Under the pieces are notes generated by a model. It ran no database searches and was not told where the DNA came from. It saw only the letters and a list, made by a program, of their open reading frames with translations. This document shows positions 1 through 64,000 of a DNA stretch of 64,000 nucleotides, piece after piece. The translations under genes and the position numbers were made by a program. Location of the stretch: positions 1-64,000 of the forward strand of contig NZ_ATXP01000012.1 in NCBI RefSeq assembly GCF_000421745.1, given 5' to 3'. This stretch comes from Nesterenkonia alba DSM 19423 (GTDB taxonomy: Bacteria; Actinomycetota; Actinomycetes; Actinomycetales; Micrococcaceae). Within the stretch, counting starts at the first letter, position 1, and each line of letters begins with the position of its first letter.

Positions 1-190
1 CAGCCTAACCCCCTCCAGGGCCCTCGATTACGCGGGGATTTTTAGGTGAGGCACGAGGGGTCATTTCCCGGGGACTTGACTGTGAGGCACCACGGCGCTC
101 TCATCAGCTGCCTGAGATGAGATATGCTGGACGACGCCCTGAGCCTCGTACTGCACGTGCCTGGCTGAGGGTTTACAACTGAATATAGCG

Positions 191-211
191 AGGCAGCTCA
201 TAGGGCTGCCT
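191..211 (+). other. Hairpin just upstream of tRNA-Lys
   Basis: Seven-base arms AGGCAGC and GCTGCCT around a 7-nt loop end two bases before the first base of the tRNA. It may be a terminator of an upstream transcript or a processing structure in the precursor. Nothing else is recognisable in 1-190. Confidence 0.35.
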
Positions 212-213
212 CT

Positions 214-503
214 GGGCCTTTAGCTCAGTTGGTAGAGCATCGGACTTCAATAGGAGCGCCTCAGCGGAAACGTTGGGGATGACACCACTCAAAGTCGGGG
301 AACCCTTCCTAGATCATCTAGATGGCAATCCCGAGCCAAGCCAGGATGAGGTCCTGGAAGGTGTAGAGACTGGACGGGTGGCACCTACGGCGCAAGCTAC
401 GGTGAAGGGACAGTCCAGACCACGAACGTCCCGTCGGGGCGGCGGCGAAAGCCGAAGTGGGAGGTTAATCCGCTGGTCGGGGGTTCGAGTCCCCCAGGGC
501 CCA
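214..503 (+). tRNA. tRNA-Lys(UUU) split by a group I intron
   Basis: The exons 214-247 and 465-503 join to a standard 73-nt tRNA. The acceptor stem is 214-220 with 496-502, the D stem 223-226 with 235-238, the anticodon stem 240-244 with 469-473 (first pair a U/C mismatch), the T stem 479-483 with 491-495, the T loop is TTCGAGT, and the discriminator is A503. The spliced anticodon loop reads CUUUUAA, giving anticodon UUU. CCA is not encoded (CCT follows). The intron lies between anticodon positions 34 and 35. Copies of the 3' half near 3050 and 3960 lack the intron and show the uninterrupted loop, which supports the exon boundaries. No intact second copy is in the window, so this could be an essential gene. 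Confidence 0.9.
248..464 (+). ncRNA. Group I intron (IC3-like) in tRNA-Lys anticodon loop
   Basis: The 217-nt insert shows a full group I core. P1 is exon C245-U246-U247 with guide G254-A255-G256, ending in the expected U-G wobble. P2 is 259-266/271-278 with a GAAA loop. P3 is 282-286/360-364. P4 is 295-300/329-334, flanked by the AA joining bases. The P5 hairpin is 309-321, P6 341-346/352-357, P7 368-372/411-415 (the guanosine-binding helix), P8 382-385/401-404, and P9 443-454 with a GAAA loop. The terminal omega-G is G464. The blocks GGTGTAGAGACTGGACGG and GGTGAAGGGACAGTCCAG closely match the Azoarcus tRNA-Ile intron as I remember it. It has no open reading frame and should self-splice without a maturase or homing enzyme. 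Confidence 0.9.
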
Positions 504-721
504 CCTTGTTTTCAGTGCGCCTGCACTTCTGGGTTCCGTGCCGCGGGAGTTTCGAAGGGTCGTTCTGCTGTTCTGCATGCTTTGACCCCTCATATGTCCC
601 GTTGTCGTACCCGATTCGTGCTCCTCTCGGGATTTTTCAGGTGCTAGCCCGTTGCGCTGCGTGGTACTGCACACAGATTCTCCCGAGGCCATCGGCTTAC
701 TTCAGGTGTTCGGTTGAGACC

Positions 722-1138
722 TCACTCCGACCTGCGGGGCACGGGCCTTGGCCAGAGGGACCAGGCTGACCAGACTGCGAACGGGATCGCCAGCAGGCTG
801 GTGAGCAGCCCGGGCATGAAGGTCTGGGTGATCAGGGAGAAGGTCAGGTGGCTGAGCGCATTGAGCCCCAGCACCGCGGTGGCCACCATAAGGGCTGTCC
901 GGCTCCAGCGGGGCCGACGCCGTATCGCATAGCTCCCTACGGCAGCAGCGGTGAGCGTCACCACCAGCACCCCTGGGATAAAAGTGCTGTAGCTCCCGGT
1001 CAGCAGTCCGGGAAACCCGGGATGAGCCCGGCTCCAGGCCGGCAGATCCAGCACCAGCTCCTCCAGGTTGTGCAGCACCAGCAAGCCCAGGAAGAGGACC
1101 CATAGGCGGGTGAGCGAATGATGTGAATCACGGATCAT
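722..1138 (-). CDS. HXXEE domain membrane protein
   Basis: A 138-residue protein with four or five hydrophobic segments. Near the N terminus, inside the first membrane stretch, it has H-N-L-E-E, the signature that names the HXXEE family, whose function is unknown. The start at 1138 is preferred over 1225 because the hydrophobic core follows directly and a weak ACAGG site precedes it. The stop of the upstream gene remnant overlaps this ATG (ATGA), so the two were probably co-translated. It lies in the islet downstream of the split tRNA. Confidence 0.6.
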   Translation of the reverse strand: MIRDSHHSLTRLWVLFLGLLVLHNLEELVLDLPAWSRAHPGFPGLLTGSYSTFIPGVLVVTLTAAAVGSYAIRRRPRWSRTALMVATAVLGLNALSHLTFSLITQTFMPGLLTSLLAIPFAVWSAWSLWPRPVPRRSE

Positions 1139-1335
1139 CGTCGTGCCTGTTTCAGGGGTGGATAGGCGGCCCCGGATGGGGTCTCCCTGACATCCCACCC
1201 CGGACACGGTGAAGCGGTGTTCCACTGCTGGGGCTCGAGCTCTTCCAGATCCTCCACCAATCGCAGCCGCTCGGTCCGGACCATCTGCCAGACCTGCTCA
1301 GGGGAGAGCCTCATAGCCTGGCTGCGCTTCACCAT
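1135..1335 (-). pseudogene. Truncated MDMPI/DinB-type N-terminal domain
   Basis: The first ~50 residues (MRLSPEQVWQMVRTERLRLV, then E-D-L-E-E-L and a SPCPGWDVRE block) look like the start of the mycothiol-dependent maleylpyruvate isomerase / DinB family. Those proteins normally run past 180 residues. Here the similarity stops after WDVRE and a short unrelated tail follows, so the metal-binding helix bundle cannot form. It is probably a deletion remnant joined to the HXXEE gene downstream. Confidence 0.5.
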
Positions 1336-1400
1336 GACCTTAGAGTAGGCCCACGGGGTGGCATTCGACAGAGCTTTTCTACCCGGTGCGCTGGGCCACC

Positions 1401-1560
1401 TCAGATCAGCTTCAGCTCGCGGAGCTTGGCCTCGACGTCGGCATTGCCGGGCTCCACCTGATGGGAGGAATCGGGGTAGAGCACCACGGGGATATTGGTC
1501 CGCCCGGAGATATCGCGGGCGACGTCGGCAATGAGTTCTGGGAAGTCCTCTGGGATATGG
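1401..1560 (-). pseudogene. C-terminal remnant of an unidentified protein
   Basis: On the minus strand about 50 residues (EDFPELIADVARDISGRT, then NIPVVLYPDSSHQVEPG and a VEAKLRELKLI end) have the composition and clean stop of a real protein tail. There is no matching upstream part: near 1555 the reading passes into the antisense of another gene tail. The family was not recognised. The boundary at 1560 is approximate. Confidence 0.35.
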
Positions 1561-1772
1561 ACGTCTGGGAGGAGATCAGCCCCTATGAGGGGGATGTGAT
1601 CCTCATGCACGGCACCCATGATACTCGCGTCCCGCTGGAGTATTCCATTCGGGCCAATGAGGCGTACGAGAACTCCGAACTGTTCGTCATCGGTGGGGCA
1701 GGTCACGGCTTCGGCGGTGCCAACGCGCGATCCACGCTCAAGACCATCCACTACTTCGTCGACAGCGAGTAG
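1556..1772 (+). pseudogene. C-terminal remnant of an alpha/beta hydrolase
   Basis: About 70 residues (PYEGDVILMHGTHDTRVPLE, then an NSELFVIGGAGHGFGG block) look like the last third of a dienelactone-hydrolase/esterase-type alpha/beta hydrolase: the strand before the catalytic Asp (HGTHD) and the His loop (GAGHGF). The nucleophile elbow and everything before it are missing. The frame runs upstream without stops into the opposite-strand remnant, so the fragment arose at a recombination junction. Confidence 0.5.
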
Positions 1773-1824
1773 AACACCCTGGCATCCTCTTGTGATTTAG
1801 GGTGGGATGAAAGATGATTGAGGT

Positions 1825-2214
1825 ATGACAACTACCGCATCTCCGAGCATGCCGTACTACCTGGACTCTGTGCGGCTCAGTGAAGCTGAGCTGATAGCCC
1901 ACCTGTCTAAGCAGCTTGGTGCGAAGCTGGTGGCCTATATCGGAGGCGTGCGGGAGACGCGGGCAGTCCGGCAATGGGCTGAAGGATCCCGTCGGCCCTC
2001 CTCCGACGCAGTAGTGCGTCTCCGCTTGGCTTTCCAAGCGGCCGGAATGATTGCAGATGCAGGTAATGCTCCCAGCGTGGTTCAGGCGTGGTTCCAAGGG
2101 ATGAATCCCCAGCTGGAAGATCGTTCACCCGCGCGTGTAATCCGTGAAGGGGATCCCCACGCCGTTGGGCCGGAGGTTCTGGCCGCTGCCCGCGCTTTCG
2201 CGCGCATCGGATGA
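1825..2214 (+). CDS. Xre/MbcA/ParS-type antitoxin of RES system
   Basis: A 129-residue protein with the layout of the antitoxin that partners RES toxins: a degenerate helix-turn-helix in the first half (VRQWAEGSRRPSS as recognition region) and a short C-terminal Xre/MbcA/ParS toxin-binding part. It overlaps the next gene by 4 nt (ATGA), as normal for the pair. It should neutralise the toxin and repress the operon by binding its own promoter. Confidence 0.75.
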   Translation: MTTTASPSMPYYLDSVRLSEAELIAHLSKQLGAKLVAYIGGVRETRAVRQWAEGSRRPSSDAVVRLRLAFQAAGMIADAGNAPSVVQAWFQGMNPQLEDRSPARVIREGDPHAVGPEVLAAARAFARIG

Positions 2215-2918
2215 AACTCCGTGCGCTAAAGCGCCAGCAAATCTGGCGCGTGGGCTACGTTCCGGAACCGTGGTCGTGGCCCGACTGGCGATGGGCTGGC
2301 ACTTCGGGGCGGTTCTCCGGCCGCTGGGATGCGCTGGATGCCGGTCTCTACAGGACTCTATATGTCGGTGATTCTCTGTTGGCATGCCTGGTTGAAGTGC
2401 TCGCACCGTTCCGCCCTGATCCCACCTTGAATCACGAGCTAGATGCCATCGTTGATAACGATGAAGAGTCGCAGATGGGTGCACAGCCCGGAGTGCTGGA
2501 TCTTGATGCGTGGTTGGCGCCCAGGCAGGCATCCACGGCACAGCTCACCGGAACATTCTGCGATGTCACCGATGCTGAGACCATCGCCTCTCTGTTTTCC
2601 CGCTTCAAGCCACGCGCTGCGACTTATGGACTACCTGACTTTGATGCTGCTGCGCTGAAGACCGCAGAGCCGCGATTATTGACCCAGGAGGTGTCCCAAT
2701 ATCTGTGGGAAGCCAAGACTGAGAGCGGCACCGATCTATGTGATGGCATCGAGTTCCGGTCGCGCCATGGGGACAACTTCACCCTCTGGGCCATCTATGA
2801 GCGTCCTGGCGATCCAGAAATCACTCCACATGTCACCGATCTCCAGACTGTGGGACTGAACAGAGAGACTCCAGAGCTCCAATCAGCAACTCACCTGCTG
2901 GGGATAACCCTGCACTGA
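2211..2918 (+). CDS. RES-domain toxin (probable NAD-degrading)
   Basis: A 235-residue protein with the RES signature: Arg13 in IWRVG, Arg38 in GRFSGRW, Tyr51 and Ser55 in LYVGDS, and Glu62 in the following helix. The C-terminal half ends in a GIEFRSRHGDNFTLWAIYE block typical of the fold. Characterised members such as MbcT degrade NAD+ when freed from their antitoxin; that activity is inferred here. It is translationally coupled to the antitoxin gene and complete. The whole pair lies between the split tRNA-Lys and the first partial tRNA copy. Confidence 0.8.
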   Translation: MKLRALKRQQIWRVGYVPEPWSWPDWRWAGTSGRFSGRWDALDAGLYRTLYVGDSLLACLVEVLAPFRPDPTLNHELDAIVDNDEESQMGAQPGVLDLDAWLAPRQASTAQLTGTFCDVTDAETIASLFSRFKPRAATYGLPDFDAAALKTAEPRLLTQEVSQYLWEAKTESGTDLCDGIEFRSRHGDNFTLWAIYERPGDPEITPHVTDLQTVGLNRETPELQSATHLLGITLH

Positions 2919-2934
2919 TTTTGATGGCCATTTT

Positions 2935-3091
2935 GCTCCACACCCACCGACTCCGGCCGACGTCTACCGACATGCCAAATCGCAAAACCGCAGGTCAGGG
3001 GACATCGACCGACGTCCACCGACACCGACAGACTCGAATCAGTGGAACTTTTAATCCGCTGGTCGCGGGTTCGATCCCCGCAGGGCCCACC
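2935..3091 (+). repeat. Partial tRNA-Lys copy with flank (att-like, copy 1)
   Basis: Bases 3048-3091 repeat the anticodon loop to 3' end of tRNA-Lys (CTTTTAATCCGC, variable loop, T arm GCGGG-TTCGATC-CCCGC, AGGGCCCACC). The T-stem bases differ from the split gene but still pair. There is no D arm or 5' acceptor strand, so this is not a tRNA gene. The preceding ~110 bases contain short GACC/CACCGAC repeats that resemble integrase arm sites and recur before copy 2. A 12-base unit GCAGGGCCCACC is tandemly doubled at the right end. It is best read as the distal attachment site of an element integrated at tRNA-Lys. Confidence 0.7.
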
Positions 3092-3169
3092 GCAGGGCCC
3101 ACCGTTTCAGGTCACCCGCTGTCCTCACGGCCGTAGACATGCCTAGACAAACAGCACTAACCTGGTGCT

Positions 3170-3421
3170 ATGAAGACGATCTCAGTAGGCGATTTGCGTC
3201 AGAATCCTACTCGGATGCTCGATGACGTCGAGTCTGGTGAAGTGTATGTGCTGACCAGGCACAATCGTGAGGTTGCTCGAATCGTCCCATCGGAATCCTC
3301 CGCCCGTGTGATCCCACCGAAACGGACCGGACGCCCCCGAGTCCGCTTCCTGCCGCGAGTCGAACTTCCGGACGAAATGACCATGGATGAGCTTCTGGAA
3401 GAGCTGAAAGGCGAGTGGTGA
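3170..3421 (+). CDS. Phd/YefM-family antitoxin
   Basis: An 83-residue protein beginning MKTISVGDLRQNP, the DNA-binding dimerisation start of Phd/YefM antitoxins, with the usual VLTRHNREVARIVP strand pair and a C-terminal acidic helix (MTMDELLEELKGEW) that would wrap the toxin. TAACCT ends 6 nt before the ATG with no ribosome-binding site, so the message is probably leaderless. It overlaps the toxin gene. As in other families of this type it should repress its own promoter in the 3130-3169 region. Confidence 0.85.
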   Translation: MKTISVGDLRQNPTRMLDDVESGEVYVLTRHNREVARIVPSESSARVIPPKRTGRPRVRFLPRVELPDEMTMDELLEELKGEW

Positions 3422-3834
3422 CGTCCTACTACCTGGACACCTCAGTCGCTCTCCGGATTCTCCTCGGAGATTCTCCAGCGGCTGCTCTCTGGTTTGAAGA
3501 TGCTGTGGAATCCCCTGCTGACTCGGTTATCTCCTCACGAGTCCTGCGCACGGAGATGACCCGGGCCTTGCGCCGCCTGCGACAACCCATTGATCGCAGG
3601 TCTCAGATTCTCGACTTCGTCGGGCTGGTGCCACTGGACCATGCCATGCTTCAGGAGGCGGAAGCGATCGTTCCGCACATCAAGACTCTTGATGCCATTC
3701 ATCTTGCCTCTGCTCTGCGCAGCGGCGTTGAGGACCTTGTCATCGCGACGCATGACAGAAACATGAGATCCATAGCGGAGGAACTCGGTTTTGAAATCCT
3801 CGACCCCGTCACCGACGACGCCGTGCAGGATTAG
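3418..3834 (+). CDS. PIN-domain (VapC-type) ribonuclease toxin
   Basis: About 138 residues with the PIN fold: the first acidic residue in YYLDTS, Glu in LRTEMTRAL, Asp in KTLDAIHLASAL and Asp in ATHDRNM form the Mg2+ site of a VapC-like RNase. GTG at 3418 overlaps the antitoxin stop as GTGA; GTG at 3415 is also possible. Together with the upstream gene it forms a type II toxin-antitoxin pair, the only cargo between partial tRNA-Lys copies 1 and 2. Confidence 0.85.
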   Translation: MTSYYLDTSVALRILLGDSPAAALWFEDAVESPADSVISSRVLRTEMTRALRRLRQPIDRRSQILDFVGLVPLDHAMLQEAEAIVPHIKTLDAIHLASALRSGVEDLVIATHDRNMRSIAEELGFEILDPVTDDAVQD

Positions 3835-3895
3835 GTTTGTCAAGACAGAAAACACCAAGGGTGTTATCGATTTGGCTGTCCGGCACCCCATAAGG

Positions 3896-4000
3896 CGCTC
3901 CACATCCACAGCCTCCGGCCGACACCCACCGACGCCCACAGACTCTGCTCACTGGAACTATTAATCCGCTGGTCGGGGGGCGAGTCCCCCAGGGCTCACC
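3896..4000 (+). repeat. Partial tRNA-Lys copy with flank (att-like, copy 2)
   Basis: Bases 3958-4000 repeat the tRNA-Lys 3' half (CTATTAATCCGCTGGTCGG to GGGCTCACC). Changes in the anticodon (UUU to AUU) and a damaged T loop (GGGGGGCGAGT) show it is not a gene. The left flank matches the flank of copy 1 (CTCCGGCCGAC, the CACCGAC units, and GACTC then TGGAAC just before the repeat). It marks the outer end of a second, smaller islet carrying the Phd/PIN pair. Confidence 0.65.
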
Positions 4001-4041
4001 AGATCACTTGCTGGTCATTGACTAAGGCCTCTGGCTCACTC

Positions 4042-4548
4042 TCAATCGGGGAGGTTCTTTTCGAAGAGGGTGACGGGCCGCCAGCCCAGCTCGGGCGGGA
4101 ACTCGTGCGTGCCTACTTCGGTGTAACCTCGGGCTCGGTAATAGCTGCGCAGTGTTTCGTTGGATGCCACACAGTCGAGGCGTGCGAGTGTGTGTCCTCG
4201 TTCGGCGATCAGCGATTCGGCGGCGCTGAGCACCCGACGGCCCAGTTCTTGGCCGGTATAAGCACGAGCGACCATGAGGCCATGGATATAACCGGCCGGC
4301 GCTGTGTCCGAATCTCGCCAGATGTCCGGGTCGGCGTCGAGAATGCGCACTGCAGCCGCCACCTGGCCGCTGTCTCGTACTAGGTGCCACTCTTGGCGGG
4401 AAACCTGCTCCTCAAAATCCGCCGATGTGGTCTCGCCAGGAGACCACTGGATAATCCCCGCGCTTTCTTGCCAGTGGGCCAACTCTTCCCGCAATGCATG
4501 AAGGGCTCGGGCGTCCTCGAGGTGGGCATGTTGCAGCATCATGACCAT
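4042..4548 (-). CDS. GNAT-family N-acetyltransferase
   Basis: A 168-residue single-domain acetyltransferase. The acetyl-CoA loop is in YTGQELGRRVLSAAES (Q/R-x-x-G-x-G/A type), preceded by the IHGLMVAR strand. The C-terminal strands end WRPVTLFEKNL. The substrate is unknown. It overlaps the upstream RelE gene by 10 nt and is co-transcribed with it. A near copy of its last ~20 codons lies upstream of RelE, so a duplication affected this locus. The pairing suggests a possible toxin-associated role but could be chance. Confidence 0.75.
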   Translation of the reverse strand: MVMMLQHAHLEDARALHALREELAHWQESAGIIQWSPGETTSADFEEQVSRQEWHLVRDSGQVAAAVRILDADPDIWRDSDTAPAGYIHGLMVARAYTGQELGRRVLSAAESLIAERGHTLARLDCVASNETLRSYYRARGYTEVGTHEFPPELGWRPVTLFEKNLPD

Positions 4549-4841
4549 TCTGCCCTGTATTGAAGATTCGATTTCAAGCGCCGAGGAGGGCCAGTGGTAC
4601 GACGGTGCCCAAGATCTAGAGCCACGATGACCAGCTTTTCGTCCTGGATGTCACAGACGATGCGGTAGTCCCCCACTCGGTAGCGCCAATGACCGGCGAG
4701 ATTTCCCGTCAGAGCTTTACCCCTGGCGCGAGGATCATCCAAGGAGGCCACCGCACGCAGTGCGGAGCGTAGGCGGCGGGCTACCTGCGGGTCGAGCTTC
4801 CGGAGCTCCGTGGGCAGGTCTACTGTCATCCGGTCCTGCAT
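4539..4841 (-). CDS. RelE/ParE-family toxin without visible antitoxin
   Basis: 100 residues. LTGNLAGHWRYRVGDYRIVC and the following VIVALDLGHRR are the diagnostic RelE central and C-terminal strands with their basic residues. The usual first strand (V-x-W/F-x-x-A) is replaced by MQDRMTVDLPTEL, so the N terminus may be altered. No RelB/Phd-like gene lies upstream or downstream; upstream is only a 3' remnant of a GNAT gene whose stop overlaps this ATG (TGATG). It may be an orphan, a weakened toxin, or controlled by the coupled GNAT gene. Confidence 0.7.
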   Translation of the reverse strand: MQDRMTVDLPTELRKLDPQVARRLRSALRAVASLDDPRARGKALTGNLAGHWRYRVGDYRIVCDIQDEKLVIVALDLGHRRTTGPPRRLKSNLQYRAEWS

Positions 4842-4925
4842 CAGCCCTGTTCTGCTCCGTTGTCTCTGGTTCGCTCTGAGACAGTGAGGTTCTTCTCGAA
4901 GCGGGTGACGGGATGCCAGATATGG
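4841..4925 (-). pseudogene. 3' remnant of a second GNAT gene
   Basis: Read on the minus strand this gives IWHPVTRFEKNL and then TVSERTRDNGAEQG before a stop. The first part matches the end of the complete GNAT gene (WRPVTLFEKNL) at both DNA and protein level. The remnant stop codon overlaps the RelE start, so ancestrally a GNAT gene sat directly upstream of RelE as well as downstream. Confidence 0.55.
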
Positions 4926-4943
4926 GGTGCATAAGCTGGGAGT

Positions 4944-5630
4944 ATGACCTCAGCGAGCTATACCGTTCTGGTGCCGGGCGTGCGGGTTACGGCTGAGGTC
5001 GAACGGAAAAAGTCCCGGTTTCTAGCCGTCTTGCAGCGCGCAGAGTCGACCCAGGTGGCGCAAAACCTGGTGGACGAGCTGCGCCGGGAGCACCACACCG
5101 CCCGGCGCCACTGCAGCGCCTGGGTCATCGGCCCTGATCGAAGAGTCCAACGAGCCAACGACGACGGCGAGCCCTCCGGAACAGCAGGAGCTCCCATGCT
5201 GGAGGCATTGACTAAAGCCGATATGCCCTCCGGTGAGCACAACCTGTCCGACGTCGCCGTCGTCGTCGTGCGATGGTTCGGCGGGACTCTGCTGGGGGCC
5301 GGGGGTCTGGTGAGCGCCTATTCCGACTCGGTGCTGGCCGCACTGGATGAAGCCGCAGCGCACCGCATGTTCCGTCAACGCCAACGGCTGATGCTATTCA
5401 CCCTGGAGGTGCCGTTCGCTGAAGCCGGACGGTGGGAGAACGAACTGCGGGCAGCCGGCGCCCAGGTGCCCGGGACTGACTACACCGCAGTACCCGGGGC
5501 TGCGCAGATGCGACTGGCGGTGGAAGATTCCGTGGAAGCCGTCGAGGCGCTCGCCAGTCGGGTGGCTGCACTGACTCGAGGCCGTCAGGAACTCACTGCT
5601 GTGGGCCACCAGTGGGTCGACCGGGAATGA
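4944..5630 (+). CDS. yigZ: YigZ/IMPACT family protein
   Basis: 228 residues, full length for the family. The N-terminal IMPACT domain carries EVERKKSRFLAVL, the AWVIG strand, NDDGEPSGTAG and the glycine-rich VVVVRWFGGTLLGAGGLVSAY motif. The C-terminal ferredoxin-like domain (DUF1949) follows from about residue 140. The family is linked to translation regulation in eukaryotes; its bacterial role is unclear. TAAGCT lies 6 nt before the ATG, suggesting a leaderless transcript. Confidence 0.88.
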   Translation: MTSASYTVLVPGVRVTAEVERKKSRFLAVLQRAESTQVAQNLVDELRREHHTARRHCSAWVIGPDRRVQRANDDGEPSGTAGAPMLEALTKADMPSGEHNLSDVAVVVVRWFGGTLLGAGGLVSAYSDSVLAALDEAAAHRMFRQRQRLMLFTLEVPFAEAGRWENELRAAGAQVPGTDYTAVPGAAQMRLAVEDSVEAVEALASRVAALTRGRQELTAVGHQWVDRE

Positions 5631-5656
5631 GGAAATGCGCCCGCGGAGTCATGCCC

Positions 5657-7369
5657 TCAGTCTTCCAGCTTCAGGCCGCGGTAGCGGTTCACCGCCGCAT
5701 GGAGCTCGTGCGGCCGAGGTCGGGTCAGGTGCCCGGGATGGCCCCGATGCCCGGAGAGAACATCCAAGCCTTCTGCGTCGATGCGGGCAATAAGCTCCGC
5801 CACCGCCTCTGCGATGCTCACCCGGCCCTCCACCCGCTCTGCCAGACGGTCCAGGGCCCGGGCGATCGCCTGGGTCTGATCGGGATCCACCAGCTGGGCG
5901 ACAGCGGCCAGATCAATGGTCTGGCGACCATAGTGAATCGTGGTGCGCCCGCGGGCTTTGGCCGGCTTGGTCTTCCCCGCCGGGTTCAATGAGTCGGGCT
6001 GAAGAACCCTGGGCGTGGTCGCAGAGAACACTGCCGACTGCGGAGCATCCGGCCCGCCGCCGGCAAGCTCGCGAGCCTTCTGGGTCACATCCAGCGCAGT
6101 ATAGGCATCCAAAGCGAGGACGGTATCAGCGACATCGAAGAACGCACCCGAACCTCCGGCCACCAGCACAGTGGAGACCCCGCGTTCGCTATACAGCGGG
6201 CGAACCCGGTCCACGAACGGAGTGATCGGCTCCCGATCAGCGGGAATGAGCTGCCGCATCCGCTCGTCCCGGATCATGAAGTTAGTCGCTGAGGTGTCCT
6301 CATCGATCAGCAGAGCCGAGGCGCCGGCGTCGAGCGCTTCCACCAGGTTGGCCGCCTGGGAGGTCGAACCGGAAGCGTTCGTGGTGGAAAACCGACGAGT
6401 ATCCGCCCCGGAGGGTAAACCGCTGATGAACGCAGAGATATCCACTCCCGTGACCGCCCGGGCATCCTCAGCACGAACCGAGACCGCATCGGCGCGAGTG
6501 ATGACCCACTCACGTCCATCCCCGGCCACATGGGCATACACGCCACGTTCGATCCCCCGCAGCAGCGTGGATTTCCCGTGATACCCACCACCGACGATCA
6601 CGGTAATACCCTCCGGCACTCCCATGCCGGTCACCGTGCCTCCGCTGGGCAGGGTGAACGAGACCCGCAGCGACTCCGGTGACGTAAACGGCACCGGCTC
6701 GTCTCCACCAGCCCCCGCGCTCATCGGCAGGTCAGAGTCACCGGATCTGCGGGGAAGAATTGCCCCATCACCGACGAATGCCACCAGGCCGGCCTCAGCC
6801 AGCTGTCCGCGCAGGTGCTCCTGATCCCGGTACAGCGTGACATGCTCTTCCAACGCTGAGGCATCCAGGTGACGGTGGAACAGGCTCTTCTCCGCCACCT
6901 GGGGCAGAACATCGGTCAGCAGCGCAGCGGCCTGCTTCCCACGGGCTTTCCGTCCCGAAGCGGGGAGCCCGACGACGATCCGCGCCTCCACGCGATCCTG
7001 ACTGATGAGTACTGTGGTCCGCTCGAGTACCTGCTGGCCCGGCCGGCCAATGCTCACACTGCCGGAGTTCCCCGTTCCCGAGGAGGACGGGGTCAGTGCT
7101 GCCGCCTGCTCGGCAAACCGTCGAGTGAGGAAATCCGCAGTGGCCACACGTCCCAGATGGTCATCGGTTAGTTCCGGGGGCAACCCGGCCTCTGCCCGGG
7201 GCACGCTGATCCGCATCAACGACGGCGGGGCGAACGGGTCCGTCTGGACATGATCGACGTGCAGAGTCATCACCCCGAGCCGGTACTGCCCCCGGATCTG
7301 CCGATACGAGGCGTAACCCCGCCCGTCGAGCCCACTCAGGGTGCGTTGTAACTGCGCACCGTAACGCAC
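5657..7369 (-). CDS. Predicted ABC-class ATPase (ABC_ATPase family)
   Basis: About 570 residues, soluble, no membrane segment. The order fits the predicted ATPase of the ABC class: an N-terminal YRQIRGQY domain, phosphate-binding GGGYHGKST around residue 265, a SALLIDEDTSATNF Walker B region around 355, then a VAGGSGAFFDVAD block and a helical C terminus. The GTG at 7369 is chosen because AAGGAG lies 10 nt upstream; GTG at 7378 is too close to it. The biological role of the family is not established. It stands alone after the downstream-transcribed hydrolase pair. Confidence 0.75.
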   Translation of the reverse strand: MRYGAQLQRTLSGLDGRGYASYRQIRGQYRLGVMTLHVDHVQTDPFAPPSLMRISVPRAEAGLPPELTDDHLGRVATADFLTRRFAEQAAALTPSSSGTGNSGSVSIGRPGQQVLERTTVLISQDRVEARIVVGLPASGRKARGKQAAALLTDVLPQVAEKSLFHRHLDASALEEHVTLYRDQEHLRGQLAEAGLVAFVGDGAILPRRSGDSDLPMSAGAGGDEPVPFTSPESLRVSFTLPSGGTVTGMGVPEGITVIVGGGYHGKSTLLRGIERGVYAHVAGDGREWVITRADAVSVRAEDARAVTGVDISAFISGLPSGADTRRFSTTNASGSTSQAANLVEALDAGASALLIDEDTSATNFMIRDERMRQLIPADREPITPFVDRVRPLYSERGVSTVLVAGGSGAFFDVADTVLALDAYTALDVTQKARELAGGGPDAPQSAVFSATTPRVLQPDSLNPAGKTKPAKARGRTTIHYGRQTIDLAAVAQLVDPDQTQAIARALDRLAERVEGRVSIAEAVAELIARIDAEGLDVLSGHRGHPGHLTRPRPHELHAAVNRYRGLKLED

Positions 7370-7449
7370 GCCGTTCACTCTCCTTCGCTATGCCCCGCTC
7401 TGAAGCGGCCGTGGTCTTCCCACGCGGTGTTCTGAGAGATAGTCCCTGC

Positions 7450-9480
7450 CTAGAGATGGTCCCGGGGGATCGTGGTGTCCCAGGTCTTTGAGGCGACCCG
7501 GTGTTCGCCTTCATAGGCGTCGAGTTCGGCGTAGACATGGAAGTCCGTCGCCGTTGACGTCAGCACCGTCTTGGTCCGTACCTCCACATTCCAGTCACCG
7601 CGGGCAAACCCCATAGTCCACTCGGTCTCCCCGCGCACCGAACTGAAGTCCCGGTCAGTGAAGCTGTACTTCTCATAGGCCCGCCGGGTGACATCAAGGT
7701 CGATGGCGTCGAAGTGCGTCACACCCAAATCCTTGACGACTTCCAGTGCACCAGAGAGATCCACCAGGTTCCGGGAGACCTTCCAGTCCTGTTCCCCGGG
7801 CCGGATCTGCGTAGTCGTCAGCGGCGGGGCGCCTTCGGGTTCGCCGAACCGGGGGATCAGAGAGGTGTCGTCATCATTGGAGCGCGGCCGCACCGGCAGA
7901 ATCAGGGCGCTGTGATTCGGATCCACGGTGAGCCGTACCGGCTCCGGGGATGGCCACACCACCGGCCAGTACGACGTCGACACCGATAGTCGCAGCCGGT
8001 GCCCGGCGGGGAAGGACTGCGCCATCCCGTTGAGCTGCACCCGGACCGTGCGCTTCTGGCCAGGTTCCAGAGGCTGGGGATTGTCATGACCGGCGTAATG
8101 GTTGAGGTTGAGCACCCCGTAACTCACCCGAGTGGCGGCGTCGTCGGGTGCCACATCAGACAGCCGCACGGCGACCTGCGCCACCGGCTGATCCACCGAG
8201 AACGTCAGCTCCACTACAGGGGCGCCGAGCAGTTCCAGACGCTCGTCCAACGGCTCGGTATCGAAGATCATCGCACCGCCGTCTTCCTCACGCTGGTCAT
8301 AGGGCAGGTCCGGCGGAGCATTGTAGGAGCACCATTTGCCCCCGAACTGTCCCACAGACAGGGGTGAGGAGATGCTCACTTCGGGGGAATCCTCGGGGTC
8401 CTCCGGGGGACGGATGCTGTGCCGTCCCAGGGGGTGGCGCACATGCTGAATCCGGGGGCTGGGCCAACTGGGCTCACCCACCCACCGGCCTGGACGCTCG
8501 TCATAGGCAGTGGCCGGCGCGACGGTGTCCTGCATCCAAATGGCCAGTTCCGGGCCGTCCATGGCGCCGTTGTCCTTCTTGTCCTTCAGCCAGTGATCCC
8601 ACCAGGCGACGACTTCCTGCAGCCAGCCGATAGCCGGACCGGGTTCACCCTGATGGGGGTACTTGTGACTCCAGGGGCCGATGAGCCCACGGGTGGGGGT
8701 GTTGAGCCCCTCCAGCAGGCGGAATACCGCGTTGGAGTACCCATCAGCCCAGCCACTGACGGCGAAGACCGGAACGTCGACGTCGTCGAAATTCTCACAG
8801 ATGGAACCGTGCTTCCAGTAGTCGTCGCGACGCTGGTGACGCAACCACTGTTGAAGCCATAGTCCGGAACCCTCGATACGTTCAGTCCACATCTCACGCC
8901 AGCGTTCCCCGACGATCGCTGGGTCCGGCGGGCACGAGGTGTAGGCGAACATCGTCGAAGCCCAGGACAGATTGTCAGTGAGCAGGCACCCGCCCATGTA
9001 GTGGACATCGTCGGCGTAGCGATCATCGGTGGAGGCCACCGTGACCACTGCACCCAGGCTCTCCGGGCGGCGAGCGGCCACCTGCAGGCCGTTAAACCCG
9101 CCCCAGGAGATCCCCATGATCCCCGTCCTGCCGCTGCACCAGGGCTGGTCGGCCAACCAGGCGAGCACTTCCTCAATGTCGATCAGCTCGCGTTCGAGGT
9201 ATTCATCCTCCAATACCCCTTCGGAGTCTCCGGAACCGCGCAGGTCCACGCGCAGGCAGGCGTACCCGTGCCCGGCCATATACGGGTGGTGGATGGAATC
9301 CCGCACCGCGGTGAGGTCACGTTTGCGGTAGGGGATCGCTTCCACAATGCCGGGCACCGGCTCGGCCTCGGCCGCCGCCGGCTTCCACAGCCGGGCAGCT
9401 AACCGGGTGCCATCTGACATCGGGATCCACAGGTGCTCCGTCTCCTCTACTTCATAGGGCAGGGAGGTGACAGTACGCAT
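7450..9480 (-). CDS. CocE/NonD family hydrolase (S15-type)
   Basis: 676 residues. The alpha/beta-hydrolase part has HLWIPMSDGTRLAARLW at the start, the oxyanion-side DLRGSGDSEG motif and the nucleophile in GISWGGFNGLQ. A C-terminal jelly-roll domain (from about residue 370) is typical of the X-Pro dipeptidyl peptidase/cocaine esterase family. It would hydrolyse an ester or peptide bond; the substrate is unknown and there is no signal peptide. AAGGAGA sits just upstream of the chosen ATG. It follows the ATP-grasp ligase gene by about 100 nt on the same strand and is probably co-transcribed. Confidence 0.85.
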   Translation of the reverse strand: MRTVTSLPYEVEETEHLWIPMSDGTRLAARLWKPAAAEAEPVPGIVEAIPYRKRDLTAVRDSIHHPYMAGHGYACLRVDLRGSGDSEGVLEDEYLERELIDIEEVLAWLADQPWCSGRTGIMGISWGGFNGLQVAARRPESLGAVVTVASTDDRYADDVHYMGGCLLTDNLSWASTMFAYTSCPPDPAIVGERWREMWTERIEGSGLWLQQWLRHQRRDDYWKHGSICENFDDVDVPVFAVSGWADGYSNAVFRLLEGLNTPTRGLIGPWSHKYPHQGEPGPAIGWLQEVVAWWDHWLKDKKDNGAMDGPELAIWMQDTVAPATAYDERPGRWVGEPSWPSPRIQHVRHPLGRHSIRPPEDPEDSPEVSISSPLSVGQFGGKWCSYNAPPDLPYDQREEDGGAMIFDTEPLDERLELLGAPVVELTFSVDQPVAQVAVRLSDVAPDDAATRVSYGVLNLNHYAGHDNPQPLEPGQKRTVRVQLNGMAQSFPAGHRLRLSVSTSYWPVVWPSPEPVRLTVDPNHSALILPVRPRSNDDDTSLIPRFGEPEGAPPLTTTQIRPGEQDWKVSRNLVDLSGALEVVKDLGVTHFDAIDLDVTRRAYEKYSFTDRDFSSVRGETEWTMGFARGDWNVEVRTKTVLTSTATDFHVYAELDAYEGEHRVASKTWDTTIPRDHL

Positions 9481-9578
9481 CAGTCTCCTTCCCGGCGTCG
9501 GGCACAGCTCCCGCCGCCTGTTCACCGGCCGCTACGGTGCCGGTCAGCACACCCGAGGATGGTGTGGGTGTGGCTGAC

Positions 9579-10853
9579 CTACTTGTCTTCGATCTCGAAC
9601 GGGAGTTCCTCGACCACCTTGTTGTAGGTCTCGATCATCTCCTCCTCGGACTGTCCAGCGGTGAAGATCTCCGCCAGAACAAAACTGTAGGAATCCTCCG
9701 CCGGGTCACCGGAGAGCCACCGGCCGGCTTCTTTGTCGATCTGGATGGTGGTGCCAGGGTATTTCTTCTCCAGTGCGGCGACTTCTTCCTCCGTGGGAGC
9801 CCGGTGAATGTAGCCGTCCTTGAAATGACGCAGGAACCAGGTGGAGGCGGTGCGGAACTGTCCGTTCTGGGCCGGCATCGCCGGGCGGCGCCCCAGGGCT
9901 AAGTCCACCATGCAGGCGTGGTTGGGTCGCCCATCCACCAGGTAGAACAGCTGCGCATGGGACTGGGAGTGCCGAGAGTTGATCTCCAGTAGGTTCAGCT
10001 GCTCGGTTTCCGGATCCCAGAAGTACTCGATGTTGAACGTGCTGTGGTGCAATCCCACTGCCTCGATGACCCGGCGGGAGACATCGGTGATGCGTTGCTG
10101 AGCGTGGTCAGGCAGTTGCGAAGGGTACTGGTAGCGCAGAAAGCTCGAGGTGCCCTCATAGGTGTGGGAGTCAATGATTCCGTAGACCTCGACCTGGCCG
10201 TTGTAGCTGAATCCCTCCACAGTCAGCATCTGCCCGGTGGCCTCTTCCTCCACCATGCAGGCGCTCCCGCCGATCTCGGCGATCTGCGGGGGCAGATCGA
10301 TCATCTCCATGACCTCGTTGAAACCGCCACCTAAACGGTTGACCACTTCGCGCTCTTCTGCGAGCGCTTCGCGCAGCTGCTCGTCGTTCTCCACCCGGTA
10401 GGCGCCTTCCGACGACGTCGATTTGATCGGCTTGATCCACGCCGGATACGACATGTGCCCCGGTAGTGTGGCGTGGGGATCGTTGAGGTCAATAAGCCCG
10501 AATCCGGGGTGCTCGTCGATGACTTTCTGCTGCTCGAGCCGACTCCAGTATTTGTGCTCCACAGTGACGATCCCGGAGAGGTTCGCCGAAGGCAGTCCGT
10601 AGCGTTGGCACAGGATCGGAACCATCGCGGTGACGGGGAAATCCCAGTACCCCACGATCGCGTCGATGGAACCGGGGAACGCGTCCAGCCGCTTCTGCGC
10701 TTCAGTCAGTAGTTCGCTGACCGAGACCGTGCCACCCTGCAGTTCATCAAAGGTGAGGACTTGGTGGAAGGTGTATTCCTCGGCTCCGGGGAGTGCGCGC
10801 AGTGCCCGGTGGTTCAGTTCGTCGAGACCCAGTACAAAGATATTAAGACCCAT
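9579..10853 (-). CDS. ATP-grasp ligase
   Basis: 424 residues. An N-terminal Rossmann-like preATP domain (MGLNIFVLGLDELNHRAL) is followed by the ATP-grasp core: PAWIKPIKSTSSEGAYRV (ATP-binding lysine and flexible loop), NEVMEMIDLP, and the metal-binding NIEYFWDPETEQLNLLEINS. It resembles carboxylate-amine ligases that join amino acids or small peptides through an acyl phosphate. The start at 10853 has GGAGGAGAAAAGGA upstream. The downstream hydrolase gene suggests a make/break or make/export pair for a small amide or peptide, an inference only. Confidence 0.8.
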   Translation of the reverse strand: MGLNIFVLGLDELNHRALRALPGAEEYTFHQVLTFDELQGGTVSVSELLTEAQKRLDAFPGSIDAIVGYWDFPVTAMVPILCQRYGLPSANLSGIVTVEHKYWSRLEQQKVIDEHPGFGLIDLNDPHATLPGHMSYPAWIKPIKSTSSEGAYRVENDEQLREALAEEREVVNRLGGGFNEVMEMIDLPPQIAEIGGSACMVEEEATGQMLTVEGFSYNGQVEVYGIIDSHTYEGTSSFLRYQYPSQLPDHAQQRITDVSRRVIEAVGLHHSTFNIEYFWDPETEQLNLLEINSRHSQSHAQLFYLVDGRPNHACMVDLALGRRPAMPAQNGQFRTASTWFLRHFKDGYIHRAPTEEEVAALEKKYPGTTIQIDKEAGRWLSGDPAEDSYSFVLAEIFTAGQSEEEMIETYNKVVEELPFEIEDK

Positions 10854-11140
10854 GATTTCCTTTTCTCCTCCAGTCCTCTCATCCGCAGGATGTTCGACCT
10901 TCAGCGGTGAAGCTAACACACCAGAATCACCCCGGACCACCCTCTGACCTGGGGTTTTACTGTTCTTTCACTGAGAATCCACTGAGTTGGCTGAACGGAT
11001 CCTGTACACCGGGTGACCTGGATAATGTGCTGAACAGACACGTAAGAGGCAGCACGTAAGAGAGGTAGACGCCAACAGTGACAGGCGCATAAAAGAGGCC
11101 AACCGTGCCACAGGTATCGAGATCACCGAAAGGTAAGAGA

Positions 11141-11503
11141 ATGAGTGACCAGACGAACCAGATACCGCAGCAGAGCAACCAGCCGGCACAGTATGTGGCC
11201 GTGCAGACCACCGTGGAGACACACGACGATGCCGAACGGCTCGCCTCCACCCTGGTGGAGAAGCGGCTGGCCGCTTGCGTTCAGATCTCCGAGATCCGCA
11301 GCGTCTATCACTGGGTCGGGGCGGTCCAGCAGGATACCGAACTGCTGTTGACCTGTAAGACCAGCTTCAGTGCGGTGCCACAGCTGCGTGAGCTGATCGC
11401 CGCCGAGCACCCCTATGACGAGCCGGAGCTCATCGTGCTGCCAATTATCGGTGGCAGTCAGACCTATTTGGAGTGGGTCGGGGAGAACAGCCGCGGCCTC
11501 TGA
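11141..11503 (+). CDS. cutA: Divalent cation tolerance protein CutA
   Basis: 120 residues with the CutA1 trimer fold: TTVETHDDAERLASTLVEKR, the LAACVQI strand, YHWVGAVQQDTELLLTCKT and the HPYDEPELI block. CutA is a small PII-like protein historically linked to copper tolerance; its molecular role is unsettled. The ATG at 11141 follows AAGGTAAGAG; an in-frame start at 11105 would add only non-conserved residues. It is divergent from the ATP-grasp operon across a 287-bp gap. Confidence 0.9.
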   Translation: MSDQTNQIPQQSNQPAQYVAVQTTVETHDDAERLASTLVEKRLAACVQISEIRSVYHWVGAVQQDTELLLTCKTSFSAVPQLRELIAAEHPYDEPELIVLPIIGGSQTYLEWVGENSRGL

Positions 11504-11507
11504 GGGG

Positions 11508-11858
11508 TCACCAGCTACGGACCGGGTGCTGTCCCTCCCCACGGGCGCGATGCCGGTATTCGGCGATCGCCTCGGCGGTCACCCGGTGATGGGACCCGAC
11601 CATATGAGATTCGATTTCCCCGTCCTTGATGAGCAGCATCAGCTTTGAGCGTGACATCCCCAGTACTTGGGCGGCCTCGGTGGTGGTGAACACCCACCGT
11701 GCCGGCACCACAGTGGCCCCGGTGGAGGCCTCTGCTTCCAGGAAGTCCAGCACTTTGACCGCCGCGGAGCGGGGCAGTGTCATGGTGACCGTGACCTCGT
11801 CCTCCTCTCGCTCAAGGGTCTGGCGCAGCACGGCCGCCGCGTCCAGCAGTCCTGACAT
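11508..11858 (-). CDS. Excisionase-type helix-turn-helix protein
   Basis: 116 residues. The C-terminal half (FTTTEAAQVLGMSRSKLMLL, then a SHMVGSHHRVTAEAIAEYRH block) is a MerR/excisionase-like winged HTH of the HTH_17 type. The N-terminal half is acidic and helical, as in antitoxins of similar layout. No toxin partner is adjacent. It lies downstream of the symporter terminator and convergent with cutA, so it has its own promoter. Confidence 0.75.
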   Translation of the reverse strand: MSGLLDAAAVLRQTLEREEDEVTVTMTLPRSAAVKVLDFLEAEASTGATVVPARWVFTTTEAAQVLGMSRSKLMLLIKDGEIESHMVGSHHRVTAEAIAEYRHRARGEGQHPVRSW

Positions 11859-11918
11859 GTTTCGGCCCTCCTTGTTCTGGTGTCACCGGCCGGCGTGTTG
11901 TTCCGGCCGGAGTGTGGG

Positions 11919-11959
11919 CGCGGGCCCCGTCCCCTGATGGTGAGGAAACGGGGCCCGCG
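11919..11959 (-). terminator. Terminator of the symporter operon
   Basis: Perfect 12-bp arms CGCGGGCCCCGT and ACGGGGCCCGCG with a 17-nt loop lie 27 nt beyond the symporter stop. There is no strong T tract, as is common in high-GC genomes. Confidence 0.75.
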
Positions 11960-11985
11960 TACGCATTCGCCTGCCTGGAGCTGGG

Positions 11986-13653
11986 TTATTGCACCTTCTG
12001 GGCCTGCGGGTAGCGAATCTCTTCGACCATCTCCTGGACCTCTTGGCTGGGTGGCTTGGTGAGGTTGGAGACCACGATGGTGACGGTGAAGTTCACCACC
12101 GCGCCGATGGCACCGATGCCCTCGGGGGAGATGTTGAAGAGGTGATCGTTCGCGCTGGTGCCGAAGACCTCCAAGGTGTAGATCATGTACGTGGAGGTGA
12201 ACAGCAGACCGGTCAACATCCCGGCTGCCGCGCCCTTGGCGTTGGCCTTCTTCCAGAAGATCCCCAGAATGAGGATCGGGAAGAAGGTCGAGGCCGCCAG
12301 ACCGAAGGCGAAGGCCACCACTTGCGCCACGAACGCCGGCGGGTTCAGCCCGGCAATGATCGCCACGAGCACTGCAGCGGTCATCGCCAACCGGCCCACG
12401 AGCATCTGGGTCTTCTCCGAGGCCTTCTCCTTGGAGATCATCCGGTAGTAGATGTCGTGGGAGGCGGCCGAGGAGATCACCAGCAGCAGACCGGCAGCCG
12501 TGGACAGCGCAGCGGCCATACCACCGGCGGCCATCAGGCCGATGATCGGAGCTGGCAGTCCGCCGATCTCCGGGCTGGCGAGGACCAGAATGTCGTTGGA
12601 GACGATGAGATCAGCGCCGGAGGCGGCGTCGTTGTTCACCGACTGGATGACACCGTCCTCAGCATTGAGTTCCACATAGCCGGCCTCCTGCCAGGGTTCG
12701 ATCCAGCCGGGCAGATCGTCCGCGGTGGAGCCTTCGGCCCCGCGCAGCAGGTTCAGCATGGTGAAGGCACCCACCGCCGGGGCGGTCAGGTACAGCAGCG
12801 CGATGAAGAACAGTGCCCAGAAAGCGGAGAAGCGCGCCCCGCGCACTGTCTTGGTGGTGTAGAAGCGGATGATGACGTGCGGCAGCCCTGCGGTCCCCAG
12901 CATCAGTGAAGCGGTGACCAGGAAGACATCGATCATCCCGCCTTCGCGTCCGGCGAAGGCCTGGGTGAACTCATCGAGTCCGAACTCCACGCGCAGTGCG
13001 TCCAGCTCGGCCAGGATCGTGCCGTAGGTCACCTGGGGGACGGGGAAGCCGCCGATGGTTTGGGAGACCGCCACCGCCGGGATGAGGTAGGCGGTGATGA
13101 GCACGATGTACTGGGCCACCTGGGTGTAGGTGATGCCCTTCATCCCGCCGAGCACGGCGTAGAAGAAGATGACCACAGCAGCGACGATGACCGCCCAGTG
13201 TGACTCCAGTCCCAGGAAGCGGGCGAAGACCACACCGCCACCGGTCATCTGCCCCACCACGTAGGTGAAGGAGACCACGATGGCCGAGATCGCTGCGACC
13301 ACACGCACCGTGTCGCTGTAGCGGTCCCCGACGAACTCTGGCACCGTGAACTTCCCCCACTTGCGCAGGTACGGTGCCAGCAGCAGGGCCAGTAGCACGT
13401 AGCCACCGGTCCAGCCCATGATGTAGACCGAGCCGTCGGAGCCCAGGAAGGCGATCATTCCCGCCATTCCGATGAAGCTGGCCGCGCTCATCCAGTCCGC
13501 GGCGACAGCGGCACCATTGGCGACTGTCGGCACGCCCTGGGAGGCGACGTAGAACTCCTTGGTCTCCTTCACACGGGAGCGCCAGGCGATGTAGATGTAG
13601 ATCCCGAAGGTCAGGATCAGGAAGAAGAACGTCCAAAACTGCATCGAGCTCAC
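11986..13653 (-). CDS. Sodium/solute symporter, large subunit (SSS family)
   Basis: 555 residues with 13 or so membrane helices, of the sodium:solute symporter superfamily. Motifs include FYVASQGVPTVANGAAVAAD near the N terminus, PEFVGDRY, and the TAGLPHVIIRFYTT loop. With the small DUF4212 partner it forms the two-subunit type (VC_2705-like) that takes up small carboxylates such as acetate or pyruvate. The GTG start overlaps the small-subunit stop (GTGA), so both are made together. It is divergent from the LytS/LytTR operon, whose regulator probably controls it. Confidence 0.85.
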   Translation of the reverse strand: MSSMQFWTFFFLILTFGIYIYIAWRSRVKETKEFYVASQGVPTVANGAAVAADWMSAASFIGMAGMIAFLGSDGSVYIMGWTGGYVLLALLLAPYLRKWGKFTVPEFVGDRYSDTVRVVAAISAIVVSFTYVVGQMTGGGVVFARFLGLESHWAVIVAAVVIFFYAVLGGMKGITYTQVAQYIVLITAYLIPAVAVSQTIGGFPVPQVTYGTILAELDALRVEFGLDEFTQAFAGREGGMIDVFLVTASLMLGTAGLPHVIIRFYTTKTVRGARFSAFWALFFIALLYLTAPAVGAFTMLNLLRGAEGSTADDLPGWIEPWQEAGYVELNAEDGVIQSVNNDAASGADLIVSNDILVLASPEIGGLPAPIIGLMAAGGMAAALSTAAGLLLVISSAASHDIYYRMISKEKASEKTQMLVGRLAMTAAVLVAIIAGLNPPAFVAQVVAFAFGLAASTFFPILILGIFWKKANAKGAAAGMLTGLLFTSTYMIYTLEVFGTSANDHLFNISPEGIGAIGAVVNFTVTIVVSNLTKPPSQEVQEMVEEIRYPQAQKVQ

Positions 13654-13964
13654 AGTCGACCACCGTCCTCATTGCGCTCGGCGACTCCGAACTCGTCATC
13701 GATCCGGTCCATCCACAGTGCGTAGACCAGGATGAGGATCACGAAGGTGTACACAGATCCTTGCTGGGCAAACCACAGCCCCAGGGGGAAGCCGAGAATC
13801 TCGATGGTGTTCAGCGGCTCGATGAAGAGCACGCCGCAGCCGAGGGATACCACCGCCCAGATGGTCAGCAGCACCACCAGAACGCGAACGTTCTTTTTCC
13901 AGTAGCGCTGCCGCCAGCTGTTATCTGGCTCCTCCGCTGTGCTCTCATGTGTCGCATCGGACAT
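13650..13964 (-). CDS. Symporter small subunit (DUF4212)
   Basis: 104 residues with two membrane helices. YWKKNVRVLVVLLTIWAVVS, FPLGLWFAQQGSVYTFV and ILVYALWMDRIDDEF match the small companion of two-component sodium/solute symporters. It begins the operon, with its start codon about 150-190 bp from the LytTR-type repeats, and is translationally coupled to the large subunit. It is presumed to assist assembly or coupling of the transporter. Confidence 0.85.
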   Translation of the reverse strand: MSDATHESTAEEPDNSWRQRYWKKNVRVLVVLLTIWAVVSLGCGVLFIEPLNTIEILGFPLGLWFAQQGSVYTFVILILVYALWMDRIDDEFGVAERNEDGGRL

Positions 13965-14090
13965 AAAGAGGCTCCTTAGGTTGCGTCAGTGCGGGCGACA
14001 CCCGCACGTCCTCGTGCGGATGCCTGACATGTAGCCAACACCTGTGTGACGGGCGTCACAAGCTGTATCGGATAGGTGGCATATCTGTGT

Positions 14091-14168
14091 TTGCAGGCGG
14101 TGTCATAGAGGCGATGAGCGGACCCTGTGAGCGGGGTGATCCGCTCATCGTTGCTAAAGAACCGTTCA
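14091..14168. promoter_or_regulatory. LytTR-type operator repeats between divergent operons
   Basis: On the plus strand TCCGCTCA (14140-14147) and ACCGTTCA (14161-14168) are separated by 13 bp, a 21-bp period. On the minus strand TCCGCTCA (14122-14115) and the weaker ACCGCCTG (14101-14094) repeat the same spacing toward the symporter genes. The ATCG extensions also agree in the three good copies. As I recall, the E. coli LytTR regulator BtsR/YehT binds ACC(G/A)CT(C/T)A-N13-ACC(G/A)CT(C/T)A before its pyruvate transporter gene. The LytTR regulator at 15956 is the obvious candidate to bind here. Confidence 0.6.
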
Positions 14169-14246
14169 TCGCCGAATATGAAGCGTTCGACGCCGGCAGC
14201 CCACCTCGACCATGCATGTGACCGCCATCACCCTTACGATGCTGGT

Positions 14247-14729
14247 ATGACGACCACCACGCAGCACTCCTCCGCCCGCACCGAAGACAAAGGTCTCGCC
14301 GGAGTCTGGGCCCGGCTCCGCGAAGGCCGCAAGCACGGCTATGGGATCTTCCATCCCGGCAGCTGGTTCATGCTCATCGGCGGGATGATGCTCATCTTCG
14401 CCACCTTCCTGCCGTGGATCCACTTTGGCGGGTTGTTGACCTTCCGCGGTCTCGACGGCCCGGGCCTGTTGACGATCTCTGTGGGATTCCTGGCCTTCGC
14501 TGGCGGATTCGTACCCAAGCGCAAGCTAGCCCTTCTCCACGCCGCCATTCCCGGGGTGCTCGTGGCCGCACTGTGTCTGTGGCAGATCATCGCCGGGATC
14601 ATCATCCCCTCAGTCCGGGTGGAATGGGGGGTGCTGCTGCCCGGCATGGGACTGGTGCTCGCAGCCGGCGGGGCAGTGCTGCTGCTGAAGGCCACCCACA
14701 CGATGTGGACCCGCTGGCCTGCATCATGA
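14247..14729 (+). CDS. Four-helix membrane protein of unknown function
   Basis: 160 residues. A soluble N terminus of about 40 residues (containing RLREGRKHGYGIFHPG) is followed by four hydrophobic helices. The family was not recognised. The ATG at 14247 is chosen because TACGAT ends 6 nt upstream (leaderless) and the region before it is atypical. It stands 4 nt before the histidine kinase gene, so it may sense or transport the signal for the LytS/LytTR pair. Confidence 0.6.
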   Translation: MTTTTQHSSARTEDKGLAGVWARLREGRKHGYGIFHPGSWFMLIGGMMLIFATFLPWIHFGGLLTFRGLDGPGLLTISVGFLAFAGGFVPKRKLALLHAAIPGVLVAALCLWQIIAGIIIPSVRVEWGVLLPGMGLVLAAGGAVLLLKATHTMWTRWPAS

Positions 14730-14733
14730 CACC

Positions 14734-15906
14734 GTGACGGCTTATGACCCTGCGGCCGAGGGGGATGCACTGACCGGCCGCGACGCCGTTCGCAGCCTGG
14801 CTGCCGCTGGACGTTCGGTCCCGCTGCGGGCCGGTCTCACCGCTGAGGCCGCCCGTCGTACGGCAGAACTCGTGCGGCCCATGCTCTCCGGGGATGCGGT
14901 GACTATCACCGACACCGCGGACATCCTCGCCTTCGTCGGCCCGGGGGAGGACCACCACCGGGTGGGCGGGGCCATGCAGACTGAGGCTGCGGCTCGGGCG
15001 GTGCGTACCGGCTCCACGGTGGTCGTGGCCGATGCCGATGACCTCGGTTGCCGAGTCCCCGGGTGTCCGCTCGTCTCTGCGGTGATCGCCCCGCTGTATG
15101 TCGACTCCCGGGTGGTCGGCACCCTCGGGGTCTTCCAGGCCCGCGCCGAAACCCCGCCGGTGAAGTTGGTCGAGGACATGGCCAGTGTGCTCTCCCTGCA
15201 TTTGGAGTTGGCCGAACTGGACCGCGCCAAACAACTGGCCACTGCTGCTCGGCTCGATGCGCTGCGGGCCCAGATCAGCCCCCATTTCCTGTTCAATATC
15301 CTCAACACCATCGCCTCCAAGGCGCGCACCAGCCCGGAGGAGGCCCGCGGGCTGATCCGGTCACTGTCTGACTTCTTCCGCCATGGCGTCCACCAGCGTG
15401 GGCACTTCGCCCCGTTGCGTCAGGAGTGCGACTTCGTGCGCACCTACCTCTCCTTGGAACAGGCCCGCTTCGGTGCCCGGCTGCGTACTGAGTACGACGT
15501 CGATCCCACAGCTCTTTCTGCGCAGGTGCCAGTTCTTGCCATCCAGCCGCTGGTGGAAAATGCCGTCAAGCACGGCATCGCCCCGAAGAAGGCCGGCGGG
15601 ACGGTGCGCTTGAGTGTGCGGCGTGAGCAGGATGAGATCCTGGTGGAAGTCGCCGACGACGGCGTCGGTATGGCAGCAGAGCTCGCTGAGCGGGTCTTGG
15701 ACTCCCCTGAAGCTGACTACCCCGGTGACCCGCTTGAGGAGGAGCACGCCGGCGTCGGGCTTCCCAATATCGCAGCCCGGTTGGAGACGCTCTACGGCAG
15801 TGCAGCTCAGATGCGCCTGACCTCGGGGGAAACCGGCACTACCGTCCGGCTGCGGTTACCCGCCGAGCCCCCGGCAGGAGGCCACCTGGCACCTCCTCAT
15901 TCCTGA
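14734..15906 (+). CDS. LytS/BtsS-type sensor histidine kinase
   Basis: 390 residues. The N-terminal ~160 form a GAF-like sensor (LVRPMLSGDAVTITDTADIL to DLGCRVPGCPLVSAVIAPLY, including the Cys pair C-R-V-P-G-C). The kinase part has the His box RAQISPHFLFNILNTIA, then LSLEQARFGARL, the N box LAIQPLVENAVKHGI and the G box VADDGVGM of HisKA_7TM/LytS-type kinases. It has no membrane helix of its own, unlike E. coli BtsS, so the preceding membrane protein may anchor it. GTG start. Confidence 0.85.
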   Translation: MTAYDPAAEGDALTGRDAVRSLAAAGRSVPLRAGLTAEAARRTAELVRPMLSGDAVTITDTADILAFVGPGEDHHRVGGAMQTEAAARAVRTGSTVVVADADDLGCRVPGCPLVSAVIAPLYVDSRVVGTLGVFQARAETPPVKLVEDMASVLSLHLELAELDRAKQLATAARLDALRAQISPHFLFNILNTIASKARTSPEEARGLIRSLSDFFRHGVHQRGHFAPLRQECDFVRTYLSLEQARFGARLRTEYDVDPTALSAQVPVLAIQPLVENAVKHGIAPKKAGGTVRLSVRREQDEILVEVADDGVGMAAELAERVLDSPEADYPGDPLEEEHAGVGLPNIAARLETLYGSAAQMRLTSGETGTTVRLRLPAEPPAGGHLAPPHS

Positions 15907-15955
15907 TAGACGCCATTTAAGTGTTCCAGGTCACATAATGGACTATGCTGGTGTC

Positions 15956-16726
15956 ATGGTGTCCACAGCGCTGATCGTCGACGACGAGGCCCCGGCGCGT
16001 GAAGAACTCCGCTACCTCCTCCAGGAGGCCACCGACGGTCCAGCAGCTCAGGTGCGGGTCGTCGGTGAGGCCGCCCACGCCGAAGAAGCCCTGCTGCTGA
16101 TGGATTCGGTGGACTACGATCTGGTCTTCTGTGACATCCGGATGCCGGGACTCTCCGGGCTGGAACTTGCCGCCCGGGTCAGTGCCTCCGGACATGGGCC
16201 CCAGGTCATCTTCACCACTGCCTACCCAGACCACGCGGTGGAAGCCTTCGATGTTGCCGCCGCTGATTATCTGGTGAAACCAATCGACGCCGGCCGGCTC
16301 AATCTGGCCGTGCAGCGGGCCCTCGCCGCTGCTGCAGTGACACCGCAGAGTGTCCCGGCCGCCGCCTCATCCCACGCCCCGGCATCGGAGGCCGGTCTCA
16401 ACCGGGTGCCAGTGCAAAACGGGGGGCGCACAGTGCTCGTCGAAGGCGAAGCCATCGTCTACGCCGCAGCCGCCCGGGGCTATTCATCGCTGAAGCTCGC
16501 TGAAGAGAAAGTGCTGGTCTCCTACTCACTCAACGAATTGGAGCGTCGACTGACCGGGCGGTTCTTCCGGGCACACCGCTCCTGCCTGGTCAACCTCGAA
16601 TACGTCCGGGAGCTGGTTTCCACGGGCGCCGGTGGGCTCACCCTGGTGATGGGAGACCGGCAGCGTTCCCGGGTGGAGGTCTCCCGCCGACAGGCACGGG
16701 AACTACGACGCCGGCTCGGCGTCTAA
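15956..16726 (+). CDS. LytTR-family response regulator
   Basis: 256 residues. The receiver domain has the acidic pair in ALIVDDEAPAREE, the phosphoacceptor Asp in DLVFCDIRMPGLSG, Thr in FTTAY and Lys in YLVKPI. The C-terminal LytTR DNA-binding domain contains YSSLKLAEEKVLVSYSLNEL, the FFRAHRSCLVNLEYVREL signature and the final basic segment. TATGCT ends 6 nt before the ATG, so the gene can be transcribed on its own as a leaderless message. It should bind direct repeats with about 21-bp period, which are present near 14100-14170. Confidence 0.88.
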   Translation: MVSTALIVDDEAPAREELRYLLQEATDGPAAQVRVVGEAAHAEEALLLMDSVDYDLVFCDIRMPGLSGLELAARVSASGHGPQVIFTTAYPDHAVEAFDVAAADYLVKPIDAGRLNLAVQRALAAAAVTPQSVPAAASSHAPASEAGLNRVPVQNGGRTVLVEGEAIVYAAAARGYSSLKLAEEKVLVSYSLNELERRLTGRFFRAHRSCLVNLEYVRELVSTGAGGLTLVMGDRQRSRVEVSRRQARELRRRLGV

Positions 16727-16842
16727 AGCCCGCACGTTCCCTCAGTGCCGAGGGTCGCGGAATGAACGCTGGGCCTTTGCGGTTCAGCTGCAATGGGGCG
16801 TGAGGACGCCCCGACGATCCATCGAGAGGATGATCCACGCAC

Positions 16843-17673
16843 ATGACTGCTGTACCGAACATCACGCTCAATGACGGCCACCAGATCCCCCAGCTGGGCT
16901 TTGGGGTCTGGCAGGTTCCGGCGGACTCCGCTGAAGAGGTGGTCACCACCGCCTTGGAGACCGGCTACCGTCACATTGACACCGCTGCGATCTACGGCAA
17001 TGAAGAAGGTGTGGGCGCTGCGATCGCGAAATCCGGTCTGGCCCGTGAGGACCTGTTCATCACCACCAAACTGTGGGTCACCGACTTCAAGCAGGGGCGC
17101 ACCAAGGATGCCCTGCCGACGTCGTTGGAGAAGCTGGGACTGGACTATGTGGACCTCTACCTCATCCACTGGCCCTCCCCGGAGGATGAGAAGTACGTCC
17201 AAGCGTGGCTGGACCTGGAGGAACTCAAAGCCCAAGGGCTGACCCGAAGCATCGGGGTCTCCAACTTCCTGCCCGACCACCTGGAGAAGGTGATTGCCGC
17301 CGGTCGTGAGGTGCCCGCGGTCAACCAGGTGGAGATTCACCCGATCCTGCAGCAGCGCGAGATCCAGGAGGCCAACCGCAAGCACGGGATCGCCACCCAG
17401 GCCTGGAGCCCTCTGGCCCAAGGGAAGGTCTTCGAGGAGACCCCAGTGGTTCAAGCAGCTGAAGAGCACGGGGTGACCCCCGCTCAGGTGGTCATCCGCT
17501 GGCACCTTCAGGCTGGTCGGATCCTCTTCCCTAAGTCGGTGACTCCAGAGCGGATCCGCAGCAACTTTGATGTCTTCGGCTTCGAACTCTCCGAAGCGCA
17601 GATGCGCGCGATCGACGACCTAGAACGCGGTGAGCGGATCGGCGGAGATCCCGCCACACTGAACCCCGGGTGA
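16843..17673 (+). CDS. Aldo/keto reductase
   Basis: 276 residues, typical for 2,5-diketo-gluconate reductase-like AKRs. The catalytic tetrad is Asp46 and Tyr51 in YRHIDTAAIYGNE, Lys76 in ITTKLW and His109 in LYLIHWP. NADPH-binding features FPKSVTPERIRSN and the C-terminal RIGGDPATLNPG follow. It reduces aldehydes or ketones with NADPH; the substrate is unknown. It is monocistronic and ends at a strong shared terminator. Confidence 0.9.
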   Translation: MTAVPNITLNDGHQIPQLGFGVWQVPADSAEEVVTTALETGYRHIDTAAIYGNEEGVGAAIAKSGLAREDLFITTKLWVTDFKQGRTKDALPTSLEKLGLDYVDLYLIHWPSPEDEKYVQAWLDLEELKAQGLTRSIGVSNFLPDHLEKVIAAGREVPAVNQVEIHPILQQREIQEANRKHGIATQAWSPLAQGKVFEETPVVQAAEEHGVTPAQVVIRWHLQAGRILFPKSVTPERIRSNFDVFGFELSEAQMRAIDDLERGERIGGDPATLNPG

Positions 17674-17727
17674 TCCTGACCCGGCGGCGGGTGACCGCTG
17701 ACCGGTGAACAATACCGGTGAACAACA

Positions 17728-17762
17728 CAGGGCCCCAGCCGGATGATCCGGCTGGGGCCCTG
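17728..17762. terminator. Bidirectional terminator between AKR and BCCT genes
   Basis: A 17-bp perfect inverted repeat around a single central G (arms begin CAGGGCCCCAGCC) lies between convergent genes and can terminate both. Just upstream the unit CCGGTGAACAA occurs twice in tandem. Confidence 0.85.
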
Positions 17763-17839
17763 CTTCGTGGTGTGTGGATCTCTGAAGCGACTCGTCCGCT
17801 CGCCAGTGACGAGCTGGACGGGCCGGAGTAGGCCGCTGG

Positions 17840-20002
17840 TTACGCGGTGTTGTCCTCCTCGGAGGAGTCTTCGGCGTCGTCGGGGTTGACGACGTCGATG
17901 GAGCCGGTGGCGACCGTCTCATCGAAGAACTGCTCGGACTCCTGCTCCCATCCGGTGTAGGACTCCGAGTACTCGGGGGTCTCGAAGCCTTCACTGCTGA
18001 TCGGGTCACGGTAGCCATCAGCGCTGTCCCAGCTGAGGATGCCGGTCTCCGGGTCCACATGGGTGGCCTGGGCAGGCACATCCTCCACCGCGAGGACGAG
18101 GTCGTTGTTCTTCTGGCGTTGACCCGGCACCGAGCCACCGGCACTGGGTGGCAGGCCGGCCAGGGTCGCCGAGCTGGAGGCGAAGAGGCCACGCAGCGCC
18201 TTGGACTGCCGGTTGAGGATGCGCAACAGGGTGCGTTCGACCTGTTTGCTGTCCTCGGCATCCTCAGCGCGCTCCCGGGCCGTGTTGACCAGCGCGGCCT
18301 TGCTGGCGTGGCGGCGGACCCGCACATACCGGGGCATCGTGCGACCTTCGTACACGAACAGGCGGATCTGGGCGATCATCGCCAGCGCGTAGACGATCGA
18401 CAGTGGCGCGGCGGCAGCAATGGAGGCTACCTGCAGCACCCGCAGTGAGGCATCCGGGTCTTGGGCGGCAGCCAGCAGCACGATGGCCGTGATGGCGATC
18501 AGCACCGTCCAGAACACGCGAGTCAGCTTGGGGGTCTCGGTGCGCCCACCGTAGGAGAGCACATCGGTCACCAGCGAACCGGAGTCACCGGAGGTGATGA
18601 AGAAGATCGTGACCACCATGATCGCGACCACAGCCAGCACGCTGGTCAGCGGCAGATTCTCCAGCAGCATGAACAGGGATTCGTCATTACCCACTGTCCA
18701 GCCTTGCCCGGCCTCGTCAATGTAGTCGGCGTCGTCGGGGTTCTCCACTTCCAGAAGCATCGTCTCAGGGCCTTGGGTGACCAGGTGCCACAGCCCGGAG
18801 CTGCCGAAGATGGAGAACCAGATCACACCGAGCATGGTGGGAGCCAGCAGCACCCCGAGCACGAACTCACGGATGGTCCGTCCCCGGGAGATGCGGGCGA
18901 TGAACATGCCGACAAACGGCGCCCAGCTCATCCACCAACCCCAGTAGTAGATGGTCCAGTCAGCCGACCAGCCGCCGGTGGTCTCGGGGTCTTCGACGCC
19001 GGCGTATTCGGCACCGGATTCGAAGACCAGCTGCGGGAACGCCATGAGGTATTCACCGATGTTGGAGACGAAGCCCTGCAGCAGGAAGAGGGTGGGTCCG
19101 GCGATGAGCACGAACAGGGCCATGAGGGCGGCGATGAACATGTTGAAGTTCGACAGCCATTTCAGACCCTTGTTGACCCCGGTGACCACAGAGAACGTGG
19201 CGATTGCCATGATGACGATGACCAGCACGGTCAGCAGCCAGGGTGCCTCCGGGTCGGCCCAGTCCATGAAGCCCAGACCTGCAGCGATCTGCTGGGTACC
19301 CAGACCCAGCGAGGTCACGATCCCGAAGACAGTACCGACGATGGCGACGATGTCGATGAGATGGCCGATCCAGGACTCAATGAGTTTGCGGCCGAAGATC
19401 GGCTCCAGCAGCCAGCGGATGGTCAGCGGCCGGCCGCGGCGGAAGGTCATATAGGCCAGGCCCAGTCCGACGATGACGTACATCGCCCAGGCGTGCAGGC
19501 CCCAGTGGAAGACGGTCTGGCCCATGGCAGTGCCGAGCAACTCGGAGTCAGTGGCGCCAATGAACTCCTCTTCGAAGACCCCGACGTTCCCGCTGACTTC
19601 CGGGGGTGCGATGAAGTGCCACAGGGGCTCAGCCACACCCCAGAACACCAGTCCGATGCCCATACCGGCGGCGAAGAGCATGGTGAACCAAGAACCCAAG
19701 GAGAACTCGGGCTGCTCGTCGTCGCGGCCTAGGCGAATATTGCCGGCCTTGGACAGTCCTGCCCAGAAAGCGAAGGCGACAAACGCCGCACCCAGCAGCA
19801 CGTACCACCAGCCGATGCCATCGACGATCGCGTCATTGAGGGTCTCGAAGGCCCCCTCGCCGTAGGTGGCGCCGAACCAGGTGGCGAAGATCAGCCCCCC
19901 GACGATGATGATGACCGCGGGAATGAAGACCGGCTTATTCAGTCCGGACCAGACATCCGATATGGACCAGTCCCGTAGTTTCCGTTCGGGTTGAGACCCC
20001 AT
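17840..20002 (-). CDS. BCCT-family betaine/choline/carnitine transporter
   Basis: 720 residues: 12 membrane helices followed by an unusually long acidic C-terminal tail (about residues 570-720). Family motifs include MLFAAGMGIGLVFWGVAEPL in TM3, WTIYYWGWWMSWAPFVGMFI (the tryptophan-rich substrate box) and RISRGRTIREFVLGVLLAP. Such carriers import compatible solutes such as glycine betaine by sodium symport, and their C termini sense osmotic stress. AAGGAGG lies 10 nt before the ATG. Together with acidic secreted proteins in the window it suggests adaptation to salt. Confidence 0.92.
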   Translation of the reverse strand: MGSQPERKLRDWSISDVWSGLNKPVFIPAVIIIVGGLIFATWFGATYGEGAFETLNDAIVDGIGWWYVLLGAAFVAFAFWAGLSKAGNIRLGRDDEQPEFSLGSWFTMLFAAGMGIGLVFWGVAEPLWHFIAPPEVSGNVGVFEEEFIGATDSELLGTAMGQTVFHWGLHAWAMYVIVGLGLAYMTFRRGRPLTIRWLLEPIFGRKLIESWIGHLIDIVAIVGTVFGIVTSLGLGTQQIAAGLGFMDWADPEAPWLLTVLVIVIMAIATFSVVTGVNKGLKWLSNFNMFIAALMALFVLIAGPTLFLLQGFVSNIGEYLMAFPQLVFESGAEYAGVEDPETTGGWSADWTIYYWGWWMSWAPFVGMFIARISRGRTIREFVLGVLLAPTMLGVIWFSIFGSSGLWHLVTQGPETMLLEVENPDDADYIDEAGQGWTVGNDESLFMLLENLPLTSVLAVVAIMVVTIFFITSGDSGSLVTDVLSYGGRTETPKLTRVFWTVLIAITAIVLLAAAQDPDASLRVLQVASIAAAAPLSIVYALAMIAQIRLFVYEGRTMPRYVRVRRHASKAALVNTARERAEDAEDSKQVERTLLRILNRQSKALRGLFASSSATLAGLPPSAGGSVPGQRQKNNDLVLAVEDVPAQATHVDPETGILSWDSADGYRDPISSEGFETPEYSESYTGWEQESEQFFDETVATGSIDVVNPDDAEDSSEEDNTA

Positions 20003-20276
20003 GGCTCGTCGTCCTCCTTGTGTCAGTTCAAGCCTCGTGTCAGTTCAAACGGCGATGACGTGTGATTCTCACATGCAAACACGCAGTGCGCCAGAGGTGG
20101 TGCGCATGCCCCAGTCGGCGCACATCATCCAGTGCATCACCGTACCTGTCCGCAGTGTGGTCCTGATAGAGCATGACATTGGCGGGTGGAACCATACAGT
20201 GACAAATTGATAACGCTTACCGGTGATGCGCTTCCAGGGGTTGGAACTGGAAGGCTCCAGCGCTACGGTGGTGGAC

Positions 20277-21593
20277 ATGCCACAGGGCTTGGATAAGCCT
20301 GCGCACCGGAAGAGGGGAATCATGGCGGTCGGTTCGGCTGCCGTGCTCGCCGCCAGTTTCCTTCTCGGAACAGCTCCGGCTGCGCAGTCCGCACAGGATG
20401 ATGATGAGGCCGCGGGGGATGCCGCGACCTCCGAGTCAACCTACCCAGCTCCCGGCCAACCCCGTACCCCGGATCCCAGCGGGGACCCTGAGGTGACCAC
20501 CTCTGAGAAGAATGACGATGACGTCCGCGTCGCTACCCTTCACGCGGACCTCACCGCCGACCCGGTCGGCGATGTGGGTGACCCCCTGGAGAGTTTCGTC
20601 GACTCGTTGAGCGAAGACGGTAACCACGAACAGGCCCGCACTGTGGCCCAGACGGTTCAGATCAACCAGCCGGACGTGCTGGTGCTCACCGGAGTCAGCT
20701 ACGACGACGACGGCGAAGTCGCTGAGGCGCTGCGCAGTTACTTAGCGCGCGGCCAGTACGGTCAAACCGGCATCGATTACCCGCATGTCTTCACCGCCGG
20801 GACGAACTCCGGGGTGGACTCCGGAGCCGACCTTGACGGTGACGGCAGTGTGGGCGGTCCTGGGGATGCCATCGGTCATGGCGATTACCCCGGTGAGCAC
20901 GGGATGATCGTCTTCTCCAAGTACCCGATCATCGAAGACGAGGTTCGCACCTTCCAGCACTTCCTCTGGCGGGATATGCCGGATTCCTCCATGCCCGAGG
21001 ATCGCTACTCCGAGCTGGAAGAATCCATCTTCCGGTTAGCGCAAACCACGGTCTGGGACGTACCGGTGGAGGTCGAGGGTGACTCCCACCTGCATGTGGT
21101 CGCCACCTCCGCAGCCGCGCCCGAAGACCCCACGGAGGTGGACATCGCCCGGGCTGAGGACACCATGCGCCTGATGACCGACTACGTCTCCGGGGACGCC
21201 TGGTACATCTATGACGACGAGGGCGAAACCGGTGGCCTTCCGTACGGCTCTGATGCCGTCGTCGTCGGCACCCCCTTGATCCCCGGAGTGGACTCCAGCA
21301 CGCTCACCACCCACCACGGTGTGCAGGACCCCCAACCGGAGGCCCTGACCGAGGTGCCGTTGGAGACCCGTCCCGGTGGTGAGGACGCCACCGATGAGAC
21401 CGCCACCCGTTATATCGAGGCGGGTGAAGATCAGCGCGCCTCCTTTGTGCTGCCGACCACGGGGCTTGAGGTCACCGATTCGGCGGTCTTCTGGCCCGGT
21501 GAGGGTGAATACGGCTACCGGGTGGTCAACCCCGAATCCGAGTACGCCTTAAGTGACCGACTCGTCTGGGCAGACCTCAGTCTCGAGGACTGA
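20277..21593 (+). CDS. Secreted EEP-fold protein, catalytic residues replaced
   Basis: 438 residues with a twin-positive signal peptide (HRKRG, hydrophobic core, APAAQSAQ) and an acidic linker. The rest aligns with the secreted endonuclease/exonuclease/phosphatase family as I know it (DYPGEHGMIVFSKYPI, RTFQHFLWRDMP, TTVWDVPV, YIYDDEGETGGL, SDRLVWADL). The active-site positions differ: ATFN reads ATLH, NEFD reads TGVS, SHPTPP reads TSAAAP, HDEIRF reads AEDTMRL, GDYNADP reads GTPLIPG, and the final SDHR reads LSDR. TTGGAA-17-TACGGT precedes the ATG by 7 nt, so the gene looks intact and expressed as a pseudoenzyme, possibly a binding protein. Confidence 0.75.
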   Translation: MPQGLDKPAHRKRGIMAVGSAAVLAASFLLGTAPAAQSAQDDDEAAGDAATSESTYPAPGQPRTPDPSGDPEVTTSEKNDDDVRVATLHADLTADPVGDVGDPLESFVDSLSEDGNHEQARTVAQTVQINQPDVLVLTGVSYDDDGEVAEALRSYLARGQYGQTGIDYPHVFTAGTNSGVDSGADLDGDGSVGGPGDAIGHGDYPGEHGMIVFSKYPIIEDEVRTFQHFLWRDMPDSSMPEDRYSELEESIFRLAQTTVWDVPVEVEGDSHLHVVATSAAAPEDPTEVDIARAEDTMRLMTDYVSGDAWYIYDDEGETGGLPYGSDAVVVGTPLIPGVDSSTLTTHHGVQDPQPEALTEVPLETRPGGEDATDETATRYIEAGEDQRASFVLPTTGLEVTDSAVFWPGEGEYGYRVVNPESEYALSDRLVWADLSLED

Positions 21594-21651
21594 GCCGCTG
21601 TAGTGGCGGCTGGCCTGCCCTCACGGTGTGCCCTGACTTAGACTGACCCCC

Positions 21652-22746
21652 ATGGCCAAGAACCTGGTGCCCTTCAGTTCAGACAATACGGCCCCGGTGT
21701 CCGCGCCTGCGCCGGCCCGCAAGGCCAAGCCGGTGATCCGCACCGCCGCCACGGGCCTGCTGGCCACCAAGACGGTGGAGATCGTCTCGAAACAGGCCTT
21801 CACCGAGGATGGCCGGCTCACCCCTGCTGCAGAGAGCTGGCTGACCCGCGCGGTGACTGTGCAGCGTCCCGTGGTGTTGGCGAATTTGCGCCGCCTGCGT
21901 AAAGCCCACCCCACTCACACCAACCGTCAGCTCGCCTACGAGCTGGATAAGGAATTCAAACGCGCCATGACTGGCTCTGGGGCGGTGATCGGAGCCACCG
22001 CCGCGGTTCCGGGCGTCGGTACGGCTGCTTCCCTGGGGCTCTCGGCCTTCGCTACCGGAGGGTTCCTGGAACTGTGCGCTCTCTACGCCCAGTCCATCGC
22101 CGAGCTTTCGGGAGTGACCACCGAGGACCCGCAGCGGGCCAAATTCCTGGTCATGGGGATCATGCTCGGGGAAGAGGGGCGTCAGCTGCTCGCTGAGCTC
22201 TCCCAGCAGGCCGGCGGGCGCGGTACCGGACCCATCGGGACGATGGTGCCGCTGTCCTCGCCGGCTAGCGGATTCGCCGGGTCGTCCTCGATGGCGGGGC
22301 TGGTGGCTCACCAGATCAAACGCCAGTTCATTCGCCGGTTCTTTGTCCGCCAGGGCACGAGCATGCTGGCCCGCGCGATTCCGTACGGCATCGGAGCGGT
22401 CATCGGCGGGGCCGGCAACCGGGCTCTGGCTAAGCAAGTCATCACCACTGCCCACCGGGCGTTCGGGGAGTTGCCGGAGGAGACCCCAGAGAACCTGGTG
22501 GAGGATTTTGCCCGCGGACTGGAGCGCGAACGGCTGCGCACCGACCGGAAAGAGCGCCGCCGCCGTAAGCGCGAGCTGAAAGCCGAGGGCAGAGCAGTGC
22601 GCAAGGAACGTCGCGAAGTCAAGAAGGCCCAGCGAGCCCAGCAGCAGGCCTTGGATGAGAAAAAACCCGGTGGGAAGAAGTCCGAGGAGAACAACCCGGG
22701 TCAACCGCGGGTCATCGCCGGTGAGACCGAAACGCACCGCGATTGA
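21652..22746 (+). CDS. EcsC-like protein of unknown function
   Basis: 364 residues. A central glycine/alanine-rich hydrophobic part (AMTGSGAVIGATAAVPGVGT, AASLGLSAFATGGFLEL) and a second one (IPYGIGAVIGGAGNRALAKQ) resemble EcsC-family proteins, which associate with membranes. The last ~75 residues are an extremely basic Lys/Arg/Glu helix likely to bind nucleic acid or membrane. TAGACT ends 7 nt before the ATG (leaderless). The function is unknown; the family assignment is tentative. Confidence 0.5.
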   Translation: MAKNLVPFSSDNTAPVSAPAPARKAKPVIRTAATGLLATKTVEIVSKQAFTEDGRLTPAAESWLTRAVTVQRPVVLANLRRLRKAHPTHTNRQLAYELDKEFKRAMTGSGAVIGATAAVPGVGTAASLGLSAFATGGFLELCALYAQSIAELSGVTTEDPQRAKFLVMGIMLGEEGRQLLAELSQQAGGRGTGPIGTMVPLSSPASGFAGSSSMAGLVAHQIKRQFIRRFFVRQGTSMLARAIPYGIGAVIGGAGNRALAKQVITTAHRAFGELPEETPENLVEDFARGLERERLRTDRKERRRRKRELKAEGRAVRKERREVKKAQRAQQQALDEKKPGGKKSEENNPGQPRVIAGETETHRD

Positions 22747-22888
22747 TGCCCCGTGGAACAGCACCGACTGGCCAGTGACACCGTAAGGTGAGGAGCCGAC
22801 GTCGTTCACGCACTGTTCACCGGAAGTTCCCCCGCCATTTCGCCTGTCCTTAGCCTGCTGTTGACCAGGTCTTCCTAGCCTGTTGCAC

Positions 22889-23893
22889 GTGACGTTCCCC
22901 AACGCTGAAGTCCAGCAGGCTCAGCCGCTGAGCCGGGTTCCAGCCCCGGTGCTCCACACCATCCCTGAAGACCTCGATGCGGTCGGCGTTCCCCGGAGGC
23001 TGACCGGAATCCGGCGCCGCGCGGCGGTCTTCGCCCATCGGGGGTCCTCTGGTCTCTTCCCCGAGCACACCCGTGCCGCTTACCTGCGTGCCATCGAGGA
23101 GGGGGCCGACGGGCTGGAGATCGATGTGCACTTAACCCGTGACGGTGAGGTGGTCTGTTTCCACGACCCGACACTGGAACGCACCAGCGATGGATCCGGA
23201 CCCCTGGCTGATCTCACATTGGCTCAGTTGCGCCGGTTGGATGTCTCCAGTTGGAAGACGCCGAAACTGCCGGGAGAGTACGGGGCTCGGCATGAACAGT
23301 TGATGACGCTGCAGGACACCCTGGAGTTACTGGGTCAGGCGGGGCGGGATATGCGCTTGGCCGTGGAGATGAAGCACCCTTCGCCGTATGGTCACCGGCT
23401 GGAGGAGCGGGTGCTGCAGATCTTGCTGACCTTCGGGTGGGATCCGGAGACCTCACTGATTCCCGCCGGGGAGCACCGGGTGGAGGTCTCGTTCATGAGT
23501 TTCGCACCCGGGTCGGTGCTGCACTTGGCGGAGATGGTCCCGGCGGAGAAGCTCTGTGCCCTCTTCGGCACGGTGACAGAGGCTCATGTGGCTAAGCGCC
23601 TGGAGCACCTGCGGTTTTCGGCGGCAGTCAAGCCGGTGGTGGCCGCGGTGATGCGCGGGGCGATGAAGGACTCCGAGGCGCTGGTGTGGAACCGTACCGC
23701 CGGTCTGGCCGGCCCGGCCATCAGCTACGTGCGCTCCCATAAGGCGGAGGTCAAGGCCTGGTTGGCCCGTGGCAGCCGGCTGCGCGTGTGGACGGTGGAC
23801 GAGCCCGACGACGTCGCCCTGCTGCTCTCCTTGGGTGTTCAGGAGATCACGACGAACTATCCACATCGGACCCTCGAGGCCGTCACGGTCTGA
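22889..23893 (+). CDS. Glycerophosphodiester phosphodiesterase
   Basis: About 334 residues. The GDPD TIM barrel begins AVFAHRGSSGLFPEHTRAA (catalytic His and Arg), with DGLEIDVHLTRDG (metal-binding Glu and Asp) and VCFHDPTLERTSDGSG (second His). Near the end, VWTVDEPDDVALLLSLGVQE and the ITTNYPH motif close the barrel. It hydrolyses glycerophosphodiesters to glycerol 3-phosphate and an alcohol. No signal peptide is seen, so it acts in the cytosol. GTG at 22889 is preferred because TAGCCT ends 7 nt upstream; TTG at 22883 is the other choice. Confidence 0.88.
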   Translation: MTFPNAEVQQAQPLSRVPAPVLHTIPEDLDAVGVPRRLTGIRRRAAVFAHRGSSGLFPEHTRAAYLRAIEEGADGLEIDVHLTRDGEVVCFHDPTLERTSDGSGPLADLTLAQLRRLDVSSWKTPKLPGEYGARHEQLMTLQDTLELLGQAGRDMRLAVEMKHPSPYGHRLEERVLQILLTFGWDPETSLIPAGEHRVEVSFMSFAPGSVLHLAEMVPAEKLCALFGTVTEAHVAKRLEHLRFSAAVKPVVAAVMRGAMKDSEALVWNRTAGLAGPAISYVRSHKAEVKAWLARGSRLRVWTVDEPDDVALLLSLGVQEITTNYPHRTLEAVTV

Positions 23894-23956
23894 GAGGTGT
23901 GACACTCCCGGGTGGGGCTGCAGTACCATGTAGGGCACCACAGATGGGAGGTCGCC

Positions 23957-25012
23957 ATGACTTCACAGTCCGAGAACTACCCTGCCGCGCGCGGCGTCGT
24001 CGCTGGCGTCGATGGTTCCGAGCAGTCGCTGCGTGCCGCCCACTGGGCCGCCGCGGAAGCGCACCGCCGGGGCCTGCCGCTGACCGTGTTGACCGCATAC
24101 TCCATTCCCGCCTTCGCCGCCTCATCGATGGACGGCGGTTACGCGATGATGGACGACTCCGCTCTCCGGGCCGGAGCCGAACGGGTCATCGAACAGGCCC
24201 AGGAATTCCTGCGTGATTACCCGGGCGAGGTCGACTACCGGATCGAGTCCGGGGACCCGGCCACCGTGTTACTGGAACACTCCGAGAACGCCGCGGTGCT
24301 TGTCGTGGGCACCCGAGGGCGGGGCGGGTTCCTCGGGCGGTTGCTCGGTTCAGTGTCCTCAGCGCTACCGGCCCACGCCAAGTGCCCCACCGTGCTGGTG
24401 CCGCTGCAGTACTCCTCTAAGGAGGAGAACGCCGTCACCACCGCCACCGGAGCGATCCCCATCGTCTCTGCGGCGGGGGAGCCCGGGGCCGAAGCGCCCT
24501 CATCCCTGGTGGAGCAGGGGGCCCGACCCATTCGGGAGCGGGACAAACGCCCCGTGGTGGCCGGCGTCGACGGCTCGGACTACGGGCGCGTGGCTGCGTT
24601 GACCGCCGCCCGGGAAGCCTCTGAACGGCAGACAAGCCTACGGCTCGTCTGCGCCATGCCACCGGTGGGTGCCACCCTGGTGTGGGTACCCACCCACATT
24701 GATGACTCCGCAGCCGTAGAGGAACTCGAGGAGAAGCTCGAGGCCGGGCGGCGCTGGCTGAACTACCACTATCCCGAGGTGCCGATCGAATACGAGGTCA
24801 TCTCCGGCACCGCGGTGGACGTGCTCGTGGACGAAACCCGCCGTGCCCAGCTGACTGTGTTGGGCACCCGCGGACGCGGAGGTTTCGCGGGCATGCTGCT
24901 CGGTTCGACCTCCCAGGGAGTGCTCCAGCACGCTGAAGGCCCCCTTATGGTGGTTCCAGAGAACGACGACGACAGGCTCTCCGACCGCGCCGAGTTCGGC
25001 CCCGTTCTCTAG
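23957..25012 (+). CDS. Universal stress protein, two UspA domains
   Basis: 351 residues in two Usp domains (about 10-155 and 200-345). Each starts VVAGVDGS and ends with the ATP-binding loop G-T-R-G-R-G-G-F followed by LLGS and a CPT/GPL-V-V-P strand, so both should bind ATP. GGGAGG lies before the ATG. A paralogue of similar length is encoded at 38939-39946. The role is probably in survival under energy or redox stress, as for mycobacterial tandem Usps. Confidence 0.9.
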   Translation: MTSQSENYPAARGVVAGVDGSEQSLRAAHWAAAEAHRRGLPLTVLTAYSIPAFAASSMDGGYAMMDDSALRAGAERVIEQAQEFLRDYPGEVDYRIESGDPATVLLEHSENAAVLVVGTRGRGGFLGRLLGSVSSALPAHAKCPTVLVPLQYSSKEENAVTTATGAIPIVSAAGEPGAEAPSSLVEQGARPIRERDKRPVVAGVDGSDYGRVAALTAAREASERQTSLRLVCAMPPVGATLVWVPTHIDDSAAVEELEEKLEAGRRWLNYHYPEVPIEYEVISGTAVDVLVDETRRAQLTVLGTRGRGGFAGMLLGSTSQGVLQHAEGPLMVVPENDDDRLSDRAEFGPVL

Positions 25013-25051
25013 CCCTTATTCTTTCGAGCCCTCTTGGCGGCTCGCTAGCTC

Positions 25052-25093
25052 ACGAAGGAAGCCCCCGGTGTCCGATCCGGAGGCTTCCTTCGT
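25052..25093. terminator. Bidirectional terminator after Usp and NlpC/P60 genes
   Basis: Arms ACGAAGGAAGCC and GGCTTCCTTCGT (extended by CCGG/CCGG inside) form a strong hairpin between the convergent Usp and NlpC/P60 genes. Confidence 0.8.
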
Positions 25094-25160
25094 TATTCAG
25101 TTGTACGTGGCGCTGATCCCGCTACCGCACGGGAGCCGCACCACGGGGGTTCTATCGGCT

Positions 25161-27359
25161 TCAGGCCACCCGGCGCAATGTGCCGTTCGGGGTGCCGAAG
25201 ATCGGCCGGACCACCACACCCACCGAGGGATTACCCGCATCCACGATGCGCCCGTTGCCGATGTAGATGGCCACGTGGTACACACCGCGAGCGTCGGACC
25301 AGAACATCAGGTCACCGGGGCGTTTATTCGCCCAGGCCACGGCCTGCCCCGTCTGAGACTGTGCTGAGGAGGTTCGCGGCAGGTTCACCCCGGCTTGTCG
25401 GTAGGCAGCCTGCACGAAGCTCGAGCAGTCGTAGCCGTTGGGGCCATTGGCGCCCAGCTGGTAGTACACATCACTGCGGGAGGCAGTGTTCGTGGCCCAG
25501 TTGATGGCGATCTGTGCCGCATTCCCGCCGGAGTTGTTCGCCGGCTGCTGGCCGCCGCCATTGTTGTTGTTCTGGCTCTGGGTCTGGCTTTGGGTGGGCT
25601 GCTGGGTCTGGCTCCGGGTCTGCTGCGGAGCGTGGTTGCGTTCCAGGGAGTTCACGTGCCAGGTCAGCTTCTGCAGATCCACCCGGCCGTGGCTGTCGGT
25701 CAGGTCCGCGTTGCGCTGCGCAGCCCGGTAATAGTCCCCGCCGGTACCGTCGAACTGCGGCTCAAGTTCAGCACCTCGGTTGAGCAGACGCTTCATCTCA
25801 CTGCTGAGGTTGTCCCAGGAGGGAATGGTCGGCGTCGGGCTCGGGGTCGGCGTCGAGGTCCGGGTCTGGCTTGGCGTGGAGGAGGCACTCGGGGAGGGGG
25901 TCGCCGAGGGGCTGGGGCTCGCTGAGGCCTCCGCCTGGGATTCCAGGTAGGCCACGTGCTGGGCGAGAGCATCCCAGTCCACGGTGCCGTCACTGTTGGT
26001 CAGGCTGTCGGAGTCCTTAACCAGCTCGTAGTAGTTCGCCGCGCTGGCGCCGTCGGTCTCCAGTTCGGCACCTTCAGCCAGCAGTTCCCGCTGTTCGGAG
26101 TTCAACGCATCGAACGAGGGAATCGTGGCCGAGGGGGTCGGTGTAGGAGTCGGCGAGGAGGACTCGGTCGGAGTCGAGGACTCCGTCGGGGTGGGGGTCT
26201 CGCTCGGCTCAGACTCTTCTTCCGCCTGAGACTGCAGGTGGCTTAAGTGAGAGGCCAGAGCGTCCCAGTCGACCGTGCCGTCGTCGTTGGTGAGATCGTC
26301 ATTGTTCAGTACCAGGGCGTAGTAGTCCGAGGCGCTGTAGCCGTTCTCCAACTCACCTGCTTCGGCGAGCAGCTCGCGCTGCTCTTCGGTCAGCGACCCG
26401 ATACTCGGGATGCTCGGGGAGGGTGTCTCCGAGGGCGAGGACGACTCAGTGGGCTCGGGCTCCTCGGACGATGCGGCTTCCCCTTCCGCATCGTTCGAAG
26501 CCGCCTGGGCTCCTGAATCGTCCCCGTCCTCGAGGTCTTCAGTGGTGACTTGGGCCTGCTCGGCGGCGGAGCGCAGGTACTGGACCCGGGCGGCGAGCTT
26601 CTCGTAGTCGATGTTGCCGTCTTCATCGAGGAAGTCGTCATTGCCCAGGACCATCTCGTAGAAGCTCTCGAGGCTGCCTTCATACTCCTCGAGTTCCTTG
26701 AGGGCCTTGAGCTGTTCGGCGATGTTCTCGCCGACCTCGGAGAGGCTTGCGACCCTGCTCTCAGCGGCTTCTGCGGCCGCCTCTTCAGCCTCGGCTGCTT
26801 CGGCTTCCAGGCGCGCGGCTTCGGCTTCGGCCTCAGCGCGGGCCTGCTCGGCCTCGACGGCATTCTGCTCGGCCTGGTCGTCAAGCTGCTGGTCAGTGGC
26901 GTCATCGGCGAGGCGGTCATCCTCGGAGAGCAGGACATCGGCGGCGGAGGTGTCTTCCTCGTCGGTGTCCATCTCGAGGGCTTCCTCAGCCTCGGCGCGG
27001 GCCTGCTCGGCGCGTTCGCGGGCTTCTTCGGCTTCCTGGATGCGAGCCGAGGCGGCGGCCTGCTCGCGCATCAGCTCGGTCTCCAGCTCGAGGGCGCGCT
27101 GACTGGCCTGGTCGATTCGGCTGGCGATCTCGACGATCATCGACTCAGTGGCCTCGGAGGAGTTCCGGGCACTGGAGATCTCATCAGCGCTGGGAACCTC
27201 GGGCAGCTCGGTGACGACGCCGACCTCGGCCAGATCGCCCTCATGCTGTTCGACCGACTGGGTGCGATCGGCGACGATGCCGGGCAGGGTGGTCCCGACA
27301 AGCGCGGCAGATACGACGACGGCAGTAGCGGCCGCCACCGTCAGATTGCGGTGTTTCAC
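25161..27359 (-). CDS. Secreted NlpC/P60 endopeptidase with four novel repeats
   Basis: 732 residues. A signal peptide (KHRNLTVAAATAVVVSAALV) precedes a long Glu/Ala coiled coil (about 60-225) like that of RipA-type hydrolases. Four ~45-residue repeats follow, each with an L-L-x-x-x-x-E-L-E start, a Y-Y motif and a core such as LTNDDGTVDWDALASHLSHL, separated by Ser/Thr/Pro-rich linkers. The C-terminal ~120 residues are NlpC/P60: Cys in GYDCSSFVQAAYRQAG and His in VYHVAIYIGNGRIVDAG. It should cleave peptidoglycan stem peptides outside the cell. A long leader precedes the gene. Confidence 0.88.
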   Translation of the reverse strand: MKHRNLTVAAATAVVVSAALVGTTLPGIVADRTQSVEQHEGDLAEVGVVTELPEVPSADEISSARNSSEATESMIVEIASRIDQASQRALELETELMREQAAASARIQEAEEARERAEQARAEAEEALEMDTDEEDTSAADVLLSEDDRLADDATDQQLDDQAEQNAVEAEQARAEAEAEAARLEAEAAEAEEAAAEAAESRVASLSEVGENIAEQLKALKELEEYEGSLESFYEMVLGNDDFLDEDGNIDYEKLAARVQYLRSAAEQAQVTTEDLEDGDDSGAQAASNDAEGEAASSEEPEPTESSSPSETPSPSIPSIGSLTEEQRELLAEAGELENGYSASDYYALVLNNDDLTNDDGTVDWDALASHLSHLQSQAEEESEPSETPTPTESSTPTESSSPTPTPTPSATIPSFDALNSEQRELLAEGAELETDGASAANYYELVKDSDSLTNSDGTVDWDALAQHVAYLESQAEASASPSPSATPSPSASSTPSQTRTSTPTPSPTPTIPSWDNLSSEMKRLLNRGAELEPQFDGTGGDYYRAAQRNADLTDSHGRVDLQKLTWHVNSLERNHAPQQTRSQTQQPTQSQTQSQNNNNGGGQQPANNSGGNAAQIAINWATNTASRSDVYYQLGANGPNGYDCSSFVQAAYRQAGVNLPRTSSAQSQTGQAVAWANKRPGDLMFWSDARGVYHVAIYIGNGRIVDAGNPSVGVVVRPIFGTPNGTLRRVA

Positions 27360-27560
27360 AGCAGATCCTCACTTTTTCCTCACGGGCGCAGCGCCCACGC
27401 AGAGCCTTCGCATGATGCGAGGACCCCTCTTGAGCCGAAGCGACGCGTCACCGGCCCTGGGCGAGTCTGGGAAACTCCTCAGGTGACGGTCTGCGATGGG
27501 AAGCGCTAACGCCTCTTCGGTCCTTCGCGGAGCTGACGCCTTAAAGATAGTTGCGAAAAA
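27360..27560 (-). promoter_or_regulatory. Promoter and long structured leader of NlpC/P60 gene
   Basis: On the minus strand TTGCCG-18-TATCTT (about 27575-27545) can start a transcript near 27540, leaving about 180 nt of untranslated leader. It contains hairpins GGGCGC/GCGCCC (27382-27396) and TCGCAT/ATGCGA (27408-27421) close to the start codon. Leaders of cell-wall hydrolase genes in actinobacteria are often riboswitch-controlled, but I could not find the c-di-AMP riboswitch consensus here. Confidence 0.4.
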
Positions 27561-27657
27561 GTCACGACGGCAAGAGCGCGCGTCGTTCCTGTGATGAAGC
27601 TGTGAGCCCTACTTCCGCGTCATTACAGGGATCTAAGGTCACAAATCGGTCTCGAGT

Positions 27658-27713
27658 AACCTTCAAGTAGGTTGAAGGTTGACGCCTCCCAAGGAACATC
27701 ACAGGTCTGTGAT
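27658..27713. promoter_or_regulatory. Two palindromes in the 27560-27740 gap
   Basis: Bases 27658-27680 form arms AACCTTCAA and TTGAAGGTT around GTAGG, a layout seen in MerR-family operators. Bases 27698-27713 form arms ATCACAG and CTGTGAT around GT. They lie downstream of the zincin gene and upstream of the NlpC/P60 promoter. The regulators are unknown; no MerR-like gene is in the window. Confidence 0.45.
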
Positions 27714-27740
27714 ATGCCCTCACGCCACCTGTAGTGGACC

Positions 27741-28106
27741 TTAACCCCACCCCAACCGGTGGAGGGTTTCGTCGTCGATCCCGAAGAAATGAGCCACCTC
27801 ATGGACCACGGTGATGGTGACCTGTTCGACGACGTCTTCACGGGTCTGGCAGATCTGCAGGATCGGCTCCTTATAGAGGGTGATGCGATCAGGCAAGGCC
27901 CACGGTTCGGAGCCGCGTTCGGTCAGAGGAATGCCCTCGTAGAGACCCAGTAGGGTCGTGTCGGGATCCTCCCACGGTTCGGGCTCATAGCGGTCCTCGA
28001 CGAAGACGGCGACATTGTCGATCCGGCGGGCCAGGTGCTCCGGAATAGAAGCCAGAGCCTGTTCGACGGCGGCGTCGAATTCCTCGTCGCTCATCTGAAC
28101 CGGCAT
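27741..28106 (-). CDS. Small zincin-type metallopeptidase
   Basis: 121 residues, the size of the minimal zincin family (DUF1025-like). The zinc motif is H-E-V-A-H in VVHEVAHFFGIDDETLHRLG; the preceding PDRITLYKEPIL and DNVAVFVEDR strands are typical. Cytosolic; substrate unknown. The start at 28106 is chosen because TAGACT ends 7 nt upstream with no ribosome-binding site; the ATG at 28148 would add non-conserved residues. Confidence 0.8.
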   Translation of the reverse strand: MPVQMSDEEFDAAVEQALASIPEHLARRIDNVAVFVEDRYEPEPWEDPDTTLLGLYEGIPLTERGSEPWALPDRITLYKEPILQICQTREDVVEQVTITVVHEVAHFFGIDDETLHRLGWG

Positions 28107-28294
28107 GGGTGCCAGTCTAAGCGGTGAGCCGGGGGTGACGGCGGGCAAGGAGGTTGCTGGCGTCGCCGTGCCGGAGAGAAACGAACGTGGGCGAAGACAA
28201 CGCGCGTGGAAGAATTTGCCGGTGCGGGCCTGGAACTACTAGACTCATACAGGTTCCCCTACGGGATACACCACGCCCTTCGAAAGGGCAACGG

Positions 28295-28367
28295 GCCCCC
28301 ATCGTCTAGCGGCCTAGGACACCGCCCTTTCACGGCGGCGGCACGGGTTCGAATCCCGTTGGGGGTA
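28295..28367 (+). tRNA. tRNA-Glu(UUC)
   Basis: Acceptor GCCCCCA pairs with TGGGGGT (first pair G-U), the anticodon loop is CTTTCAC with anticodon TTC, and the T arm ACGGG-TTCGAAT-CCCGT is standard. First of a Glu-Asp-Phe cluster common in actinobacteria. Confidence 0.95.
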
Positions 28368-28450
28368 CTCCGGGCTCATCGCCTGGGAATCAGCAGGTCT
28401 ATCTGTGATAGAGTTGCCGATCGTGCCAAAGTGCACAACAACAGCATCAA

Positions 28451-28524
28451 GGCCCTGTGGCGCAGTTGGTCAGCGCGCCGCCCTGTCACGGCGGAGGTCG
28501 CGGGTTCAAGTCCCGTCAGGGTCG
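28451..28524 (+). tRNA. tRNA-Asp(GUC)
   Basis: Acceptor GGCCCTG pairs with CAGGGTC, the anticodon loop is CTGTCAC with anticodon GTC, and the T loop is TTCAAGT. CCA is not encoded. Confidence 0.95.
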
Positions 28525-28546
28525 CAAGGACACCGGTTTTCAGCAA

Positions 28547-28619
28547 GGCTCTGTAGCTCAGTTGGTAGAGCGTTCGACTGAAAATCGAAAGGTCACCGGA
28601 TCGACGCCGGTCGGAGCCA
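28547..28619 (+). tRNA. tRNA-Phe(GAA) with atypical T loop
   Basis: Acceptor GGCTCTG pairs with CGGAGCC, and the anticodon loop CTGAAAA has anticodon GAA. The T arm is ACCGG-ATCGACG-CCGGT: position 54 is A instead of the near-universal T, so the T54-A58 pair cannot form. It is the only tRNA-Phe in the window. Confidence 0.92.
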
Positions 28620-28640
28620 CGAAGAGCCGGTGTTCGGTAC

Positions 28641-28669
28641 GAAAACCCCTGGTCATTCCAGGGGTTTTC
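28641..28669 (+). terminator. Terminator of the tRNA cluster
   Basis: Arms GAAAACCCCTGG and CCAGGGGTTTTC with a 5-nt loop lie 21 nt after tRNA-Phe, ending in TTTTC. Confidence 0.85.
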
Positions 28670-28794
28670 GTCTGTGTAGCCCAGTGCTGGGTGACTGCCC
28701 CTGCTGCTATGCCCCTCGCGCGTGTAAGTTGTGTACTGGAGGAAGCCCCGGGTTTCCATAGTGCCCGAGCAACCGAGCTTAAGGAGCAGCAGAC

Positions 28795-29550
28795 ATGACG
28801 CAGGACCCCCATAACCCCCACGGCTCCGAGCGCCCCGAGGGCGAGCAGGAGAACCCCCCGGCGGAGAACCAGCCGCCCGTTCCTCCCGAACCGGTGGCCC
28901 CCTCATCCCCGGAGGAATCCCCCGCCCAGCCGCAGGACTCCGCGCAGAGCCCGGCTTCGGCACCCCAGTACGGCGAACAGTACGGCCAGAGCGCCCCAGG
29001 TGACTACTCCGGCCAGCAGCCCGAATCCCAGCAGGGGGACTATTACCCCGGACAGCAGGGCTACGGCTACGGACAGCAGGGCGGGCAGTACCCCCAGCAG
29101 GGCGACTACCAGGGATCCTATGACCAGGGTCAGTACCAGGGTGGTTACGGTCAGCAGGGTGACTACGGCCAGCAGCAGGGGTACCAGCAACAGCAGCAGG
29201 GTTACGGGTACCCCGGCGGGGACGCCTCCCAGCAGCAACAGCCCCAGCAGCAGCGCCAGCCCAGCCAGCCCAGCGCACTGGGTTCCCTCTTCGCCCCGAA
29301 CTTCAACCAGCTGCAGGTGCAGCGTTTTGCGAAGTTCTTCTTCTTCCTCATTGTCGCGGTCGCGGCACTGTGGTGGCTCTCCAACATCATCAGCGGCATC
29401 GTGGTGGCCTCCAGCTACAACAGCTTTGACGCCTGGAGCCTGCTGCGGCCCATGCTCTTCGGCTGGATCGTGCCATTTTTGACCATCATCTTCGCCCGCC
29501 TGGGGCTGGAAGTAATTGTGGCACTGTCCAAAGTGGCTGAGAAGAAGTAA
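28795..29550 (+). CDS. DUF4282 membrane protein with Gln/Tyr/Gly-rich N terminus
   Basis: 251 residues. The first ~155 are disordered and rich in Pro, Gln, Gly and Tyr, with YGQQ/GYQQ-type repeats between about 60 and 145. The C-terminal ~90 residues form a DUF4282 domain with two membrane helices (FFFLIVAVAALWWLSNIISG and MLFGWIVPFLTIIFARLGLE). The function is unknown. The low-complexity tail could phase-separate or interact at the division site, speculative. AAGGAG precedes the ATG. Confidence 0.75.
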   Translation: MTQDPHNPHGSERPEGEQENPPAENQPPVPPEPVAPSSPEESPAQPQDSAQSPASAPQYGEQYGQSAPGDYSGQQPESQQGDYYPGQQGYGYGQQGGQYPQQGDYQGSYDQGQYQGGYGQQGDYGQQQGYQQQQQGYGYPGGDASQQQQPQQQRQPSQPSALGSLFAPNFNQLQVQRFAKFFFFLIVAVAALWWLSNIISGIVVASSYNSFDAWSLLRPMLFGWIVPFLTIIFARLGLEVIVALSKVAEKK

Positions 29551-29570
29551 GACAACCCCTCGCTCCAGGA

Positions 29571-29611
29571 CTCAGGGGCGGTTTCGGCGCAGTGCCGAGC
29601 CCGCCCCTGAG
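29571..29611. terminator. Bidirectional terminator
   Basis: Arms CTCAGGGGCGG and CCGCCCCTGAG, with an inner TCGGC/GCCGA stem, sit between the convergent DUF4282 and xth genes. Confidence 0.85.
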
Positions 29612-29625
29612 CTGTCTCCTCCGGG

Positions 29626-30429
29626 CTAGTCGAGTTCGACGACCACCGGTGCGTGGTCGGAGGCACCCTTGCCGCGCCGCTCATCTTTGTCGATATGAGC
29701 CGCACGGACCCGCTGCGCCAGCGCCGGTGAGCCCAGAATGAAGTCGATGCGCATGCCCTGGCGCTTCTGGAACCGCAGATTCGTGTAGTCCCAGTAGGTG
29801 TACACCCCCGGACCGGGAGTATGGGGACGGACGACGTCGGCATAACCGGCCTCGAGAAACGCACGGAAAGCAGCCCGCTCGTCTTCGGTGACGTGGGTCA
29901 TCTGGTTGTCCTCAAAGAACTCGATATCCCAGACGTCGTCGTCCTGCGGGGCGATGTTCCAATCCCCAGCCAGGGCGATCTGAGCCTGGGGGTCCTCGCG
30001 GAGCCAGTCAGCGGCGTGCTCACGCAGCTGACGCAGCCAGGCGAGCTTGTAGACCATGTGCTCGTCATTCCGAGCACGGCCGTTGGGCACGTAAAGACTC
30101 CACAGCCGCAGATCACCGCAGGTGGCGGCGATCGCACGGGCCTCCTGCACAGGGTCCTGGTCCCCCTTACCAAAGGGGGGCTGGTCCGGGAATGTGCGTT
30201 CGACGTCCTTCAACCCCACCCGTGAGGCGATCGCCACCCCGTTCCACTGATTGAAACCGAAGTGGGCGACGTCGTACCCGTTGTGCTCGAAGACCTCCCA
30301 GGGGAAGTTATCGTCCTTGCACTTGGTCTCCTGGATGGCCAGAACATCCACCCCTGACTTCTCCAGCCAGGCCTCCACCCGGTCAGCCCGGGCGCGCATT
30401 GAGTTAACGTTCCAGGTCGCGATTTTCAC
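29626..30429 (-). CDS. xth: Exodeoxyribonuclease III / AP endonuclease
   Basis: 267 residues, full length. EEP-fold active site intact: Asn in ATWNVNSMRAR, Glu in IQETKCKD, Asp/Asn in LAGDWNIAPQ and Asp/His in GASDHAPVVVELD. It repairs abasic sites and 3' blocks in DNA. The GTG start has TAGTGT 6 nt upstream (leaderless). It contrasts with the inactivated EEP protein at 20277. Confidence 0.93.
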   Translation of the reverse strand: MKIATWNVNSMRARADRVEAWLEKSGVDVLAIQETKCKDDNFPWEVFEHNGYDVAHFGFNQWNGVAIASRVGLKDVERTFPDQPPFGKGDQDPVQEARAIAATCGDLRLWSLYVPNGRARNDEHMVYKLAWLRQLREHAADWLREDPQAQIALAGDWNIAPQDDDVWDIEFFEDNQMTHVTEDERAAFRAFLEAGYADVVRPHTPGPGVYTYWDYTNLRFQKRQGMRIDFILGSPALAQRVRAAHIDKDERRGKGASDHAPVVVELD

Positions 30430-30456
30430 GGTGCCACACTACCAACGGCACCGTGG

Positions 30457-31284
30457 TCACTGGCTCTTCCACCAGTCATCGAGCAGCGTCACCGGCACGG
30501 TGCGCTTATGCCGGGTCGCCAGGTACCGGCGCTCAATGAGCACAGCGGCTTCCTCACGGACCTGGCGGCCTTCGAGGTAGTCGTCGATCTCGTTGTAGGT
30601 GATCCCCAGTTCCGTCTCATCGAGCTGGCCGGGGTTGTCATCGAGCAGATCCGCAGTGGGTGCTTTGCTCCACAGGGACTCCGGGGCACCCAGGTGTTTC
30701 AGCAGTTGGCGCACCTGCCGCTTATTAAGGGTGAAATTCGGCAGGATATCCGCTCCGCCGTCACCGTACTTGGTGAAGAACCCGGTGATGGACTCCGCAC
30801 CGTGGTCAGTGCCGACCACCAGAGCCTCATACTCTCCAGCCACGGCGTACTGGGCGGTCATCCGCAGGCGTGCCTTGACGTTGCCACGGTGGTAATCCGC
30901 CAGACGCCGGCCGAAGTCCTCGGTAAACGCGACATCCACACCGGTGACCGCTTTCTCAATATTGAAGGTGTGGGTGTAGTCCGGGGCGATGAACTCCACA
31001 GCGCGGGCGGCGTCGTCCTCATCCGCCTGAATACCGTGGGGCAGGCGCATCGCGTGGAAGTGCGCCTCATAACCGCTGGCGCGCAGCTTCTCCACCGCCA
31101 GCTGGCTGAGCCGGCCCGCCAGGGACGAATCCACCCCCCCGGAAATACCGAGCACCAGACCCTTGGCGCCAGCAGCCCGGGTGTAGTCAGCCAGGAAGCT
31201 GCTGCGCCGTTCGACCTCCTCAGCCGGGTCGATCTGCGGCTTGACGCCCATTTCCTCGACGATCGCTGCTTGGAGTTCACGCAT
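30457..31284 (-). CDS. nadE: NAD+ synthetase, ammonia-dependent
   Basis: 275 residues without a glutaminase domain. The PP-loop is in VLGISGGVDSSLAGRL; GTDHGAESITGFFTKYGDGG and NKRQVRQLLKHLGAP are the deamido-NAD and dimer motifs. It converts deamido-NAD, ATP and ammonia to NAD+. TAGACT ends 6 nt before the ATG (leaderless). A neighbouring RES toxin in the window would consume NAD, but there is no direct link. Confidence 0.94.
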   Translation of the reverse strand: MRELQAAIVEEMGVKPQIDPAEEVERRSSFLADYTRAAGAKGLVLGISGGVDSSLAGRLSQLAVEKLRASGYEAHFHAMRLPHGIQADEDDAARAVEFIAPDYTHTFNIEKAVTGVDVAFTEDFGRRLADYHRGNVKARLRMTAQYAVAGEYEALVVGTDHGAESITGFFTKYGDGGADILPNFTLNKRQVRQLLKHLGAPESLWSKAPTADLLDDNPGQLDETELGITYNEIDDYLEGRQVREEAAVLIERRYLATRHKRTVPVTLLDDWWKSQ

Positions 31285-31418
31285 ACAGCGAGTCTATCGA
31301 GGTGCAGGTTGCGGCAGCGTTAAAAAATCCTGGTCACCGCCTGAAGCGGGCACACAGCGGGCGATGGTGACCACGAACAGGCGGCTGGGGCGCCTGCGGC
31401 AGCGATAGGGTGAAGCTC

Positions 31419-31967
31419 ATGACTGATCGCGACCGTCTCGTGCAACTGATTTCCGACCTCGCCGTGGTTCGGGGGCGAGTGACGCTTTCCTCCGGTGAAG
31501 AGGCCGACTACTACGTGGACCTGCGCCGGGTCACTCTCCACCACGACGCCGGACCATTGGTGGGGCGGGTCATGCTCACCATGCTCGACAACGCCGGTAT
31601 CGAATTCGAAGCCGCCGGTGGCCTCACCATGGGGGCTGACCCGGTGGCCACCGCGATGATGCACCAAGCGGCCGCGCAGCAGCGGGCCCTCGACGCCTTC
31701 GTGGTGCGGAAGAAGCAAAAGGATTACGGGATGGGTCGGCAGGTCGAAGGACCCGATATCGCCGGGCGGAAGGTCGTGGTCTTAGAGGACACCTCCACCA
31801 CCGGGGAATCAGCCCTGACGGCGGTGGAGGCAGTGCGCGCCGCTGGAGGTGACATTCGGGCGGTCGCGGTCATCGTAGACCGGGATACCGGTGCCGCCGA
31901 GCGCATCACCCGCCAGGCGGGGGTGCCCTACCTCTACGCGTTCTCCAAGACCGATCTGGGTCTTTGA
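31419..31967 (+). CDS. pyrE: Orotate phosphoribosyltransferase
   Basis: 182 residues. The PRPP-binding motif is VVVLEDTSTTGESALTAVEA; VRKKQKDYGMGRQVEGP is the catalytic-loop region with its conserved lysines, and VTLSSGEEADYYVDLRRVT is the orotate-site N terminus. It forms OMP from orotate and PRPP in pyrimidine synthesis. TAGGGT ends 7 nt before the ATG (leaderless); a GTG 9 nt upstream falls within that box and is less likely. Confidence 0.93.
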   Translation: MTDRDRLVQLISDLAVVRGRVTLSSGEEADYYVDLRRVTLHHDAGPLVGRVMLTMLDNAGIEFEAAGGLTMGADPVATAMMHQAAAQQRALDAFVVRKKQKDYGMGRQVEGPDIAGRKVVVLEDTSTTGESALTAVEAVRAAGGDIRAVAVIVDRDTGAAERITRQAGVPYLYAFSKTDLGL

Positions 31968-32006
31968 GCGGGGCCTTGGGGCTGGGCGCTTCAGCCGCCG
32001 CGTTGC

Positions 32007-33194
32007 CTACCGACGCGCCAGGGCCTGACCGATCCGCTCCACCGCCTGGGTGAGGATCTCCGGTGAGGTTGCGAAATTCAACCGTGCGTGACGCTCCCCA
32101 CCGGTGCCGAAGGGGTGACCGGCGGTCAGTGCCACCTTGGCTTCTTTCAACAGGAACTTAGCCGGCCCGTGTACTGGAGATTCGGCACCCGGGGTGGGTT
32201 CGTCGTCGTCGAACCCATAGGCACTGAAGTCCAGCCACGCCAGGTAGGTGGCCTCCGGTTGGCGCCACGTCACCTCCGGTGCGTGCTCGGCGAGCAGGTC
32301 ACCCAGCAGCCGCCGGTTGGCCTCCAACCCCTGGGTCAGGGCGTGGAGCCAGGCGGAGCCTTCGTTCAATGCGGCCGTCTGGGCCAGGACCCCGGCGTGA
32401 CTGGCCCCGTGGGCGGACTCCTTGGGCAGTTCGGAGAGCTCCGCGGCGGATTCGGTCCCGCTGACCAGCAGCCCCGCCTTCAGGCCGGCCAGGTTGAACG
32501 CCTTCGAGGCTGAGACCAGGGAAAACCCCTTGGGATCCACGGTGACGTAGGGGACGAACTCGGCCTCGCCATAAACGATGGGGGCGTGGATCTCATCGGC
32601 CACCACCCGGACCCCGTAGTCCTCGGCCAGGGCCGCGACCTTCTGCAGTTCCTCCCGGGTGTGGACCACACCGGTGGGGTTGTGTGGATTGCACAGCAGG
32701 TAGACCGCTGTCCCGCCGAGGGTCCGCAGGTTGAAGGACTCCTCGAGCATCTCGAAGTCCAGGCGTCCGTCCTCACCCAGGGGTGCTTCCACCACCCGTA
32801 GCCCGGAGTTCACCGGATAGTTGAAGAACGGTGGGTAGACCGGGGAATTGACGATGACGGTATCGGCCAGCTGGGTGACGATCTTCAGTGCTTCGACAAC
32901 TCCGCGCATGACGTCGGGAACTGTGCGGATCTGGGTAATGTCCGGCTCCCAGCCCCATTGTTGGGCGGCGAACCGTTGCAGTGATTCCGCGTAGGCGGCG
33001 GGCATGGGGTAGCCGGTGTCACCGAGTTCGACCATCCGGTGCAGTGCATCGGAGACCGGTGGCGCCAGGGGCACATCCATCTCCGCCACCCAGAGGGGGA
33101 GCACATCGTCACCGAAGGCGCGCCACTTGGCGGAACGGCGCTGCCTGAGCTGCTCGAGGCTGAGGACTTCCAGAGGATTCTGCTCTTCTCCCAT
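32007..33194 (-). CDS. MalY/PatB-type PLP C-S lyase or aminotransferase
   Basis: 395 residues of fold-type I. The PLP lysine is in FSLVSASKAFNLAGLKAGLL, Asp in VVADEIHAP, Asn in LLCNPHNPTGVVH, and the terminal Arg in ERHARLNFATS. The family includes cystathionine beta-lyases. It probably cleaves C-S bonds of cystathionine or related thioethers. TAGGCT ends 6 nt before the ATG (leaderless). Confidence 0.88.
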   Translation of the reverse strand: MGEEQNPLEVLSLEQLRQRRSAKWRAFGDDVLPLWVAEMDVPLAPPVSDALHRMVELGDTGYPMPAAYAESLQRFAAQQWGWEPDITQIRTVPDVMRGVVEALKIVTQLADTVIVNSPVYPPFFNYPVNSGLRVVEAPLGEDGRLDFEMLEESFNLRTLGGTAVYLLCNPHNPTGVVHTREELQKVAALAEDYGVRVVADEIHAPIVYGEAEFVPYVTVDPKGFSLVSASKAFNLAGLKAGLLVSGTESAAELSELPKESAHGASHAGVLAQTAALNEGSAWLHALTQGLEANRRLLGDLLAEHAPEVTWRQPEATYLAWLDFSAYGFDDDEPTPGAESPVHGPAKFLLKEAKVALTAGHPFGTGGERHARLNFATSPEILTQAVERIGQALARR

Positions 33195-33305
33195 AGTCTG
33201 AGCCTACAGAACCACGGCAGCACCGGTCAGGTGGGGAAGCGACCAGCGTAGTGGCGCGGGCCGGTGGGATCGGGGTGGGGAACGCTCTGCGGTAATCTCG
33301 CGCAG

Positions 33306-33953
33306 GTGAGTGAGCAGCCTGAGGAGACGGAGACGACGTCGCGCGAGGTCGGCGTCGGACCCTGGGAGGGTCCCTGGCCGGAAGGGGACCACTGGGATGA
33401 GCAGCTGCTGCGTGAGGGTGACCGGCGCAATGTGGTCGATGAGTACCGCTACTGGTCACGGGAGGCGATTGTTGCTGACCTGGACACGCGGCGGCATACG
33501 TTCCACGTGGCGATCGAGAACTGGCAGCACGACTTCAACATTGGCACCGTGGTCCGAACGGCGAATGCTTTTTTGGCTGCGGAAGTCCACATTGTGGGGA
33601 AGAGACGGTGGAACCGGCGGGGGGCGATGGTCACCGACCGGTACCAGCACATCCGGCACCACGCCTCGGTGGAGGAGTTCGTGGAATGGGCGCACGACGC
33701 CGGCGTGCCCGTTTTCGGCGTCGACCTCTTCCCCGACTCGGTTCCGTTGGAGACTTTCGAACTGCCGCGGGAATGCGTGCTGGTGTTTGGTCAGGAAGGG
33801 CCGGGGCTCAGCGAGCAGATGCGCGATGCCGCTGAAGCGACATTGTCGATTGCGCAGTTCGGCTCGACACGGTCGATCAATGCCGGGGTTGCGGCAGGAA
33901 TCGCCATGCACGCCTGGATCCGCCAGCACGCCCAGTCGCCACCCCTGCATTGA
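33306..33953 (+). CDS. TrmH/SpoU-family RNA 2'-O-methyltransferase
   Basis: About 215 residues. SPOUT knot motifs: NIGTVVRTANAFLAAEVHIV, LVFGQEGPGLSEQ and TRSINAGVAAGIAMHAW. A charged N-terminal extension of ~60 residues may bind RNA. It methylates a ribose 2'-OH in tRNA or rRNA; the site is unknown. The GTG at 33306 lies 7 nt after TAATCT (leaderless). Confidence 0.88.
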   Translation: MSEQPEETETTSREVGVGPWEGPWPEGDHWDEQLLREGDRRNVVDEYRYWSREAIVADLDTRRHTFHVAIENWQHDFNIGTVVRTANAFLAAEVHIVGKRRWNRRGAMVTDRYQHIRHHASVEEFVEWAHDAGVPVFGVDLFPDSVPLETFELPRECVLVFGQEGPGLSEQMRDAAEATLSIAQFGSTRSINAGVAAGIAMHAWIRQHAQSPPLH

Positions 33954-34244
33954 GTGGCCCTAGGCGACCCGTGGACCCTGGCCACGTCTGCCCGGGGAGC
34001 AGAAGGAGCTGACCTGCCAGGCGAATCTGCCGGTGCGATGAGAAGGGGAAATAGCCTTTTCGGCCAAGCCAAAATATGTTTAACTAAGAACAGTTCGCAG
34101 CAGTGGTTCTGAGTTGCCACTCCTACTTGCTGCAGCTTCGACTCCAGCCCCTCCTTCTGGCGCAGAAGCATGTCAGTGCGCCCGGATAGGCTGGGACCAG
34201 GAGAACCACTTAATCGCGCTTCACCGCGCAGGAGAACCCCACCT

Positions 34245-35309
34245 ATGCCTGATCAGCCACCATCGTTGATCCCAGCCCCGGATGGTTATGCCGACTGGCT
34301 CGCAGATCTCAAGAAGCGTGTCTACCAGGCGCAGCAGCGAGCTGCGCTGAAGGTCAACACTGAGTTGATTCGCCTGTATTGGGACATCGGGCACGACATC
34401 CTTCAGCGCCAGAGCGACCAGGGGTGGGGTAGCAAGGTTCTGGAACGACTTGCGGCGGACCTGCGTAACGAGTTCCCAGATATGAAAGGATTCTCTCGTT
34501 CCAACCTCTTCCATATGCGCTCTTTTGCCGAGGCTTGGCCTCAGGACGCAATTGTCCAACAGGCCGTTGGACAATTGCCCTGGAGTCACAATCTGATGCT
34601 CCTGAGCAAGCTCAAAGACACCGAGACCCGTCTCTGGTACGCCCAGAAGGCCCTAGAGGGTGGCTGGTCCCGCAATGTCCTGGCGATGCAGATTGACACC
34701 GGCGCACATAAGCGCCTGGGCGCGGCGACTACCAACTTCTCTGAGGTTCTACCGAAGCCAGATTCTGATCTTGCAGTCCAGTCGCTGAAGGACCCATACA
34801 AGCTGGACTTCCTCGGTCTCGGCGATGAAGCCCAGGAACGTGAGATCGAACGCGGCCTCATCGAGCACGTCGAGGAATTTCTGCTCGAACTCGGCGCCGG
34901 CTTCGCCTTCGTGGGTCGACAGGTCCACGTGGAGGTCGGCGGCGATGACTTCTTCATCGATCTGCTCTTCTATCACGTCAAACTTCACTGCTATGTGGTG
35001 GTCGAGGTCAAGACGGGCAAGTTCAAGCCTGAGCACCTCGGTCAGCTGCGCTTCTACTTAGCAGCAGTTGATGGGGAGATGGCAGATGAACGGGATTCTC
35101 CGACTATCGGGCTGCTGCTGTGTCAGAGCAAGAATGAAGTCGTCGCTGAATACGCGCTGCGAGACGAGAGCCAGCCCTTGGGTGTGGCTGAGTACCAGTT
35201 GACCGAATCGCTGCCGGAGAGCCTTAAGACGAACCTGCCGACCATCGAGCAGATCGAACGCGAACTCGAAGACGGTATAGAAGATAAACATGAGGGAACA
35301 AATGGCTAA
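34245..35309 (+). CDS. YhcG/DUF1016 PD-(D/E)XK nuclease
   Basis: 354 residues. The N-terminal DUF1016 domain includes LIRLYWDIGHDILQRQ and GFSRSNLFHMRSFAEAWP; the C-terminal nuclease domain has FVGRQVHVEVGGDDFFIDLL and the D-(x)n-E-x-K core as FFIDLLFYHV then YVVVEVKTGKF. The family is common in mobile and defence contexts, and the protein is thought to act on DNA, but its job is not defined. GC content is visibly lower than in the neighbours and the gene abuts tRNA-Ala, so it was probably acquired. Confidence 0.85.
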   Translation: MPDQPPSLIPAPDGYADWLADLKKRVYQAQQRAALKVNTELIRLYWDIGHDILQRQSDQGWGSKVLERLAADLRNEFPDMKGFSRSNLFHMRSFAEAWPQDAIVQQAVGQLPWSHNLMLLSKLKDTETRLWYAQKALEGGWSRNVLAMQIDTGAHKRLGAATTNFSEVLPKPDSDLAVQSLKDPYKLDFLGLGDEAQEREIERGLIEHVEEFLLELGAGFAFVGRQVHVEVGGDDFFIDLLFYHVKLHCYVVVEVKTGKFKPEHLGQLRFYLAAVDGEMADERDSPTIGLLLCQSKNEVVAEYALRDESQPLGVAEYQLTESLPESLKTNLPTIEQIERELEDGIEDKHEGTNG

Positions 35310-35359
35310 ATTCATCGAAGCAGCGGAAACCGGTCTTGGTGTGTCCAAGGGTGTCATGG
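35302..35359 (+). pseudogene. Possible truncated ORF start after YhcG
   Basis: An ATG overlapping the YhcG stop (ATGGCTAA) opens a frame of about 19 codons (MAKFIEAAETGLGVSKGVM) that then runs into tRNA-Ala antisense sequence and stops. It looks like the start of a co-transcribed partner gene cut off at the tRNA boundary. Too short to identify. Confidence 0.3.
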
Positions 35360-35432
35360 TGGAGCTAAGGGGAGTCGAACCCCTGACCTCGTCGATGCGA
35401 ACGACGCGCTCTACCAGCTGAGCTATAGCCCC
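35360..35432 (-). tRNA. tRNA-Ala(CGC)
   Basis: Read on the minus strand: acceptor GGGGCTA with TAGCTCC, D arm GCTC/GAGC, anticodon stem CGTCG/CGACG with loop TTCGCAT (anticodon CGC), T arm GGGGT-TCGACTC-CCC region, discriminator A. Its 3' end faces the YhcG gene, the usual side for element integration. Confidence 0.92.
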
Positions 35433-35557
35433 AAGTCTTCGACATCCCAGGATACTGGATGCACCGAGCCCCACGGAAAGACCCGATCTGCGGCAGCGGG
35501 CGGTAGCGTGGGGTCAGCAAAGACGCTGCCAGAGACCTAGGAATGCAGGAGGCAACG

Positions 35558-35836
35558 ATGCCCAGTGAACGTCTGATGAAAAGCTCCCAAACCCTGGACC
35601 GCGAAGGCCTGGCCACACTGCTGGAGACAGTCGCCGGTCGCATCCGGCAGGGACGTGCCGAACTTCACGCCGGAGAAACAAACCAGGTTTCCTTAGAGAT
35701 CCCCGAACGGACCGAAGTGGACCTCGAGGTCACCCGGGAGACCAAAACCCGCGGAACGAAGCTCGAACTTGAGGTGGAAGTCTCCTGGTATGAAGGGGAA
35801 GCCGCCGCTGAATCCGGTGAACTGCGGATCCAGTAG
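35558..35836 (+). CDS. amphi-Trp domain protein
   Basis: 92 residues. Matches the amphi-Trp domain: a helix LDREGLATLLETVAGRIRQG, a strand pair SLEIPERTEVDLEVTRE, and the amphipathic strand with Trp, KLELEVEVSWYEG. The function of the domain is unknown; it often accompanies halophile or stress loci. GGAGG precedes the chosen ATG, and the ATG 15 nt upstream lacks such a site. Confidence 0.75.
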   Translation: MPSERLMKSSQTLDREGLATLLETVAGRIRQGRAELHAGETNQVSLEIPERTEVDLEVTRETKTRGTKLELEVEVSWYEGEAAAESGELRIQ

Positions 35837-35912
35837 AGCAAGGTTCCATCAAGCACCGGATCCCTGGGTATCAGGGCGCTGTCGTCAGGGGTGTGAAGCT
35901 GGACACTTTCTC

Positions 35913-35929
35913 TTCTACGGCTTGTAGAA
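35913..35929 (+). promoter_or_regulatory. Operator TTCTAC-N5-GTAGAA (copy A, DoxX gene)
   Basis: A perfect 6-bp palindrome with GGCTT between the arms. TAGGGT follows the first arm by 17 bp, so the palindrome would cover the -35 and spacer of the promoter of the DoxX gene and block it when bound. The same palindrome occurs at 40043 and 41267. Confidence 0.7.
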
Positions 35930-36020
35930 AAACTGTAGGGTGAAAGTGACGGCGATGGACCGCATCGGGGGCCACCGTCGACGTCACTCCACCTGCAGGC
36001 CCCTGGGCAGGAGACTCATC

Positions 36021-36551
36021 ATGGCAGCAGATGCCGCAGTCCGCACCGCCCCACCCACTGAAACCACCGGCCGGGTTCACTCGGCTGCCTGGTACATCCT
36101 GGCCGTCGTCCGGATCCTCATCGGGTTCGAATTCCTCTGGGCCTTCCTCGACAAAACCTTCGGCCTGCACTTTTACACCCCGCCAGGCCAGGCCTGGATT
36201 AACGGGGTCTCCCCGACCTACGGCTACCTCAGTGCCGAACGAGCCCTCGACTGGCTCTACCAGCCACTGGCGGAGATGTGGATCGTTGAAGTGCTGTTCA
36301 TGGCCGGTCTGCTCGGCGTCGGGATCGGTCTGATGGCCGGGGTGGCCGTGCGGATCTCCGCAATCGCCGGGGCTGCGATGCTGCTGCTGATGTGGACCGC
36401 AGCCTTCCCCATTGAGGCCAACCCGTTCGTTAACTACAACCTCATCAACGCGGTGATCGTGCTGGTGTTCCCCTTCATCCTGGCGCACCAGAAACTCAGC
36501 CTGGCCGAGCCGTGGCAGCGGCTCACCGCCAAGGCGCACTGGCTGCACTAA
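36021..36551 (+). CDS. DoxX-family membrane protein
   Basis: 176 residues with four membrane helices: WYILAVVRILIGFEFLWAFL at the start, a loop with FGLHFYTPPGQAWINGVSP, then WIVEVLFMAGLLGVGIGLMA, ISAIAGAAMLLLMWTAAFP and LINAVIVLVFPFILAHQ. It fits the DoxX/DoxD group linked to quinone redox chemistry and oxidative stress. CAGGAGA lies before the ATG. Controlled by operator copy A. Confidence 0.78.
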   Translation: MAADAAVRTAPPTETTGRVHSAAWYILAVVRILIGFEFLWAFLDKTFGLHFYTPPGQAWINGVSPTYGYLSAERALDWLYQPLAEMWIVEVLFMAGLLGVGIGLMAGVAVRISAIAGAAMLLLMWTAAFPIEANPFVNYNLINAVIVLVFPFILAHQKLSLAEPWQRLTAKAHWLH

Positions 36552-36605
36552 TCACCACGTACCGGGCGAGAGCGCCACAGCGGTGAGTGGCGCCGCAGCC
36601 GGGAC

Positions 36606-37670
36606 TTAAGGTGTGTCCCGGGGCTCGCCTTCACCCTCCGGGGCCCGTTGCTCCGTCGCTTGCGACGATTGCGGCGGGCCCGGTTGCGTGTGCGGGGGTT
36701 GCGTGTGCGGGGGCCGGTCAGAGGCCGCGTGAGTACTGGCGGCAGTCGGGGGGACCGGCGCCCCCGGGCGAGGTCCAGAACTCGGGCCCGTCGAGCTACC
36801 GGCCTGAGGGCCACCGGGAGGGCCGGATCGTCCGCGCCGGCGGGACAGCCGCAGCGACCCCCACGCAATGAGCGCAAGAGGAACCCCCAGTGCCACCAGC
36901 CACGGCAGCAGAGCACCGAGAGCCACGAGCAGCCCGTTGGTCACCGTGACCAGCCCGTTCCATCCGCTTTGCAGCCCGCCGAGGAAACCGTCGGCTTCGA
37001 CTTCAGCCACCTCGTCGGCGATGAGGCTCACGTGCAGCGTGGACATCTCCACCTGGTCCCCCAGGGCATTGCGTTCAGCCTGGAGAGACTCCAGATCGGC
37101 CTGCCGCTGGCTGAGAACCTCTTCGGCCTCCAACAGTTCCTCGGCATTGGCGGCTTCTTCCATGATCCCCTGGAGGCGCTCCACGGAGACTTCTAAGGCC
37201 TCAATGCGCGCTTCGAGGTCGCGCACTACCCCGGTCACGTCTTCGGCGCTCTGGCTGAGTTCGGTCACCTCCCCGAACTCACTGAGCCCTTCGAGGATCT
37301 CTGTGAGGTTCTCCTCCGGGATGCGCAATGTCAGCCGGGCAGTGGTGGTGTCCTCGTCTTCGGAGATCTCCCGGCGGTCCTCCACGTGTCCGCCGGCGCT
37401 GTCTGCGGTGGCAATGAGCTCTTCAGCCGTTTCGGCAGGGTCATCGACGATCACCTCCGCTGAGGCGTTGGTGATGACCTGCCGGTCGACCTGTTCGCCC
37501 GCCAGTGACTCTGAGTCGGCCTCGGCGTCGTCGTAGGCTGCTTCCTCTGGTGCCGCCGCAGCGTCTTCGGCCTCAGCGCTGCTATCACCGTTGTCGTCCG
37601 ATGTTCCGCAGGCCGCCAGCAGCAGCAGCGCCACGAGCACTGCCATGATCTGTGAGATACCCCGTCCCAT
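36606..37670 (-). CDS. DUF4349 lipoprotein
   Basis: 354 residues. A lipoprotein signal ends in LLLLAACGTS (Cys lipidation site) and is followed by an acidic linker. The DUF4349 domain spans the VEDRREISEDEDTTTARLTL strand, IPEENLTEILEGLSEFGEV and a long coiled coil (about residues 150-225). A membrane helix pair near residue 250 (LVALGALLPWLVALGVPLAL) and a Pro/Gly-rich tail close the protein. Extracytoplasmic; role unknown. TATCGT ends 6 nt before the ATG (leaderless). Confidence 0.82.
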   Translation of the reverse strand: MGRGISQIMAVLVALLLLAACGTSDDNGDSSAEAEDAAAAPEEAAYDDAEADSESLAGEQVDRQVITNASAEVIVDDPAETAEELIATADSAGGHVEDRREISEDEDTTTARLTLRIPEENLTEILEGLSEFGEVTELSQSAEDVTGVVRDLEARIEALEVSVERLQGIMEEAANAEELLEAEEVLSQRQADLESLQAERNALGDQVEMSTLHVSLIADEVAEVEADGFLGGLQSGWNGLVTVTNGLLVALGALLPWLVALGVPLALIAWGSLRLSRRRGRSGPPGGPQAGSSTGPSSGPRPGAPVPPTAASTHAASDRPPHTQPPHTQPGPPQSSQATEQRAPEGEGEPRDTP

Positions 37671-37747
37671 GAGGTCACGATAGACCGAGCCTGCAGACCT
37701 GTCCATCGCGGTGGGTGAACAACGCGTTGGTGGGGCAGAATACGGCT

Positions 37748-38629
37748 GTGAGCACCAACGACGACGCCACCGCGGCTGAAGAGCATGACGACGGCCGGCT
37801 GCTGCGACTGACTCCGGCAGCCCGCATGGCGGCATCCATCGTCACCGCCGTGTCCCTCTACGGCATCTCCTTTGGTGCCCTGGCCGTAGCGGCCGGTTTC
37901 ACGTTCTGGCAGACCGTGGCGCTCAGTGTGCTGATGTTCACCGGCGGATCCCAGTTTGCGTTCATTGGGGTCATCGCCGCTGGTGGTTCCCCGGCGGCCG
38001 CGTTCAGCAGTGCCACTCTGCTGGGAGTGCGTAACACGCTCTACGCGGTGCAGATCAAGGCGCTGCTCAATCCTCTGGGGTGGAAGAAGCTGCTCGCCGC
38101 GCAGGTCACCATCGATGAGTCAATGGCTGCAGCCACCGCCCAGCCGACCACTGCCGAGCAACGCCGGGGCTTCTGGTTGACGGGGGTGGGCATCTGGATC
38201 GGGTGGAGCACCGCCACCGCCGTGGGGGCTCTGCTGGGGGATGTGATCGCTGACCCGGAGGCATTCGGGCTCGATGGCGCCGTCGTCGCCGCCTTCCTCG
38301 GGTTGCTGTGGCCACGGCTGAAATCTGCGGAACCGTGGGCGTTGGCGGTGCTTGCGGCCCTGGTGACCACGCTGACCATGCCTGTGGTGCCGGCCGGGTT
38401 GCCGGTGCTCATTGCCGCAGTCGTGGCCATCGGGTGGGGGATGGTCTCCGCGCGGCTGAAGCCGGCCGAACCCCCACTAGCCCGCGCCTCACTGACCACC
38501 GACGACGACGCCTCCGCAGGAACTGACATGACCGCAGGAACCGGCACGACCGCTGAAGCCCTCACCGGTCAGCAGGGCAGATCCGGCTCGGAGGATGCCA
38601 CGGTCACAGATGACAGGAGCAGAGGATGA
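37748..38629 (+). CDS. azlC: AzlC-family branched-chain amino acid exporter subunit
   Basis: 293 residues with seven or eight hydrophobic segments. SLYGISFGALAVAAGFTFWQ and LMFTGGSQFAFIGVIAAGG are AzlC signatures, as is the VTIDESMAAA motif. A charged, Thr/Asp-rich C-terminal tail of ~50 residues is cytoplasmic. With AzlD it exports branched-chain or related amino acids. GTG at 37748 is the likely start; it overlaps azlD by 4 nt. Confidence 0.88.
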   Translation: MSTNDDATAAEEHDDGRLLRLTPAARMAASIVTAVSLYGISFGALAVAAGFTFWQTVALSVLMFTGGSQFAFIGVIAAGGSPAAAFSSATLLGVRNTLYAVQIKALLNPLGWKKLLAAQVTIDESMAAATAQPTTAEQRRGFWLTGVGIWIGWSTATAVGALLGDVIADPEAFGLDGAVVAAFLGLLWPRLKSAEPWALAVLAALVTTLTMPVVPAGLPVLIAAVVAIGWGMVSARLKPAEPPLARASLTTDDDASAGTDMTAGTGTTAEALTGQQGRSGSEDATVTDDRSRG

Positions 38630-38937
38630 GCTTATGGGCATGGGTGCTCGTGGGTGCCGCCGCCGCGTTCGCGCTGAAGATCCTGGGCTACCTGGTCCCC
38701 GGCGCGTGGCTGAGCCACCCGCTGGTGGGCCGGATCTCCGGGCTGCTGACGATCGGGCTGCTCGCCTCCTTGGTGGCGATGAACACCTTCTCCAGTGACG
38801 GGGGTATCACCTTCGATGCCCGCTTGGGTGCCCTGGCTGCCGCTGCGGTGGCGCTGATGCTGCGCGCCCCGTTCATCGTGGTGGTGATCGTCGGGGCTGC
38901 GGCGGCAGCCGGGCTGCGTCTGCTCGGAGTCCCGTAG
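38626..38937 (+). CDS. azlD: AzlD-family exporter subunit
   Basis: 103 residues with four membrane helices (LWAWVLVGAAAAFALKILGY at the start; MLRAPFIVVVIVGAAAAAGL near the end). This is the small partner of AzlC; its start overlaps the azlC stop (ATGA). Confidence 0.88.
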   Translation: MSLWAWVLVGAAAAFALKILGYLVPGAWLSHPLVGRISGLLTIGLLASLVAMNTFSSDGGITFDARLGALAAAAVALMLRAPFIVVVIVGAAAAAGLRLLGVP

Positions 38938-38938
38938 T

Positions 38939-39946
38939 TCAGCGGGTGAACTCGGGCTGGTCGGCGAGACGTTCGTCCTCCAGTGGGGGCACCACCATGA
39001 CCGGACCGGCTGCTTGCGCCAGTACCGCCCGGGAGACCGAGCCCAGCAACGCCGAGGCCACTCCACCCCGGCCGCGGGTCCCCACCACGGTCAACTGTGC
39101 ATCGGCGCTGATCTCGCGCAGCACGTCAACGGGGTCACCGGGTTCCACATGCGCGGTGATCTCCAGATCCGGGTAGTGGGCTTGGACCCAGCGCCGCTCG
39201 GCTTCGAGCGCTTCGTGTAATTCCGCGGCGCGCCGATCGGTGTCCTCGGCGCCCCGCGGGGCCATATCCGGGTACCACATCAGGGCGCTGTCCAGCGGGG
39301 GCAGGACCAAGATGAGTCGCAGCGGCACATCGCGCTCGGCGGCGGCCTCAGCGGCTTGCAGTACGGCCACTCGGCTCTGCGGGGAACCATCGATCCCGAC
39401 GACGACGGGTTCAGTCCGGTCACTGGGGGCGAACCGTTGGGTGCCCTCGCCGGCTACAGCGGCGTAGCTGCGGGGGACCACCACAGTGGGGCATTCGGCG
39501 TGTGCCGGTAGCGCGGAGGAGACCGAACCGAGCAGCCGGCCCAGAAAGCCGCCGCGTCCACGTGCCCCGACCACCACCAGTTGAGCGGAGGATGAGAGCT
39601 TGACGAGTACACCGGCGGCGTCGCCTTCGGCGGGCCGGTAATGCACCTCACCGGGATAATCGGCCAGGTATTCGCGGGCCTGGTCCAGGACCTTCTCCGT
39701 GGCTTCGCGCTTGACCTGCTCTTCGGGAACATCGGGGACTGCAGCCAGGGTGGTGTAGACCGCCGGTGCGATGGTGAATGCTGTCACCACTGTCAGTGGG
39801 ATGTCCCGGCGCTGGGCGGCTCGGGCCCCGTAGTGCAGAGCGAGCGTGCCTTGTTCGGAGGCGTCATAGCCGACCACCACGCCGAGGGGGCGGTGCTCGG
39901 TGGTGAACCCAGTTGTGCCTGAGGTTGTCTGAACACCGTTGTTCAT
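38939..39946 (-). CDS. Universal stress protein, two UspA domains
   Basis: 335 residues, two Usp domains each with the ATP loop G-A/T-R-G-R-G-G-F/V. The domain starts are GVVVGYDASEQGTLALHYGA and VVVGIDGSPQSRVAV. It is a paralogue of the protein at 23957. GGAGAGG lies before the ATG. Operator copy B (40043-40059) and TAGAAT (40035-40030 on the minus strand) lie about 100 nt upstream, so expression is probably repressor-controlled with the DoxX and P-type ATPase genes. Confidence 0.9.
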   Translation of the reverse strand: MNNGVQTTSGTTGFTTEHRPLGVVVGYDASEQGTLALHYGARAAQRRDIPLTVVTAFTIAPAVYTTLAAVPDVPEEQVKREATEKVLDQAREYLADYPGEVHYRPAEGDAAGVLVKLSSSAQLVVVGARGRGGFLGRLLGSVSSALPAHAECPTVVVPRSYAAVAGEGTQRFAPSDRTEPVVVGIDGSPQSRVAVLQAAEAAAERDVPLRLILVLPPLDSALMWYPDMAPRGAEDTDRRAAELHEALEAERRWVQAHYPDLEITAHVEPGDPVDVLREISADAQLTVVGTRGRGGVASALLGSVSRAVLAQAAGPVMVVPPLEDERLADQPEFTR

Positions 39947-40029
39947 GGTGGACCTCTCCTGCGGGGCGTGAGGTCGTCAATGGGCGGGGACGGCCGCCCC
40001 GACTGGTGAAACAATCCCCGTCGGCTTCA

Positions 40030-40059
40030 TTCTACCTCCTTGTTCTACACGCCGTAGAA
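40030..40059 (-). promoter_or_regulatory. Operator TTCTAC-N5-GTAGAA (copy B, Usp gene)
   Basis: The palindrome is at 40043-40059 with ACGCC in the centre. An extra half site TTCTAC at 40030-40035 reads as TAGAAT on the minus strand and can serve as the -10 box of the Usp gene. The site also lies about 100 bp upstream of the divergent aldolase gene, which has its own likely -10 box nearer the start. Confidence 0.7.
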
Positions 40060-40157
40060 ATCCGGTGTGGTCCGGCTCTCCCTCTTCTCTGAGGTGGCGG
40101 CTAGGATTGGCAGAGCAAAGCAAGCGGACAACGACCCCCGTGACAAAGGAGTGCAGC

Positions 40158-41180
<1,023 letters not shown>

Positions 41181-41202
41181 CCGCCCACGTCAGCCGGGGG
41201 AG

Positions 41203-41234
41203 CGGTCGGTCTCAGGGTGAGATGACACCGACCG
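41203..41234 (+). terminator. Terminator after fbaA
   Basis: Arms CGGTCGGT and ACCGACCG with a 16-nt loop, 22 nt after the aldolase stop. Confidence 0.65.
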
Positions 41235-41266
41235 TCGGGGGAGAACAGTTATTTACTACACTGTAT

Positions 41267-41283
41267 TTCTACTGTGCGTAGAA
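41267..41283 (+). promoter_or_regulatory. Operator TTCTAC-N5-GTAGAA (copy C, P-type ATPase gene)
   Basis: A perfect 6-bp palindrome with TGTGC in the centre, ending 20 nt before the ATPase start and overlapping the likely transcription start. Just upstream ACTACACTGTA is a looser related inverted pair (41254-41265). Confidence 0.7.
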
Positions 41284-41303
41284 ATGATCTCCGAGGATGG
41301 TAC

Positions 41304-43991
41304 ATGACGCTCACCCCCGCAGCTGAAGCACACACTCTTTCCCCTGAGGAGGTTCTGCGTCTCCACCAGGTGGATCCGGATGCGGGGCTGAACAGTGCCG
41401 AGGCGGCCCAGCGCCTCAGCGAGGTTGGGCCCAACGAGCTGCCCGCTGCGGAGAAGGACAGCGTCGTCGTCCGTTTTCTGCGGCACCTCAACGATGTGCT
41501 CATTTACGTGCTCCTTGGGGCTGCCGTACTCACCGCTCTGCTGCAGCATTGGGTGGACACTGCGGTCATCCTCGCGGTGGTGGTGGTCAACGCAACGGTC
41601 GGTTTCCTTCAGGAAGGTCGAGCTGAACGTGCCCTGGAGGGCATCCGGCAGATGCTCTCTCCCACGGCCACCGCCCGCCGGGAGGGGAACTGGACCACCG
41701 TCCCCGCTGAGGAACTGGTCCCCGGTGACGTCGTCCGGCTGCGGGCCGGGGACAAAGTGCCCGCGGACCTGCGATTGCTGCAGGCCCATGACCTGGCGAT
41801 CGAAGAGTCCGCGCTGACCGGGGAATCAGTGCCCAGTGAGAAGACCATCCACCCGGTGGAGGCGGAGGCTCCCCTGGGTGACCGGGCAGGCATGGCCTAC
41901 TCAGGGACGATGGTTTCCTCCGGGGCCGGGCTCGGAGTGGTGACCGCCACCGGTTCCCAGACGGAGATCGGGCGGATCAACACCATGATGAGCGAGGTCG
42001 AATCGCTCCAGACTCCCTTGACCCGGCAGATTGCGGCGTTCGGTCGGCTGCTGGCCCTGGGCGTGGTGGCCATGACCGTGGTGCTGGTGCTCATCGGCGC
42101 CCTGGTGCACGGCACTGATCTCGGCGAGCTGCTGCAGGCCGCGGCCAGCTTCGCCGTGGCCGCCATCCCCGAAGGTCTGCCGGCACTCATCACCATCACC
42201 CTGGCGCTGGGGGTCCAAACCATGGCCCGCCGCAATGCGATCACCCGGCGGCTTCCAGCAGTGCAGACCCTCGGCAGTGTGACGAGTATCTGCTCTGACA
42301 AAACCGGCACGCTGACGAAGAACGAGATGACCGTGACTGACGTCGTCGTCGGTGGTGAAGAATTCAGCGTCACCGGTGGCGGGTACGCCCCTGAAGGTCA
42401 GGTGCTCACCGCCGAGGGGTCCCCGGTCACCGCCGAGCACCCCAGCCTGGGACGGCTCGTGGCGGCGATGAGTATCGCCAATGACACCCAGCTGGTGCAG
42501 AAGCAGGACCGGTGGACCATCAGCGGTGAACCCACCGAAGGCGCACTGATGGCCCTGGCCGGCAAACTCGAGGTGGACCCGCAGACCACGAGGCGGCTGA
42601 CCACCCTGCCGTTCAGCTCCGAGTACAAACTCATGGCCACGGTGGCTGAGATGGAGCCCCGCCGAGTGCTCGTCAAAGGGGCTCCCGACCGGCTGCTAGA
42701 CCGCTCCAGCGGCCAACTGACGCCCGCCGGGGAGCGCGAACCCCTCGACCGGGCCGTCTGGGAGGAACACATCGATGCGCTTTCCTCCCGGGGGTTGCGG
42801 GTCCTCGCTGCCGCCGAACGCGAAGCCACCTCCGCGGATGCGGAGAAACTCACCATCGACTCCCTCGGTGAGGACCTGACCTTCCTGGGCATCGTGGGGA
42901 TTGTGGACCCGCCACGGGAGGAGGCCATCGCCGCGGTGGAGGTCTGCCACGAGGCCGGAATCAGCGTGAAGATGATTACCGGCGACCACGTTGGTACCGC
43001 CACCGCCATCGCGCAGCAGATGGGACTCGACCACGGGGCCGGGGCCGTCTCCGGGTCGCAGATCGAGGCAGCCGACGACGACGAACTGCGTCGGCTAGCC
43101 ACCGAGCACAACGTCTTTGCCCGCACCAGTCCGGAGCACAAACTCCGGCTGGTCACCGCCCTCCAGGCTGAGGGGGAAGTCGTGGCGATGACCGGTGACG
43201 GTGTCAACGACGCCCCCGCCCTGCGGCGGGCCGATGTCGGCGTCGCCATGGGGGTCAAAGGCACCGAGGTGACCAAGGAGTCGGCCGAGATTGTCCTGGC
43301 CGATGACAACTTCACCAGTATCGAGGTTGCCGTCGAAGAGGGCCGGCGGATCTACGACAACCTCCGCAAGGCCATCGTCTTCCTGCTCCCCACCAACGGG
43401 GCGCAGTCAGCAGTGGTGCTCTTTGCCGTGGCCCTGGGGTGGACCCTGCCGCTGACCCCGCTGCAGGTGCTGTGGGCCAATATGGTCACCGCAGTGACCC
43501 TGGCTTTCGCCTTCGCGTTCGAACCCGCCGAACAGGGGTTGATGAAGCGGCCTCCGCGGGACCCGGCCAAGGGGATCGTTGAAGTCCGTCACGTGGTCCA
43601 GATTGCCGTGGTCTCGCTGCTCATCGCCGCAGCGACCATCGGGGTCTTCCAATGGCGGATCGCCGCAGGAGATGAGCTCGACGCCGCCCGCACGATCGCC
43701 ACTACCGTGCTGGTGGTCTGCCAAGCGTTCTACCTGTTCAACGTCAAGGCGCTGGAGACCAGCAGTATGAACCTCGCCAGCCTGTTCAACAACCGGGTGG
43801 CCTGGGGCTGTGTGGCGGGACTGACCGGGCTGCAGGTGCTGTTCATCTACGCCCCACCGTTGCAGGCACTGTTCGACTCCACCGCCCTGGACCCGGCCCA
43901 CCTGCTCATCATCACCGGGGCCGGGGTGATCGTCTTCCTCATCACCGAGGTCTTCAAGCTGGCCATGTACCGTCGGGTGCAGACCGCCTGA
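41304..43991 (+). CDS. Type II P-type cation-transporting ATPase (CtpF-like)
   Basis: 895 residues: an N-terminal cation-ATPase domain (EEVLRLHQVDPDAGLNSAEA), actuator loop ALTGESVPSEK, phosphorylation site ICSDKTGTLTKNEMT, nucleotide-binding VLVKGAPDRLLDR, hinge MTGDGVNDAPALRRADVGVA, and about 10 membrane helices. AIPEGLPALITITLALGVQT in TM4 is typical of Ca2+/Na+ pumps. Length and the Usp/stress neighbourhood recall mycobacterial CtpF of the dormancy regulon; that parallel is inference. The start at 41304 has GAGG upstream. Operator copy C sits at its promoter; the HAD gene follows 20 nt later. Confidence 0.92.
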   Translation: MTLTPAAEAHTLSPEEVLRLHQVDPDAGLNSAEAAQRLSEVGPNELPAAEKDSVVVRFLRHLNDVLIYVLLGAAVLTALLQHWVDTAVILAVVVVNATVGFLQEGRAERALEGIRQMLSPTATARREGNWTTVPAEELVPGDVVRLRAGDKVPADLRLLQAHDLAIEESALTGESVPSEKTIHPVEAEAPLGDRAGMAYSGTMVSSGAGLGVVTATGSQTEIGRINTMMSEVESLQTPLTRQIAAFGRLLALGVVAMTVVLVLIGALVHGTDLGELLQAAASFAVAAIPEGLPALITITLALGVQTMARRNAITRRLPAVQTLGSVTSICSDKTGTLTKNEMTVTDVVVGGEEFSVTGGGYAPEGQVLTAEGSPVTAEHPSLGRLVAAMSIANDTQLVQKQDRWTISGEPTEGALMALAGKLEVDPQTTRRLTTLPFSSEYKLMATVAEMEPRRVLVKGAPDRLLDRSSGQLTPAGEREPLDRAVWEEHIDALSSRGLRVLAAAEREATSADAEKLTIDSLGEDLTFLGIVGIVDPPREEAIAAVEVCHEAGISVKMITGDHVGTATAIAQQMGLDHGAGAVSGSQIEAADDDELRRLATEHNVFARTSPEHKLRLVTALQAEGEVVAMTGDGVNDAPALRRADVGVAMGVKGTEVTKESAEIVLADDNFTSIEVAVEEGRRIYDNLRKAIVFLLPTNGAQSAVVLFAVALGWTLPLTPLQVLWANMVTAVTLAFAFAFEPAEQGLMKRPPRDPAKGIVEVRHVVQIAVVSLLIAAATIGVFQWRIAAGDELDAARTIATTVLVVCQAFYLFNVKALETSSMNLASLFNNRVAWGCVAGLTGLQVLFIYAPPLQALFDSTALDPAHLLIITGAGVIVFLITEVFKLAMYRRVQTA

Positions 43992-44011
43992 ACGCATAAG
44001 GGGACCATCAG

Positions 44012-44911
44012 ATGAGTGTGCGGGACAAGCTGCTCGTGCTGGACTTTGACGGCACCCTCTGCCTGGGTGAGGACCCGGTCCTGGCGTACGCCGAACAGGT
44101 TGATACCCGGTTGGCCGCCACCGGTCGCGCCACCAACCTGCCCCGCCCCGTGCGGCAGATCGTTGCCGAGGCCTTTGCCACCGACTCCCTGCTAGCCGAG
44201 GACATCACCTACACCCAGGCAGGCCACCCCACTGCAGTCACCCCGTCGGCGCCCAGTGCTCGTTCTGCCTCCGGAGCTGGTCTCCCCTCGGGTGCGGTCT
44301 CACCCGGTGCTGGATCCGCAGCGGTTGCCCCCGCCCACCCGGTCGCCTGGCCATTGCAGGACGGCTACCAGCTGGTGCAACTACTGGCCACCCAGGCGGG
44401 GCTGCCCATCGAGGAATCCTCCGCCGCCTTCCGCGCCGCCCGGGACAGCCTGGTCACCGCCGGCTTAGAGCACACCGATCTCCACGCCCCTGCCGGGGCA
44501 CGCCGGCTTCTGGCGGCACTGAGGCGCGAGGTCGTCGTCGTACTCATCACCAACTCCCCGGCCGCTGGTTTCACCCCCTGGCTGGAAACCCTCGGGCTGC
44601 AGGAGGCCTTCGACGCCGTCATCAACGACGCCCGCAAACCTTTCGGCATGCCGGAGGCCCTCGACTCGGCCCGAAAGGCTGCGCCTGCCCCCATCGATGA
44701 CACAGCGATCTGCTCCGTCGGTGACATCTGGGGCAATGACCTTGCCCACGTCCACGCCCGCGGCGGGACCACCGTGCTTATCGACCGGTTCTCCACCGGG
44801 CTCGGGACCCCCGATCACCGGGTGCGTTCCTGGGCTGAAGCTGCGCCCATCCTCAGCGCTTGGGCGGGACTTCGTCACGGCCACATCACCTCGGCGGAAA
44901 CCGAAAGTTAA
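44012..44911 (+). CDS. HAD-superfamily hydrolase
   Basis: 299 residues. Motif I is LLVLDFDGTLCLGED, motif II Thr/Ser in VVVLITNSPAAGF, motif III Lys in NDARKPFGMPEAL, and motif IV in AICSVGDIWGNDLAHVHARG. An unusual Ala/Pro/Ser-rich insert lies around residues 70-110. It is a phosphatase or phosphatase-like enzyme of unknown substrate, probably co-transcribed with the P-type ATPase. Confidence 0.82.
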   Translation: MSVRDKLLVLDFDGTLCLGEDPVLAYAEQVDTRLAATGRATNLPRPVRQIVAEAFATDSLLAEDITYTQAGHPTAVTPSAPSARSASGAGLPSGAVSPGAGSAAVAPAHPVAWPLQDGYQLVQLLATQAGLPIEESSAAFRAARDSLVTAGLEHTDLHAPAGARRLLAALRREVVVVLITNSPAAGFTPWLETLGLQEAFDAVINDARKPFGMPEALDSARKAAPAPIDDTAICSVGDIWGNDLAHVHARGGTTVLIDRFSTGLGTPDHRVRSWAEAAPILSAWAGLRHGHITSAETES

Positions 44912-45048
44912 CAACAGGTGACAGCTTGCCGAACCGGGCGCTCACAGGTTGTGGCAAGGTTCACCACCGCTTACTCTGATGCCCAGACCCGCGGGGCTCC
45001 GTGGGCTGTATCCGCACCTGCATCTTGACGAACTTAAGGAAGTTCCAC

Positions 45049-46131
45049 ATGCGTACCACCACCAAGTCTGCGTTCGCCCTGGCTAGTGTGCTGACTCTGG
45101 CGCTCACCGCCTGCGCAGGTGACGAAGAGGACGTCACCACTGACGACGATGACGACGACGTCGCCGACACTGACGAGGACAACGGCACCGACGACACCGG
45201 CGATGACGACGCTGACGCCGGCAGCGGCATCGAATCCGTCGACGAGATCGTCATCGGCCTGGTCCCCTCCACGGAAGCAGCCGCAGCTGAGGAAGAGGCC
45301 GCCGACGAGATCGCCGAGCAGCTCTCCGAAGCCCTCGGCGGGCACCCGGTGGCCATCGATGTGGCCGACAGCTACGTCGGCGTCATCCAAGGGATGCAGT
45401 CCGGGGATATCCACCTGGTGATGTCTGGTCCGATCGGCCTGATTCAGGCTGAGGAAGAGGCCAACGCCACTCCGATCCTGCAGTCCATCCGCCACGGCTC
45501 CGACCTCTACGTCACCCAGTGGTTCACCAACGACCCGGACACCTACTGCGTGGAGGAAGAGCCCGAGGAGATCGACGGCTACCTCTTCTGCAACGGGATC
45601 ACCCCGGACTCTGAGCCCGGTCCGCTGGGTGAGGCCGGTCTGGAAGCGATCGAGGACGGCACCCCGGTGGCCTACGTGGAGGAAGGCTCGGCCTCCGGGT
45701 TCTACTTCCCGCAGACTCAGCTCAACGAACTCGGCGTGGAAGTTGACGCTCAGTTCGCCGGCAGCCACGACGCCGCCGTGGAGAACGTCTACAACGGCGA
45801 GTTCCCCATCGGTACCTCCTTCGACGACGCCCGCGGCAACATCGAAGAGGACTACCCCGATGTGGGCGAGCAGGTCGTGGTCTTCGCCTGGGCTGGTCCC
45901 ATCCCCAATGACGGAATCGTCGCCGCCGATGTCTTCAGCGATGAAGAACTCGAGATCATCACCGAGGCGTGGCTGAGCTTCGGTGAAGAGGTTGAGGTCG
46001 CTGACGAGGACGAAGGCACTGAGGGTGACCCGCTCTACCAGGTCTACGAGATTGAGGGTCTGGTGGAAGCCGACCTCGAAGCTCTCGACCTGGCTCGTGA
46101 GGTCTACCACGAGTTCGGCGACGACGAGTAA
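45049..46131 (+). CDS. phnD: PhnD-type substrate-binding lipoprotein
   Basis: 360 residues. The lipoprotein signal ends LALTACAGDE; a very acidic linker of ~40 residues (mostly Asp/Glu) follows. The binding domain has IVIGLVPSTEAAAAEEEAAD, the DVADSYVGVIQGMQSGDIHL region and a VEEGSASGFYFPQ serine motif of PhnD/PtxB-like proteins that bind phosphonate, phosphite or phosphate. AAGGAA precedes the ATG at 45049. It is first of the import operon. No C-P lyase or phosphonatase genes are nearby, so the ligand is open. Confidence 0.85.
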   Translation: MRTTTKSAFALASVLTLALTACAGDEEDVTTDDDDDDVADTDEDNGTDDTGDDDADAGSGIESVDEIVIGLVPSTEAAAAEEEAADEIAEQLSEALGGHPVAIDVADSYVGVIQGMQSGDIHLVMSGPIGLIQAEEEANATPILQSIRHGSDLYVTQWFTNDPDTYCVEEEPEEIDGYLFCNGITPDSEPGPLGEAGLEAIEDGTPVAYVEEGSASGFYFPQTQLNELGVEVDAQFAGSHDAAVENVYNGEFPIGTSFDDARGNIEEDYPDVGEQVVVFAWAGPIPNDGIVAADVFSDEELEIITEAWLSFGEEVEVADEDEGTEGDPLYQVYEIEGLVEADLEALDLAREVYHEFGDDE

Positions 46132-46187
46132 CCTGTAACCAACCCGCGGCACCTCCGTCCCCGAGAGGAGAAGCCGCTCGCGCTCCA

Positions 46188-46232
46188 CGCCGGGGCGGGC
46201 CACCCCACGAGGCAGGGTGTTCCGCCCCGGCG
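46188..46232 (+). other. Intercistronic hairpin between phnD and phnC
   Basis: Arms CGCCGGGGCGG and CCGCCCCGGCG with an inner ACCC/GGGT pair make a very stable stem. At this position it would stabilise the phnD message and lower read-through, giving excess binding protein over transporter. Confidence 0.65.
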
Positions 46233-46259
46233 GAGGCGTCCCGGCGGCCTGAGAGAACT

Positions 46260-47120
46260 ATGATCAAGTTCGAGAACGTCGATGTGGTCTACCCCAATGG
46301 ATTCAAAGGGCTGGACGACGTCAACCTGAACATCAGCCAGGGCGAGTTCGTGGCCATCATCGGGCTCTCCGGCGCCGGCAAGTCCACCCTCATCCGGGCG
46401 GTCAACGGCCTGGTCCCCTACACCGCGGGGGTGCTCACCGTGGGGGAGACCGTGGTGGATCCTAAGAACAAATCCAAGCTGCGGAAGCTGCGCTCCAAAG
46501 TGGGCATGATTTTCCAGCAGTTCAATAATGTGGGCCGCATCAGTGTGCTGAACAACGTGCTCATCGGCCGTTCTGCGGTGACCCCCACCTGGCGTTCACT
46601 CATCGGGTGGTACTCCGAGGCGGATAAGGAAGTCGCCTTCCAATCCCTGGAACGAGTGGGCATTGTGGAGAAGGCCTACGACCGTGCCTCATCCCTCTCC
46701 GGAGGCCAGCAGCAGCGCGTGGCGATCGCCCGGGTGCTCGCCCAGGACCCGGAGGTCATCCTCGCCGACGAACCGGTTGCCTCCCTGGATCCGCCCACCG
46801 CCCGTAAGGTCCTCGGTGACCTGCGCCGTATCCAACAGGACTTGGGCATCACCTGCATTGTGAATATGCACCACCTGGATCTCGCCCGCGACTACGCTGA
46901 CCGGATCATCGGGATGCGTGCCGGCCAGGTGGTCTTCGACGGGCGGACCGAGGAAGCCACCGACGCCGTCATTGAGGATGTGTACCAGCGCTCCCTCACC
47001 GCCGAGGATGTCGCCAGCCTCGATGCGCCCATCAGCCTCGATGACCTGCCTGAGGGTGCCACAGTCGAGGATCTTGAAGAAGCCGTCGCGGCCGCAGGCG
47101 ACGCCGACGGGAAGCGCTGA
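46260..47120 (+). CDS. phnC: PhnC-type ABC transporter ATPase
   Basis: 286 residues. Walker A is GLSGAGKSTLIRAVN, the Q loop FQQFNNVG, the signature LSGGQQQRVAIARVL, Walker B VILADEPVASLDP, and the switch His in VNMHHLDLARDYADRIIGM. A C-terminal extension of ~35 acidic residues is extra. It powers the PhnD/PhnE importer. Confidence 0.93.
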   Translation: MIKFENVDVVYPNGFKGLDDVNLNISQGEFVAIIGLSGAGKSTLIRAVNGLVPYTAGVLTVGETVVDPKNKSKLRKLRSKVGMIFQQFNNVGRISVLNNVLIGRSAVTPTWRSLIGWYSEADKEVAFQSLERVGIVEKAYDRASSLSGGQQQRVAIARVLAQDPEVILADEPVASLDPPTARKVLGDLRRIQQDLGITCIVNMHHLDLARDYADRIIGMRAGQVVFDGRTEEATDAVIEDVYQRSLTAEDVASLDAPISLDDLPEGATVEDLEEAVAAAGDADGKR

Positions 47121-47125
47121 GGCAC

Positions 47126-48202
47126 GTGACCGCAGTCGCCGAACCGACCACCACGACGTCGTCGAGCACGACGACGCCGCAGCGGCCTCAACCACCGAAA
47201 CCACCGCTGAGGGCCTACCTGGGTCTAGTGCTCATCGCCGTGGCGGCCTTCGCGTTCTTCTGGTGGACCCGCGAGGACACTTCGGTTCTTTTCCTGCCGC
47301 TGGGGTTCACCACCCTGTGGGCCCCGCAATGGCCGCTGATCGGTTTCCTGGTGATGCTGGCGGTGCTGGGGTTCTGCTGGTTCACCCGCACCGGGCCCAT
47401 GGGTGCCCTGGGTGCGCTGTCGGTGGTGATTGTCACCTATTGGGCCGGATCAAATATCTACTTCCTGGACCGGATTGTGGATGTGCCCGGCCGGCTCACC
47501 GGAGGCAACACCCGCGATCAGCTCATCGGCTACTTCAACCCGGACTGGCAGTACCTGCTGTTCAGTAATGTGGCCGGAACATCCCGGCCCATCTGGGGTG
47601 AATGGCTCATCACCCTGTGTATGGCTGTGGTCGCGACGATCGTGGGCTGTTTCATCGGACTGCTGCTGGCGATGGCCGCCTCCCCGGTCTCCAGCCCGAA
47701 TAAAGCCACCAGCCAGACCATCAAGGCCGCCAACTCGGTGATCCGCTCGATTCCCGACGTCGCCTGGGCACTGCTGTTCGCCGTGTTTATCGGCTCCACT
47801 GCCTACGGGTACGGGGCGCTGGCCGCAGTGCTGGCGCTCATCATGTTCAATATCGGGATCGTCGCCAAACTGCTCGGCGAATCGATCGACGCCATCCCGC
47901 TTGGCCCCATTGAGGCGGCTGATGCTTCCGGGGCGAACCTGCTGCAGCGAGACCGGGTGGCCGTGCTGCCGGCAGTCATGCCCAGCTTCATCTCCTATAG
48001 CCTCTACGTCTTTGAGCTGAACATCCGTGCTTCGGCGGCGCTCGGCGTCGTCGGGGTCGCCGGGATCGGTGGAGAGCTCAGCCGCCAGATCAACCGCATG
48101 TCCCAGGGGTATGAGAACGTCGGGGCGATCCTGTGGGCACTGGTGCTGGTGGTGCTGCTGGTGGATCTGCTCTCACTGTGGATCCGGAGGAAGCTGCTGT
48201 GA
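47126..48202 (+). CDS. phnE: PhnE-type ABC permease 1
   Basis: 358 residues: a Thr/Pro-rich N terminus, two or three extra helices, then the binding-protein-dependent transport core with about six helices. The coupling loop is in ESIDAIPLGPIEAADASGAN (EAA motif). GTG start 5 nt after phnC; its stop overlaps the next GTG. Confidence 0.9.
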   Translation: MTAVAEPTTTTSSSTTTPQRPQPPKPPLRAYLGLVLIAVAAFAFFWWTREDTSVLFLPLGFTTLWAPQWPLIGFLVMLAVLGFCWFTRTGPMGALGALSVVIVTYWAGSNIYFLDRIVDVPGRLTGGNTRDQLIGYFNPDWQYLLFSNVAGTSRPIWGEWLITLCMAVVATIVGCFIGLLLAMAASPVSSPNKATSQTIKAANSVIRSIPDVAWALLFAVFIGSTAYGYGALAAVLALIMFNIGIVAKLLGESIDAIPLGPIEAADASGANLLQRDRVAVLPAVMPSFISYSLYVFELNIRASAALGVVGVAGIGGELSRQINRMSQGYENVGAILWALVLVVLLVDLLSLWIRRKLL

Positions 48203-49422
48203 GTTACGGGTACAAGATCGTTGTTGGGCTGACCGGGGCGGTGCTCGTGGCCGCGGCGGCTGTGCTGCTCACGGGTGCTCCGGCGTCGTCGACCTCTGAT
48301 GTGTTCTACCGGTCCATGTGGGGACTGGCCGCCGGTGCCGGCGTGGTGGCGCTCGGGCTGGCGGTCTACGGGTTGGCGTATGCAGCCACCGGGAAACAAC
48401 GTGCCCAAGAGGCTGTGCGGCAGTCGGCGGGGAGCACGCAACGCCCCGGGCAGTACACCCCGGACCGACTGGATATGCGCCCGGTGAAGCCGGTGAAGTT
48501 CTGGTACAACCTGGCGCTGATCTCCGTGGCGGTGATCTTTGTCAGCTCCGCTGCCGGCACCGGTATGGAACTGCGGGCCTTCCTCGATATGCCCGCGCGG
48601 ATGTGGGAGTTCAGCACTGCGATGGCCTCCGGGGTGTTCCAGGTGCCGGATGAGGAGCTCCAAAGCGCCTGGGGTTCAGCCTTTGACGCGATGCTCGAAT
48701 CGGTAGCGATCGCCTGGATCGGCACGCTGGTGGGGGCGGTGTTCTCCCTGCCGTGCGGGATCCTCGCTGCCCGGAATATGAGCACGCTGAGTGTGTACAT
48801 CCCTATGCGGTTCATTCTCTCAATCATCCGCGCGGTGCCGGAGATCGTGTTCGCTGTGGCGATCTTCATCCCGCTGCTGGGGGTGGGGGCCGCTGAACGC
48901 GGTGGCGCCATGGCGGGTGCCTTCGCCCTGGGGATCAGCTCGATCGGGACCCTGTCCAAGCTGATCTCCGAGGCGATCGAGGGGGTTGACCCCGGTCCGT
49001 TGGAGGCCTCCCGGGCCTCGGGCGCCACTCACGCTCAGATGATCCGGTGGGCGGTGCTGCCTCAGGTGCTGCCGGAGGTGCTGGCGATTTGGTTGTACCG
49101 GTTTGAAGTGAACATCCGGGCTTCGGCGATCCTCGGTGCCCTGGGGGCCGGGGGTATCGGCCGGCTGATTAGCCCGCCCAACGGGTTGTTCGGTCAACGG
49201 CCCTACCCGTGGGAGGAAATCGGGATCACCTTGTTTGTCATCATCGTCATCACCATGGCGGTGGACCAGATCTCCGCGTTCGTGCGGCATCGGGTGATCC
49301 ACGGCAAACGGGTCCGCCAGAAGAAATCCCGAGGCGGGGGTGGACCTGCCCGCCGTGGCGATCCCGCTGGCGACCCCGCCCCTGATGAGGGCGGACCCAA
49401 AGCCGCCGCGGTCCCCGTGTAA
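48199..49422 (+). CDS. phnE: PhnE-type ABC permease 2
   Basis: 407 residues: two N-terminal helices, then a PhnE core with the EAA loop in EAIEGVDPGPLEASRASGAT and IRASAILGALGAGGIGRLIS. A Gly/Pro-rich basic tail of ~40 residues ends the protein. GTGA overlap with permease 1. The two permeases probably form a heterodimer. The 240-bp gap after it holds degenerate GAGAGCCCCGCT units and no gene. Confidence 0.9.
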   Translation: MSYGYKIVVGLTGAVLVAAAAVLLTGAPASSTSDVFYRSMWGLAAGAGVVALGLAVYGLAYAATGKQRAQEAVRQSAGSTQRPGQYTPDRLDMRPVKPVKFWYNLALISVAVIFVSSAAGTGMELRAFLDMPARMWEFSTAMASGVFQVPDEELQSAWGSAFDAMLESVAIAWIGTLVGAVFSLPCGILAARNMSTLSVYIPMRFILSIIRAVPEIVFAVAIFIPLLGVGAAERGGAMAGAFALGISSIGTLSKLISEAIEGVDPGPLEASRASGATHAQMIRWAVLPQVLPEVLAIWLYRFEVNIRASAILGALGAGGIGRLISPPNGLFGQRPYPWEEIGITLFVIIVITMAVDQISAFVRHRVIHGKRVRQKKSRGGGGPARRGDPAGDPAPDEGGPKAAAVPV

Positions 49423-49662
49423 GGGGTCGCGGCTGTGCTGAGAGCCCCGCTTGCGGAGAGCTCCGTTGCTAAAACCCCGCTGCTGAGCCCCGCTGCGGTG
49501 GAGTGCCGGTTGCTTGAGAGCCCCGCTGAGTACTGGCGTCGGCCGTTCTGGTGCACCGTGGCTTCGGCGTAAGCGGCCGGGCACTTCGGCGAGTTGAATG
49601 GTTGAGCGTTCGCGCCGACGTCGTGCGCTGAAAGGGTGGGATCAGCGGTTAGGCTGTGGGGC

Positions 49663-50088
49663 ATGAGCATGATTGGCCGTAACCTCATGGAGCCTGACCC
49701 CACGTTGCTGCCCGAGGAGCCGGAGGTCATCGAATCCCTGGCTGCTGGTGAGGAACCGGTGGATTTGGCGGCGAAGCATCCGACGTCGTCGTTGGTGTGG
49801 GCGCTGCTGGCAGAAGAGGCGCTCGACGCCGGCTACACCGTGGAGGGCTACGCCTACGCTCGGGTTGGTTACCACCGGGGGTTGGACGCGCTGCGGAAAG
49901 CCGGGTGGCGGGGCCAGGGGCCGGTGCCGTGGAGCCACGAACCCAACCGCGGGTTCCTGCGTGCTCTGGCGGCCTTGGGCCAGGCGGCGGCGGCCATCGG
50001 GGAGACCGACGAAGTTCACCGCATCCACACCCTGCTTGACGACTCCGACCCTGTTGCCCGGGAAGCGATCGCCCGTATCCGCGGCTGA
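49663..50088 (+). CDS. DUF3151 family protein
   Basis: 141 residues, mostly helical, matching the actinobacterial DUF3151 family: MEPDPTLLPEEPEVIESLA, HPTSSLVWALLAEEALDAG and GYHRGLDALRKAGWRGQGPV, then a TPR-like end with HRIHTLLDDSDPVAREAIARI. Function unknown. TAGGCT ends 7 nt before the ATG (leaderless). Its final codons are the first unit of the repeat array that follows. Confidence 0.85.
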   Translation: MSMIGRNLMEPDPTLLPEEPEVIESLAAGEEPVDLAAKHPTSSLVWALLAEEALDAGYTVEGYAYARVGYHRGLDALRKAGWRGQGPVPWSHEPNRGFLRALAALGQAAAAIGETDEVHRIHTLLDDSDPVAREAIARIRG

Positions 50089-50526
50089 TCGCGCAGCCGG
50101 CCCCGCTGCCCGGGACGTGACCGCCCGTATCCGCGGCGCCGCCAACGGTTCCTGCGAGAACTCAGCCCACTGCTTGGGAAGTGATGGCCCGTATCCGCGG
50201 CTGAGTGCGCCCCCGGCCCCATTGTCCGGGACGTGATGGCCCGTATCCACACGCTGCTTGACGACCCCGACCCTGTTGCCCGGGCAGTGACCGCCCGTCT
50301 CCGCGGCGCCGCCAACGGTTCCTGCGAGAACTCAGCCCACTGCTTGGGAAGTGATGGCCCGTATCCGCGGCTGATTGCGCCCCGGCCCCATTGTCCGGGA
50401 CGTGATGGCCCGTCTCCGCACCCTGCTTGACGACTCCGACCCTGTTGCCCGGGAAGTGATCGCCCGTATCCGCGGCTGATCGCTACTCCGATCCTGGTGC
50501 CTGGTAAGTGATGGCCCGTCTCCGGG
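50071..50526 (+). repeat. Nine-copy array derived from the DUF3151 gene 3' end
   Basis: The core GCCCGT(A/C)TCCGC starts at 50071, 50123, 50187, 50239, 50293, 50357, 50408, 50462 and 50514 (the last copy ends GGGG). Spacings are 52, 64, 52, 54, 64, 51, 54 and 52, so units recur in a ~170-bp higher-order period. The surrounding bases (CTTGACGAC, GACCCTGTTGCCCGG, GTGAT) also come from the last ~50 bp of the DUF3151 gene. The insert GGCGCCGCCAACGGTTCCTG occurs twice, 170 bp apart. No protein is encoded. It occupies the 450-bp gap after the gene. Confidence 0.85.
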
Positions 50527-50585
50527 GCTGATCCGGGTGACCGCCCTTCGCTTCACCCCGTTCAACCCCTTCCCAACCTCCGAGT

Positions 50586-50647
50586 TTCCCACCCAAATTC
50601 CCGTTTCCCACGGAAATTCCGGTGGGAAACGTCATTTTGGGTGGGAA
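50586..50647. terminator. Nested long inverted repeat between convergent genes
   Basis: Outer arms TTCCCACCCAAA (50586-50597) and TTTGGGTGGGAA (50636-50647), then a symmetric 5x5 internal loop, then inner arms GTTTCCCAC (50603-50611) and GTGGGAAAC (50622-50630), then a short GGAA/TTCC tip. It is probably a bidirectional terminator for the DUF3151 region and the minus-strand gene at 50698. Confidence 0.6.
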
Positions 50648-50697
50648 GCAGGTGGCACAGGGGATTGGCGGGCCCAGTGGTTGGGGTGGTGGTGCCT

Positions 50698-52194
50698 TCA
50701 GCGGGCCCAGCGGATGGGGTTGCGGAGGCCGTGCCCTTCGACGTCGTCGGTGTGCTCCGGCAGCGAGTCCGCTGAGCCCGCCGCGACCCCGTACCGCTCG
50801 GCGAAGGCATCAACGTCCTGCACGCTGAGGGGCTCGGGCAACTCCCGATGCTCGCCAGCGGTTTTCATCGCCTCCTGGTAACGGAAAGCCCCGCCGGTGT
50901 CCGCCGGATAGGCCTGCTCGTCAATCCCGATCACCTCGCCGCGCTCCTGCGCATGCGCTCGGGCCAACTGACGCCAACGCTGCGGTTCCACCAGGCCAGG
51001 GGAGACCAGCCCGTGAGAGAACAGGCTGATGAGGATCTCCCGGTAGGGGGCACTGTTCTCCAAGTACTCCTGCAGTACCCGGAAGCTGGGTTCCATGTGG
51101 AAACGGTTCCAGAACGGCACCGACCCGGTCGCCAGTGTCCACCACGGGTCTAGGTGCGTGTACGTCTGGGCCAGGAGGCGATTGTCCTGCCAGCCGAGTC
51201 GGCGGTACCAGTCCCGGTACAGCTCGGCGAGGAACGCGGAGGCGTCCTGGGGCTCATTCTGGTGCAGCCGACGTCGTGCGTATCCGTGTTCGGTGGCGAA
51301 CGCGTCGATCTCCGCGCCGAGTGCAGGATCCCAGCCCCATTCGCCATCGGGCACCCGGCCGGTCGGGTCCGGGGCCTGCCAGCTCCGGTGCTCCGAACCT
51401 TGATCCTCAAGGAAGGCGGCGACCCGTTCGCTGCCGGTGGTGTACTCCTCCTCCGGCAGACCACCGAGACAACCGAACTGGAACCAACTGCGCTGCGCCG
51501 TCTCAGCGGACTGGGAGGTGTCAGTCACCCGCCAGGTGCGGGTGTTCTCTAGGGTGATGATGACCCCGCCGGGTGCCAGACGCCGGCGCAGAAAGTCCGC
51601 GTAGATCTCGCCCAGTTCCCGCCGCTTGAGCCGGAAGAACGCCGACTGCGCCATCATGGGGCGATCTTGGGCCGGATCGTGCATGTGATAGACGCTCACC
51701 CGCGGGTTATTGCGCGCGATCTGCTCGGCCGCCGGCGCCCAGGCCTCCATCGCGGAGGTGATCTCATCGGGGTGGGTTTCGCCATCGCGTACCGAGACCA
51801 ACGTGGTCTGAGGCAGATAGGGCACCCCCAGAGCTGCGGAGAGGAAGAACGCGGCACCGGAGACGGCGCCGACGACGACGGCAGGGTAGGTCGTCTCAGC
51901 AGAGATGGCGTCGTCGTACTCACCAATAACCCATGCATCGATCGCGTCGACATCGATCTCCGGGATGTGGCGCTGCGGCAGAGCCTCACTGCGGCCAGCC
52001 AGTTCAAAGGCCTTCTCCCGCACCCGGCGTGGCGGCAGGGTGGCGAGCTTCGCGAGCGTCTCCGAACTGGGGCCGGTGCCCATGGCCGGGTGTCCGCCAC
52101 CGGTGAGGAATCCGGAAACAGCCCGGACCGCGTTAATGGAGGATTCGAAGTCTGTGACCTGATGTGCGCCGGTCTTCTGCGCGTGGTGACCCAT
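50698..52194 (-). CDS. Uncharacterised 498-residue protein
   Basis: Soluble, about 498 residues. An N-terminal part contains IDAWVIGEYDDAISAETTYP and VVVGAVSGAAFFLSAALGVP, a strand-turn-helix like a nucleotide- or ester-binding fold; a middle block LRRRLAPGGVIITLENTRTW resembles a methyltransferase strand; the rest is Trp- and Glu-rich. I do not recognise the family. The ATG at 52194 has AGGAA upstream, better than the in-frame start at 52215. It lies beside purA and a 48-residue ORF on the same strand. Confidence 0.6.
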   Translation of the reverse strand: MGHHAQKTGAHQVTDFESSINAVRAVSGFLTGGGHPAMGTGPSSETLAKLATLPPRRVREKAFELAGRSEALPQRHIPEIDVDAIDAWVIGEYDDAISAETTYPAVVVGAVSGAAFFLSAALGVPYLPQTTLVSVRDGETHPDEITSAMEAWAPAAEQIARNNPRVSVYHMHDPAQDRPMMAQSAFFRLKRRELGEIYADFLRRRLAPGGVIITLENTRTWRVTDTSQSAETAQRSWFQFGCLGGLPEEEYTTGSERVAAFLEDQGSEHRSWQAPDPTGRVPDGEWGWDPALGAEIDAFATEHGYARRRLHQNEPQDASAFLAELYRDWYRRLGWQDNRLLAQTYTHLDPWWTLATGSVPFWNRFHMEPSFRVLQEYLENSAPYREILISLFSHGLVSPGLVEPQRWRQLARAHAQERGEVIGIDEQAYPADTGGAFRYQEAMKTAGEHRELPEPLSVQDVDAFAERYGVAAGSADSLPEHTDDVEGHGLRNPIRWAR

Positions 52195-52228
52195 AGTGTT
52201 CCTGTTCTGACCCATTCTGAGTGCCTGC

Positions 52229-52375
52229 TCACCCCCTGCGGCTTCCGGCCCACCGCAGCACCATCCGCAGCGCCTTGTAGGCGGCGATGAGCGCTAGGAC
52301 CTTCGGCATGCCGAACTTTGCCAGCACGCGGGCTTTCAGAGCGGTCGCGAGAATCTTCTTCAGTGCTGTACCCAT
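52229..52375 (-). CDS. Small cationic amphipathic protein (48 aa)
   Basis: Reads [20 protein letters not shown], then [20 protein letters not shown] and a basic RWAGSRRG end. Net strongly positive, one or two amphipathic helices. TAGGGT lies 9 nt before the ATG on the minus strand. It is upstream of the 498-residue gene and divergent from purA. It may be a membrane-binding small protein; no family is known to me. Confidence 0.45.
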
Positions 52376-52494
52376 GTGGCGAACACCCTAGTCAGTGCGT
52401 CTCGATGTCGGCTGGATACCGGGTTGACGGTCTCTGCGTGCCGCGCGTTGGTAGACTCAATGCGGCCTACAGCACACCCCCGGAAGGACCATCC

Positions 52495-53781
52495 ATGCCC
52501 GCCATCGTCATCGTCGGCGCCCAGTGGGGCGATGAGGGAAAGGGCAAAGCCACAGACTTGCTTGGCTCCCGCGTGGACTACGTGGTCAAGCCCAACGGAG
52601 GTAATAACGCCGGGCACACCGTGGTGGTTGGCGGGGAGAAGTTCGAGCTCAAGCTGTTGCCGGCGGGGATCCTCTCACCGAATGCGACCCCGGTGATCGG
52701 TAACGGTGTGGTGGTCAACCTGGAAGCGCTCTTCCACGAGATCGAAGGGCTCCAGGCGCGCGGGGCGGATACCTCCAAGCTGCGGATCAGCGCGAATGCC
52801 CACCTGGTGGCTCCCTACCACCAGACCATGGATAAGGTGACTGAACGGTTCCTCGGCAAGCGGGCGATCGGCACGACCGGGCGGGGGATTGGCCCCACGT
52901 ATATGGACAAGGTGGGCCGGCTGGGCATCCGGGTGCAGGATATTTTCGATGAGTCCATCCTGCGGCAGAAGATCGAGGGAGCGCTGCGGCAGAAGAACGA
53001 GCTGCTGGTCAAGCTGTACAACCGCCGGGCGATCACCGTCGATGAGATCGCCGAGTACTTCCTGAGCTTCGCCGAGCAACTGCGCCCCATGGTGGTGGAC
53101 TCCACAATCCTGCTCAACGATGCGCTGGACCGCGGGGAAGTGGTGCTGATGGAGGGTGGACAGGCCACGTATCTCGACGTCGACCACGGCACCTACCCGT
53201 TTGTGACCTCGTCGAATCCCACGGCGGGGGGCGCTTCAGTGGGCTCGGGGATTGGGCCGACGCGGATTACCCGGTCCATTGGCATTATCAAGGCCTACAC
53301 CACGCGGGTCGGGGCCGGGCCGTTCCCCACGGAACTGTTCGACGAGTGGGGGGAGCGCCTGCAGACCGTGGGTGGAGAGTTCGGGGTGAACACGGGCCGG
53401 CCACGCCGCTGTGGATGGTACGACGCCGTCATGGCCCGGTATGCGACGCGGATCAACGGCTTCACCGATTACTTCCTGACAAAGTTGGACGTGCTGACCG
53501 GGATCGAGCGCATCCCGGTGTGCGTGGCCTATGACGTCGATGGTGTCCGGCACGACCAGATGCCCATGACGCAGACGGAGTTCCACCACGCCAAACCGGT
53601 GTTCGAGTACCTGCCGGGCTGGACAGAGGACATCTCCGGTGCCCGGAGCCTGGAGGATCTGCCGCCCAATGCGCGGAACTACGTGCTCACCTTGGAGCAG
53701 ATGTCGGGGACTCGGTTCTCCGCGGTGGGTGTTGGCCCTGGCCGCGACCAGGTCATCCAGATCCGCGACCTCATCGACTAA
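52495..53781 (+). CDS. purA: Adenylosuccinate synthetase
   Basis: 428 residues. The P-loop [26 protein letters not shown], the IMP-binding [37 protein letters not shown] and the GTP-site LTKLDVLTG are all present. It joins IMP and aspartate with GTP on the way to AMP. CGGAAGGACC precedes the ATG at 52495. The promoter box TAGACT at 52452 gives a leader of about 35 nt. Confidence 0.97.
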
Positions 53782-53792
53782 ACCACCCAGTG

Positions 53793-54299
53793 ATGTCTCG
53801 ACACGTAGACTTCACGCCTCCGGAGGACCCCGGTTCGAGTAACCCGTCATACGACGCCGGGCCTAGCGCGATCTATGCGGGAGAGATTTGGCCGATTGAG
53901 CCCGAATGGGTGACGGCCAAAACAAGTCATCACATCTGGAAGGGGCACAAGGACCGTTCCGGGGATCTCAAGGGTGGCCATCGTCCGGGAGTAAATTACC
54001 CAGGGAAAACGACTTTTCCAGCGGGGATGACGCCGCGGGACATCATTTGTGCCACTCTCGCCGTTCGTGAAAATCCCCAGTACGTGGTGCATCGACGAGT
54101 TGGTACCAGGTTGCGTGGGGAGACTCAGGGTTTTTGGCTCGAAGTGCGGGTCAATCAGCGTCACCGCGTGACCACAGCATTTCCCCTGTACGGCCGAGAT
54201 GTCTGGGGTACTCCCTACTATGGCGGAAAATTAGTGCACATTGCGACACTTGAAGAGTACCGAACCTTTATCGACCCAGACTTCAAGATGGACTCGTGA
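53793..54299 (+). CDS. EndoU-type nuclease toxin
   Basis: 168 residues. The C-terminal ~125 residues match bacterial EndoU toxins: SHHIWKGHKDRSGDLKGGHR (catalytic His pair), FPAGMTPRDIICATLAVREN, EVRVNQRHRVTTAFPLYG (third site residues). Such domains cleave RNA and are normally the tips of large secreted toxins. Here only ~40 residues precede it, with no signal peptide or delivery domain, and no ribosome-binding site. A candidate immunity gene follows 19 nt later. Lower GC suggests transfer. GTG at 53790 is an alternative start. Confidence 0.7.
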   Translation: MSRHVDFTPPEDPGSSNPSYDAGPSAIYAGEIWPIEPEWVTAKTSHHIWKGHKDRSGDLKGGHRPGVNYPGKTTFPAGMTPRDIICATLAVRENPQYVVHRRVGTRLRGETQGFWLEVRVNQRHRVTTAFPLYGRDVWGTPYYGGKLVHIATLEEYRTFIDPDFKMDS

Positions 54300-54318
54300 G
54301 AGGCGTAAACTGCAAGAC

Positions 54319-54606
54319 ATGGACAACCGCAGCCAACTGCTTGAGGCGTTGCTGGTAGAGCATGGCCCCGCCTTGCCCCAAGACGTAGTTCGCAATACAA
54401 GGGGCGACATGCGTCGGCGTGAATACGTCAGTGCGGCTGTGGAGTTGTTCCCGGAACTAGCGGAAGCGCGCGTGAGGTTGAGTCAGGATCATTTGGCCCA
54501 GATCCAGAAGTGGTTCACGCAGGATGACTTCGAAGAAGAAGGATATCCAGAGGTCCAGGACTACGTTGACCGCCTTATTGCCCATGGGTTCAAAGCCGCG
54601 GCTTAA
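54319..54606 (+). CDS. Probable immunity protein for the EndoU toxin
   Basis: 95 residues, acidic and helical (MDNRSQLLEALLVEHGPALP; QIQKWFTQDDFEEEGYPEVQ). The size, charge and position just after the toxin gene fit an immunity protein; the family was not recognised. TAAACT ends 7 nt before the ATG, so it can be expressed independently, which would protect cells constantly. Confidence 0.5.
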   Translation: MDNRSQLLEALLVEHGPALPQDVVRNTRGDMRRREYVSAAVELFPELAEARVRLSQDHLAQIQKWFTQDDFEEEGYPEVQDYVDRLIAHGFKAAA

Positions 54607-54624
54607 CGCTCACCACGGTTCCGG

Positions 54625-55305
54625 CTATCGCTTGGCGAGTTGGAACATGATGAAGCCTGGCTCGGTGGTGAGCTGCTCGTAGATTTCCGGGTGAGTCTTC
54701 GCCATTGCCTTCACGGGCCGGGGCTCCACCAGACGTTCCACTATGAAGCCTGCTTCACTGAATTCATCCACCAGAGTTTGGAGAGGACGACGCCGGTAGC
54801 GCACCTTCAATCCGATGGACCACTCGTCGTCGATCATGGTGTCAGTGAAGTAACTACCCTCTAGGCGTGCCCAGTCCCACGAAGGGTGGTGAGTGGAGAG
54901 CACTAGCTTGCCGTCATCGGTGAGGACACGATGCAGTTCTCGCAGTGCCGGCACCGGATCTGGAAGGTAGTGGAGCACCAGCGCCATCAGAACTCGGTCA
55001 TAGGTGCCATCCTCGGCCCAATGCAAGGGTTCAGCTAGGTCATGCACCCGGAGTTCGGCAGTTTCGCCGAGCCGTTGGCGTGCTAACTGAAGAAGTTCCC
55101 CGCTGGCATCGAACCCCGTTAACTTAGCCCCCTGCGCAATGAGTTCACGCGCGTAGAGGCCAGAGCCGCAGCCGGCGTCGAGCACCCGTAACCCAGCGAC
55201 GTCGCCCAGCAGAGTGAGCAGGGCAGGCCGGTCATACAGTGCGTTGAAAGGCGAGACCTGGGCGTGGGCATCATAGGATTCGGCATGAGAGTCATAAAGG
55301 GCCAC
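54625..55305 (-). CDS. Class I SAM-dependent methyltransferase
   Basis: 226 residues. Motif I is LRVLDAGCGSGLYARELIAQ, motif II Asp in KLTGFDASGELL, motif III RVLMALVLHYLPDP and then DDGKLVLSTHHPSWD. It belongs to the UbiE/Coq5-like small-molecule group; substrate unknown. Convergent with the immunity gene and divergent from the TrpF-like gene. Confidence 0.88.
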   Translation of the reverse strand: MALYDSHAESYDAHAQVSPFNALYDRPALLTLLGDVAGLRVLDAGCGSGLYARELIAQGAKLTGFDASGELLQLARQRLGETAELRVHDLAEPLHWAEDGTYDRVLMALVLHYLPDPVPALRELHRVLTDDGKLVLSTHHPSWDWARLEGSYFTDTMIDDEWSIGLKVRYRRRPLQTLVDEFSEAGFIVERLVEPRPVKAMAKTHPEIYEQLTTEPGFIMFQLAKR

Positions 55306-55363
55306 CCGATGATTCTCCTATATGACCGATTCGCCGGACCACTGGCGCACCGAGGAGGAATGC

Positions 55364-56014
55364 ATGCGGCTATCGATCTGCGCCAACCAAAGTCCTGAGG
55401 ACATCCACGCCTGTGTGTCCGGTGGCGCCGACGCCGTCGGGGTGCTCATTCAGGTGCGCCATCTAGCCGAAGATGCCGTAGGGCTTGATACTGCCGCTGA
55501 GCTGCTGAAGCGAGTTCCGCCCTATGTAGGGCGGTATGCCGTCACTCATGCGGTCACTGCAGAGGAGGCGTTGGCAGGAGCCAACGCACTGGCCATCGAC
55601 ACACTGCAACTGCACGACGAGATCTCCCCTGAGGACGTCGCTACCATCCGCGCAGAACGCCCGGACCTGCGCCTCATCAAAGCAGTCCCGATTGCCGAGA
55701 CCGTGCCGGATACTTCGGTGTGGCATGAGCTCGTCGATGCGCTCATCGTGGATTCGGTAGACCCGAGTGCTGCCCGGATTGGTGGTACAGGACTGACGCA
55801 TAACTGGGATCTCTCCGCAGAGCTTGTCCGTCGCTGTCCGCTGCCGGTGATTCTCTCTGGGGGCTTGCGACCGGAGAACACGGCAGAAGCAGTGGCGGCA
55901 GTACAGCCGTGGTCGGTGAATGTGAACAGCGGGGTGGAAACCGGCGGTAAAAAATCGGCTCAGAAAGTCGCCGCCATGCTGAACCAGGCACGTCAGGCGA
56001 GCCGTGGCCACTGA
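55364..56014 (+). CDS. TrpF-like phosphoribosylanthranilate isomerase
   Basis: 216 residues. TIM barrel with TrpF signatures: LSICANQSPEDIHACVSGGA (catalytic Cys), the DTLQLHDEISPEDV strand, ADALIVDSVDP region (catalytic Asp), GGTGLTHNWDLS, ILSGGLRPENTAEAV and SVNVNSGVETGGKK. Actinobacteria usually use PriA for this step, and no trp genes are near, so this may be a paralogue with another aminoaldose-phosphate substrate. AGGAGG precedes the ATG at 55364. The next gene overlaps by 11 nt. Confidence 0.78.
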   Translation: MRLSICANQSPEDIHACVSGGADAVGVLIQVRHLAEDAVGLDTAAELLKRVPPYVGRYAVTHAVTAEEALAGANALAIDTLQLHDEISPEDVATIRAERPDLRLIKAVPIAETVPDTSVWHELVDALIVDSVDPSAARIGGTGLTHNWDLSAELVRRCPLPVILSGGLRPENTAEAVAAVQPWSVNVNSGVETGGKKSAQKVAAMLNQARQASRGH

Positions 56015-57353
56015 GACTGTTGCTGAGGTCGTCGAGACGGCTGTCTCTTCGGTAGGTTCACAGCGTCGGCGCCGGGAAGCCTGCGACTGGTTGGTGGAGC
56101 AACTGCGGGAGACCACAGACGGTGCCGCCGGTTGGGGCTGGGTGGCTGACGTGCCGCCGAATCCCCAAAACACTGCCGAAGTGGTCTGTGCCCTCACAAC
56201 GGCCGGGGAACCGATCCCTGAGCCGGAGAAGGTGCTGCGGCTGTTGGAGACGGATACCGCCGACGCCGACCACAAGCAAGATTGGTCATTCACGTCGGTG
56301 ATCGACATGGGGTGGCGGGTCAGGGCCCTGCAGTGCATGGATGAGGCCGGGCATATGCCAGAAGGTGCAACGTCCACTCGTGATTTGGCGGAAGAAGTTC
56401 GCGAGGCCAAACGTCCTTACGGGTGGTCTTTGACCAGAGAAGGGCCAGGTTCCTACTCCCCGTACGCCACGGCGGTAGCGGTGCGCGCACTGGCGGCCTA
56501 CCCCGAGACGCGGTCTTGTGCGGAGTTACGTGAAGGCATTGAACTGCTGACTCAGGAACTGGGTAAAGGCGACAGCGACGGCGCTAAATTGTCTGACCAA
56601 GCGCATGCTGTGGCGGCACTTTCGGATGCTCATGTCACTCGATTGCTGGCAGGTACCCAGCGGCGAGCCGTGCGCCGGGCTGTCACCAGGCTGCTGCACC
56701 GGTTGGACAAGGCCCCTGTGGTCGAAGAAGAGATGTTTTACCGGGAAGATGAACGCGACTACTGGCGTCATCTCACGTTGCCGCACGCACTGCTGGCGAT
56801 CCTCAACGCGGAACCGAAGTACTTACTGGAACCGGCGTTTCGGCGTGCTTTGAAACGACTGGTGGGAATGCAGGACCTCGACGGCGCCAACCGTGGTGGC
56901 TTCCGCACTTCCCCCGAGGGCTTCGTCACCAGTTATGCGACAACTGCGGCGGTAGAGGTCCTCTGCTTGGTGGACCGTGCCGCTCCGGACGTGGTGGATC
57001 CTGCCTACGTGCTGGACCTGGTGTGCGATGTGCGCGGGGAGCACCATGAGGATCCGCAGGAGATCGCCCATGTGGGACGCAAGCGTATGGTGCTGAACTC
57101 CACTGCAGCCTTCATTCAAGCAGTGACGGTCACGGTACTGTGCGCGGCACTGGCGCTGCTGATGTTCTTATTCGAAGAAGCGCTTCCCATGTGGGGAATG
57201 CGTATCGGCGCAGGGGCCGCTCTGGTGTTGGTGGTTGCTTCTTGGGCGGTCTACGTGATGACCTATCCGCGCACGAATAACCTCCGGGTGGCTCTTGGCG
57301 CCGGAACTGTCGTGACCGCGGTGGGGATCCCGTTGCTGGCCTGGTGGATATGA
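56004..57353 (+). CDS. Alpha/alpha-toroid protein with C-terminal membrane helices
   Basis: 449 residues. The first ~350 contain prenyltransferase/squalene-cyclase-like repeats: GWGWVADVPPNPQNTAEVVC, YGWSLTREGPGSYSPYATAV and GGFRTSPEGFVTSYATTAAV, each a Gly-aromatic turn followed by a Thr/Ala-rich helix. The cyclase DxDD motif is not seen. Three hydrophobic helices from about residue 370 anchor it. GTG start inside the TrpF-like gene end, so strictly coupled. Function unknown; the pairing is unusual. Confidence 0.6.
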   Translation: MATETVAEVVETAVSSVGSQRRRREACDWLVEQLRETTDGAAGWGWVADVPPNPQNTAEVVCALTTAGEPIPEPEKVLRLLETDTADADHKQDWSFTSVIDMGWRVRALQCMDEAGHMPEGATSTRDLAEEVREAKRPYGWSLTREGPGSYSPYATAVAVRALAAYPETRSCAELREGIELLTQELGKGDSDGAKLSDQAHAVAALSDAHVTRLLAGTQRRAVRRAVTRLLHRLDKAPVVEEEMFYREDERDYWRHLTLPHALLAILNAEPKYLLEPAFRRALKRLVGMQDLDGANRGGFRTSPEGFVTSYATTAAVEVLCLVDRAAPDVVDPAYVLDLVCDVRGEHHEDPQEIAHVGRKRMVLNSTAAFIQAVTVTVLCAALALLMFLFEEALPMWGMRIGAGAALVLVVASWAVYVMTYPRTNNLRVALGAGTVVTAVGIPLLAWWI

Positions 57354-57487
57354 ACACCGTGTAATATTGCACCTGGTAGTTGATACGAGGGCTGTGGTGA
57401 GTTAAGTGCTGGCGTCCCGGTGATTCGATACCGGATGCATATACTGGAACTGGATCTCCCCCCAGATATTGTTATAGGAGTCATATT

Positions 57488-60400
57488 GTGTGGTCTGTGC
57501 GGCCTGTCGTCGGACGTGAGAAGGAAATCTCGCAGATTCGCCGAGCCGCCGACCTCTCCACTCCTGGTCGCCCCCACTTTCTCTACGTAGAAGGTTTCGC
57601 CGGCGTCGGTAAGACCACCACGGTTCTGAAGGCCTTACATCCGTATACGGACCGCCGTGAATACTCCGTAGTTCTTGACCGCGACGCCGGCGCCTCACCT
57701 GGTGCCGCACTGCGCCGCTTCCTGCAGCGGCCGGGGGAGGATCTCAGCTCTTACAGCACAGACGATCTGGTCGCCCTGGCGGTGGAGCGGGCCAGCCAGC
57801 GCATCACCGAACCCAGCATCCTCACCGTGGCCAATGCCCAACGTTTGGATGCTGAATCCGCCCAGGCGGTGATTCGGGTGCTCTCCCTGATCCGGGGTCT
57901 TCCGCTGTTGGTGGTCTTCACCGGCCGGCCCAGCCCCTGCCCGGCGGTCACCCAGCTGGCTGGGTTTGCGCGCAACAGCCCGCAGGCGGCCTACATCGGC
58001 CTGGATCCGCTCACCCCCGTGGAGACACGGGAGCTGCTGGGCCACTACATCAACACGCCCATCAGCACAGAGGTGGCGGAGACGGTTCACGAGCACACCG
58101 CCGGCTACCCGTTGCTCATTCACGAAGTCGGTGAACACTTGGCTTCGGTCCCCATCGGGCGACGCCGGTTGGCTGATTCGTTGCGGATCCTGGGGTCGGG
58201 CCGGGCCTCTCAGCGGATCCACCGGGCCTTGGATGAGGTGCTCGCTCCAGCGTCCCCGACGACGATCCGCGCCTTGGAACTGCTTGCCGCCTCCGCGGAG
58301 TGCTCCTCAGAGTCGCTCTCCAAGCGGGAGATCGACGAAGCTCTCGGGGAGGCGACCGTGGAGTTCAGCGATCTGCTGGAGACCGGGCTCGCGGTGTGGG
58401 ATGAGACCCGGTTTGGCTACACCACCCGCAACCACGTGATTGCCCGGGCATTGCTGGATCGGACGAGTTCGCAGAACTACGCGGAGGTCCACTGGCGGCT
58501 CTCTGAGGTGCTGGACGAGGTCCGCTCCCTGCGCCACCAGGTGGCGGCAGTCCGCGCCTCTGCGCAGAGTGAGGATATCGACTGTCTCATCACTCGGCTG
58601 CGGGAGCAGGCGGAGAAGGCGCTGATGCGTGGCGACCTTGAGGATGCGTTCCAGTGGTTTCTTCGGGTGGCGCAGCTGCGTCCGGATGCTAAAGCATTAG
58701 AGGACATCCTGCACATTGGCGTGCCGTTGGGACACATGGACTGTTTGCCGCCGTTCGGGGCGGCGTTGCGCCGACTGGAGCCGGGTCCGTTGCGCCAGGG
58801 TGGTTTGGCTTTACTGGCGTTGGAGGAAAACGATCTCAGTGAGGCGATCGCCGCCGTCGAACGTCAACCCCGCTTTGATGTCACCGCCCAGGGTGCGCTG
58901 GTCTTCGCTCACGCGGTGGCGAACCTTTCGGCCCAGCTGGGGATCCAGGGGATTATTGGCCGTGCCGCCCAGGTGAAGATGCACACCTTGATGATGCTCT
59001 CAGCCATGGAGGAGAATCTCCGGCACAGGATCGCCTCCTATAGTGAGGATGACCCTCTGCCGGTGGAGGGTCTGGAGTGGGAGCGGGCCCATGCGGCCGG
59101 TCTGCGGGCGGTGATTGAGCTGTGGCAGGTGTTGGAGCACCGGGATCCGCAGATGATGCGCCGGGCGGTGGATGACATCTCCCTGGAGTTGAAGCGTTTG
59201 GAGCAGGTGCCGATCACTGAGATGTTCCAGGTGGGGTTGCGGGCTGGCCGGGGGACTCGGTTCCGTCAGATCAGTGACCCGGTCCGCGCGTATGAGGATC
59301 TCACTAAGGCCACGGAGACCGCTCAGGGTAGCCAGTTCCTCATCTACGCGCAGGCGCAGCTGGCTCATGTGCTCTTTACGGCTGGGTTCTGGCAGGAGGC
59401 GGAGGATGTCGCTGCCTACGCTGCAGGCCGTGCACTGGCGGCCCGGGAGGATGCTTCTGCGTTGATCGCCTACGCCACGTGGGCGATGGTGCCGCTGTGC
59501 CGCGGGGATTACGAGCAGGTCCAGCCGCTGATTGAGGAGCTGGAGGAGGCGCGCTCTAGTACTGGACCGATTTTGGCGGCGTCGTTGGAGTATTTGCACG
59601 CCTGGCGGGCGGTGATTGAGGCTGACCATGAGCTCACCGTGCAGCACCTGTTGAAGATGCGGGATACCTCCGGTGGCTGGTGGAACATCGGTATTGACCC
59701 CATGCTGCTGCTGGTCCGGGCGGCGCACTATGCGGGCTGGGGTTCGGCGATCCAGCCGCTGTACCGTGCGGTGACCTCGGGCGATTGCCCGGCTCGGGAT
59801 GAGTTCCAGTACGCGGTGACTAGCTATATGGAGGCGTTCCAAGCCTGGCAGGCCTATGACCCGGTGAAGGCTATGGGCCACTTTCTGAGGGTGTATGAGT
59901 GGTTGGATGCTCAGCCGCCGTTGCGTTCGGGGATGCAGACCTCAGAGTCGGGTGGCTACCGGATGCACAAGGCGTTCAATTTCTTGGATATGGCGGCGCT
60001 TCTCATTGCGTTTCCGGAGGAGTTGCGCCGGCACCGGGCCACGGCGATCGAGGGGCTGGAGTGGACGGCTTCGGTGTTCCGTAGTGTGAATGCTCAGGGG
60101 TTGATGCAGTTCGCGCTGGAGGAACTCTCTGCTTTGCGGCCGCGGCTGCACATGGGGCATGCCCCGAGTGCTCATGCACCCAATGGGAACTCGCAGGGGC
60201 AGTCGGCGGAGCCTCAGCACCCCACACCGGCTTTCCCTCCGCCGCGGAATGAGGACGACGACGCCGGCCCCAGTCCCATGGAGAAGCTTTCGGCCCGTGA
60301 GCGCCAGGTTGCCTTACTTGTTGCCGACGGCAATACGAACAAGGAGATCGCCGAGGAGCTCAATGTCTCGGTGCGGACAGTGGACTTCCACGTGAGTAAT

Positions 60401-60502
60401 GCGTTGGCCAAACTGGGGTTGCGCTCACGCCGGGAGATCCGCCGGAAGCTTCGCGGGCTGGACAACGGTACTCACGTGGAGGCGTCCCTCCCCGCGCGGT
60501 GA
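57488..60502 (+). CDS. Large ATP-binding LuxR (LAL) regulator
   Basis: 1004 residues. The AAA-type NTPase starts VVGREKEISQIRRA, with Walker A GFAGVGKTTT at about 36-45 and an atypical Walker B LTVANAQRLDAES. A long TPR-like helical region follows. The LuxR HTH is at about 940-995: LSARERQVALLVADGNTNKE, then IAEELNVSVRTVDFHVSNAL. AGGAG precedes the GTG. It would activate transcription when bound to a ligand and ATP. It lies next to the SipW/TasA-like genes, its likely targets. Its last codons form one copy of the AbiE-flanking repeat. Confidence 0.88.
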   Translation: MWSVRPVVGREKEISQIRRAADLSTPGRPHFLYVEGFAGVGKTTTVLKALHPYTDRREYSVVLDRDAGASPGAALRRFLQRPGEDLSSYSTDDLVALAVERASQRITEPSILTVANAQRLDAESAQAVIRVLSLIRGLPLLVVFTGRPSPCPAVTQLAGFARNSPQAAYIGLDPLTPVETRELLGHYINTPISTEVAETVHEHTAGYPLLIHEVGEHLASVPIGRRRLADSLRILGSGRASQRIHRALDEVLAPASPTTIRALELLAASAECSSESLSKREIDEALGEATVEFSDLLETGLAVWDETRFGYTTRNHVIARALLDRTSSQNYAEVHWRLSEVLDEVRSLRHQVAAVRASAQSEDIDCLITRLREQAEKALMRGDLEDAFQWFLRVAQLRPDAKALEDILHIGVPLGHMDCLPPFGAALRRLEPGPLRQGGLALLALEENDLSEAIAAVERQPRFDVTAQGALVFAHAVANLSAQLGIQGIIGRAAQVKMHTLMMLSAMEENLRHRIASYSEDDPLPVEGLEWERAHAAGLRAVIELWQVLEHRDPQMMRRAVDDISLELKRLEQVPITEMFQVGLRAGRGTRFRQISDPVRAYEDLTKATETAQGSQFLIYAQAQLAHVLFTAGFWQEAEDVAAYAAGRALAAREDASALIAYATWAMVPLCRGDYEQVQPLIEELEEARSSTGPILAASLEYLHAWRAVIEADHELTVQHLLKMRDTSGGWWNIGIDPMLLLVRAAHYAGWGSAIQPLYRAVTSGDCPARDEFQYAVTSYMEAFQAWQAYDPVKAMGHFLRVYEWLDAQPPLRSGMQTSESGGYRMHKAFNFLDMAALLIAFPEELRRHRATAIEGLEWTASVFRSVNAQGLMQFALEELSALRPRLHMGHAPSAHAPNGNSQGQSAEPQHPTPAFPPPRNEDDDAGPSPMEKLSARERQVALLVADGNTNKEIAEELNVSVRTVDFHVSNALAKLGLRSRREIRRKLRGLDNGTHVEASLPAR
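60477..60502 (+). repeat. Direct repeat left of AbiE module
   Basis: A 26-bp sequence matching 62058-62083 at 25 positions (C versus A at the 11th base). It consists of the last codons and stop of the LuxR gene. See the finding on the AbiE insertion. Confidence 0.85.
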
Positions 60503-60550
60503 GATGGGCCATAAGGAACGAGGGAATATAGAGGGATCGGCTTCCTCTAT

Positions 60551-60598
60551 TGAAACAAAGCGTTGACAGGTAGAGTTATCTGCGTACATTGTGTTTCA
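60551..60598 (+). promoter_or_regulatory. abiE promoter framed by an inverted repeat
   Basis: TTGACA (60563-60568), 16 bp, TACATT (60585-60590) form a near-consensus promoter. TGAAACA (60551-60557) and TGTTTCA (60592-60598) flank it symmetrically, as expected for an operator bound by the AbiEi repressor. A hairpin ATAGAGG/CCTCTAT lies just upstream (60528-60550). Confidence 0.65.
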
Positions 60599-60617
60599 GG
60601 GGCAGAAGGTGAGAAGT

Positions 60618-61175
60618 ATGTCCGCGCTGACTCCGGGAATCGCTGGTCGCGAGGGTCTTTCACGCAGTGCACTTTATCGCGCTGCCCAGGAGGGACGGTT
60701 TGAGCGGATTGCGCGCGGGATCTATCTGCCTTCTGATGCTGCAGCGACTGACTGGGAATGGGTAGAGGCCTCGACGCGCCGGCCGGAGGCGACGATCTGC
60801 CTTACTTCTGCCCTGGCTTATTATGACCTTACTGACGTGATCCCGGATGCGCTCAATGTCGCGATCCCGCGAGGTGTTCGCATTCCTGCGACTGACTCAG
60901 CTATCACGTGGCACTCGTTTGACCGTTCGACATTCGACATCGGGCGCGAAGAAATCTCTATTCCAGGCAGTGAGTTGACGATTGGTCTTTATTCGCCGGA
61001 ACGCTCAATCGTCGACGCTTTTAGGTTGCGTGGAGAGCTGGGGTATGAATTGGCCCGGGATACCTTGAAGGAGTGGTTGCGTCGAGGAGGTAAGCCTGCC
61101 CATCTCATGGAGATTGCTACTCGAGTTCCACGGGCTAAAACCCCGGTACTGCGAGCGCTGGAGCTACTGTCATGA
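60618..61175 (+). CDS. abiEi: AbiEi-type antitoxin/repressor
   Basis: 185 residues. The N-terminal winged helix GLSRSALYRAAQEGRFERIA followed by RGIYLP is the AbiEi DNA-binding signature; the C-terminal domain (LTIGLYSPERSIVDAFRLRG, KEWLRRGGKP) is the antitoxin part. In type IV systems it represses its own operon and counteracts the AbiEii toxin without stable binding. GAAGGTGAGA precedes the ATG; it overlaps abiEii by 4 nt. Confidence 0.88.
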   Translation: MSALTPGIAGREGLSRSALYRAAQEGRFERIARGIYLPSDAAATDWEWVEASTRRPEATICLTSALAYYDLTDVIPDALNVAIPRGVRIPATDSAITWHSFDRSTFDIGREEISIPGSELTIGLYSPERSIVDAFRLRGELGYELARDTLKEWLRRGGKPAHLMEIATRVPRAKTPVLRALELLS

Positions 61176-62017
61176 CAAGCGGAGTGGAAATCTACAAGCG
61201 CATACAGTCTGCTGCCCGTTCAACGGCGGATAAGACCGGAGTACCCGCGCCAACGCAGGAATACCTGATCCGGCACTTATTGGAGTCTTTTCTTGATCGG
61301 CTCACGAGGACACCCCATGGGGATGATTTTGTCCTCAAAGGTGGGATTCTGCTTGCCGCCTATGGGGTGCGGCGGCCCACGAAGGACGCTGATGTCAACG
61401 CAATCAGTACTTCAGTAACTGCCGAGAATTTGGCAGGTGTAGTGCATGATATTGGAGCCGTTGAGACGGAAGACGGTGTTCTGCTCGATACAGACACAAC
61501 GAGCATCCAAGAAATCCGTGAGCACGCGGAATATCCGGGGTTCAGAGTCCGAGTGAAGGCCAATATTGGGCCGTGGTCGGGTACTGCAGCGTGGGATGTT
61601 TCGACCGGAGATCCGATCATTCCCGCTCCCCGGCCTATTCGGATTGAACGAGTGCTTGGTGAGCCTATTGAGCTGCTAGGTTATGCCGTTGAGACCACCA
61701 TCGCAGAAAAGGGTGTCACCATTCTTGAACGTGGTACGACGAGTACAAGGTGGCGCGATTATGTTGATATTGTCCAGCTTGCCCGACAAGGGGTGGAGGA
61801 AGCTGAGCTGTTACGATCTGCGCGTGCTGTAGCTGCTTATCGGGGTGTTCGCCTTGAGCCAGTTGGTCCGCGTTTAGTCGGTTACGGAGCGATTGCCCAA
61901 AGAAAGTGGGCCGCGTGGCGCCGCAAAGAGGGACTCGAAGCCATATGTGAGGAGAATCTTGATGATCAGGTCGCGCTTGTCGCTTCCTATCTCGACCCAG
62001 TCTTCAGCCAGGGATAG
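61172..62017 (+). CDS. abiEii: AbiEii-type nucleotidyltransferase toxin
   Basis: 281 residues. DUF1814 nucleotidyltransferase: FVLKGGILLAAYGVRRPTKD with the GG-x-x-L-L motif and Asp-x-Asp in KDADVNAIS, then AEKGVTILERG and RWRDYVDIVQLARQG. It modifies RNA (tRNA in studied relatives) and gives abortive phage defence. Complete and coupled to abiEi. Confidence 0.9.
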   Translation: MTSGVEIYKRIQSAARSTADKTGVPAPTQEYLIRHLLESFLDRLTRTPHGDDFVLKGGILLAAYGVRRPTKDADVNAISTSVTAENLAGVVHDIGAVETEDGVLLDTDTTSIQEIREHAEYPGFRVRVKANIGPWSGTAAWDVSTGDPIIPAPRPIRIERVLGEPIELLGYAVETTIAEKGVTILERGTTSTRWRDYVDIVQLARQGVEEAELLRSARAVAAYRGVRLEPVGPRLVGYGAIAQRKWAAWRRKEGLEAICEENLDDQVALVASYLDPVFSQG

Positions 62018-62046
62018 TGCATAAGAAGGAGACCCCGATGCGTCCC

Positions 62047-63405
62047 TCAGGCGTGGCTGGAGGCGTCACTCCCCGCGCGGTGATGTAGGTATTTGCCGAC
62101 CAGGATGGAGCTGACGGCCGCGAGGAGGAAGAACAGCACGGAGATCCCGGTGCGGGCGAGTTGGCTGTCCAGCTGACTCTCCTGCGGTGGGGAGGGCTCG
62201 TACGGTCCATAGAGCTCATACGATTCCTGCTCCCCACCCTCAGTCCCCTGATGTCCGGGTTGTTCAGTCTCCGGCGGCAGCGTTTCAAGCTCGGGTGAGG
62301 ATTGCCCGGGGGAGACTGTCGCTTGGCGGGGGCCAGCCTGCACGTGCACCATCACGGAGGACAGTGAGGCCTCACCCTCGTTGCCCGCCCCGGGTGGTAG
62401 CCAGGCGAGCATCCGCAGCCAGCGTTCCTCCCCGGCGGGAAAACTCGTCAGTTCCTGCTCGGTGATCCCCTCGGCGGTTGCGAGATGTTCAACATGCAGT
62501 TCTGCTTCGCCGGGGCAGGTGTGAGTGGTCAGGCTCATCTCGGAGAGTTCGCTCTCCCATGGTGCAGTGCAGCTGTGGATGGTTAGCAGCAGGGGCAGTT
62601 CGCCGTGGACGCTGATGCCGAGGTTCACGGTCCCGGGGGAGGGGAGATCGGTGACTGCCACGCCCAGGTCCCAGCGCGCTCCGCGCTGCGGTGTCATGGC
62701 CAGGGCCTGCTCCGGGTCGTAGAGGGAGGTCAGTTCGATCTCGGGCTGGGGGTCCCCGGGCAGGGCGGCCTGCGCGCTGGGGGAGTGCGTGTTCCAGAGG
62801 ATCCCGGTGAGGAGTACGACGACGCCGGCTTGGGTGAGTCTTCGGCGTCGTCGTCTCGTTTTACGGGAGTCATCCGGTGGGGGTGCTTGAGGTGCTGGGC
62901 GCCGCTCGTTCCGGGGTTTCCGCGGCCAGAAGGCCCACCATGTTAATGCGGCCACTACCAGGGTGATGCTGGCGATGACGTAGGGGTTGTTGAGCTGGTT
63001 GATGGGTCGGGCGAGGTGCGGCACGGAGAATAGTGCGACTCGTGCCTCGGTGATGGTGTAGGGGTGGGGGTCTTCGGTGTCGTTGCCGTCGCCTTGCATG
63101 CGGATGATGCGTTCGTCGGGACTGTCGCCTTCGGCGATGTCGATGACCCGGTGGGTGACGGGTAGTTCACCCGGCCGGTCCACGGTAAGGATGTCGCCGA
63201 CTTCCACCTCAGTGGCGGGGATCTCTTGGACCACGGCGATGTCCCCGGGGTTGATGGTGGGGATCATGGAGCCGGTCTGGAACATGATGATGCTGATCTT
63301 CAGCCAGTAGGCGATTGCCGCCGCGCCCACTGAGAGGAGCCCCAGGAGGGTGAAGAACCAGAGAAGAGTTTCGCCCAGGAGTCCCCGGAGGCGTCGAGCG
63401 CTCAT
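62047..63405 (-). CDS. SipW-type signal peptidase fused to LAxTG-tailed secreted domain
   Basis: 452 residues. 1-165: signal peptidase I of the S26B/SipW type, with TM ~14-36, catalytic Ser46 in MFQTGSMIPTINPGD, His85 in LPVTHRVIDI, the QGDGNDTEDPHP region and a second TM 141-160. 170-213: a poly-Arg stretch, hydrophobic core QAGVVVLLTGILW and SPSAQA-A, a second internal signal peptide with an AxA site. 214-415: extracytoplasmic domain with an acidic tail. 416-440: LARTG and a membrane helix, the class E sortase type. Its 3' end is the right copy of the AbiE direct repeat. Confidence 0.85.
   Translation of the reverse strand: MSARRLRGLLGETLLWFFTLLGLLSVGAAAIAYWLKISIIMFQTGSMIPTINPGDIAVVQEIPATEVEVGDILTVDRPGELPVTHRVIDIAEGDSPDERIIRMQGDGNDTEDPHPYTITEARVALFSVPHLARPINQLNNPYVIASITLVVAALTWWAFWPRKPRNERRPAPQAPPPDDSRKTRRRRRRLTQAGVVVLLTGILWNTHSPSAQAALPGDPQPEIELTSLYDPEQALAMTPQRGARWDLGVAVTDLPSPGTVNLGISVHGELPLLLTIHSCTAPWESELSEMSLTTHTCPGEAELHVEHLATAEGITEQELTSFPAGEERWLRMLAWLPPGAGNEGEASLSSVMVHVQAGPRQATVSPGQSSPELETLPPETEQPGHQGTEGGEQESYELYGPYEPSPPQESQLDSQLARTGISVLFFLLAAVSSILVGKYLHHRAGSDASSHA
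62058..62083 (+). repeat. Direct repeat right of AbiE module
   Basis: A 26-bp sequence matching 60477-60502 at 25 positions, here within the 3' end of the signal-peptidase gene read on the other strand. It is 1581 bp from the left copy; the AbiE operon lies exactly between. Confidence 0.85.
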
Positions 63406-63458
63406 GGGGAACTCCTGGGCGAAGCGAAGGGCAGGTGTTGCGAAAGGGTGGGACGGAC

Positions 63459-64000
63459 TTAGTTGCCGCCGCCTCCACCGCCGCCGTTGCCACCGTCACC
63501 GTTGTCACCGTTGTCGTCATCGTCACTGTCGTCCATGGCGACGGTGATCTCCCAGGTGGCGGTGGTGGCATCTTCCTGGTCGCTACCGGTGGGGACCAGG
63601 TCTTCGCCGGCGGTTACCGCGAAGCAGAGCTGAACAGGGGCACCGGGGCCGCCGTCGCCGACCGGGACTTCGATAGGGCTGGAGGGGTTACTGATAGTGC
63701 CCAGGTTAGTACCCTCGGCAGACAGGTTGTCGTCATCGATTGCACCGGCACCGCAGGTGTCGCTGGAGTCGATGCTGTGCAGGGCTACGGTGAGGTTGTC
63801 GACGTTATCGCCATCGGCTCGCTCCACCTCGTAGTCGCTGATGATGCCGGGCAGGCTGCTGCCATCGGCGGCGCGGATCCACAGTGGTGCGTAGACCACG
63901 TCACCGGGGACCATGGCGTCGGCCTCGAACGTCAGCTCGGCGTTGTTGGTGTTGCCGTCGTCGTCCTCACCGTGGTTCTGGTAGCCGTCGGTAGCGCTGG
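63459..64000 (-). CDS. TasA/camelysin-like secreted protein (partial)
   Basis: About 180 residues visible; the N terminus lies beyond 64000. FEADAMVPGDVVYAPLWIRA, the SDYEVERADGDNVDNLTVAL strand, Cys in DTCGAG and VQLCFAV, and TTATWEITVAM at the end fit SipW-dependent surface or fibre proteins (TasA/CalY). A C-terminal Asp/Gly/Asn tail follows. It lies 53 bp upstream of the SipW-type peptidase gene, its probable processor. Such proteins build fibres or biofilm matrix. Confidence 0.7.
   Translation of the reverse strand, partial: SATDGYQNHGEDDDGNTNNAELTFEADAMVPGDVVYAPLWIRAADGSSLPGIISDYEVERADGDNVDNLTVALHSIDSSDTCGAGAIDDDNLSAEGTNLGTISNPSSPIEVPVGDGGPGAPVQLCFAVTAGEDLVPTGSDQEDATTATWEITVAMDDSDDDDNGDNGDGGNGGGGGGGN

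Follow-up and report, generated by a model that had tools for sequence, protein, structure and literature searches.

How does an actinobacterium read AAA codons when the only tRNA-Lys(UUU) gene that can be found in its genome is interrupted inside the anticodon? The gene lies at 214-503 of the window, the 64,000-nucleotide stretch analysed here (positions 1-64000 of contig C12 of a 2.59 Mb Nesterenkonia genome, labelled G000), and AAA is in use (75 AAA vs 226 AAG codons in 36 script-called window genes). We consider it well supported that a group I intron sits in the only tRNA-Lys(UUU) gene found, and that this gene is carried on a phage-like element that splits the native one.

The 5′ exon (214..247; tRNA positions 1-34) is identical in all eight aligned Nesterenkonia copies, and is followed by a 217-nt intron (248..464) whose last base is omega-G464 and by the 3′ exon (465..503), after which comes CC, the CCA end being only partly encoded; all features given here for the window are on the forward strand. 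These borders are those originally predicted, and ARAGORN called the joined exons tRNA-Lys(ttt). Because the intron follows U34, one base past U33 as had been proposed, it lies inside the anticodon (U34^U35U36). Plain ARAGORN missed the interrupted gene at 214-503; its intron mode returned a gene of the right span, with a 217-nt intron at position 34 or a 199-nt intron at position 36 depending on the setting, and mislabelled the isotype as Asn or SeC. T-stem changes between the Nesterenkonia intron-tRNA copies are compensated.

All of the elements expected of a group I intron could be placed: a P3-P7 core with P4-P6 and P8, a U.G splice pair and a terminal omega-G. P1 (245..256), drawn from the sequence, pairs C245-U246-U247 with the guide G254-A255-G256 and sets U247.G254 at the 5′ splice site; ATAGGAGCGC of the P1 region is invariant in our intron alignment A2. 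P2 (259..278) has 8 bp and a GAAA loop, with two-sided changes in five of its eight pairs. P3 (285-290/376-381, spanning 285..381) encloses P4 (295-300/329-334), P5 with its extension, P6 and P6a, and is crossed by P7 (368-372/411-415, spanning 368..415), with P8 at 382-404. P9 (420-423/457-460, spanning 420..460) holds two inner hairpins, one with a GAAA loop, which vary among the aligned introns with compensated changes. The intron may belong to the Azoarcus-like subgroup IC3.

Helices P2-P9 were set by hand from the window intron and then counted on 42 introns over 61 pairs; P1 was left out of the count, since in some rows MAFFT had put the 5′ exon in the wrong place. Paired cells amounted to 98.0% against a shuffle mean of 92.2, two-sided changes to 25 pairs against a shuffle mean of 12.9, and covariation to 0.193 against 0.080, and none of 500 shuffles reached the observed values on any of five measures; sliding the partners lowered pairing to 24-45%. 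The support is uneven among helices: the P8 tip, a small helix, was paired in only 78.6% of cells, one P3 pair (G-C for C-G) and one P8 pair changed on both sides in a single sequence, that of Gordonia phage Daredevil (L162), two P7 pairs showed two-sided changes (one in L158, one in L162), and P4, P6 and the P9 stem are invariant and so carry no covariation information. The terminal omega-G, seen as a G before TTAATCC, is present in 42 of 42 rows. Thus the predicted core helices P2-P9 are kept across the aligned introns, with P1 outside the count.

The covariance search (cmscan, RF00028) aligned 238-438 to all 253 model positions with an E value of 2.3e-6, but its 32 bits did not reach the gathering score of 50 bits, which is a curated threshold and not a structural feature; two Microbacterium copies scored 31.6 and 35.5 bits. 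The energy fold of 210-510 was unremarkable (z −1.04), and such folding has no pseudoknots and cannot show a P3/P7 core. On this comparative evidence, 248-464 is a real group I intron in tRNA-Lys(UUU); self-splicing itself is inferred, there being no RNA data.

A DNA pattern scan returned 38 stretches with the same intron, all 38 in tRNA-Lys and at the same site (22 labelled Microbacterium, five Nesterenkonia, and the remainder Tsukamurella, Mycobacterium, Prauserella, Phytoactinopolyspora and metagenome bins). This survey of related genera, together with RF00028 and covariation, bears out the claim of a group I intron in actinobacterial tRNA-Lys(UUU). Within Microbacterium, 33 of 366 genomes carry the intron in tRNA-Lys. 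The pattern scan did better than RF00028, which over 396 genomes of the order found only three, fewer than the known carriers, its strict filters losing weak matches.

We searched 30 Nesterenkonia genomes for tRNA-Lys(UUU) with the joined exons as query. An uninterrupted full-length gene of at least 89% identity was present in 21 genomes; seven others (G000, G001, G002, G004, G006, G012 and G014) had the intron copy without any uninterrupted tRNA-Lys(UUU), and in two incomplete genomes (G007 and G025) neither was found, G025 giving a lone 3′-half match in one search and none in another. The window genome has 46 Rfam tRNA matches, of which 41 could be typed, with a single tRNA-Lys among them (anticodon CTT); four of the untyped matches are 84-89 nt long, and one further match (29 bits) is the broken native gene. 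G012 gave a similar picture, with 38 of 46 tRNA matches typed, Lys(CTT) only, and eight untyped matches of 82-89 nt. The intron copy is the only tRNA-Lys(UUU) gene found in G000, the untyped 84-89 nt matches remaining. Another intact tRNA-Lys(UUU) gene would have counted against the original prediction; none was found in the genome, and the idea that the interrupted gene is a spare second copy was rejected on the same ground.

The native gene survives in pieces. Of the seven intron genomes, five (G000, G001, G002, G004 and G006) have lone 5′ halves, and the same five also have lone 3′ halves; G012 and G014 have intron copies but no lone halves were found there, so that the split is established for five of seven only. 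The 5′ halves end ..GGACTTTTAATCCGCTTGC.. and run into non-tRNA sequence that is similar across the five genomes, weakest in G000, and the 3′ halves start with the same core. The sequence common to both junctions, CTTTTAATCCGCT, spans 13 bp in G001, G002, G004 and G006 and 14 in G000, and the native tRNA-Lys is rebuilt at neither junction in any of the five. The intron site is three bases into this shared att core, at CTT^TTAATCCGCT. A D-loop base is missing from two of the 5′ halves (G001 and G002), a loss to be expected once a gene is dead.

Within the window, a lone tRNA-Lys 3′ half with an uninterrupted ACTTTTAATCCGCT (3047..3091) is read as the attR of the splitting element, and a second, decayed 3′ half (3957..4000) as a further attR scar; the matching 5′ half lies on contig C8, 4.3 kb off the contig end. 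That broken gene (G000:C8:114378-114455) still reaches 29.4 bits with the Rfam tRNA model, barely over the tRNA cut-off, and automatic annotation could therefore take it for a tRNA. A toxin-antitoxin-like ORF pair (1825..2918) encoding a 129-aa protein without Pfam hit and a RES-domain protein (RES, 2.8e-6) lies between the intron tRNA and the first attR, and a Phd/YefM antitoxin with a PIN toxin (3170..3834) lies between the two attR scars.

An intact relative supplies the counterpart of the split. The rpoB tree places G009 as the sister of G006, and its one-piece region corresponds to G006 contigs C51 and C62: C51 matches the 5′ half and 8 kb of left flank (86%), G006 having a further 3 kb between the two, and C62 matches the 3′ half and stretches of the right flank at 81-82%, the two tRNA matches overlapping by 16 bp. 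Judged by this alignment, G009 is an empty site for the G006 insertion. A comparison of G019 with G002 gave a clear left junction and an unresolved right flank. Ordinary tRNA-rebuilding elements leave a full tRNA gene plus an extra 3′ half as their trace, and G003 and G029 show this arrangement.

The intron-bearing gene travels with the insertion where linkage can be followed. In G002, a single contig carries on one strand the 5′ half, the intron tRNA 11 kb further on, and the 3′ halves; the 5′ half and the intron tRNA are linked over 80 kb in G001 and 34 kb in G004, and in G000 the 3′ halves lie 2.5 and 3.5 kb from the intron tRNA. The intron tRNA is thus on the inserted side in G000, G001 and G004, where contigs link; it is not linked in G006, and in G000 and G006 the native halves and the intron tRNA are not all on one contig. 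A tyrosine integrase gene lies within 9 kb of a junction in four of the five split genomes. In G001, the 16 kb next to the 5′-half junction encode this integrase (PF00589, 1.3e-17; phrog_1), a primase and a repressor-like protein; relatives of the integrase occur in G004 and G006 and a truncated relative in G002. In the part of G000 examined, no integrase was seen, only an excisionase-like gene. Among phages, Arthrobacter phage Karkharias has the integrase nearest to that of the element (44% identity), and no tRNA is annotated within the 8.3 kb surrounding its int; the Fionnbharth integrase is 33% identical. An Abi_2 protein of G001, with relatives at 94-98%, is encoded near the 3′ half in G001, G004 and G006, and a relative directly follows the intron tRNA in G002 and G014. 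A serine recombinase gene, checked against Pfam in G006, or a relative abuts the 3′ end of the intron tRNA in G001, G004 and G006, so that several elements overlap here and the tRNA-carrying element is inferred. A large serine recombinase gene, Pfam-tested, at L032:4925-6727 and a relative at L048:15478-17226 likewise overlap or abut tRNA-Lys 3′ ends, and probably mark another element using the same tRNA.

The intron state changes at least six times on an rpoB tree of 28 genomes (G005 and G016 were excluded for want of a usable rpoB), no better than shuffled labels, which indicates that it moves; a single ancestral event in one clade is unsupported by the same count. A 27-nt intron match in G013 had unrelated-looking surroundings and was dropped. 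The original prediction was correct about the intron, and missed both the phage-like insertion around it and the interruption of an att core.

An integrated state of this kind has a described counterpart in tRNA-dependent lysogeny (Guerrero-Bustamante and Hatfull, mBio 2024, PMC10865867). According to the parts of that paper available to us, the phage att core of 8-17 bp lies in a tRNA gene, most commonly tRNA-Lys-TTT, a tyrosine integrase acts without the host tRNA being rebuilt, and the phage carries the cognate tRNA; a 3-bp CTT overlap is suggested for the Fionnbharth integrase. The intron site of our gene falls directly after CTT, equal to this suggested overlap. In the same portions of the paper, Daredevil is an exception that integrates at tRNA-Lys-TTT without rebuilding and without a tRNA of its own, and forms clear plaques on Gordonia terrae, as predicted there; the word "intron" appears in the available text only in the reference list.

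We found that Daredevil matches our gene. When 50,697 phage records were searched by blastn with the window gene, five matched, of which two Daredevil records covered 92% of the query at 74% identity. The order in Daredevil (L162) is integrase (4073-5431, minus strand), CGGACTTTTAATCCGC (5829-5844) and, at about 5998-6310, a tRNA-Lys gene that carries the intron and is not annotated. Its joined exons are called tRNA-Lys(ttt), and its T arm is identical to the one in the tRNA-Lys annotated for the Fionnbharth-type phage Wintermute. The published exception is thereby corrected at the level of sequence: a candidate replacement tRNA stands beside attP, hidden by the same kind of intron and overlooked by plain tRNA finders. 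Clear plaques would not be expected of a working replacement, and it is doubtful that the Daredevil intron tRNA functions in G. terrae. Identity between the integrases of Daredevil and Nesterenkonia is only 25%, and int and tRNA lie on opposite sides of the core in the two; we infer that the layout of intron tRNA and int may have arisen twice.

Taken together, our best explanation runs as follows. A phage-like element would cut the native tRNA-Lys(UUU) at a 13-14 bp core in the anticodon loop without rebuilding it, and the intron-bearing copy on the element would supply the replacement tRNA, covering the loss as in tRNA-dependent lysogeny. The transcript would self-splice to a normal tRNA-Lys(UUU), as inferred from knowledge of the family and from the U.G site, the guide GAG and omega-G464. 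With the intron inside the att core, the replacement gene would be no target for its own or related integrases, an inference without experimental data. We put the probability of this explanation as a whole at about 0.8, with the split native gene and the intron copy as sole gene found being observed, and splicing and shielding inferred.

The strongest competing account concerns why the intron sits where it does. It holds that the intron is purely selfish and enters tRNA-Lys anticodon loops by HNH-assisted homing, the att-core site being coincidental since introns and integrases both favour the conserved anticodon loop, with no protection conferred. The single site in 38 of 38 stretches and the 33 of 366 Microbacterium genomes are what it would predict, and an HNH relative occurs within 1.2 kb downstream in 21 of the 38 intron stretches (19 of 22 labelled Microbacterium; two are short fragments, and not all stretches run far enough) and also close to the Daredevil copy (36% identity), against none near 20 intronless Microbacterium tRNA-Lys loci (mostly best-scoring hits, non-random). 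This suggests homing by a nuclease putatively encoded beside, not inside, the intron, for which there are no cleavage data. The HNH gene belongs to PHROG 2255, has no Pfam match, and follows the tRNA 3′ end in those of the stretches L124-L161 that have it. In Microbacterium G130, the intron-bearing gene keeps the leader of its intronless relatives (G662 and others), which places it at the native locus, and the intron therefore also occurs without such an element. Against the selfish account, no HNH relative was found beside any of eight tested Nesterenkonia copies, the window included (two of the stretches being shorter than 0.8 kb), and the att core matches the element's own replacement tRNA over a longer run where that tRNA has the intron (16 nt in Daredevil, 12 and 14 in two Nesterenkonia, all cut by the intron) than in intronless phages (7 in Wintermute, 7 in BrutonGaster and 11 in Cain). 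We regard this account as evenly poised.

Viral sequences also speak to the selfish account. The pattern that gave the 38 stretches found none on the viral contigs, because its word is altered in Daredevil; with a P6-P7 pattern, 85 stretches came up on these contigs, and 80 loci were examined. Relatives of four tRNA-targeting integrases turned up among these 80 viral loci in Daredevil only, its own, while related introns do occur in viral tRNA genes, both as selfish spread would have it. The isotype vote on viral loci was unreliable, missing the Lys of Daredevil, so we used only eight loci read by eye. Read in this way, viral contigs L264, L284, L291 and others have group I introns in tRNA genes, a few of them tRNA-Lys genes interrupted close to the site seen here. 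Also by eye, L167 (an uncultured phage of 595 kb) has a group I core followed by a tRNA-Leu-like 3′ exon, and an HNH-like reading frame lies just upstream.

The alternative account of the site is that the intron blocks integration, both into the element's replacement tRNA and into the native gene of hosts that carry the intron there. A shield against integrases is plausible: the insertion point lies within the att core, the joined exons match that core, genomes with a split native gene keep the intron copy whole, the longer core matches in intron-bearing tRNAs fit its prediction (six cases only), and the idea has been published for split tRNAs of archaea (Randau and Soell, cited in PMC4390854). 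Counts in Microbacterium do not settle it: two or more tRNA-Lys 3′ halves were seen in 22 of the 291 genomes without the intron and in 1 of the 33 with it, too few to tell (42 of 366 genomes gave no match, and two first-look candidates were scored per genome). The serine recombinase gene abutting the intron tRNA 3′ end in G006 argues against a general shield, as the intron seems not to stop elements that use the 3′ end. That blocking extends to both replacement and native genes is possible, and falls short of even odds. The fullest version, in which a ribozyme placed exactly in the att core makes the replacement tRNA of a temperate element invisible to integrases, the host becomes dependent on that element, and the HNH-spread intron immunises hosts, we offer only tentatively, with more doubt still. 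That the intron copy is a dead, degenerate pseudogene with AAA codons read by an unseen tRNA has next to nothing left in its favour, since the absence of expression data and the clear plaques of Daredevil (in the available part of PMC10865867) are set against compensated T-stem changes between copies, an invariant 5′ exon, maintained intron helices and no other candidate among the typed tRNAs.

If the shielding part of our explanation is true, the intron marks self from target, and introns in native genes protect against tRNA-Lys-targeting phages. The case brings together tRNA group I introns and tRNA-dependent lysogeny, both already known, and offers a concrete natural case for the proposal that interrupted tRNA genes escape integration. 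There is also a warning: under standard tRNA annotation, genomes of this kind will seem to lack an essential tRNA.

Group I introns are hosted by bacterial tRNA-Leu and tRNA-Arg genes. They are also described, in the part of PMC8450103 available, in tRNA-fMet of cyanobacteria and tRNA-Ile2 of Acidovorax and Burkholderia. Our intron resembles the known bacterial tRNA introns as an ORF-less ribozyme in the anticodon loop with a U.G splice site and omega-G, and differs from them in lying in tRNA-Lys between positions 34 and 35, in having actinobacteria and their phage as hosts, and in the HNH gene standing outside both intron and tRNA. No report of such a tRNA-Lys intron was found among the literature listings (open-licence papers only; Rfam seeds and intron databases were outside the search). 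A 49-nt "group I intron" is reported in cyanobacterial tRNA-Lys in the accessible text of PMC5733544; 49 nt cannot hold a group I core, and from that text we take it to be something else. A tRNA-Leu-like gene on plasmids has a related intron, the best matches being 72-74% identical in DNA across the intron core; its core is related to ours, and its tRNA and hosts differ from those of Nesterenkonia. Plasmid matches to the query came from 1273 records (Escherichia, Klebsiella, Acinetobacter and others), and in the three inspected (H1, H2 and H20; L164, L165 and L163) the tRNA-Leu-like intron gene lies near aac(3)-IId.

With tRNA-dependent lysogeny, the Nesterenkonia case shares the short att core, the unrebuilt tRNA, the tyrosine integrase and the element-borne cognate tRNA; it differs in that the replacement tRNA has a group I intron, and in that the state is chromosomal with islands partly eroded. 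The Nesterenkonia state thus resembles tRNA-dependent lysogeny in its apparent gene arrangement, a functional phage not having been shown. Disrupted archaeal tRNA genes have been proposed as protection from integration (Randau and Soell 2008, known here through its citation in the available text of PMC4390854). As in that proposal, an interruption in a tRNA gene would remove an integration target; unlike there, the attacked gene and the interrupted copy of Nesterenkonia share one genome.
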